Virus record (IMG/VR): IMGVR_UViG_3300007539_000157
Coordinates: 1 to 27,304 of that record
DNA: 27,304 bases
Reading direction: 5' to 3' (one strand)
Origin: a virus
The translations under genes and the position numbers were made by a program. Shown piece by piece: positions 1-27,304 of the stretch; position 1 is the first letter of the stretch, and every line of letters begins with the position of its first letter. The notes below the pieces were generated by a model. It was not told where the DNA came from. It saw only the letters and a list, made by a program, of their open reading frames with translations, and searched no databases.

Positions 1-12
1 ACTAGAGGCACC

Positions 13-312
13 GTGAATAGGCGGCTAGATAAGTTCAAGAATTGGTTCAAGTCATTAGAAGACTTGGACGGGTATTCGGATGCTAGAGGAGCGTTGCTCG
101 ATGCTGCTGAGTTTGAGATGCTTCGTTCAATGATGAAACAGGACAAAATTGATAAGGCTAGTCTAAACAACGTCGCCTATGCCTTTCAACAAGTGTATAA
201 TGCTCGCCGTTTAGAGTCAGGACAAGCAACAAGTATCCAACAAAATCAATCACTTAACTACACTAAGCTTGATATCACCAACCATAAGACTGATAGCGAT
301 AAGGACGAGTAA
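13..312 (+). CDS. Probable small terminase subunit (possibly 5'-partial)
   Basis: A 99-residue, highly charged, helical protein. The stretch around residues 48-80 (VAYAFQQVYNARRLESGQAT) resembles the central oligomerisation helices of phage small terminase subunits, which often read as an alanine-rich helix followed by a K/R-R-L-x-x-G segment. The C-terminal tail is polar (TNHKTDSDKDE). Small terminases bind the packaging site on phage DNA and hand it to the large subunit, and this gene is the last one before the large terminase, though 785 bp away. The start chosen is GTG at 13 with AGAGG at 4-8. The frame is open to the window edge, so the gene could begin further upstream. No DNA-binding helix-turn-helix can be seen in the visible part. 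The assignment rests on position and weak sequence resemblance; another small unknown protein is possible. Confidence 0.45.
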   Translation: MNRRLDKFKNWFKSLEDLDGYSDARGALLDAAEFEMLRSMMKQDKIDKASLNNVAYAFQQVYNARRLESGQATSIQQNQSLNYTKLDITNHKTDSDKDE

Positions 313-637
313 GGACTAGAGCCCACTGGTGTTTACTTTGTGGGTCATCCTTATAAGCCCCTTTAACTACTAGACTTTTCGAGGGATATTCTTAGCAAGT
401 ACTAAATGAAGACTATCCTGTTTCTATCAATGGCTAATGATAAGCACCGTCCTTATAGAAGAAAGAGAATAATAATAATATAATCAGATAGTTACAGAGC
501 CAACAGGGGGTGGGGGGTAGAGGTGGCCGGACTTTTTTTCTTTGAGCTATATAATTACGTAAACCTCACCTCACCAGCGACTTCGTTCCTAAAAGGCGGC
601 GACCTCGATTTTTTATCGACAGGAACCAGAACCTAAA

Positions 638-657
638 TCTCAACGACCCTATAGAAC
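638..657 (+). promoter_or_regulatory. Promoter-like repeat, copy 1 (phage RNA polymerase type)
   Basis: TCTCAACGACCCTATAGAAC is repeated exactly at 667-686. The core CGACCCTATAGAAC matches the SP6 promoter core TGACACTATAGAAG at 11 of 14 positions and shares CTATAG with T7-class promoters. Orientation points towards the large terminase. No RNA polymerase gene lies in this window, so the cognate enzyme is hypothetical. Confidence 0.5.
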
Positions 658-666
658 CTACCTCTT

Positions 667-686
667 TCTCAACGACCCTATAGAAC
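667..686 (+). promoter_or_regulatory. Promoter-like repeat, copy 2 (phage RNA polymerase type)
   Basis: Exact second copy of the 20-bp element at 638-657, offset by 29 bp. Exact conservation inside non-coding DNA suggests selection for protein binding. Tandem late promoters ahead of a structural cassette are common in T7-like phages, and that is the preferred reading. An operator or packaging-site repeat is the alternative. Confidence 0.5.
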
Positions 687-737
687 TCAAGACGCAACTA
701 TTCTATATGATACTATATAAAGATATCTTTACTTATC

Positions 738-767
738 TTAAGTAATATTAAGTTATATTAAGTAATC
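738..767 (+). repeat. Three tandem 10-bp AT-rich repeats
   Basis: TTAAGTAATA, TTAAGTTATA and TTAAGTAATC follow each other directly. A period of 10 bp, close to one helical turn, places the TTAA steps on the same DNA face. This could be a bent or easily melted segment or a protein-binding array. The function is not known. Confidence 0.6.
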
Positions 768-910
768 TATATATTGAGGAGGTATCTAAGCTTTTCGAGA
801 CTTGAGGGGCTCTTGGGGAAGTTTTAGGGAAGTTTTGGAAACCTTTCTATCTATTCCCTCCCTTCCTCCCTTTATCCTATCATACTTTTTGGAATTTGCC
901 AACCCTTAAA

Positions 911-925
911 TACTCAGTCTGAGTA
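911..925. promoter_or_regulatory. 15-bp dyad, copy 1 (candidate operator)
   Basis: TACTCAGTCTGAGTA has perfect 6-bp half-sites TACTCA/TGAGTA around a 3-bp centre. A near-identical dyad lies at 1040-1054. Paired dyads upstream of a gene suggest binding sites for a dimeric regulator, but none is encoded in the visible window. Confidence 0.5.
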
Positions 926-1023
926 GGCCAGCTAAAGAATCGAGGAGTACATCTTAAGTTTCCTTCGACCATCGGGGCTCTTGGTAAAGCAACTATAACT
1001 AATCTCTCCTCCCCTTGCAAGAG

Positions 1024-1042
1024 GTAACTTGAAAAAAGTTAC
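1024..1042 (+). other. RNA hairpin in the large terminase leader
   Basis: GTAACTT, loop GAAAA, AAGTTAC form a perfect 7-bp stem. No U-run follows, so it is unlikely to be a terminator. It could be a processing or stabilising hairpin in the terL leader. It abuts the second dyad. Confidence 0.4.
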
Positions 1043-1054
1043 TCAATCTGAGTA
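1040..1054. promoter_or_regulatory. 15-bp dyad, copy 2 (candidate operator)
   Basis: TACTCAATCTGAGTA differs from the dyad at 911-925 by one central base and keeps both 6-bp half-sites. It ends 43 bp upstream of the terL start codon, a position where a bound protein could affect expression of the packaging gene. Confidence 0.5.
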
Positions 1055-1097
1055 TAGCTCCCTTACGCCCATAATCGCTCTCTATTAGGATATCTTT

Positions 1098-2744
1098 ATG
1101 GCTACCCTAAGTATCAACGGGATGGAGTTCGAGCCCGTAGAGGGCGCAAATTACCTCTTTAACTACGAAGCAATCGCAAGAGACATCTCAGAGAGCCCGA
1201 AAGAGAATCGAGCCGAAACCGAACGTCAAGTTTACCGAGACCTAGTTCGCCAAGATTTATGGTTCCTAGTTTACTTCGTTCTAAAAATCCCCATCGCCAA
1301 CCACCCTTTCGTTGTCAACTCCTGTAGAGAGGTTCAGGAAGGAGCAAAAACCAACACTCTAGACGTTTGGGCTCGAGAACATTTCAAATCCACTATCATC
1401 ACAGTAGCCGAAAGTATCCAAGATATCCTCAACGACCCTTCTATCACTATCTGTATCCTCTCCTACAACAGAGCAACCGCTATCAGCTTCCTTAAGAACA
1501 TCAAGCAAGTCCTAGAAGGCAGCGACTTCCTCCAATATCTCTTTCCAGAAATCCTCTACGAGAACACCAACGACGCGGTCACTTGGTCTCTAGAAGGTGG
1601 GCTATTCGTCAAACGTCCTGGGTACCGCAAGGAAGGCACCATAGAGGCTTGGGGTCTCATCGACGGCCAACCAACCGGTCGCCACTTCGACAAGGTAGTT
1701 TACGATGATGTCGTTACCGATGAGGTAGCCCGCTCCCCCGACATGATAGCCAAGGTGAAGAGAGCCTTTGACATGAGTGCTAACGTCGGAACAGACGGTG
1801 GACGTCGTCGAGTAATCGGAACCTTTTACCACCATAATGACCCTCTAGTTTACATCCAAGGACTCACAGACTTAGTTACAGAGGAGGTACTATTCGATGC
1901 GAGAATTAAACCAGCAAGCGACAATGGCCTCGCTAATGGCAACCCCGTGTTCATCTCAGAGTCTAGGTTTGCTGAGCTGCGCTCTGGTGATCGTTATATA
2001 TTTAATTGTCAGCAGCTTTGTAATCCTACTCCGATTACCGATATGCCTCTATCTCCGAAGTCGCTCATCTGGGCTCCTAAAGAGGATATCCCAAGAAGAC
2101 TCTTTAAGTTTATGGTGATTGACCCCGCTGGCTTATCAACCAAGACAACCTCAAGAGGTGATGCTTGGGCGATTGTAGTAGGAGGAGTAGACCCTGTTAG
2201 AGATGATATTGGAGCCTCCTCTCTCTACATCCTTGATATGATAGTAGAGCCAATGAACGAGGCGGAGGCCGTCCGTAACATCCAGGATATCTACATGCGA
2301 AACGGTAGAATCCTTCAAGTCGGCGTAGAGAAAGCAGGACAATCAACAGCTGAAATCCACGTCCGTAACGCCCTCCTTTCCAACGGAGTAAATCTCTCTA
2401 TTAAAAACAACAACCTTAAAATCCTCCACCCTGGCGGCAGACAGAAAGAAACAAGGATAGAACGAAACCTCTCCTGGCCGCTTGTCAACGGAAAAATCCA
2501 TATCAATGATTCTATCCCCAGTGTCTACAAAGAGAGGCTTGTTCTCGAGATGGAGAAGTTCCCATCTTGGCATGATGACATCCTTGATTGCCTTTCTTAC
2601 TTCTACGACATCATGAAGGACTACGTATTTCCGGCTGAACCGCCCCCTGACGAGGATGAGGAAAATACTGTAGACAAGTGGATGGAAGCCTACATGAAGC
2701 GATACAATGAAGTAGGCGGTTCTAAATCTTGGATGATAATGTAG
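1098..2744 (+). CDS. terL: Terminase large subunit (packaging ATPase/nuclease)
   Basis: A 548-residue DNA packaging motor that translocates DNA into the procapsid and cuts it. The N-terminal ATPase shows a Walker A-like WAREHFKST (residues 91-99, of the PRxHxKST type rather than GxxGKS), a Walker B VVYDD with acidic residues at 203-204, and a coupling-type GTFYHHND segment near 237. The C-terminal RNase H-fold nuclease shows VIDPAG with D342, D355 in the GDAW motif, VGVEKAG near residue 415, and WHDDILD with D493/D494. Length and domain order match phage terminases. The ATG at 1098 is preceded by AGGA at 1088-1091. It is the first gene after the control island and its stop directly abuts the portal start codon. 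Confidence 0.95.
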   Translation: MATLSINGMEFEPVEGANYLFNYEAIARDISESPKENRAETERQVYRDLVRQDLWFLVYFVLKIPIANHPFVVNSCREVQEGAKTNTLDVWAREHFKSTIITVAESIQDILNDPSITICILSYNRATAISFLKNIKQVLEGSDFLQYLFPEILYENTNDAVTWSLEGGLFVKRPGYRKEGTIEAWGLIDGQPTGRHFDKVVYDDVVTDEVARSPDMIAKVKRAFDMSANVGTDGGRRRVIGTFYHHNDPLVYIQGLTDLVTEEVLFDARIKPASDNGLANGNPVFISESRFAELRSGDRYIFNCQQLCNPTPITDMPLSPKSLIWAPKEDIPRRLFKFMVIDPAGLSTKTTSRGDAWAIVVGGVDPVRDDIGASSLYILDMIVEPMNEAEAVRNIQDIYMRNGRILQVGVEKAGQSTAEIHVRNALLSNGVNLSIKNNNLKILHPGGRQKETRIERNLSWPLVNGKIHINDSIPSVYKERLVLEMEKFPSWHDDILDCLSYFYDIMKDYVFPAEPPPDEDEENTVDKWMEAYMKRYNEVGGSKSWMIM

Positions 2745-5087
2745 ATGCAGAAGATTTTAGTTACCGATAAGGTCGGCACAGGACGGGGCTCCCATAATCA
2801 TATTGCTTACCTAGATGAAGAGAACGGAATCGGATTCCTTACCAACTCAGGAAGTAAGGCGACTTTCCACACCCATGAGATGAAGTGGGTTCCAGAGCAG
2901 ATAGACGAGCAAACAGGACAAGTTTTAGAACCTGGAGGCTGGGTTATCTTACCAGCTGAAGATGGTCATACCCATTCTGACTTCTTTGAATACAAGGAGT
3001 CTCATAAAAACCAAGCCCAGAAAGACCACGAAAAAGTATCAGAAGTAATCTCCTTATATCGAGAATCCCAAGAAATAGAAGGCAAATCCAAGAAGGACGC
3101 TGACGAGTCTAGAGGATTCTACACCGGCGAAAGACAATGGACTACTCAACAGAAGTCTAAGCTTAAAGCTCTAGGTCGAGCTTGTTTAACTATCAACTAT
3201 GTTGGCAAGGGAATCGACACCCTTTCTGGCCTTCAAATGCAACAACGTACTGACCTTGAGTTTTTACCTCAGGAGGAATCTGATGCTGTTGTTGCTGATA
3301 TCTACACTTACGTCACTAAGCACATCCTTGATTCTTGTGATTTCCACCGCCAAGAAAGTAAATCCTTTAAGGACGCGGCAATCGGAGGGCGGGGTAGTTA
3401 TGAAGTTTTTGTTGATTTTGATGACTCCCTCCTTGGAGATATTAAAGTTCGTCGCCTTAACCCCGATGACTTATCTTGTGGTGGCCACGAAGAAGAAGAC
3501 CTCGCAGATTGTGAGTACCTATTCAAAGAGAAGATTTACTCGAAAGAGAAGATGAAACAAATCTGGCCAGACAAAGCCGATGATATCGAGATTGACTTTA
3601 ACTACTATGAAGGCTCTAACCGTAGCGACTCCCATAGCCTCCGATTCCCAGGACGGCAATACGCCCATAGCGATAACCGTTATGATGTAACCCCAAGAGT
3701 CCTTGGTAAAGAAACAGTAATGGTTGACCTAGCCCGTAAGGAGTATCGCGTCCTTGAATGTCAACGGAAGGTGTATACAAAGAAGCATTACCTTGTCCAC
3801 TCAGACACTGGCTTTATCTACGAAGCCCACGGTTGGAAGCCTAAGGATATTAAAGCAATCAAGAGAGACTTCCCAGGGTTTGTAGTTTTAGAGCGTCTTA
3901 CTTCCTATATCCGCATCACAAGGATAGCTGGTAATGTTGTTCTCTCAGATGAGAACCCAGCTGATCTTCCCGTTAACGACTTCCATATCGTCCCTATCTA
4001 CTGCTACAAGGAAGGCAACCACTACTACGGGAAAATAGAAGCAGCTAAAGACCCACAAAGGGAAGTAAATAAGCGCCACTCACAACTAGTAGATATTATC
4101 AACCGGATGGCTACTTATAACTGGTTCTTTGATTCTACTACTTTTGTAGATAAGAACGAGGAAGAGAAGTTCAGGAGCACTAGCTCTATCCCAGGTTCTC
4201 AATTCAAAGTTACCTCAATTAGCAACGTCCCTATGAAAGAAGAGGGAACCAAGTTCCCGAACGAGATAGTAGCGCTTCTTGAGCTAGGAGCCCAAACCGT
4301 TGAGCAGCTCCTTAATATCAACATGGAACCCTCAGGAGCAAACGAATCAGGCTCTCACCTACTCCACCGCAAAGAGCAAGCAATGGCGGGGAATGAGTTT
4401 ATCTTCGATGCTTTAAGTTTTGCCAAGAAGCGATTAGGTCGCTTGCTAATCCCTTTAATACAACGCTACTGGACTCCTGAGCGTATCTACCGCTTACTAG
4501 CTTCCCAGAATGATATCGACCCTAGCCAAGACATGATGCTAGGTGGTCAACCTTTTGAGGAGTGGCCGGAAGAGGAAATCATAAGAGCCTTAGAAGAGAC
4601 TGACGTGGCTACTCTTGATGTAACCGTCAGCGAAACAGAAGCTTCTCCTTCTATGAGATTGTCAACTTGGATGGTTCTTAAGGAGTCAGTCGAAGGCGGG
4701 ATGCAGATACCTCAGGATATGCTGATAGAGTACATGCCTGGGATGACGAAAGGAGTTAAGCAACGGCTCCTTGAAAGCCTTGCAGCTCAACAAGAAGCAG
4801 AGTCCGAGAACGTAGCGACTCAATCAGATACTGAGATAGTTAAGACCTTGATAGCGAAAGGACAGATTCCTCCTGAGGTAGCTGAGAAGTACGGCGTGTC
4901 TACTCAGAGTCCAGAAGGATTGCCGGAGCCGTCCTTGGCCGATTCATCGGGGGGTTACGCAACGGAAGAAACACCCCCTACAATCAGTCCAGGACAAGAC
5001 TCGTTCCCGTCCGTGGCGACCGAAGAAACATACGAGGTTATCGATAAGCCCGATGGTTCAGGAAAGATAGTTCGAGTCATATCTTAG
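2745..5087 (+). CDS. Portal protein, P22-like, with HxH-rich N-terminal extension
   Basis: At 780 residues it is large, like P22-type portals. It would form the twelve-subunit ring at the capsid vertex through which DNA enters and leaves. From about residue 130 it has the family pattern: a W-T then helical start, the RACLTINYVGKGIDTLSG segment, RRLNPDDL, then the KDPQREVNKRHSQLVDIINR helix of the stem region and a helical, acidic C-terminus. The first 80 residues are not typical: they hold three HxH pairs (H17/H19, H42/H44, H75/H77) in short, probably beta-rich segments. The gene follows terL without a gap and is followed by a strong terminator, so it is the last gene of that transcription unit. 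Confidence in the portal call is high; the role of the extension is unknown. Confidence 0.88.
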   Translation: MQKILVTDKVGTGRGSHNHIAYLDEENGIGFLTNSGSKATFHTHEMKWVPEQIDEQTGQVLEPGGWVILPAEDGHTHSDFFEYKESHKNQAQKDHEKVSEVISLYRESQEIEGKSKKDADESRGFYTGERQWTTQQKSKLKALGRACLTINYVGKGIDTLSGLQMQQRTDLEFLPQEESDAVVADIYTYVTKHILDSCDFHRQESKSFKDAAIGGRGSYEVFVDFDDSLLGDIKVRRLNPDDLSCGGHEEEDLADCEYLFKEKIYSKEKMKQIWPDKADDIEIDFNYYEGSNRSDSHSLRFPGRQYAHSDNRYDVTPRVLGKETVMVDLARKEYRVLECQRKVYTKKHYLVHSDTGFIYEAHGWKPKDIKAIKRDFPGFVVLERLTSYIRITRIAGNVVLSDENPADLPVNDFHIVPIYCYKEGNHYYGKIEAAKDPQREVNKRHSQLVDIINRMATYNWFFDSTTFVDKNEEEKFRSTSSIPGSQFKVTSISNVPMKEEGTKFPNEIVALLELGAQTVEQLLNINMEPSGANESGSHLLHRKEQAMAGNEFIFDALSFAKKRLGRLLIPLIQRYWTPERIYRLLASQNDIDPSQDMMLGGQPFEEWPEEEIIRALEETDVATLDVTVSETEASPSMRLSTWMVLKESVEGGMQIPQDMLIEYMPGMTKGVKQRLLESLAAQQEAESENVATQSDTEIVKTLIAKGQIPPEVAEKYGVSTQSPEGLPEPSLADSSGGYATEETPPTISPGQDSFPSVATEETYEVIDKPDGSGKIVRVIS

Positions 5088-5129
5088 TTTGAAGTTACTG
5101 CATGTGTCCCTGTGTAGTTTGTTAGTTGG

Positions 5130-5156
5130 TGGGGGAGTTAATTCTCCCCCATTTTT
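5130..5156 (+). terminator. Intrinsic terminator after the portal gene
   Basis: TGGGGGAG and CTCCCCCA form a perfect 8-bp GC-rich stem around TTAATT, followed by TTTTT. This is a textbook Rho-independent terminator on the plus strand. It sits only 9 bases before the next ATG at 5166, so downstream genes need read-through or another promoter. Confidence 0.88.
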
Positions 5157-5165
5157 AAGGCTGAA

Positions 5166-5384
5166 ATGGTGGGTTATTTGGCAAGAGAAGAAGAAGACAC
5201 AATCGTAGAAGTCATTGAGTCTAAGCCAAAAGACGTTGCTCCTTACCGAGTCTTAAACGGACAGATAGTTCCAAACATTGCCGCCGAGTCAGTAGTTGTG
5301 ACGAAGTGGGCAAGTGGAAGGCAGGATGTTTTGGTTAAAGTTCCAAGATTGGAGTTGAATAAGAATGAAATTAAAAAAGCTTGA
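5166..5384 (+). CDS. Small hypothetical protein
   Basis: A 72-residue acidic/basic protein with no family I recognise. The first 20 residues are rich in acidic residues; the middle (PYRVLNGQIVPN) looks beta-like. ATG at 5166 has AAGG at 5157-5160. It lies immediately after the portal terminator and overlaps the next gene by 20 bases, so the two are probably translated together. Position between portal and scaffold suggests a small virion or assembly protein, but no motif supports a particular job. Confidence 0.65.
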   Translation: MVGYLAREEEDTIVEVIESKPKDVAPYRVLNGQIVPNIAAESVVVTKWASGRQDVLVKVPRLELNKNEIKKA

Positions 5385-5670
5385 TAAGACTTTTATTGAC
5401 GGCTATGCGACCTTTGCGGTTACTAAGCCTGAGTTGAGAGAACTTCGAGAGAGGGCAGCTTCTGAAGCCGAGTATCTTGAGGAAGTCCGTAAGGCGATAG
5501 AGCCATACGGATATCAAATAGACTCCCTCCTTGTTAACAAAAGCAACAACAAACCCACCCTCACCGTTCACCATCAACAACCCTATGAGACTTACAGCCT
5601 CGCCGAATCAGATGAGGAGCTAGAGTTTCTTAAATCCAATTTCTTCTATTACGCTAAGGAGAGTGAATAA
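5365..5670 (+). CDS. Small hypothetical protein, helical then beta-rich
   Basis: A 101-residue protein. Residues 20-48 form a charged helix (LRELRERAASEAEYLEEVRK), then a beta-like middle (YQIDSLLVNKSNNKPTLTVH) and an acidic aromatic C-terminus. No known family is recognised. The start lies inside the previous gene (20-base overlap) and the stop overlaps the next start as TAATG, so it is the middle member of a translationally coupled trio. The most likely role is a minor structural or assembly protein, inferred only from position. Confidence 0.65.
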   Translation: MKLKKLDKTFIDGYATFAVTKPELRELRERAASEAEYLEEVRKAIEPYGYQIDSLLVNKSNNKPTLTVHHQQPYETYSLAESDEELEFLKSNFFYYAKESE

Positions 5671-6089
5671 TGGCCTCGGGATTGTATAACATTTTTAAGA
5701 GCGAAGTAATGAAAGGAACCTTTGACCTTGTCAACGACACGGTTAGAGCCAAGCTCCTTGATAACTCCCATTCATTTGCAGCAAGCTCAGTAACTAACGA
5801 CCAATGGGCAGACATCTCAGCAAATGAAATTTCTGGTACTGGCTATACAGCTGATGGTGAAGCTCTCGCATCAAAAACAGTTACAGTTGATAACGTTGAT
5901 AACGAAGGAGTCTTCGATGCAGCTGATGAAGCTTGGACAAGTGCTACTTTTAGCGCTTACCACTGCGTCCTTGATGACACTACTGCTAATTTCATCCTTG
6001 CTTCTATTGACTTTGGTGGTGTGCAAACGGTCTCTAGCGGGACTTTTACTATCCAATGGGCGAGTGAAGGTATAATCAATATTACGTAG
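5670..6089 (+). CDS. Small phage virion-type protein
   Basis: A 139-residue protein with a pattern seen in many small phage structural proteins: an N-terminal VRAKLLDNSHSF segment, the signature ANEISGTGYTADGEAL (about residues 51-66), a D-x-W-x-x-A-T-F strand region (EAWTSATFSAYHCVLDD), an ASIDFGG segment near 110 and a C-terminal GTFTIQWASEGIINI. The composition is beta-rich with few cysteines. The function of this family is not firmly known; it is usually annotated as a phage structural or hypothetical protein. It starts at a TAATG overlap with the upstream gene. Confidence 0.75.
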   Translation: MASGLYNIFKSEVMKGTFDLVNDTVRAKLLDNSHSFAASSVTNDQWADISANEISGTGYTADGEALASKTVTVDNVDNEGVFDAADEAWTSATFSAYHCVLDDTTANFILASIDFGGVQTVSSGTFTIQWASEGIINIT

Positions 6090-6099
6090 CTTATGGGCA

Positions 6100-6624
6100 A
6101 TGGGAGATTATTTTATAAGCGACCATCTAGCAGCCCTTCAGGAGATGGTAGGCTCAGGGCATAGCGCTACCGCAGACTCAGAAAGCTTCCTACCGCAAAT
6201 CATTTATGCAGCCGAGCGTCGAAGCGAGTTTAGAGCTAGATGGTCTGAGGCGCTAAAGTACTCCCCTATCGCTATCTGCATTGTTGATTTTGATGGCTGG
6301 TTCTTAGAAGTAAATCCAGCGGCATGTGATCTGTTTCAGCGTCCAGAACAGGAACTCCAGCAGCTTAGATGGCAAGATATAACGCATCCTGATGACATCG
6401 ATGGGGATGATCAAAAAGTGGATAAAATAATCAGTGGAGATGTTGAAAGCTATCGCATGATAAAGCGCTACATTATGCCTGATGGAAGTTACAAACCTGC
6501 TTTTCTATCTGTCTCTGCTTGTAGGGCGCAAAGAACAGGAAAGCGATATTTTATTAGTCAGATAATCGATTTAGATTGGTTCGGTGAAATTGTCGACAGG
6601 GCAAGGACACGCTATGCCTCATGA
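6100..6624 (+). CDS. PAS-domain protein
   Basis: A 174-residue protein. Residues about 50-160 form one PAS sensor domain: AICIVDFDGWFLEVNPAACD (59-78), LRWQDITHPDDIDGD (89-103), then EYRMIKRY-like and PDGSYKPAFLSVSAC (127-141) and a final RYFISQIIDL strand. PAS domains sense small ligands, redox state or light and normally drive attached enzymes or regulators, but no kinase, GGDEF/EAL or DNA-binding domain follows here. Residues 1-48 are helical and could act as a dimerising or signalling helix. ATG at 6100 has no strong ribosome binding site, and the gene overlaps the next one by 11 bases. A PAS protein in a phage virion cassette is unusual. It may be a sensor, a scaffold for protein contacts, or acquired host DNA. 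The fold call is strong; the role is unknown. Confidence 0.8.
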   Translation: MGDYFISDHLAALQEMVGSGHSATADSESFLPQIIYAAERRSEFRARWSEALKYSPIAICIVDFDGWFLEVNPAACDLFQRPEQELQQLRWQDITHPDDIDGDDQKVDKIISGDVESYRMIKRYIMPDGSYKPAFLSVSACRAQRTGKRYFISQIIDLDWFGEIVDRARTRYAS

Positions 6625-6844
6625 TTACGAGTATTACATAACTAAAGAGCTAGAGAGACAAACAGCCGTGGACGAGAAACTGAACGAAGAAATAAGCGAG
6701 CTACAGATTAAGCTAGCAAAGATTGAAACTGTGGCAAGTCGAGTTGAAAAGATTGAGTCAAACACAAGTAAGATTGCATGGCTAGTTATAACAGCAGTGA
6801 TTTTAGCCGTTTTAAAACTGGTGATAGAGACTAAGGGCATATAG
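6614..6844 (+). CDS. XhlA-like coiled-coil membrane protein
   Basis: A 76-residue protein with a heptad-type coiled coil at about 8-50 (ELERQTAVDEKLNEEISELQ onward) and one transmembrane helix at about 53-71 (IAWLVITAVILAVLKLVI). The IEKIESN-x-x-K-x-A-W boundary resembles the XhlA family, small membrane proteins associated with holin activity in lysis cassettes. ATG at 6614 is preferred over the in-frame GTG at 6584 because AAGGA (6603-6607) is well spaced before it. It overlaps the PAS gene by 11 bases and its stop overlaps the next GTG start. It lies about 17.5 kb from the endolysin and holin-like genes, so it may not be a lysis protein here; it could partner the PAS protein at the membrane. 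Confidence 0.7.
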   Translation: MPHDYEYYITKELERQTAVDEKLNEEISELQIKLAKIETVASRVEKIESNTSKIAWLVITAVILAVLKLVIETKGI

Positions 6845-8541
6845 TGGTAGCACCAAATAGAAAAAGCGGGCAAACAAGCCAAGGCAATTTTAACGCCAGT
6901 GGCGGCACTATGTCAGCAGCCTCTAGTACTACTAGCGGCAACCTTGGTTTAGTCTTTGTCACTACTGACAATAGCACTACAATCTCTTTAAGTGGCTACA
7001 CCCAAGTAGCGATATTAAACAATAGTACGCACTGTACCGCAGCAGTTTTTAAAAGAGAGCTTACTGGTAGTGACGATGGTACGTTCACTATTTCCCCAAG
7101 TGTTAGGGGTAGCTGGATATTTGTAGAATACGAAGGCTCTCCAGATATTGCCAATGTTGAAGCAACTACGGGAACAGGGGCAGGAAGTAACGCAGACCCC
7201 CCTAGTCATACACCTAGTGGCGGTTCGGACGATTACTTATATGAAGCCTTTGCAGGTATTGACCGTTCAGCAGCGGCAAGTGCAGCGCCTAGTGGCTATA
7301 GTGGTTTCTTATCTGAAAACCCTGGCTCTGGTGCTTCTGCTACTACCAACATAGCTTATAAGTCTACTACCTCTAGCACATCTGAGAATCCTGGGACTTT
7401 CACAAGTAGTTCTGAGGATTATGTAGTAATGACGGTTTCCATCCCCCCTGCAAGCGCAGGGACAAGCGTTACTGTCAACCCCTCTACTTTATCGGCGACC
7501 TCTTCAGTACAAGCTCCTACGCTGGATTTAATATCAAACGCAACGGTAACACCCTCTGTTTTGTCAGCAACTACTTCGGTACAAGCTCCTACCGTATCCG
7601 CTGAAATCCACGAGACAGCTACCCCCTCTGTCTTATCAGCTACCAGCTCTGTAGAGACTCCTACCGTCTCTTTGGCTTCTAATGCTACCGTTACCCCCTC
7701 TGTCCTTACAGTAACTTCAGGAGTTCAAACTCCTACGGTAACAGCTATACAGAACGCTACGGCCACCCCAACCGTCCTTAACTCAGAGACTGTCCTTAAT
7801 GCCCCTACTGTATCAGCTGAAGTATCAGCTACGGTTACGCCTTCAACCCTATCAGCTACTAGCTCCGTAGAAGCTCCGACTGTTTCTACTGGGCTCAACG
7901 ATGAGGTAACTCCATCCGTATTAACTGCTACTGCCTCTGTAAACGAACCAAGCTTTGACATAGTCCAGAGCGCTACTGCTACCCCTTCCGTCCTTTCAGC
8001 TTCTGCCTCTGTTGTTCAACCTCTTGTTGGCTCTCAAGTACCAGTAGAGCAGGTAGGCGGTGGCCTTTCTGACCCTACTCCTGAATCTAGAGCTGAGTTT
8101 GAGCGAAGACTAGGCATCCTTTCTCAAGGATATAAAGAGGATGATTCAAGGATTAAGGAGACTCTTAAGGCTAAGCCAGCCCCTAAGAAACCAAAACCAA
8201 CCAAGGTTAAGTTCGAGAAAATCCGTTCTAAGGACGAAGTCTTAAGGACGGCTGAAGGACTCTCTGAGAAAATCAACGAGCTACTCCTCCTTTCTGAACC
8301 GGTTCCTCTGGTAATAGAGCAAGAAGAGCCTCTTGATATTAGCTTCTCTCGGCCAAATTGGGATTCTCAATACCGCTCTGTCCAGCTACCAGCCCCAGCT
8401 AAGGACTCAACCGTATCTGATACCGACCTAGTAAGAGCTATCCGTAAGTATAAGAAACTCAAAGCATCAGGACAGGCTCAACCTGTTGAACATATAGAAA
8501 TCAACGGAGAAACCTTCTCTTTTGTAGCCGAACAATTCTGA
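6844..8541 (+). CDS. Adhesin-like structural protein with eight 24-residue repeats
   Basis: A 565-residue protein in three parts. Residues 1-205 are Ser/Thr/Gly-rich and beta-like, with GSWIFVEYEG, AAPSGYSGFL and a final EDYVVMTVSIPPA strand, a layout common in phage adhesin or fibre-like proteins. Residues 208-399 are eight tandem 24-residue repeats of the form NATVTPSVLSATSSVQAPTV. Residues 400-565 are charged and helical, with a KAKPAPKKPKPTKVK linker. The GTG start at 6844 overlaps the upstream stop (TAGTG) with AAGGG just upstream. Its place before the scaffold gene, not among tail genes, is unusual for a fibre; a capsid-surface fibre or host-attachment protein is possible. Confidence 0.7.
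   Translation: MVAPNRKSGQTSQGNFNASGGTMSAASSTTSGNLGLVFVTTDNSTTISLSGYTQVAILNNSTHCTAAVFKRELTGSDDGTFTISPSVRGSWIFVEYEGSPDIANVEATTGTGAGSNADPPSHTPSGGSDDYLYEAFAGIDRSAAASAAPSGYSGFLSENPGSGASATTNIAYKSTTSSTSENPGTFTSSSEDYVVMTVSIPPASAGTSVTVNPSTLSATSSVQAPTLDLISNATVTPSVLSATTSVQAPTVSAEIHETATPSVLSATSSVETPTVSLASNATVTPSVLTVTSGVQTPTVTAIQNATATPTVLNSETVLNAPTVSAEVSATVTPSTLSATSSVEAPTVSTGLNDEVTPSVLTATASVNEPSFDIVQSATATPSVLSASASVVQPLVGSQVPVEQVGGGLSDPTPESRAEFERRLGILSQGYKEDDSRIKETLKAKPAPKKPKPTKVKFEKIRSKDEVLRTAEGLSEKINELLLLSEPVPLVIEQEEPLDISFSRPNWDSQYRSVQLPAPAKDSTVSDTDLVRAIRKYKKLKASGQAQPVEHIEINGETFSFVAEQF
7465..8040 (+). repeat. Eight 72-bp coding repeats
   Basis: Eight in-register units of 24 codons in the adhesin-like gene. 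Protein units share T-P-S-V/T-L-x-A-x-x-S-V-x-x-P-T/S; DNA copies differ at many synonymous sites, so the array is old rather than freshly expanded. Units 5, 7 and 8 are the most divergent. Confidence 0.9.
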
Positions 8542-8620
8542 CCCCTTACTCGCTAAGGACTCTCTCCCCTACATTCACCTCACGGACAGACCGCAAAAGC
8601 GACCCGTAAAGGAAATATAG

Positions 8621-9571
8621 ATGGGAAATGAAAACCAATCAGGAGAGACTCAAGAAGCAGAAACTGTAGAGACCTCACCCTCACAAGAAGCGCCTCAGGA
8701 TGACGGATTCGTAGAGCTAACAGAAGCGAGCGATGAAGACATTCAAGCCTTTCTAGATGGAGAGCTTAAAGCAGAAGCCTCACAAGAGCCTGACCCAGAA
8801 ACTGAGCAAGGTGAAGAATCCGAGAAGGGAGAAACTTCTGAAGCTACTGAGGAGAAATCTCAGGACACTAGCGAAGAAGAGACTCAAGAAGCTTCTCAGA
8901 AGATATCACCTGAATACGTAAAAAAACTAGAAGAACAGCTAGAGCAGAAAGAGAAGTTCATTAAACGTCGCTCTAACGAACTAGGTGATTTACGGAAACA
9001 GCTCAAAGAGAAGAACGACATCTTGGCTCAAAAGCTAGGTGAAGAAGAGTTCTTATCTGACCCATCGGCGGCAGTGGACGCCAAGCTAGAGATTAAGGAG
9101 AACGAGGATAAGCTAGAGGCTATCGAGATAGAGCAAGCTGCTATGGTTGCTTCTCTTGAGAACCAGAAAGCTGTTCAACGTCACATCCCAAACAAAGAAT
9201 GGAACCTTAAAGGTATGGTTCAATGTTTGGAGGAGGACGGTGTTGACCCTGATATCATCAAAGGCTTTGCAAATAATCCGTATACCACCGATGCAGTCAC
9301 GTTAGTTCAACTTCACAAGCGACAAAAGGCTGAGAATTTGCTTAGACAAGTTGCTGTTTTCGCTAAGGAGCAGCAGAAGCAAATAGAAGAGTTAAAGGCT
9401 AAGCCCCATAAGATTTTAAAATCTGTGGAGTCAAACCTTAGCAAGCCAGCCCCTGTTTCTTCAGCGACTGGTGGAAGCTCTCAGGTCAGACAGCTCTCTG
9501 TGGATGAGTCCGAACTCGCTGACATCTCAGACGACGAACTTAATGCCATTCTCGAACAAAGAAGCTCTTAG
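8621..9571 (+). CDS. Capsid scaffolding protein
   Basis: A 316-residue, strongly acidic protein that would guide capsid assembly from inside the procapsid and then leave. Residues 1-95 are Glu/Gln/Ser-rich and disordered; residues about 100-185 form a coiled coil (KKLEEQLEQKEKFIKRRSNE and beyond); the C-terminus (VDESELADISDDELNAILEQ) is acidic and helical. These features and the position directly before the major capsid gene match T7- and N4-like scaffold proteins. ATG at 8621 has AAAGGA just upstream. The 79-base gap before it shows no promoter or terminator that I can support. Confidence 0.85.
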   Translation: MGNENQSGETQEAETVETSPSQEAPQDDGFVELTEASDEDIQAFLDGELKAEASQEPDPETEQGEESEKGETSEATEEKSQDTSEEETQEASQKISPEYVKKLEEQLEQKEKFIKRRSNELGDLRKQLKEKNDILAQKLGEEEFLSDPSAAVDAKLEIKENEDKLEAIEIEQAAMVASLENQKAVQRHIPNKEWNLKGMVQCLEEDGVDPDIIKGFANNPYTTDAVTLVQLHKRQKAENLLRQVAVFAKEQQKQIEELKAKPHKILKSVESNLSKPAPVSSATGGSSQVRQLSVDESELADISDDELNAILEQRSS

Positions 9572-9592
9572 CTAATTTAGCGGAGTTAAAAA

Positions 9593-10630
9593 ATGGCAAA
9601 GACTACTTTTGCAACCGATAATGCTCTGACCCGCAAGGCGTGGGAAGAGCGCTTATTCCGCGATACCGTAAAGGAATCCTATTTCGAAAGATTTATGGGT
9701 TCCGATTCTAGCTCAATTGTTCAGGTCAATACTCAACTTGAGAAAGGCCAAGGCGATAAAGTTACTTTCGGTATTCGCAAAAGACTATCAGGAGCTGGCG
9801 TCACTGGCGACCAAATCTTGGAAGGAAACGAAGAAGCTCTAAACACTCATGACTACTCCCTCTCACTAGAGATGTACCGTCATGCTGTTAGAGACGCTGG
9901 TGGTTTAACAAGACAGCGAGCAATGTTTAGCATTTCATCTGAGTCAGAAATGGCTCTACGTGATTGGGGTGCTGAGAAAATTGACTCACTTCTTTTTAAA
10001 GCTTTGTTGGAAGATGTTGACCCAACTCGGGTTGCCTACCTTACTAACACTGGAGTGGCGAACTATACTAAGACCTCTACCGCAGCTACTGCGTTTAGTG
10101 CTCTTACTGCTAACTCGCTACTTGAGCCGTACTTTATCTCTTACGTTAAGACTTTGGCTAAGACCGGTTTTGACCGAGATATCGTTCCAATTCGTCCCGT
10201 CAAGATTAAGGGTAAAGAGTACTTCGTACTTCTTGTCCATCCTGACGTAATGTTCAACCTCAAAACCAACTCTGTTTTTCAACAAGCAATGAGAGAAGCA
10301 GAAGTTCGTGGTTCAGAGAATCCACTTTTCAAAGGGGCTACGGCCATTTGGGATGGGGTCGTGGTACATGAGCACGAGAATGTTCCTATCGGCACTGATG
10401 CTGGCGGTGGTTCTAACATTCCTTATGCGAAGTGTGCGCTTCTCGGAGCACAATCACTTTGTTGGGCTTGGGGTAAGCGACCTGAGATTGTCCAAGACGA
10501 TTTCGACTATGGCAATCAGAAGGGTAGCGCTTGGTGCATGATCGGTAAAGCAGGACGTCCTACTTTTGAAAGTGAGACATACGGCTCTATCGGAGTGTAC
10601 TTAGGTAGAACTCAAGTTAGTGATTCTTAA
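9593..10630 (+). CDS. Major capsid protein, N4-gp56 family
   Basis: A 345-residue HK97-fold shell protein. Family features are in order: KESYFERFMGSDSSSIVQV (27-45), KGQGDKVTFGIRKRLSGAGV (51-70), TGDQILEGNEEALN (71-84), MYRHAVRDAGGLTRQRA (94-110) and LRDWGAEKIDSLLFKAL (122-138), then a C-terminal GRPTFESETYGSIGVYLG. Length is typical for the N4-gp56 group. ATG at 9593 follows GGAG at 9581-9584, a good ribosome binding site for a highly expressed gene. It lies between the scaffold and a probable decoration gene. Its pairing with a P22-like portal makes the head module a mosaic. Confidence 0.93.
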   Translation: MAKTTFATDNALTRKAWEERLFRDTVKESYFERFMGSDSSSIVQVNTQLEKGQGDKVTFGIRKRLSGAGVTGDQILEGNEEALNTHDYSLSLEMYRHAVRDAGGLTRQRAMFSISSESEMALRDWGAEKIDSLLFKALLEDVDPTRVAYLTNTGVANYTKTSTAATAFSALTANSLLEPYFISYVKTLAKTGFDRDIVPIRPVKIKGKEYFVLLVHPDVMFNLKTNSVFQQAMREAEVRGSENPLFKGATAIWDGVVVHEHENVPIGTDAGGGSNIPYAKCALLGAQSLCWAWGKRPEIVQDDFDYGNQKGSAWCMIGKAGRPTFESETYGSIGVYLGRTQVSDS

Positions 10631-10647
10631 TTGATAGGAGATAAATT

Positions 10648-11097
10648 ATGGCTACTTATTACTCAGATAAAATAGTCGCTTCTAGCAACAAGGAGCTAAC
10701 GCAAGTCCCTGCTCGTTCACACATCTACCCTACTTGGGTAGTTGGAACAGCGAGCGTGGATACCTCACTAGATGCTGCTGATATCGTTAAAGGTGTGAAG
10801 GTTCCAGCTGGAGCTTTAATCCTTGATATCATCCTTAAGTCTACTGACATTGATACTGACGGTACTCCAGCCGTTACTCTTCATGTTGGCGACTCAGATG
10901 ACGCCGATCGCTTCTTTGTTAGCTCAGATGTTGGGCAAGCAGGAGGAGTCGCTCGGTTGACTGCTGATGGAGCAGTGGCTGGTAACTTGTACGAGTACTC
11001 AGCGGAAACAGAGATTAACATCACTGTTGCCGTGGCCGCTGCTACAGCTGCCGCTGGTACAGTACAACTTGCGGTTCTCTACGTTGTAGGAAACTAA
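10648..11097 (+). CDS. Probable capsid decoration or head protein
   Basis: A 149-residue, beta-rich, Ala/Val/Asp-rich protein. Segments such as DIVKGVKVPAGALILDIILK (about 46-65) and AVTLHVGDSDDADRFF (about 75-90), and a C-terminal run of alternating hydrophobic residues ending AVLYVVGN, suggest a compact beta sandwich. Small proteins of this kind often follow N4-gp56 capsid genes and are annotated as head or decoration proteins. ATG at 10648 has AGGAG at 10636-10640. A terminator follows directly, making capsid and this protein the last genes of their transcript. The fold and role are inferred. Confidence 0.65.
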   Translation: MATYYSDKIVASSNKELTQVPARSHIYPTWVVGTASVDTSLDAADIVKGVKVPAGALILDIILKSTDIDTDGTPAVTLHVGDSDDADRFFVSSDVGQAGGVARLTADGAVAGNLYEYSAETEINITVAVAAATAAAGTVQLAVLYVVGN

Positions 11098-11106
11098 ATA
11101 GGTTTT

Positions 11107-11136
11107 AGGAGGGGGAGAGATTCCCCTCCTTTCTTT
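11107..11136 (+). terminator. Intrinsic terminator after the capsid genes
   Basis: AGGAGGGG and CCCCTCCT form a perfect 8-bp stem around GAGAGATT, followed by TTCTTT. The T-run is interrupted by one C, so termination may be partial. That fits a step-down from capsid to the neck genes starting at 11145. Confidence 0.8.
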
Positions 11137-11144
11137 AGGCTATT

Positions 11145-11822
11145 ATGGCAACAACCGATTACGACTTCTCACTCACTAGAGCCAAGATAATAGAGCAAGC
11201 CTACATCAAGATAGGAGCGCTCGGTCTTGGCCAGACTCTCCCAGGAGAGATGAGCGTTCAAGGCTCTCTAGCTCTCAATATGCTAGTTAAGGAATGGCAA
11301 ACCAAGGACATCTTCCTTTGGCAACTAGTTCAAGGAACCACAGTATTTGCAGCTGATACTACTTCTAAGGCGATGGATAATTCCGTCCTTGGCGTAGAAA
11401 AAGCTTGGTACAAATCAGGAACAAACGACGTAGAAATCTCAGTAATATCTTACCGAAGATACTTAGAGGAGATAGCAAAAGAAGTAAGCTCTCAATACCC
11501 CTACTACATCGCAGTAGACAACCATATAACAACTCCAACGATGTATATCTGGCCTCAACCTACAGCTGAACTTACTGTCTACCACCTTACTATTACTCGC
11601 CTTAAGGACATGGATACCTCAGGAGCTACCCCTGATGTTCCTCAACGTTTCTACATGGCCTTAGTCTACGGACTAGCAACTATCCTTGCTGATGACTTCG
11701 GTCTCCCCGTAAGGGAGCGCGACTATATCAAATCTCAATACAACGAGTATCTCTTTGAAGCTATGAAGAGCGATAGAGAATTTGAAGACATAACAGTATC
11801 GGAGCCCGCATATGACAGCTAA
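11145..11822 (+). CDS. Head-to-tail adaptor, P22 gp4-like
   Basis: A 225-residue neck protein that would bind the portal ring after packaging and extend the channel. The N-terminus has the family pattern RAKIIEQAYIKIGALGLGQ (12-30), a GEMSVQGSLALNMLVKEWQ segment (34-52), then the W-rich substrate-like beta region (MYIWPQPTAELTVYHLTITR, about 137-156) and a helical C-terminus (QRFYMALVYGLATILADDFG). Length is close to or somewhat longer than P22 gp4. Start ATG at 11145 falls just after the terminator, and its ribosome binding site is weak (AGGC). It overlaps the next gene by 11 bases. The gp10-like partner is two genes downstream, supporting the call. Confidence 0.85.
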   Translation: MATTDYDFSLTRAKIIEQAYIKIGALGLGQTLPGEMSVQGSLALNMLVKEWQTKDIFLWQLVQGTTVFAADTTSKAMDNSVLGVEKAWYKSGTNDVEISVISYRRYLEEIAKEVSSQYPYYIAVDNHITTPTMYIWPQPTAELTVYHLTITRLKDMDTSGATPDVPQRFYMALVYGLATILADDFGLPVRERDYIKSQYNEYLFEAMKSDREFEDITVSEPAYDS

Positions 11823-12846
11823 GCAATTTGATTTTCTCCTTGGTGGTATCAACGATTCTTCAGGAGACCCTCTTAGTGGAGGAAAGGTTTATACTTATGA
11901 GGTAGGGACTACTACCAATAAGACAGCTTGGACAGAGCAAGATAAGTCAGTAGCAGCTACCAACCCCATTATCCTTGATGCTTCAGGACGGGCAGAAGCC
12001 TACGGCGAAGGCTCTTATAAAATCCAAATAGACGACGCTGATGATAATACTATAGTTACTTTTGATAATGTAAGCTTGTCTTCTGGAGACGGACTCGACA
12101 GTTACGCCTCCCTATCTGGGACTACTGCTTTAACTGGAGACCTTGAGGCCGACCCTGGTAGTTACTCGACCGGAGCTAGAGTCCTTAATCGTATGGGTTC
12201 AGGCAGTACGAACGGAGAGTCGGCTACTGTTAACTACAATACAACTGGAGCTGCTAACCTTACTATCCTTGATGGCTCTACGTCCTTACCTCCTGGTTCT
12301 TTATCGAGTGAGGAGTTCTTCATTACTGCTTATGAAGGTAGCGCAATGGATGTGATTACCTGCCCTACCCCTAGCGTTTTCTATCGTAAGAGTCTCAGTG
12401 CTGAGGTAACGAACACAACAGATGAAACTCAACTACTCTCGATAGGGCTCCCCGATTACGCTGTTAACTCTAGTAGAGGAATTAGAATCACCTACTTTGT
12501 TCGTCTTGAAAACGATACCGGAGGGACTAGCTCTATCGTTCTTAGGATTAAGGAGGTGGGAGGCTCAACCTTAGCAACTAGGACTGTATCAATAGATAAT
12601 GGAGGAGATGATATCTCTAAGCTTGTAATGGAAATCCTTCCTTATAACAATAGTGCGACTTCTCAAATCCTTTTTACTACTCACTATACTACAAACTCTT
12701 CAGTCACCTCTGTAGCCTCCCCTGGTCATACCCTTGATACTTTAGACTTTACTTCCTCTATTGACCTTGAACTTACTGCTGATCCTGCTACAGCCTCTAG
12801 TGACCTAACGGCTACCCTCTACCACGCAAGAGCGGAGCTGCTATAA
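11812..12846 (+). CDS. Tail fibre-like protein with common phage N-terminal domain
   Basis: A 344-residue protein. Residues 1-85 carry a widespread phage fibre N-terminal pattern: GDPLSGGKVYTYEVGTTTNK (18-37), NPIILDASGRAEAYGEGSYK (51-70) and a following strand ending TFDNV. This domain usually attaches a fibre to the tail. The remainder (about 95-344) is beta-rich, Ser/Thr/Asn-rich and shows no enzyme motif. It would be a receptor-contact or structural fibre. It overlaps the gp4-like gene by 11 bases and the gp10-like gene by one (TAATG), so it is translated with the neck proteins. Confidence 0.78.
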   Translation: MTAKQFDFLLGGINDSSGDPLSGGKVYTYEVGTTTNKTAWTEQDKSVAATNPIILDASGRAEAYGEGSYKIQIDDADDNTIVTFDNVSLSSGDGLDSYASLSGTTALTGDLEADPGSYSTGARVLNRMGSGSTNGESATVNYNTTGAANLTILDGSTSLPPGSLSSEEFFITAYEGSAMDVITCPTPSVFYRKSLSAEVTNTTDETQLLSIGLPDYAVNSSRGIRITYFVRLENDTGGTSSIVLRIKEVGGSTLATRTVSIDNGGDDISKLVMEILPYNNSATSQILFTTHYTTNSSVTSVASPGHTLDTLDFTSSIDLELTADPATASSDLTATLYHARAELL

Positions 12847-14423
12847 TGAAGACCGTTAAGGTTCCTTTAGGCTCTCCTGTCTACACAAATGTAGACGAGG
12901 TTGAACTTAAGGACTTCTCGCAAAAGATGGTCAATTGCTTCCTTGATGAGGCTGGTGCTGTAGTTAAGCGCCCTGGATATGAGCTTACTCTTAACCCTAC
13001 TGATTACGTCGGAACCTTTGACTATAATAGAGATGCTTACACTGGCGCTGGCTCAGATGGGGCAGCTCCTATCAATGATGGGATTCGTCACTTGTACTGG
13101 TGGCCTTATACCTCTCGACTCGCCGTCTGGACTCCTACCGAGATGCTGCTGCTATATAGGGACGGGGCTACTTACGATACTATTCGTCACCGCACCAACT
13201 ATACCACGAACTCTACTATGACTAGCGACGCTCCGTTTAGCTCTCCTTATCGGGTGTCGGCAGTTGGCAATGGAACAAACCTATTTTATTCCAACGGGGT
13301 AAACTGCTTTTATGATACTTTCCTCTATTCCGGCTCTACTAAGATAGGCGACTTTAGGTTCTTTCAATTCCTAAACGCTACAAGCCCCTCTAACTGGTTT
13401 GACTCTTCTCACGTAGCTTTCTTAGACGGCTATATTATAGCCAATGATCTCAACAGCCAAATCTTTAGATTCTCAGACAGTGACGGCTCCCTTCCTTCGG
13501 CTGGCGGCTATATCTCTTGGAACGCTAATGATTTCGCTCAAGCTGTAGGCCGTCCTGATTTACTAACTGCCCTTCATGTTTTTAGAAGAGAACTATTCCT
13601 GTTCGGAACTCACTCGGTAGAGATTTGGCAAAACGACGGAACCAATCCTTTCTCAAGGATAGACGGAGGGTTTATAGACACTGGCTGCATTGCTCCTTAT
13701 TCTATTGTCAACACCGACACTGGTATCTACTGGCTAAATCAAAACAAACGATTCGTCCGTTACGTTGATGGAAACCTTGAATACGTATCAGAAGACTACG
13801 ACAAGGAGATTCAGAAGCTATCTGTAGTATCTGATTGCTGGAGCTTTAGACTTGAACTAGCTGGTAAGGAGCTAATCATCTTTCAGTTTCCAGCTGAGAG
13901 TAGAACCCTTTGCCTTAATACGGACAATGACTCTTGGTCAGAATGGGGAGAGTATACCTCAGCGGGTAACTATAAAGTTATGCCTTTTACTGCCTTTGAG
14001 TACATCCCCGATTGGAGCCTCCGGTTAGTAGGAACCCAAGCGTCTAGCGACTTATATAACCTATCCTCAGAAGTCTACACCGACAACGGCTCCCCTATCC
14101 GCTTCTCTCAAACCTCAGGCCATATCAACTTTGGCACCACCAAGAACAAGCGCTCCCACGAGCTAAGGCTCATAATGAAAAGAGGTACTGATAACTCTCC
14201 AGTTACAGGCGGGAAGATGATGCTTAGGTATAAGGACAATGGCTCTAATACTTGGAGCAACGAAATAGAAATAGACCTAGGAGAGATAGGCGAAACAGAA
14301 CACGTAGTAAGGCTAAAACCAAGAGGCATCTACCGTACCCGCCAATATGAGATATACTCCGACTCCCCTATTCCAGTACTTCATATAGACGCAGAGGAGG
14401 ACATAGAGGTACTCGCTCGATGA
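12846..14423 (+). CDS. Tail hub / packaged-DNA stabilisation protein, P22 gp10-like
   Basis: A 525-residue neck protein expected to sit below the gp4-like ring and plug the head. The N-terminus has the MVNCFLDEAGAVVKRPGYEL pattern (29-48) seen in this family. A seven-bladed-type beta core follows, with repeated short W/F strands: VAFLDGYIIANDLNSQIFRF near 190, SWNANDFAQAVGRPDLLTAL near 225-244, FLFGTHSVEIWQNDG near 254 and FIDTGCIAPYS near 278. The LNTDNDSWSEWGEY segment near 360 is also typical. It starts at a TAATG overlap and ends in ATGA shared with the next gene. Together with the gp4-like protein it forms the P22-type neck module. No tail needle gene like gp26 is recognised. Confidence 0.85.
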   Translation: MKTVKVPLGSPVYTNVDEVELKDFSQKMVNCFLDEAGAVVKRPGYELTLNPTDYVGTFDYNRDAYTGAGSDGAAPINDGIRHLYWWPYTSRLAVWTPTEMLLLYRDGATYDTIRHRTNYTTNSTMTSDAPFSSPYRVSAVGNGTNLFYSNGVNCFYDTFLYSGSTKIGDFRFFQFLNATSPSNWFDSSHVAFLDGYIIANDLNSQIFRFSDSDGSLPSAGGYISWNANDFAQAVGRPDLLTALHVFRRELFLFGTHSVEIWQNDGTNPFSRIDGGFIDTGCIAPYSIVNTDTGIYWLNQNKRFVRYVDGNLEYVSEDYDKEIQKLSVVSDCWSFRLELAGKELIIFQFPAESRTLCLNTDNDSWSEWGEYTSAGNYKVMPFTAFEYIPDWSLRLVGTQASSDLYNLSSEVYTDNGSPIRFSQTSGHINFGTTKNKRSHELRLIMKRGTDNSPVTGGKMMLRYKDNGSNTWSNEIEIDLGEIGETEHVVRLKPRGIYRTRQYEIYSDSPIPVLHIDAEEDIEVLAR

Positions 14424-14977
14424 GTATTATAAGCATCCTTAAAGCCCCGCTAGCAAAAGGAGACCATCTTCTTACTAAGTGGCGACAATCCTTAAGCGAC
14501 AAGGTTAATACCCTTGAAGGAGTTAGAAACGCTCCCTTCTCTATTTACACCTACACTAACAGTACTAACAACTACACTACTAGTAGCGATAGCGGAGCAG
14601 TGTTTGACCCTGACGCAGCAATAGAAATAACAACATTAGCTGGTGAGTTTGTGGAAGTCTTTGGGAACGCCTCCCTTACTAATACTACCGCCACTGAGAA
14701 GTACGTTGGGCTTGCTCTAACTATGGATTCTACTACCGGCCTTAGTACTGGCATGGATTTTGTCCAGCCCATAGTCCAATCCTATGATAGAAGCCTCGTT
14801 GTAGAGGCAGATGGGAACGCTGCTAATCTTAATATTTATGGCTTTGTAGCCCCTTCAGCTGGAACCCATACCTTTAGGCTTTTGTCCGTAACAGAGGCGA
14901 GTATCGCTATCTACTCCCATGCTAGGTCGCTAGTAGTAAAGGTTTGGCATAAAGATTGGAACATTGAGGTTACGTAA
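14420..14977 (+). CDS. Small structural protein after the tail hub
   Basis: A 185-residue protein. Residues 1-35 are helical and basic (APLAKGDHLLTKWRQSLSDK), followed by a beta-rich Thr/Ser/Asn-rich body with jelly-roll-like alternation (EFVEVFGNASLTNTTATEKY; GTHTFRLLSVTEASIAIYSH) and a C-terminal VVKVWHKDWNIEV strand. ATG overlaps the hub stop as ATGA, so expression is coupled. It could be a tail appendage or fibre component. No family is recognised. Confidence 0.65.
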   Translation: MSIISILKAPLAKGDHLLTKWRQSLSDKVNTLEGVRNAPFSIYTYTNSTNNYTTSSDSGAVFDPDAAIEITTLAGEFVEVFGNASLTNTTATEKYVGLALTMDSTTGLSTGMDFVQPIVQSYDRSLVVEADGNAANLNIYGFVAPSAGTHTFRLLSVTEASIAIYSHARSLVVKVWHKDWNIEVT

Positions 14978-14997
14978 TTTAAGCCTCAGCCCCTAAT

Positions 14998-15022
14998 ATA
15001 AGGACAATAAGGACATAAGGAG
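14998..15022 (+). promoter_or_regulatory. Three Shine-Dalgarno-like octamers before the first ejection gene
   Basis: ATAAGGAC, ATAAGGAC and ATAAGGAG occur almost back to back (first two separated by one A). The last one is correctly spaced before the ATG at 15029. The others may be decoys, standby sites or relics of duplication. Confidence 0.6.
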
Positions 15023-15028
15023 CAAAAT

Positions 15029-15571
15029 ATGGCTGATTTTCTAGAAAACCTAATCGGAGTATCTCTTGACTCTATTAAGCCTGTAGTATCCGCTGGTTTC
15101 GGGCTCTATGATGCTTACAACTCAGGACAACACCGAGATGATATAGCCTCTATCGTCCAGCAAAGAGAACAAGAAAAGTACGACAATGCAATGGCTAACC
15201 GAGAAGCCTACCTTAACCACCTTGCCAACTACGGACAAGGAGGAGGCGGAGGAGCTGGTGGAGACGGAGGCCACGGAGCAGCTGAAGCAGGACGAATAAG
15301 AGCCGGACAGAAAGGTCTCAAGGTCATGAAGAACCAAATGAAGAGAGGCCGTAAGTTCCTAAAGCCATATCGCCAAGCCGGAAAGGAAGTACTCCCCCAC
15401 CATACCGCAGCTAGTATTGCTGGTCTCCAAGGACTTACTAACCTAGCCTCCTTCTTCCAAACCCCAGAACAACAAGCAAAGTTTAACCAAACTAAACCAG
15501 CTCTCCAAATGGGAGCAGACTCTAAGATAGGCTCTATGTTGCCTAATCACATGCTACGGAGCGGTTACTAA
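15029..15571 (+). CDS. Probable small ejection (internal virion) protein
   Basis: A 180-residue protein. The N-terminus (MADFLENLIGVSLDSIKPVV) is amphipathic or weakly hydrophobic, then a charged helix, a glycine-rich linker (about 71-86, GQGGGGGAGGDGG), and a basic region (about 90-118). The AASIAGLQGLTNLASFFQTP segment is hydrophobic. It is the first of five linked genes ending in a 1797-residue protein, the size order and position typical of podovirus ejection proteins. These are packaged in the head and injected to form a channel or guide DNA. AAGGAG at 15017-15022 sets the start. No detectable enzyme motif. Confidence 0.62.
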   Translation: MADFLENLIGVSLDSIKPVVSAGFGLYDAYNSGQHRDDIASIVQQREQEKYDNAMANREAYLNHLANYGQGGGGGAGGDGGHGAAEAGRIRAGQKGLKVMKNQMKRGRKFLKPYRQAGKEVLPHHTAASIAGLQGLTNLASFFQTPEQQAKFNQTKPALQMGADSKIGSMLPNHMLRSGY

Positions 15572-16828
15572 ATGGCTCAACTAGGTGCTTCTCAACAGCT
15601 ATTGCTGACTCAGTTACTACAACAGAATCCTGCGTTGATTCCAGTAGTACTCCAGCGCCTACAACAACAGCAAGCTCAGCAAGCTCAAGCTCAACAACCC
15701 CGTCCTGGTAAGGCTATAGGTCAAGGACTACGGAAACTAGCTGACGGATACCTAGGCAAAGAAGCAGCAACTGAAGTAGTAAGCTCATCAGCTCCTGAAG
15801 TAGTAGGAAGCGCTCCTGGCAAGTTCGGCCTCCCAGGAAAGTTAATGAGTGATGGTACAGTTGCTACTAACTACTCCCACCTTGCTAGCTACGTTCCCCC
15901 TCTAGCAGCGGTAGCCTATGGAGGCAAAACAGCTTATGACTTTGCTAAAGGAGACAGGCTATCTACTCCTCAAAAGCTTGCAATGGCTCTCCCTACCGCT
16001 GGACTATCCTTAGTATCGGATAAGATTCAGGACGCTACTGGCCTCTCTCATAAGTCTACTAAGGACTACCAAAGAGAAAGGCTAGACAAAGTCAAAAAGA
16101 ACACTAAAGGTTGGGGCAAGATGCTGGAGCAAGGTAGAGCTACAGCTGAAGCTAATAATAACACCTGGCAAGACGGTAAGTACGCTGGCCAGAAATGGAG
16201 TTGGGATAAAGCTCTAGACTTAGCCAAGGAAGACCCCACTCACTTTCAAGGAGTACTAGGAAACGCAGAAGTCTTTGGCGATGATTACTTCTCCCTTAAC
16301 GACTCTCAACAGAAAGACCTAGTAAGTAGACTAATTAAAGAAGACGCATATGTAAGTGATAAAGGAGACATCCTTATCCACAAGGATAAACAAAATAGAG
16401 CTAGAGAACTCTTCTCAGAAGTAAGCTCAGGAGGAATAAAAGACAATGGCAGAGTCCCATCCCGTAAAGAGGAATTTGAAGAAGCTGGTATTATTTTTAA
16501 AGAGGCTCCCAAGGAAGATAGTCGAATGGCTACCAAGCCTGATAGCAGGGAGTCTAATCAACAGGTACGAATACAAGAGAGACCAAAACAAACATCAAGA
16601 GTAGATTTAAATAAAGCAGCTGAAAGAGGCGGCCTCACTCCTAACGTAGATGCAAACTGGGGAAGCTCAGGAACGAAGATTCCTAGAGCTAACAACAACC
16701 CCGTAGCCGACCGATACGGAGCAGAAGTAGCAGCCCAAGTAGCAGCCGCTCAAGCCTCAGGACGAAACGTAGGAACAGGAGGAGCTGGCTACGAATGGGA
16801 CGGTAAGAATTTTATAAGGAGAAGGTGA
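15572..16828 (+). CDS. Probable ejection protein, Gln-rich N-terminus
   Basis: A 418-residue protein beginning at the base after the previous stop. Residues 10-45 are strikingly Gln-rich (VLQRLQQQQAQQAQAQQ), residues about 105-150 include moderately hydrophobic segments (SYVPPLAAVAYGGKTAYDFA; KLAMALPTAGLSLV) that could touch membranes, and the rest is charged and helical with a polar, disordered C-terminus. No known fold is recognised. The position between two other virion-like genes and the mix of disorder and amphipathic helices fit an internal virion protein. Confidence 0.6.
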   Translation: MAQLGASQQLLLTQLLQQNPALIPVVLQRLQQQQAQQAQAQQPRPGKAIGQGLRKLADGYLGKEAATEVVSSSAPEVVGSAPGKFGLPGKLMSDGTVATNYSHLASYVPPLAAVAYGGKTAYDFAKGDRLSTPQKLAMALPTAGLSLVSDKIQDATGLSHKSTKDYQRERLDKVKKNTKGWGKMLEQGRATAEANNNTWQDGKYAGQKWSWDKALDLAKEDPTHFQGVLGNAEVFGDDYFSLNDSQQKDLVSRLIKEDAYVSDKGDILIHKDKQNRARELFSEVSSGGIKDNGRVPSRKEEFEEAGIIFKEAPKEDSRMATKPDSRESNQQVRIQERPKQTSRVDLNKAAERGGLTPNVDANWGSSGTKIPRANNNPVADRYGAEVAAQVAAAQASGRNVGTGGAGYEWDGKNFIRRR

Positions 16829-17949
16829 TGGCAAGACGAGCTGGTAACAGAATCCCGAAAGCGGGAAGGTTCAAGAGTAAGAGAGTAAGAAAAGGAGTAA
16901 ACCGTCTAGGCCGTATCCAAGATAGACTAGCTGACCCTGATAGAAACTTCAGCGATGAGAAGCGAGCCCGCCTTGAGACTCGAGTAGGAAGACTCCAAGA
17001 TAAGTTCGGTAGCAAGATTCAACGAAAGCAAAACAGGTTAGATGCTAGAGCCGACAAGCTCCAAGGACGGATAGACTCAGGTAATCTCTCTCCAAAAAGA
17101 ACAGGACTAATCCAATCAAGGCTTGATAGAGTTAACAAGAGAAACGATAGGCTCGGTACTATTAACACTCCTATAACTACTTCTAATCCTGATGATATTG
17201 ATACCTCTGTTGATACTGTAGAGGATGTCCCTGAGGTAGTAGCCCCTATCCTTACTCCTGAGGAAGAAGAGAAAGCTAGAAGAGACTACGCTGCTGAGAT
17301 AAGCAAGATAATGCAAGGACTCTTCCCTCAAACCGCTGTTACAGACGCTCAGCAATATATCCAGAACTCCCTACAACCAACCTTCGATTGGGAACAGGAG
17401 CAAGGAGAACGCGCCCTTGATAGGTACTACGCTGCTAAAGGCTTAACCGCCTCAGGAGCAGAAGCTGAACAGAATAGAAGATTCCAGAACGAGCTAGGAG
17501 CTACCTTTAGAGATAGAGCCTTAACGCTTGCTAGTGAAGATGCTGAACGTAGACAGAGAGCTGCCGACAGGTTCTACACAATGTTGAACAACGAAGCGGA
17601 TAGAGCCCAACGAGGTGAAGAGAACCAGTTTGATAACTACTTAAGGACGATGGAGCTACTAACAGCTCAGTCTCCTCTTCGCTATGGCTATGATGCAGCT
17701 GCTGCAACAGCTGACTTAGGTACTCAATACGGACGTGATGCTGCCGACATCATAGCTCAACTATACGCTAGACCCGCTCCTGCTACTGGCGGTGGTGGAG
17801 GTGGTGGAAGTATTCCTTATATACCTCCTATCCCACCTGCCCCTTCTACTACTACTGCTGACCTTATAGCTTCTCAAGGAGCGGCTACTACCGATTCTAA
17901 CCTTCTAGGTTCAGGAATGGATTTAATTAGTGGACTATTAGGACTATAA
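16828..17949 (+). CDS. Probable ejection protein, basic N-terminus
   Basis: A 373-residue protein starting at ATG 16828; an in-frame GTG three bases earlier is possible, but AAGGAG (16816-16821) is better spaced to the ATG. The start shares TGATG with the upstream stop. Residues 1-110 are very basic with repeats of the RLGRIQDRL/RVGRLQDKF/ARADKLQGRI type, likely a helical nucleic-acid or protein-binding region. Residues 135-310 form long alanine-rich helices (RALDRYYAAKGLTASGAEAE), similar in look to T7/P22-type internal virion proteins. A glycine linker (ATGGGGGGGS) and proline-rich segment precede a hydrophobic C-terminus (LLGSGMDLISGLLGL). Confidence 0.65.
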   Translation: MARRAGNRIPKAGRFKSKRVRKGVNRLGRIQDRLADPDRNFSDEKRARLETRVGRLQDKFGSKIQRKQNRLDARADKLQGRIDSGNLSPKRTGLIQSRLDRVNKRNDRLGTINTPITTSNPDDIDTSVDTVEDVPEVVAPILTPEEEEKARRDYAAEISKIMQGLFPQTAVTDAQQYIQNSLQPTFDWEQEQGERALDRYYAAKGLTASGAEAEQNRRFQNELGATFRDRALTLASEDAERRQRAADRFYTMLNNEADRAQRGEENQFDNYLRTMELLTAQSPLRYGYDAAAATADLGTQYGRDAADIIAQLYARPAPATGGGGGGGSIPYIPPIPPAPSTTTADLIASQGAATTDSNLLGSGMDLISGLLGL

Positions 17950-17951
17950 GC

Positions 17952-18866
17952 ATGGCTACTCCAAGATACCCTTCAGCTGCAATGTATGAGGCATCCCCTC
18001 TTCCTAACTACAACTCTACCGGTCTATTTAGCTACCAACCATATGACCACGGTCGCCAGATGTATGAGGATGAGTCTTCTCAGCTTAATCAGCTAAGGAT
18101 ACAAGACATCATCGAACAGCAATCAAGAGAAGCAGAGATAGCAGCTAGAGCCTCAGAAGCTTTTGATGCAGGACGTCCAATGGATCAAGTAATAGATGAG
18201 CTATCAGCTACAATGATGAGACAAGGAGATACTAGAGGTGGTCTTAACTACGCCCAGGAAGGACGGTACTTAGACCAAGTTGAAGATGATATGAGGCAAC
18301 GCCAATTCCGTAACCTTATGAGTTCTATTGGTACTATCGACGAAAGAGCTATCCAAGAAGCAGCTCAAACTCAAGACTCTACTCAATCTCTTATTGACTC
18401 CCTGGGAATGGGGAGACGTCAGATGGCTCAACCAAAACCTCCTAAACCAAACAAGTCCCAGATTTACTATAACGGCGACGAGCAACGACAAAGGATACTA
18501 AGTCCTGAAGGAGTTATAATTAGCGATACTGCAACCGGAATAAGAAAGGGAGAGCATGACCCTATCAAGATGGTAAGTCCTGATAAGAAGAGAATAGTAA
18601 CAGTGAACAAGCTTGAGGCAGCTGCCCTTGAGAGAGACCAAGGATACCAAAAGCTAGAAGACCTTAAGGCTTTAAAATCTCTCCAGACCCAACAGGGAGG
18701 AGGCAACGACTTTTTTGGTAGCCTAGGACTAAACGTCCCTCAAGGCGGGGCGAACCCTCAACCAGTTCCTACTCCCGAAGACATGGCCAAAGCAAACCAA
18801 ACCTTAAGTAAGAAGCAACGAGACTACCTCGCCAAGAAAAGAGCCGAACTAGCAGCAAGGAAATAA
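17952..18866 (+). CDS. Probable internal virion protein
   Basis: A 304-residue hydrophilic protein. The N-terminus (residues 1-35) is Tyr/Pro-rich and aromatic; residues 40-135 are charged helices (IQDIIEQQSREAEIAARASE); residues about 155-215 have a short beta-like region (SQIYYNGDEQRQRILSPEGV); the C-terminus is a basic helix (KKQRDYLAKKRAELAARK). No family is recognised. It sits two bases after the previous gene and three before the giant gene, so it belongs to the same ejection-protein operon. AGGA at 17939-17942 is a modest ribosome binding site. Confidence 0.6.
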   Translation: MATPRYPSAAMYEASPLPNYNSTGLFSYQPYDHGRQMYEDESSQLNQLRIQDIIEQQSREAEIAARASEAFDAGRPMDQVIDELSATMMRQGDTRGGLNYAQEGRYLDQVEDDMRQRQFRNLMSSIGTIDERAIQEAAQTQDSTQSLIDSLGMGRRQMAQPKPPKPNKSQIYYNGDEQRQRILSPEGVIISDTATGIRKGEHDPIKMVSPDKKRIVTVNKLEAAALERDQGYQKLEDLKALKSLQTQQGGGNDFFGSLGLNVPQGGANPQPVPTPEDMAKANQTLSKKQRDYLAKKRAELAARK

Positions 18867-18869
18867 CTC

Positions 18870-21800
18870 ATGAGTGATGATTTCAATCCTCAAGAAGTAG
18901 ACCGCATGATGGATCTAGAGAGCCGTATTGGTAGCGGTTACGACCCTTCTCCTCAAGAAATAGACTTCATGATGGGCTTTGAAGATAGGCTTTCTAGTCC
19001 AGCTCCTGAACCTAGTACGGACGTCAACATGGAATTTGGCAGAGCCGACCACGGGGATAGCTTTCTAGCTAATCGCGTTACGGAGCCTATATCTGAAGTT
19101 GTTAACGACTATATCAACGAGCCCCTCTCCAACATCGCTATGAATACCTGGGGCGGTCAAATGGCAGCTGGGGCAGCCTCTCAGATAGCTAAGCCTCTTG
19201 GGGGAGTAATGGAATGGGCGGGAGATACCGCAGCTGGTTTTGGCTGGGACGATAACCCTCTCCAACGTTACGGCGAGAACATAAGAGATAACTCTGATTT
19301 AGTAGCTCAAGTATCAAGAGATAGATTCGGAGCTGATGATAGCTTTGCAAAAGGATTAGCTTATGATGTGGGTTCTTCTACTATGGCTGCTCTACCTATC
19401 CTTGCCGCTGGTGCTATATCCGCTCCCGCTGCTTTGGCTTCTCCTCTTACCCTTGGTTACTTTGGGAGTACTAGCGCTGGTGATGAGTATGCAGAGTTAA
19501 GAGATGCTGGCTACGGGTACGAGGCAGCTACTGGCTTTGGTGGTCTCTACGGAGTGGGAACAGTTGCTCTTGAAAGACTCCCTGTAGGGAAGTTCCTAGA
19601 CCCTAGCATCTCCTCAGGAATCAAGAGAGTAGCAAAGACCGGAGTATCAGAAGGAATAGAAGAAGGCTCTCAAGCTGCAATGGATATAGCTTATGGAGTT
19701 GCCCTTAAGGACAGGGATATGCCTACTCTAGGTGAAGCCGCTAGAGAAATAGGCTACTCAGGACTCGTTGGTACTACCTCAGGTGGAATAATGGGAGGAG
19801 TTGGCCATGGGGTTAACTCAGTTCATAAGGCTAATATCCAAAGACAGTTTGCCCAACAAAGAGAAGTAGACGAGGAAACCTTTAACCAGATTACAAACAA
19901 AGTCCTTAACGACCCTAATGCTCAAAAGATAGTCAAGCAACCTACTGGCACTCAGACAGCCCCTCCTTCAGTAGACGACCAAATCAAAAGAGAGGGAGAT
20001 TATTCAAGACCTACTAAACCTATCGAGCCTGGAGACGTAGCTACAACAGTTGGTCTAGAACCTAACCCAGGAGAGGTTGAGTATAATCCTTACGATAGAA
20101 ATCCTAACCAAACCCCTGAAGAGGCGCTTGGGGATGTACCTCCTATTCCTGAAGATGGTGAGTTCTCTCAGATGGGAGACACTACCCCAAGTGATGCTCC
20201 TCCACCTCCCCCTGCTTTCGAAGCTCCACTCCCCAAATCGAGGGATTTTATATTCTCTAGAAAGACTGGAGCCATGTATTCAGAGGATTTAAACCCTAAG
20301 CTAAGAGACCATCTAGATGGGCTTATAGCTGGTTTCTATTTAAGTCCAGCGTCGGGAACTCAGTATTCTCCTAATACTTTAACTATTGGAACCTTTGACA
20401 AGCTCGCAGGGTACGAGACCTATTCATTGATAGATGGAGACCGCCCTCTCCATCCAGACTCTCGCTTTGCGATAGGCCGAGAGGATTATGAAAGTTATAC
20501 TTCAGCAAAAAGGATCATCAGTAAAATAGGCGATGAGTACAAATATGATAAGAGACCTACGGTTCAGGGAGTTCACCTTACAAGCTCAGCTAGCCTAACC
20601 TCTTCGGGTGTCCCGATGTCTGTAGTTATAGGTCTTAAGACAGGAGAATGGAGCCCCAAGAATCTTGCGGTAGCTAGTCATGAACTAGCTCATGCAGTAG
20701 ATGAATACCTCCTCCAAAAAAGTCCTGAGATTAGAGAAGCAATGCGTAAGGAATGGGAAGCGGCAAGAGATAATGCCTTAAAGAAGAAAACCATTGGCGA
20801 GGCCGATAGGCATCTAGGGGCTTTCTATATGGCAGAAGAGAAAAATAGAGAAGGGACAGGGAGAAAACCCCTTAAGATGTACAAAGGAACCAGATACTAT
20901 AATTACAGGTTCGGAGAGGAGTCTGGCTTTGACGAATGGGTAGCTAATCAAATAGCTGAATGGGCAATGAACCCTAATAATATTGCCGAGACGAAAGCCC
21001 AGAGGTTGATGAGAGATATAGGTCGATTCTTCCGCAAGATATGGGAGTCTTTTCAAAAGACCTTTCCTCAACAAGCCCCAACTCTTAGAGAGTGGTTAGA
21101 TGAGCATTTTGATAAAGCTGCCTACCGAGGTGTGGTTAGTAAGTCAAAACCTAAAGCAACTAAACCTATCGACCCTCTTGATGACCCTCTTGATGACCCT
21201 CTTGATGACCCTATAGACCCTATAGGGGCTCTCACTGCCCGCCTCCATTCAGAAGCAGGGGTAGACATGATGTTCCAACATTGGCCAGCTCTCCTAGCCA
21301 AGAACGCCTACCAAGGATACAAAGCTACTAGCAAGATGGTAACTGACGCCTTAAGGCCAAAGGACAAGTCTTTATCTACTGAGGCTCCTGATTACAGAGA
21401 CGACGCGGAGAGGCTCCTTAGTGGAGAGATATTCGGCACTGAGAATAAAGTCCTTGGAAAAGCAAGACAAAGGATAACGTTCGGCAAGACCTTAGCTGAG
21501 AAGTCTCCGCTCTATAGAAGAGTGTATGAAGCGATGCTGAAGCTCTTTGATATCCAGCAAGTAAACGTAGCAGAAGCAGCTGAGTCACTAGCTCCTTATT
21601 CTACCCACTCAACCGAAGGTAAGGCCAGAGTCAACAAAGCCTTAATGACTCAAAGGATAGCTAGCGAACACGGGCTTCATTACTCAGAGTCTAAGCAAAG
21701 CTTGATGAAAAACCTTGGCCTCCTTGAAGAAGACGTCGCTGCCTATCAAGCAGTAAGAAAGACAATGATTCACTTCACTGAGAAGATAAGAGAAGCTCTT

Positions 21801-24263
21801 AAAGCAGATGTCCCTAGGTTTATACAGAAGAGCGTTAACGGAGACTTTGAAGTAGAGGCTGATGCTCTAACCCTGGAGAAGTACCACCAACGAGTAGATG
21901 CTCTAGCTGATGAGCTAGCTGCTGGTTACTACGTTCCGGCTACAAGGTTCGGGAAGCTAATAGTTCAAGTAGATGACTACGTTGACAAGTCGGCTCCTTA
22001 TGGCGAACAGGACAAGAAAGGTTGGTTCTCTCTCCATGAGACAGAAGCAGAGCGGCAAGCTACTATTAAGATGTTGAGCGAACAGGGATACACCAAGAAG
22101 CAAATAGTCTCTGATACCCTTAAGGACACAAATGTAGAAGGCATTGATATGTTGCCTACCGATATAATTGAGAGAGCTAGAGACCTAGGTATAGTTCCTG
22201 AGGTTGGCGAAGAAGACCTGATGGTTACAGTAGATGTCAAGAAGCTAGATGAGCCTACTGGATTTAGAGGTAAGCTAACTAAAGCTAAGTTAGTCCCTGG
22301 TTTCACTCAGAACCTTGAGAGAGCTATCAACGACTATGCTCTAGGAGCTAGTTACTGGCACGCTAATAAGATGCAAGCCAAAGAGTTTCGTATGGCGCTT
22401 GATGATATCAAGTTCGGAGGGAACGTTAAAATAGGCTCTATCTTTACTGAAGGTAAGGACGCCAAGGGCAGGAAGAGAGCTATTCAAAAGCTCTCAGTAG
22501 ATAACAAGAAGATTATCAATAAGAACCTCTACGACAGAGCCAAGGAGGACATAGAGTATGTAAGAAAAGGAACCGAAGAGTTTCAACAGCTCCGTCAGTT
22601 TATGGCTATGTGGTTCTTATCTCGTCCTGTTACTGCTCTTGTTAACGGAACCCAGACTTTTACGATGACGCTTCCTGAGGCCATCCATCACCTAGGAGCT
22701 AGAAAAGGAGCTAAAGCAGCTGGAGTCGGATTCTTAAGGCTTACTAATCTTCAGAAAAAAAAGCTAAGCAAGGAGCAACTAAGCCAAGCGCAGCAAGAAC
22801 TATCAGATGGTTTAGACTTAGCAGTTAAAGAAGGTCTTGTATCCGCTGAAGCTCTTAAGGCAATGACAGGACAGGCAGCTGGTAAAAGGAAACTAGGTAA
22901 AATCTCTAGCAAGGTTCCTATCCTTGGTGGTAAGGACTTAGCTGATGCCCCTCTTCTACTCTTCTCAGAAACAGAAAAGCTCAACCGGATGGTGGCTTTT
23001 GCTATTGGCTTTGAGGTAGCTAATAAGAAGAAGTTAAAAGGAGCCGAGCGTCAGAAGTTTGCTGAAGACTTCGTAAGAGAGACTCAGTTTGATTACTCAA
23101 AAGCTAACCGCCCTCCCATTAGTAGAGGCTATGCTGCTCCTTTATTTGCTTTTAGATTGTTCCCTTTCTTTCAGCTCCGTTGGCTCCGTAATCGACTAAG
23201 CGATAAGGACTACAAAGCGGTAGGAACTCACCTAGCAATGCAGCTACTCCTCGGTGGTATTACCGCTATGCCTCTTATTAAAGACCCGTTAAAGCTTCTA
23301 GAGATGAGTGGGTTAAATCCTAAGGCGCTAATAAGAGAGTTCCTTGGTAGCTTCTCCGATAGTGAAGGCTTAGAGGATATGCTTATTTACGGACTCGCTG
23401 GAGTAGGAACCTTAATGGATGAGGTAGAAAGCCTTAATATAATCCCAGGAGCCGGTATCAAACCAGAAGACATTCCTTTCTGGGACACTATTAAGGATAC
23501 CTTTAAAGCTGCTAATATATCCTCTTCTTTGGCTGCTCCTGAGTTAGCTCCTGATATCGAGTACGGTATTGGGGCTGCTCTGATAAAGACTATCCTAGGT
23601 TCCCTTTCTGCTTTCGGTACAAGCCAAGCAAGATATCAGTATTACCTTGATAGCGGCCTTCCTCCTGAGATAGCTAGGGAAGTTCTCCATCCTCCTATTC
23701 TTCATAAAGGCTTAGAGACTAACCGATGGGCTAGAGAAGGAGAGTTAAGGATGGCCTCTGGAACTCTTAAGAAAGAGCTATCTCCCGTTGAGCAATTGTT
23801 TGGCTATCTTGGTTTTAACCACCTAGACAGAGCTAAGTTCTACGAGCAACGCCACGGCAAGCGTCTTACTGGAGACCGAAGTAGAGATAATGATAATATG
23901 AATAAGAAGCTTACTAATTCTATCTTTGACTACATGAGGTACTCTAAGATGGGAGACAAGAAACGAGCAGACGCTGCTTTCTCTAGAGCCGAGAAAGTCC
24001 TTAGTAAAGTAAGAGAAGACAAGCAGCTACTAAGTGAAGTACTAAGGGGAGAGAACCCTCTTCAGCTATCCCCAGAAGCAGCTCGCGCTCTTACTAACTA
24101 CTCAGAGCCTCACCAAGCCTCTATAAAGCGCTCTCTCAAGCACCTGATTGGCCAATACCAAGACCCTTATTATGTAGAAGACCTACCTAAGAAAGCCCGT
24201 CCTGAAGCTCACAGGGTCGTTACGGACGTTACTGGCAAACCTACCCCTTACGTACCAAGATAG
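18870..24263 (+). CDS. Giant ejection protein, polyvalent type, with zincin-like motif
   Basis: A 1797-residue protein. Residues 1-45 hold two copies of a QEVDRMMDLESRI/QEIDFMMGFEDRL unit. Residues about 90-330 are Gly/Ala-rich with hydrophobic segments (MAALPILAAGAISAPAALAS) and a GVSEGIEEGSQ motif common in phage polyvalent proteins. A Pro-rich linker (345-460) precedes a zincin-like region: HELAH at 604-608 and a candidate third ligand E689 in GFDEWVANQ. A DPLD repeat (768-783) leads to long helices. Residues about 1245-1480 (FLSRPVTALVNGTQTF; FDYSKANRPP near 1407) resemble the conserved helical regions (LPD38-type) of large polyvalent phage proteins. It is expected to be packaged and injected, with the protease or peptidoglycan-linked activity unproven. 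T7 gp16 is an analogue in size and position, not by visible homology. Confidence 0.78.
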   Translation: MSDDFNPQEVDRMMDLESRIGSGYDPSPQEIDFMMGFEDRLSSPAPEPSTDVNMEFGRADHGDSFLANRVTEPISEVVNDYINEPLSNIAMNTWGGQMAAGAASQIAKPLGGVMEWAGDTAAGFGWDDNPLQRYGENIRDNSDLVAQVSRDRFGADDSFAKGLAYDVGSSTMAALPILAAGAISAPAALASPLTLGYFGSTSAGDEYAELRDAGYGYEAATGFGGLYGVGTVALERLPVGKFLDPSISSGIKRVAKTGVSEGIEEGSQAAMDIAYGVALKDRDMPTLGEAAREIGYSGLVGTTSGGIMGGVGHGVNSVHKANIQRQFAQQREVDEETFNQITNKVLNDPNAQKIVKQPTGTQTAPPSVDDQIKREGDYSRPTKPIEPGDVATTVGLEPNPGEVEYNPYDRNPNQTPEEALGDVPPIPEDGEFSQMGDTTPSDAPPPPPAFEAPLPKSRDFIFSRKTGAMYSEDLNPKLRDHLDGLIAGFYLSPASGTQYSPNTLTIGTFDKLAGYETYSLIDGDRPLHPDSRFAIGREDYESYTSAKRIISKIGDEYKYDKRPTVQGVHLTSSASLTSSGVPMSVVIGLKTGEWSPKNLAVASHELAHAVDEYLLQKSPEIREAMRKEWEAARDNALKKKTIGEADRHLGAFYMAEEKNREGTGRKPLKMYKGTRYYNYRFGEESGFDEWVANQIAEWAMNPNNIAETKAQRLMRDIGRFFRKIWESFQKTFPQQAPTLREWLDEHFDKAAYRGVVSKSKPKATKPIDPLDDPLDDPLDDPIDPIGALTARLHSEAGVDMMFQHWPALLAKNAYQGYKATSKMVTDALRPKDKSLSTEAPDYRDDAERLLSGEIFGTENKVLGKARQRITFGKTLAEKSPLYRRVYEAMLKLFDIQQVNVAEAAESLAPYSTHSTEGKARVNKALMTQRIASEHGLHYSESKQSLMKNLGLLEEDVAAYQAVRKTMIHFTEKIREALKADVPRFIQKSVNGDFEVEADALTLEKYHQRVDALADELAAGYYVPATRFGKLIVQVDDYVDKSAPYGEQDKKGWFSLHETEAERQATIKMLSEQGYTKKQIVSDTLKDTNVEGIDMLPTDIIERARDLGIVPEVGEEDLMVTVDVKKLDEPTGFRGKLTKAKLVPGFTQNLERAINDYALGASYWHANKMQAKEFRMALDDIKFGGNVKIGSIFTEGKDAKGRKRAIQKLSVDNKKIINKNLYDRAKEDIEYVRKGTEEFQQLRQFMAMWFLSRPVTALVNGTQTFTMTLPEAIHHLGARKGAKAAGVGFLRLTNLQKKKLSKEQLSQAQQELSDGLDLAVKEGLVSAEALKAMTGQAAGKRKLGKISSKVPILGGKDLADAPLLLFSETEKLNRMVAFAIGFEVANKKKLKGAERQKFAEDFVRETQFDYSKANRPPISRGYAAPLFAFRLFPFFQLRWLRNRLSDKDYKAVGTHLAMQLLLGGITAMPLIKDPLKLLEMSGLNPKALIREFLGSFSDSEGLEDMLIYGLAGVGTLMDEVESLNIIPGAGIKPEDIPFWDTIKDTFKAANISSSLAAPELAPDIEYGIGAALIKTILGSLSAFGTSQARYQYYLDSGLPPEIAREVLHPPILHKGLETNRWAREGELRMASGTLKKELSPVEQLFGYLGFNHLDRAKFYEQRHGKRLTGDRSRDNDNMNKKLTNSIFDYMRYSKMGDKKRADAAFSRAEKVLSKVREDKQLLSEVLRGENPLQLSPEAARALTNYSEPHQASIKRSLKHLIGQYQDPYYVEDLPKKARPEAHRVVTDVTGKPTPYVPR
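21171..21218 (+). repeat. 12-bp coding repeats (DPLD linker)
   Basis: GACCCTCTTGAT occurs three times in a row from 21171, then a degenerate unit GACCCTATAGAC. It encodes DPLDDPLDDPLDDPID and joins the zincin-like part to the helical part of the giant protein. Near-identical DNA copies suggest recent slippage expansion, so length may vary among relatives. Confidence 0.85.
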
Positions 24264-24283
24264 CCTCCCCCTACTTTATCCTC

Positions 24284-24703
24284 ATGATGAACTGGCCAGG
24301 GAGGTACTTCTCACCTAAGGAGGTATTATCCCCCAAAGCCTTAAAGGTCTACAAGGAGATGGGTATTAACCTTTTCAACTTAGAAGCCTTAAGACGCTTT
24401 GACGATATTAGGGAAGCTCTAGGAAGCCCGATGTTAGTTAACTTCGGCGACTTGACCCTTAGAGGCTACCGCACTCCTGAAGAAAACAAAGCTATAGGAG
24501 GCGCTCCTTTCTCATATCATATGGCTGGTATGGCGATTGATGTTACTTGCGACAAGGTCTCTACGAGAGAGCTATACAAGTTCCTAGTCGACAATCATCA
24601 GCAACTAAAGATAGGCGCTCTTGGTTTTTACCCATATGCGAACTTCGTCCATATAGACGTAAGGCCAAGTAGAGTACTTGTTACGTGGGAACAAAGGAGA
24701 TAG
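24284..24703 (+). CDS. Endolysin, peptidase M15-type
   Basis: A 139-residue peptidase of the M15 (M15_3) group, predicted to cut cross-links in host peptidoglycan at the end of infection. The signature is intact: RGYRTPEENKAIGGAPFSYH (60-79) supplies the first zinc ligand H79, MAIDV supplies D86, and GFYPYANFVHIDVR (114-127) supplies H123 with D125 beside it. There is no signal peptide or separate cell-wall binding domain. ATG at 24284 (or the next at 24287) has no good ribosome binding site, so the start is uncertain; translation may depend on the giant gene 20 bases upstream. A holin-like gene follows. Confidence 0.88.
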   Translation: MMNWPGRYFSPKEVLSPKALKVYKEMGINLFNLEALRRFDDIREALGSPMLVNFGDLTLRGYRTPEENKAIGGAPFSYHMAGMAIDVTCDKVSTRELYKFLVDNHQQLKIGALGFYPYANFVHIDVRPSRVLVTWEQRR

Positions 24704-24705
24704 TA

Positions 24706-24963
24706 ATGATTGATTGGATTACCGGAATGTTGGGTAGCTGGCTAACAGCGCCTCTTACTGAGAAGTTTGTTGGAAGACTAATTCGCCATCTTATGAGCTG
24801 GTTATCAGGGGCTCTTACTGGCTTTCTTGTAATGACTCTAGAGTTAGCTCCCTCTCTTGTTGAAGGTTGGTTCGAGAAGACAGGAATTATCCTTGCTGCG
24901 GCAGCTGCTTACGGAGTTAGCCTTCTTCTTAGCTACCTTAAGGACAAGAAGATAATTGGCTAG
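24706..24963 (+). CDS. Holin-like membrane protein
   Basis: An 85-residue protein with two probable membrane helices, about 32-52 (WLSGALTGFLVMTLELAPSL) and 61-78 (IILAAAAAYGVSLLLSYL), a basic patch before the first (GRLIRHL) and a basic tail (KDKKIIG). This layout fits a small holin that opens the inner membrane for the endolysin. ATG at 24706 is preferred over the in-frame GTG at 24685 because AAAGGAG (24693-24699) lies six bases upstream, and it clears the endolysin stop. Directly follows the endolysin. No family signature is certain. Confidence 0.7.
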   Translation: MIDWITGMLGSWLTAPLTEKFVGRLIRHLMSWLSGALTGFLVMTLELAPSLVEGWFEKTGIILAAAAAYGVSLLLSYLKDKKIIG

Positions 24964-25336
24964 GGAAGAGAAAGTCTTTGTTAGCTGGGTAGCCCCATCC
25001 TTAAATAGAGTTTATGCTGGTGTCCATTGGAGAACTAGGAAAGCCTGGGCAGATGAGGGACATCTTGCTGTAAAGGCAGCGGTAGGTAGGGGCTTAAAGA
25101 AGTTCGATTCCCCTGTTAGCCTTGAGTTCACCCCCATAAGAGGGGCAGGTAAGAAGAAAGCTTACGACATCTCTAACTACGCTTTGACTATTAAGATAAT
25201 AGAAGATGGGCTAGTTTGGTGTGGGGTTCTTGTTGATGATACTAACAAGTGGGTTCGTCGAGTAATAACTAACGCTCCTATTAAAGGCGAGGAAACGGGG
25301 ATGGTGGTTGTTATAAAAGAGATTGAGGAGGGTTAG
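24956..25336 (+). CDS. RusA-like Holliday junction resolvase
   Basis: A 126-residue endonuclease of the RusA type, which cuts four-way DNA junctions made during replication and recombination and can prepare DNA for packaging. Family features: an N-terminal APSLNRVYAGVHWRTRKAW (13-31), the metal-binding DISN (71-74), K80 and IEDGLVWCGVLVDD with D84, D94 and D95. The DxSN form replaces the DxDN of E. coli RusA. The start must be TTG at 24956: an in-frame TAA lies at 24953-24955 and no other start precedes the PSLNRVY motif. It overlaps the holin-like gene by eight bases. Its placement at the end of a late cassette fits a packaging-linked role. Confidence 0.85.
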   Translation: MAREEKVFVSWVAPSLNRVYAGVHWRTRKAWADEGHLAVKAAVGRGLKKFDSPVSLEFTPIRGAGKKKAYDISNYALTIKIIEDGLVWCGVLVDDTNKWVRRVITNAPIKGEETGMVVVIKEIEEG

Positions 25337-25915
25337 CTAGTATATCCAATCGTCCTTAACCTTAGACCAAAACTCAACACCATCATGGTCATAGCCTTTA
25401 TCGCTACTCTTCTTCTCTCCGATAATCTCCCTTACCTGCCTCTTCATCTTCTCATGGGCTCTGATAGCAGTTGCTCTTGTTGTTGACTTCATAGGCTTAA
25501 AGATAGGAGCTAGTTCATCCTCTAGGTCAGAAGAATCCATAACTAGATTCTTTACAGTCCCATCTTTACTTCTGCTAATCCTATGCCAATTCGTATAGCT
25601 GTAAGGACTGCAAAGATTACTAGAGTCATTAAACTCATATTCGGTAGCAAAAGTAATAAACTGATTGGAGTTATGAGATAAGCTTGTATGGGTAAGGTGG
25701 GTAGTCCTTAGTCCTGAGAAGACAGTAAATACAAGGATAGACCGGTCGTCTGGGGCGTCATAAAACTCATCGCTAAAGACCTCAACATGTTGAGTATGGA
25801 GACAGACCTTCTCCATCTCATCTCTCCTTTTGTATCTCCACATATGGTTCTCTTTAAAGGTAGCAGCCTTTGGATTCAAATCATCGTCTAGTATATATGC
25901 TTGAGGTTTCCCCAT
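25337..25915 (-). CDS. Hypothetical protein, first minus-strand gene from the left
   Basis: A 192-residue hydrophilic protein with no family I recognise. It has a central beta-like region (RSILVFTVFSGLRTTH; QFITFATEYEFN) and a basic helical C-terminal part (ATAIRAHEKMKRQVREIIGE). ATG at 25915 is preceded by a GAGGAAGAAGAG purine run acting as ribosome binding site. Its stop abuts the stop of the plus-strand resolvase gene with no bases between, so the two gene blocks collide here. It is the last gene of the leftward operon; as a guess, an early or accessory phage protein. Confidence 0.65.
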   Translation of the reverse strand: MGKPQAYILDDDLNPKAATFKENHMWRYKRRDEMEKVCLHTQHVEVFSDEFYDAPDDRSILVFTVFSGLRTTHLTHTSLSHNSNQFITFATEYEFNDSSNLCSPYSYTNWHRISRSKDGTVKNLVMDSSDLEDELAPIFKPMKSTTRATAIRAHEKMKRQVREIIGEKKSSDKGYDHDGVEFWSKVKDDWIY

Positions 25916-25926
25916 CTCTTCTTCCT

Positions 25927-26157
25927 CTACTCTTTAAAGACCCCACTACTCTTCCCTAGTGCCCTTTGAGCTACTTGCAAAACAAATGGCTTAACAGTCG
26001 CATCCTCGCCAATAAGGTCTAGTGTGAACATCTCAATCTGTTGTAGTGCTTCTTTGTATTTCAAGGCTTCAGCTTGCCAGTCATCTGCCTTCTTCATGCA
26101 ATCACTACTAGGAAAGGTCATTCGATTCATCTCCTTTATTATCTCTAAGCAATACAT
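25927..26157 (-). CDS. Small hypothetical protein
   Basis: A 76-residue protein, mostly helical (KKADDWQAEALKYKEALQQI), with two cysteines (C3, C20) and a C-terminal RALGKSSGVFKE. No family is recognised. ATG at 26157 has GGAGGAG about ten bases upstream on the minus strand. It is spaced 11 bases from the downstream gene, as part of a compact leftward operon of small genes typical of phage early or accessory regions. Confidence 0.6.
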   Translation of the reverse strand: MYCLEIIKEMNRMTFPSSDCMKKADDWQAEALKYKEALQQIEMFTLDLIGEDATVKPFVLQVAQRALGKSSGVFKE

Positions 26158-26164
26158 TTACCCA

Positions 26165-26440
26165 TCACTCCTCCTTGTCCGAGTCCTGCTGTGGTTGCTT
26201 GTTTTCATAAAATGTATGAGGCATACCATCAAACCACATGTACCCCTCTTTGTCGTGCTTCCTAACTTTGTACCCCTTGCCGCTTGGAGCCACTAAGTCG
26301 CACCCATCCGGTAGTTTATACATTTGAATTTGAGTAGGTAAGCAAAGTTCATGTTGCATAATTTCTTTGATTGCGCTTTCAACAACCTCAACCCAAGATG
26401 TATATAAATTAAGTGGTAGGCTTGCTGTGATTATTTTCAT
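26165..26440 (-). CDS. Small hypothetical protein
   Basis: A 91-residue protein with an N-terminal beta-helix start (MKIITASLPLNLYTSWVEVV), a central beta region (QMYKLPDGCDLVAPSGKGYK), an aromatic MWFDGMPHTFYE segment and an acidic tail (QQDSDKEE). No family is recognised. The ATG at 26440 follows AAGGGG on the minus strand. It overlaps the upstream gene by 32 bases in another frame, indicating tight packing. Function unknown. Confidence 0.6.
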   Translation of the reverse strand: MKIITASLPLNLYTSWVEVVESAIKEIMQHELCLPTQIQMYKLPDGCDLVAPSGKGYKVRKHDKEGYMWFDGMPHTFYENKQPQQDSDKEE

Positions 26441-26618
26441 TTTCTTTCCCCTTTACATCACGAGTTTCTATATTCTCGGTACTTAAACGGCGATTGAGCT
26501 GATTTCTAAGCCTCTCATTCTCAGCCTGAAGCCTATCCGCTCTATCATGCTGCTCTATATAAAGCTTGTGATTTAGCTGCATAGCACTGGAGAGTTTTTC
26601 GTAGTCTGTTTTGTTCAT
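26409..26618 (-). CDS. Small coiled-coil hypothetical protein
   Basis: A 69-residue hydrophilic protein. Residues about 5-45 form a coiled coil (IEQHDRADRLQAENERLRNQ), with a polar Asn/Lys/Glu tail (KGKENENNHSKPTT). ATG overlaps the upstream stop as ATGA, so translation is coupled. A small oligomeric adaptor is possible, but no partner can be named. The tail overlaps the next gene by 32 bases. Confidence 0.6.
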   Translation of the reverse strand: MNKTDYEKLSSAMQLNHKLYIEQHDRADRLQAENERLRNQLNRRLSTENIETRDVKGKENENNHSKPTT

Positions 26619-26845
26619 AACTCCATCATTTCATTAATCAGAAACATTTGAACATTCTCTCTAAGCTGAGCAAATTCTTCTTCGCTGTTTGTCGAGTATT
26701 CCATATCCGATTGCGTTGCAATATTAAGAACACGCTCTAGGTAGTTCATCTTTCTACGTCTCACTTGCTTTTTTATTGTTCTCTCGATATCAAGCGAACG
26801 TCCACCTAATGTCTCTACTTCATCCATTCGTTTTTCAACGCTCAT
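26615..26845 (-). CDS. Small hypothetical protein
   Basis: A 76-residue helical protein with a basic cluster (IKKQVRRRKMNYLERVL, about 24-40) and an acidic C-terminal helix (EEEFAQLRENVQMFLINEMM). ATG at 26845 has AGGAG seven bases upstream on the minus strand, a good ribosome binding site. No family recognised. The basic patch might contact nucleic acid, which is a guess. Confidence 0.6.
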   Translation of the reverse strand: MSVEKRMDEVETLGGRSLDIERTIKKQVRRRKMNYLERVLNIATQSDMEYSTNSEEEFAQLRENVQMFLINEMMEL

Positions 26846-26876
26846 CCTTTTCTCCTATCCTTTAGTTATAGGCGAT

Positions 26877-27134
26877 TCATTTCTCTTTCTGATTCCGTTC
26901 AACTCTATGAGCCTTCGCTTTAATCTCCTTAGCCATCTTTGCTAGCACTTCGTACTTGCTGCGGTAGGGCATAGTAGCGCTCGATAAGTCTATAAGCTTT
27001 GCTACTTCTTTCTTCTGCTCAGGGGGTAAGTCGTCTTTATCAATTATCACGGCAGTCTCGTTATCATTAGCTCCACTACTTCCACCAGTCCGTAGCCAAA
27101 GCAAAAGCCTACGGTGAGCAACAAAGCTATCCAA
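26877..27134 (-). CDS. Hypothetical protein, start uncertain (possible -1 frame product)
   Basis: An open frame of 85 codons from TTG at 27134. From about residue 16 it reads like a real soluble domain: GGSSGANDNETAVIIDKDDL, then a helical basic end (SKYEVLAKMAKEIKAKAHRV). The TTG start has no ribosome binding site and there is no ATG before residue 55. The first 29 codons lie inside the better-supported membrane peptide gene (27047-27157), in its -1 frame. It may be reached by a -1 frameshift or appear split by a sequence error, giving a membrane-anchored protein, or use the weak TTG. No canonical slippery heptamer is seen in phase. Confidence 0.45.
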   Translation of the reverse strand: MDSFVAHRRLLLWLRTGGSSGANDNETAVIIDKDDLPPEQKKEVAKLIDLSSATMPYRSKYEVLAKMAKEIKAKAHRVERNQKEK

Positions 27135-27157
27135 ACAATCATTGCTATATTGTTCAT
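27047..27157 (-). CDS. Small membrane peptide (36 residues)
   Basis: A very short gene, ATG at 27157 to TGA at 27047-27049. It encodes an N-terminal membrane helix (IAMIVWIALLLTVGFCFGYG, residues 4-23) and a short tail (VEVVELMITRLP). Support for it being real: its ATG overlaps the upstream stop as ATGA, and GGAG lies about nine bases before the start on the minus strand. It may be a small membrane protein in its own right or the membrane anchor of the overlapping -1 frame (26877-27134). Function unknown; a lysis-related role is only a possibility. Confidence 0.6.
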   Translation of the reverse strand: MNNIAMIVWIALLLTVGFCFGYGLVEVVELMITRLP

Positions 27158-27304
27158 TGCACCATCTCCGGCTCTATACCAAGTGACTTTTCAGCTTCTC
27201 GAACTACGTGCCTTAGGTCATCAATGTGGATAATAATAGGCGGGGAATCATGGGACTCTCTATCCGCATCAAACCATTTAATAAGGATGAACTCAGGACT
27301 CTCT
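27154..27304 (-). CDS. Partial hypothetical protein running off the right edge
   Basis: The C-terminal 49 complete residues of a minus-strand gene whose start lies beyond the window. The frame is open from the edge to TGA at 27154-27156 and reads EFILIKWFDADRESHDSPPI, then a beta-helix end (IIIHIDDLRHVVREAEKSLG) and EPEMVQ. The stop overlaps the next ATG (ATGA), which supports this frame. Too little is visible for a family call. Confidence 0.55.
   Translation of the reverse strand, partial: ESPEFILIKWFDADRESHDSPPIIIHIDDLRHVVREAEKSLGIEPEMVQ

Follow-up and report, generated by a model that had tools for sequence, protein, structure and literature searches.

A single-domain PAS protein and an overlapping coiled-coil membrane protein in a phage genome: a possible membrane-tethered sensor

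Why would a phage carry, among its virion genes, a lone PAS domain without an output domain, and why does its gene overlap that of a small membrane protein? The question is raised by a single IMG/VR virus record, IMGVR_UViG_3300007539_000157, whose whole stretch of 27,304 bases was analysed and is called the window here. Its features are collected in Table 1, where CC-TM stands for the protein made of a coiled coil and one membrane helix.

Table 1. Features of the window that bear on the PAS/CC-TM pair
Feature	Position	Strand	Basis
Six-gene insert between portal and scaffold: 72 aa, 101 aa, phrog_644, PAS, CC-TM, 565 aa	5166..8541	+	
Small phrog_644 protein (unknown-function family)	5670..6089	+	PHROG
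Single-PAS protein, 174 aa, without output domain or membrane helix	6100..6624	+	ORF, Pfam/NCBIfam, AlphaFold2
AAGGA, possible ribosome-binding site, 6 bases before ATG 6614	6603..6607	+	sequence; inference
CC-TM: coiled coil and C-terminal single membrane helix, 76 aa	6614..6844	+	ORF, helix/coil rules; weak XhlA/'hemolysin' similarity
565-aa repeat-rich protein, 'adhesin-like' in the first-pass annotation	6844..8541	+	
M15 peptidase endolysin, recognised lysis enzyme	24284..24703	+	Pfam, PHROG
Two-helix holin-like ORF, 92 aa	24685..24963	+	helix count

Is the first protein really a PAS protein and nothing else? Five Pfam families (PAS_3, PAS_9, PAS_8, PAS and PAS_4) match it above their gathering scores, with E-values from 2.1e-7 to 1.8e-5, and TIGR00229 (PAS S-box) gives 60.3 bits against a cut-off of 22.9. 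The AlphaFold2 model, built with 14 sequences, has a mean pLDDT of 79.3, and the blocks across residues 61-140 average 94-98. In this model a helix at residues 30-53, the start of which is of low confidence, precedes the PAS core, and another at 158-173 follows it. When the model was compared with the PDB by Foldseek, the top match was a PAS domain (E 2.2e-8). Each of the 50 listed matches is a PAS or LOV domain or a protein containing one, and at the top stand PAS domains, FixL and short LOV proteins. No second domain, including any output or DNA-binding domain, was matched in Pfam or NCBIfam, and no membrane helix was found inside the protein. The LOV cysteine motif and the FixL-like haem histidine, as the motifs are generally known, are absent by eye. 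The first-pass annotation had described a lone PAS domain without output domain and had named the predicted structure beforehand as one point on which this reading could fail; the profiles agree with the description, and the PAS fold is present in the prediction.

The CC-TM gene runs from an ATG at 6614 to a stop ending at 6844 and shares 11 bases (6614-6624) with the PAS gene, just as had been annotated. Since its AAGGA lies inside the PAS gene, the arrangement suggests that the two genes are translationally coupled. The membrane helix takes residues 54-72 of 76 (KD 2.44) and comes after a strong charged heptad coil, which scores 0.8 with a home-made coil rule; the architecture noticed at first, a coiled coil with one membrane helix, therefore stands. 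The name 'XhlA-like' stands only in part: there is a coil and then one C-terminal helix, but the match to XhlA (PF10779) reaches 16.4 bits where 34.7 are needed, and the gene is outside the lysis cassette. PHROG 1193, a 'hemolysin' family, matches with E 2.8e-4. XhlA presumably has this same architecture of a coil and one helix. XhlA of the Bacillus prophage PBSX is a small protein of the membrane whose gene accompanies those of holin and endolysin, and it is the predicted partner of the holin XhlB (PMC5589764). The window pair, in contrast, lies 17.4 kb from the M15 endolysin and the holin-like ORF, which agrees with the earlier remark that it is far from the lysis genes. The holin-like ORF has no match in Pfam, PHROG or NCBIfam. 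Elsewhere in the window, the 1797-aa product of 18870-24263 contains a PLxRFG/tail-700 domain, for which the NCBIfam match (1.1e-32) is above its cut-off.

Is the pair a regular part of the virion cassette in related phages? To this end, 16 loci were collected with the window capsid protein, which is 26-33% identical to proteins of phage records including BcepIL02 and PEp14 (best 30 of 64), both of them podoviruses. Two of the loci, L006 and L007, belong to the window's own virus, leaving 14 relatives, and 13 of these have both portal and scaffold and form the informative set. The gap between portal and scaffold is 3533 bases in the window and 8-13 bases in 11 relatives, 92 and 477 in the other two. 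The six-gene cassette is missing from all 13. As the gap is short in every informative relative, the genes at 5166-8541 were inserted between portal and scaffold, or else were lost in all 13 relatives. PF08447 was found in 2 of the 17 records searched, those of L003 and L007, and in none of the 14 capsid relatives, most of which are fragments. Thus the claim that the two genes are kept together in relatives is true of the near-identical contig L007, where the pair is identical (L006 begins downstream of it), but not of the informative capsid relatives. As for the other genes of the insert, the GTG start of the 565-aa gene overlaps the CC-TM stop by one base. No family bears out the label 'adhesin-like' for its protein, which has no Pfam or PHROG match at E 0.1 and one below-cut-off NCBIfam match of 30 residues. 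The only phrog_644-like match among capsid relatives is L016 7519-7944 (blastp E 5.5e-4), which sits amid collagen-like and repeat-rich genes, the region being labelled by eye. Homology of the window phrog_644 protein to the Gp80-type proteins beside the PAS genes of L003 and L046 had been expected but did not appear (hhalign E 0.18 with two-sequence profiles). In L021, a distant capsid relative, a CC-TM gene without PAS (10807-11055) is followed by an ORF that looks by eye like a lytic transglycosylase.

Do other phages have similar proteins? Viral contigs were scanned with single proteins, a motif, a profile and a second motif, and repeats, multi-domain proteins and genes cut by contig ends were removed. 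The scans gave 16 full-length standalone PAS proteins, the window's and 15 others. Those set aside as multi-domain, by eye, were kinase-like (L025, L036 and L039), PAS-EAL (L030) or of GGDEF types (L032, L055 and L138); the PAS genes of L143 and L145 are cut by contig ends. A family profile built with 12 of the 15 proteins (L033, L140 and L141 were not used) has one match in each of the 15 relative records. Among the proteins set aside, those of L025, L036 and L039, on three viral contigs, are one and the same 479-aa membrane protein, which by eye resembles a PAS histidine kinase. L030 454-1596 encodes a PAS and then an apparent EAL domain in 380 aa, near methyltransferase-like genes, these names also being given by eye.

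Most of the standalone proteins combine PAS with a hydrophobic stretch. A clear membrane helix (KD of at least 1.6 over 19 residues) follows PAS in 8 of the 16 (L003, L026, L029, L031, L046, L051, L053 and L140), and a weaker stretch (1.23-1.68 over 17) in five (L024, L028, L034, L056 and L141). The L054 protein has an N-terminal membrane helix, and those of the window and L033 have none. Thus PAS and a membrane helix are joined in one protein in 9/16 by the strict rule and in 14/16 when weak helices are counted. The model of the L046 protein has a PAS core, a low-confidence linker at about 121-134 and a helix at 141-164, so the linker is probably flexible. In three cases a CC-TM gene adjoins the PAS gene, on its 3' side and overlapping in the window and L054, and on its 5' side in L003. 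CC-TM genes fill 3 of the 32 slots next to PAS genes and account for 3 of the 354 remaining genes (Fisher p 0.009), in a post hoc comparison that uses the home-made coil rule. The 354 are the 386 called genes less the 32 slots, and the L054 partner, missed by the gene caller, was added by hand. The window CC-TM is not clearly homologous to these partners, with E 1.4 for L054 and, in a single-pair comparison of coiled coils, E 0.005 for L003. Over the 15 relative records PF10779 has a match in that of L051 alone, with none above cut-off. Whether relatives keep the two genes together, which had been named as the other point on which the reading could fail, thus has a mixed answer. The earlier idea of a compact sensor-membrane unit gains support from phages that fuse PAS to a membrane helix or place a CC-TM gene beside it. 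The feature common to these phages is an output-less PAS tied to the membrane, either through fusion or, apparently, through a neighbouring protein. Another recurring neighbour is seen in L024 3721-4510 and L028 7200-7968, where the gene directly after that for a PAS with membrane helix is a small ORF that has two CxxC-type motifs, a zinc-ribbon look and only weak Pfam matches. A metallophosphoesterase-like gene lies a few genes from PAS in L053, L054, L029 and L024, assigned by PHROG in L029 and by eye in the others.

What stands next to these genes? In L003, PAS is followed with a 4-base overlap by an amidase endolysin (phrog_822, 5.5e-66), then a two-helix ORF (holin phrog_1356, E 0.028) and Rz (phrog_1026, 2.7e-4) with an overlapping lipoprotein ORF. 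In L053 it is followed, again with a 4-base overlap, by an M15 endolysin (phrog_894, 9.4e-17), and next comes a one-helix ORF without PHROG match. The small membrane-helix ORFs after these two endolysins look like holins, the holin match being weak at best. In L046 the order is PAS, DUF5675 (6.4e-26), a one-helix ORF, and an Rz-like gene (phrog_2466, E 0.02) with a nested lipoprotein ORF. In L054 it is PAS, CC-TM, a one-helix ORF and then an ORF in which a Cys comes behind the first hydrophobic stretch and a helix lies at the C-terminus, which we read as the layout of a one-piece spanin. The one-helix and lipoprotein-like ORFs of L054 have no lysis match in PHROG, and the lipoprotein-like one was not picked out by the scripted lipobox rule. 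A scan of whole records for four peptidoglycan-hydrolase families found a hydrolase in 5 of the 15 relative records. It adjoins PAS in two of the five (L003 and L053) and is distant in three, by about 35 kb in L140, about 180 kb in L051 and about 16 kb in L033, where it is inside a 601-aa frame. The other 10 records, several of them short fragments, have no match to the four families. In L056 a serine-hydrolase-like gene follows PAS (7.5e-5); taking 7678-8283 of this locus as lysozyme-like was a guess that no profile confirmed. The first-pass suggestion that the pair might time lysis thus gains partial support from the lysis-cassette positions in L003, L046, L053 and L054, but none from the window itself or from L140, L051 and L033.

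Which role would account for both the membrane attachment and these positions? Our preferred reading, to which we give a probability of only about 0.35, is that PAS and CC-TM make up one membrane-tethered device that acts through a partner and most plausibly tunes lysis. The lysis-cassette positions make control of lysis the most plausible output; that part is drawn from about 4 of the 15 relatives and not from the window. The PAS protein, which has no enzymatic part itself, would do the sensing in the cytoplasm, and CC-TM would provide its membrane anchor and, with the coiled coil, a surface for contact. Elsewhere among phages, a PAS that carries its own membrane helix would play this role. 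The packing of the PAS-coil assembly at the inner membrane would then alter when a ligand binds or the state of the cell shifts. Contact between proteins would carry the signal further, the holin/endolysin stage being its most plausible target, and lysis would be delayed or advanced. Binding of PAS to CC-TM, a ligand, the direction of the effect and lysis as the target are what we infer; in the simplest mechanism, what PAS senses would be relayed at the inner membrane through contact between proteins. As unrelated phages have comparable membrane-linked sensors, some of them in lysis gene clusters, the pair may be a small sensing device for use at the membrane of the host. The timing of lysis is commonly seen as the work of a holin clock that takes few inputs. 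A phage-encoded, membrane-tethered sensor, which in some phages is beside endolysin and holin-like genes, would add an input to it that can be tested, and the pair would be a case of signalling without transcription or phosphorylation.

Could the phage PAS instead imitate a host protein? The strongest rival, though in itself an unlikely one, is that it copies the PAS of a host membrane diguanylate cyclase of the DgcE type, pairs with it at the membrane, and blocks or redirects cyclic-di-GMP signalling. The best NCBIfam profile for the window PAS is the membrane diguanylate cyclase PRK09776 (profile 301-415 of 1111, E 1.5e-30), and the same profile is best for 11 of the 11 phage PAS tested, out of 16. 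All 11 are far below its whole-protein cut-off of 1135 bits, which is unavoidable for a single domain, and the shared best match is partly built in because the set was collected with motifs of the same PAS subtype. Unlike PRK09776, the window protein has no GGDEF/EAL output and no membrane domain; the lack of an output domain is what one expects of a dominant-negative partner. A genome scan for cellular relatives gave at least 593 stretches, 588 of them confirmed. The best 80 of these are all in ORFs of at least 292 aa, as a decoy of large host proteins would have it, with no standalone cellular PAS among them in this one scan. However, imitation of a cyclase does not predict the fusion to membrane helices, the CC-TM gene or the lysis-cassette positions.

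Somewhat further down we place the view that the two proteins reside in the inner membrane at a late stage of infection, where they exclude superinfecting phages or guard the membrane state, as a moron would. An accessory insert that capsid relatives lack and that encodes a small membrane protein would suit this, and the coil proteins of L003 and L054 weakly match long PADLOC proteins (E 0.001-0.01), probably through their coils; the window PAS and CC-TM have no PADLOC match. But exclusion needs no PAS, the site among virion genes suggests expression that is late for exclusion, and several relatives' PAS genes adjoin lysis genes.

It is less probable again that the two genes are neighbours by chance, an accessory gene for PAS having come in along with one for an unrelated XhlA-like protein, and that each product acts separately. 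Short gene overlaps are common in phages, the partners across phages are not clearly orthologous, and CC-TM without PAS exists, as in L021. Against this, PAS and helix are fused in most of the 16 proteins, and the window's helix comes from the next gene. That the pair is packaged or ejected with the virion, as the portal-scaffold location and the virion genes on both sides would suggest, along with a PAS after a terminase-like gene in L140 and after tail-like genes in L028 (labels by eye), is improbable, for capsid relatives have no such genes at that site and neither the membrane helix nor the lysis-cassette relatives fit.

Do the phage PAS proteins have one origin? In a tree with 20 PAS domains from phages and 80 from cells, 11 phage proteins fall into one group (SH-aLRT 96). 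A smaller, more careful tree, without L141, L145, L030, L025 and 47 of the 80 cellular rows, again gives an 11-member phage group with support 96/97, the bootstrap being not settled. The group holds 10 of the 16 standalone proteins and the truncated L143. Five of the set (the window, L029, L033, L054 and L056) are outside it in both trees, and a single origin of all phage PAS was considered but not adopted. The PAS domains of the window and L054 are placed among those of cells, and the window's has a long branch. When the window was constrained to the phage group, the AU test did not reject the placement (p 0.853), and this tree had a better score than the one from the unconstrained quick search. 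A bolder form of the preferred reading is that tailed phages repeatedly recruited host PAS domains and tied them to the membrane, by fusion or partner, as a ligand-gated lysis switch. Such a sensory antiholin would read the host state and set the lysis time without a change of transcription; we regard this as a doubtful extension.

Are such proteins already known? A tblastn search of 50,697 phage records with the PAS proteins of the window, L003, L028, L034 and L046 and with the window CC-TM found none, and queries with the M15 endolysin and the capsid protein found 545 and 64 records. The negative is a weak one, as the lack of a match even at E 10 suggests limited sensitivity. Megablast of window positions 1-25000 against the phage records also gave nothing, and the viral-contig scans with single proteins and a two-sequence alignment returned the window's own virus and L003 and no others. 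Among the papers listed in searches of the open-licence PMC literature, none is on a membrane-tethered phage PAS or on a PAS in a lysis cassette. The nearest case there is VqmA_Phage of vibriophage VP882, a PAS sensor with a DNA-binding domain that acts via qtip transcription and leads to lysis (PMC8284805). Both are phage-encoded PAS proteins, and the VqmA_Phage one leads to host lysis; the window protein differs in having no output or DNA-binding domain in its 174 aa and in being paired with a membrane protein gene.

Short phage PAS proteins, without function, are already in databases. Four BFVD entries of 169-205 aa (A0A345MNJ9, A0A6J5KZZ3, A0A6J5NY05 and A0A6J5QVN9) have a predicted fold similar to the window PAS. 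The last three are named 'PAS domain' and come from uncultured Caudovirales phages, and the BFVD entries give no function. One more candidate comes from an isolated phage, Cellulophaga phage phi19:1. Its gp108 (L147 8203-8925, 240 aa) was equated by length alone with BFVD R9ZZL0 and is probably that PAS-like predicted fold; gp108 has no Pfam PAS match, and the phi19:1 genome has no match to the phage PAS profile. The gene lies after the last annotated structural gene in a cluster of small ORFs that look by eye mostly like membrane proteins, with gp107 weakly holin-like (E 0.0065) and the lysozyme gp113 1.5 kb downstream of gp108. It is a possible test case in a phage that can be cultured.

Follow-up and report, generated by a model that had tools for sequence, protein, structure and literature searches.

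The window, by which we mean the whole 27,304-base IMG/VR record IMGVR_UViG_3300007539_000157, encodes a giant protein whose middle part is a well conserved cassette of the gluzincin metallopeptidase type, with a predicted catalytic activity. We propose, with a little more confidence than doubt, that this giant protein is a virion ejection protein acting as a carrier with a payload slot, and that, once delivered, the protease would act, most probably against a host protein. The cassette belongs to a family: a profile extended stepwise from this region recovers the same domain in about 35 other giant phage proteins.

Genomic context and layout of the giant protein

The genes of the window follow each other in the order TerL, portal, MCP (PHROG 334), a cement-like protein, the head closure Hc3, a PHROG 598-like protein, three more proteins, the giant gene, an endolysin/peptidase-like gene and a RusA-like gene. 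The window comes from an uncultured short-tailed phage, and its gene order is that of a podovirus of the P22/Bcep22 type, with the giant gene as the last of a P22/Bcep22-type ejection module. The order TerL, portal, MCP, Hc3, ejection-like genes and giant gene is kept in the sibling phage L019, and the synteny of TerL, portal, MCP, Hc3 and the upstream ejection-block genes shows that the giant gene occupies the same slot in the siblings. The DNA-ejection-like and head-closure neighbours support the placement of the giant protein among the ejection proteins, as suggested in the preliminary description. Among the structural genes, a short ORF (6584-6844) weakly resembles PHROG 1193 'hemolysin' (E 3e-4).

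The giant ORF starts with ATG and has no internal stop; the ORF scan and translation returned the 1797 residues, the HELAH motif and E689 exactly where they had been described before. PHROG 11358 covers residues 1008-1479 (E 2.4e-25). The chain contains one enzyme-like domain, beside the tail-700 module and the N-terminal domain, and a second enzyme was not found with Pfam or NCBIfam. The features considered here are collected in Table 1.

Table 1. Positions in the window of the giant gene, its parts and its upstream neighbours (residue numbers are those of the giant protein)
Feature	Position	Strand	Basis
Head closure Hc3	12846..14423	+	PHROG 578, E 1e-40
DNA-ejection-like protein, upstream of the giant gene in the same module	15029..15571	+	PHROG 598 'DNA ejection', E 6e-6; syntenic homologue in L019
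Conserved ejection-block protein	16825..17949	+	Same-place homologues in L019, L020, L022 and L027
Giant ejection-slot protein, 1797 aa	18870..24263	+	ORF scan, translation; PHROG 11358; NCBIfam tail-700
N-terminal domain, residues 94-331, common to sibling phages	19149..19862	+	Sibling HMM; hydropathy
Zincin metallopeptidase-like cassette, about residues 525-787	20442..21230	+	Iterated profile family; AF2 of family representative
HELAH, residues 604-608 (putative metal-binding H604 and H608, putative general base E605; count for these three)	20679..20693	+	29/29 members
Y676, 13 residues before E689; possible transition-state stabiliser	20895..20897	+	27/29 members
E689, putative third metal ligand on the 'glutamate helix'	20934..20936	+	29/29 members
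Tandem 12-nt repeat coding for a (PLDD)n linker, between zincin and C-terminal module	21171..21212	+	TRF: 3.5 copies, 100% matches
C-terminal module, residues about 841-1681; tail-700/PLxRFG core 1020-1478 (21927-23303)	21390..23912	+	NF032893; blastp to siblings, F116/8P/Mel-JY34

A family of zincin cassettes in giant phage proteins

Searches with the whole giant protein gave no match in viral or genome contigs and, for phages, none at E 1e-5. Viral contigs scanned for the zincin by itself, with either the window sequence or alignment A1 as query, gave no match, and neither did a zincin search of four prophage-bearing genomes, a scan that had no positive to validate it. Relatives were reached from the MCP relatives in IMG/VR, which led to sibling phages, and then through the C-terminal module, whose alignment as query retrieved 80 viral and 18 genomic loci. 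A weak tblastn match pointed to the 1894-aa protein XAI96480 of Microcystis phage Mel-JY34, which aligns with the window protein in two colinear blocks, one over the zincin (560-760, E 2e-7) and one over the C-terminal part (972-1530, E 3e-16); ATB52660 of Vibrio phage VS-ABTNL-3 is colinear with them as well and makes the third member. The profile made from these three proteins brought in 12 further zincin members at once, rising to 21, and a second scan seeded by three better-conserved members gave 36 distinct sequences, not counting the final iteration, which drifted.

For several members (L148, L150-L161) no tail-700 module was detected in the rest of the giant protein, which suggests that the zincin domain is mobile between carriers. 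Two other zincin giants, L069:5489-12343 (+) and L061:5933-12343 (+), have a cell-wall hydrolase (PF07486) or transglycosylase (SLT) domain and so, unlike the window protein, a second enzyme in the chain.

HELAH is the sole HExxH of the giant protein, and since an HExxH arose by chance in 3.1% of 5,000 shuffled copies of this protein, the motif alone is weak evidence and it is the conservation across the family that decides. The alignment on which the conservation counts are based (A11) comprises 29 distinct proteins, in all of which H604, E605, H608 and E689 are invariant, while A692 is kept in 28 and Y676 in 27. E689 lies within GFDEWVANQ, and the family pattern reads HE(F/L/M)GH ... Y ... 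(S/G)FEEW(F)AEQ. The conservation of HELAH, on which the reading had been staked beforehand, therefore holds, and the joint conservation of HExxH and E689 supports the earlier view that this giant is a zincin-bearing phage protein, probably of the polyvalent type. The cassette shows the gluzincin arrangement, an HExxH followed by a third-ligand glutamate on the next core helix, both kept in the homologues. The window matches no named Pfam metallopeptidase family at the Pfam gathering score, and the other members give only sub-threshold Pfam matches, for example to Peptidase_M78, M50B and SprT-like. A sequence-profile search of the PDB gave marginal matches only, mostly to HExxH peptidases.

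In an earlier set of 21 rows, E689 was present in all and HExxH in 20, the exception being L047:4181-10777 (+), a relative that has lost the HExxH and kept the glutamate helix and which is possibly a dead copy.

Predicted structure of the cassette

In the AF2 model with the window as query (pLDDT 56), only two helices were predicted with confidence, that of HExxH (596-613) and that of the glutamate (683-700, pLDDT about 90), and the model was too poor to serve as query in a structure search. The model of the family representative L058, made from 29 rows, reached pLDDT 78.7 and pTM 0.72 and contains an N-terminal helix, three strands, the HExxH helix and the glutamate helix, that is a zincin core. 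The gluzincin core fold is thus predicted for L058, and since the model of the window protein is poor outside the active-site helices, its fold is transferred from a relative of 19% identity. The structural check proposed in the preliminary description is in this way borne out in the family model, where the four residues sit on two core helices, but not beyond these helices in the model of the window itself.

In the Foldseek comparison of the L058 model with the PDB the top row was 4jix, a metallopeptidase zymogen (E 0.12, probability 0.90), and none of the matches was individually significant. Re-alignment with VIA-align returned nearly only zincin metallohydrolases, mostly peptidases; the best Z, 8.2, is modest by itself. 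Five matches to a viral structure library pass E 1e-3, among them a MuF-like protein and, at E 3e-6, a protein named for a 'large polyvalent protein associated domain'; the viral matches, too, are for the most part zincins. It is the consistency of the match list, together with the conserved metal ligands, that supports the zincin fold.

The same lists contain an alpha-ketoglutarate-dependent HExxH domain (8s5f, Foldseek) and YbeY-type folds (VIA-align), which could indicate that the cassette is not a peptidase; it would then be an HExxH metallo-domain with another activity, resembling that of a hydroxylase or an RNase, or a zinc domain with a structural role only. L047, which keeps the remainder of the domain without HExxH, and the N4 vRNAP structure paper, which assigns no activity to the HExxH domain of that protein (PMC12633501), point in the same direction. 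We nevertheless find this quite improbable, given that an HExxH, a glutamate helix and a nearly invariant tyrosine before the glutamate make up the arrangement of gluzincin peptidases, and that the structural neighbours are mostly peptidases, those from phages including annotated M34, SprT and zincin proteases.

The carrier and its occurrence with and without the zincin

An HMM built only from the N-termini of the siblings L026 and L022 matches the N-terminal domain of the window protein (E 2.3e-7), and hydropathy places one clear hydrophobic stretch inside it (residues 167-196, 19368-19457). The 'membrane-like segments' described earlier are therefore to be read in the singular. A weak match to the virion RNA polymerase PHROG 2206 covers residues 96-363 (E 0.007); no polymerase domain was matched in Pfam or NCBIfam.

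The C-terminal module scores 113.4 bits with NCBIfam tail-700/PLxRFG (NF032893), above the curated cut-off of 100 bits, and is common to F116, 8P, Y7, Mel-JY34 and others. Its earlier description as LPD38-like helices has to be given up: the window has no match to Pfam LPD38 (PF18857), whereas JC1 gp69, taken as positive control, gives 119 bits. Nor did hhalign match the tail-700 alignment to the C-terminus of the JC1 protein. JC1 gp69 is a giant DarB-like protein with an LPD38 C-terminus, for which 51 unique peptides were recovered from purified virions (PMC9144972). As its C-terminus is not tail-700, we dropped it as a virion-proven relative, and it supports only the class. ATB52660 (L038:6406-11778, +) is annotated as 'putative DNA methylase', although Pfam finds no methylase domain in it; the name probably came via the tail-700 module common to DarB-like proteins.

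The linker after the zincin is encoded by 3.5 perfect copies of the unit GACCCTCTTGAT, in agreement with the slippage-prone linker noticed before; a change in copy number of this 12-nt unit would stay in frame and shift the linker length by 4 residues. The (PLDD)n linker is not conserved among the aligned zincin-family members.

The giant proteins found in the same slot of the sibling phages share the C-terminal part with the window (blastp E 4e-13 to 4e-6) and have no HExxH. L026 and L022 agree with the window protein at either end, as seen from the N-terminal HMM match and the C-terminal module, and have a proline-rich linker in the middle. L019, the closest sibling by MCP (64%), has the C-terminal module in common with the window and carries a short linker, and in L020:5741-10711 (+) a ParB-like domain (PHROG 1033, E 5e-4) replaces the zincin. 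Since the siblings lack or replace the cassette, the carrier appears to work without it, and the protease is unlikely to be needed for packaging or ejection. A payload acting in trans fits this distribution, and that siblings built on the same scaffold lack the cassette speaks somewhat in favour of such an action.

The distribution also bears on self-processing, in which the zincin would cut the chain it belongs to, either inside the head or once ejected, and part a membrane-associated N-terminus from the C-terminal module. This idea is the older one and just as much a published proposal; it is the main role suggested for the MPTase domains of polyvalent proteins, with the processed DdrB of phage P1 as the cited case (Iyer et al. 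2017, PMC5512222), and the position of the zincin between two conserved parts, followed by a flexible repeat linker, would suit it. We hold it to be rather unlikely here, because the zincin is missing from siblings that have the N-terminal part, the C-terminal part or both, the linker differs between members, the chain has no other recognisable enzyme to release, and the N4 vRNAP, which also has an MPTase domain, is packaged uncut (PMC5512222). Our first choice is action on a host protein after delivery, taken by itself with a little less than even confidence; self-processing comes second, with clearly lower confidence.

Comparison with known systems

The closest counterparts of the window protein are XAI96480 of Mel-JY34, annotated 'hypothetical protein', and ATB52660 of VS-ABTNL-3, which have the zincin and tail-700 colinear in the same gene slot, with HEFGH/HEMGH and FEE(F/Y) conserved; their zincins are 22-28% identical to that of the window, and the N-termini are not detectably related. 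Pseudomonas phage F116 p60 is likewise a giant podovirus protein with a C-terminal tail-700 above the curated cut-off. Unlike the window protein, which carries the zincin cassette only, it contains LPD23, an ADP-ribosyltransferase (ART-PolyVal) and a different putative metallopeptidase (DUF6782, below cut-off).

Twelve MPTase clades have been described for polyvalent proteins (Iyer et al. 2017, PMC5512222), with which the window cassette shares the HExxH and glutamate helix, the three-stranded sheet and N-terminal helix as predicted for L058, and the occurrence in giant phage proteins near late genes. Plasmid ArdC, of the polyvalent class, has a gluzincin domain as well, its structure having been solved, but it combines the zincin with an ArdC-N ssDNA-binding domain and is conjugative, not of phage (PMC7213743). 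Because the metal ligand of ArdC can be mutated with the conjugation phenotype kept, protease activity being dispensable for it (PMC7213743), a conserved metal site need not mean that the protease drives the phenotype.

N4 gp50, which is itself ejected, resembles the window protein in layout (PMC12633501): the N-terminus is membrane-like, there is an HExxH domain, and the C-terminus is large and helical. It differs in having an RNA polymerase domain, and its C-terminal module has no sequence homology to that of the window. This layout, and the HExxH kept in 9/9 schitovirus vRNAPs examined, would be expected if the zincin domain were only a part of the packaging and ejection machinery, like C1 of the N4 vRNAP, with its activity irrelevant. 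Such a role is highly improbable in our view: the profile comparison of the C-terminal module with N4 vRNAP C2 detected no sequence homology (hhalign probability under 1%), siblings manage without the domain, and the invariant general base E605 argues for catalysis. As the zincins of the N4 type resemble that of the window at the motif level only in the profile comparison, we regard the likeness to N4 as one of design and not of membership. Among these vRNAPs, that of Vibrio phage 1.245.O (L032:4324-15264, +) has two HExxH sites (HELDH, HELSH), and the other eight have one each, seven sequences being partial.

Proposed mechanism and significance

Giant proteins of this class are presumed to be delivered into the host along with the phage DNA, and we infer injection and a host target for the cassette. 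The carrier would consist of the N-terminal domain with its hydrophobic stretch and the helical tail-700/PLxRFG C-terminus, and the slot in the middle would hold a swappable cassette, here of the gluzincin metallopeptidase type. In this cassette H604, H608 and E689 would bind the metal, E605 would be the general base and Y676 could stabilise the transition state. The giant protein would belong to the packaged contents of the head and be ejected before the DNA or together with it, a reading that fits its position in the ejection block, the hydrophobic N-terminal domain, tail-700 and the wall-enzyme domains of two relatives, L069 and L061, which are expected for a passage through the envelope. 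Its protease would then act after delivery, the most likely substrate being a host protein of the envelope or cytoplasm. A more specific version, in which the injected effector cuts a particular host defence or envelope protein within the first minutes of infection and the slot is a plug-in site for effectors swapped on a common carrier (protease, ParB-like nuclease or nothing), is in our opinion unlikely in this full form.

The polyvalent MPTase theme is already known (Iyer et al. 2017), and for protease-bearing giants of phages, roles as early effectors or in self-cutting were predicted in 2017 (Iyer et al. 2017, PMC5512222). What is added is a conserved zincin clade in tail-700 proteins that has no Pfam name, being set apart from Pfam models only, and the comparison of giant proteins with and without zincin in the same slot. 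Phages that have this carrier in common and are related in their heads and ejection genes, some with the protease and some without, offer a clean natural comparison that bears on the choice between effector and self-cutting. Mel-JY34 and VS-ABTNL-3 have deposited complete genomes and recorded hosts, and this question could be tested there.
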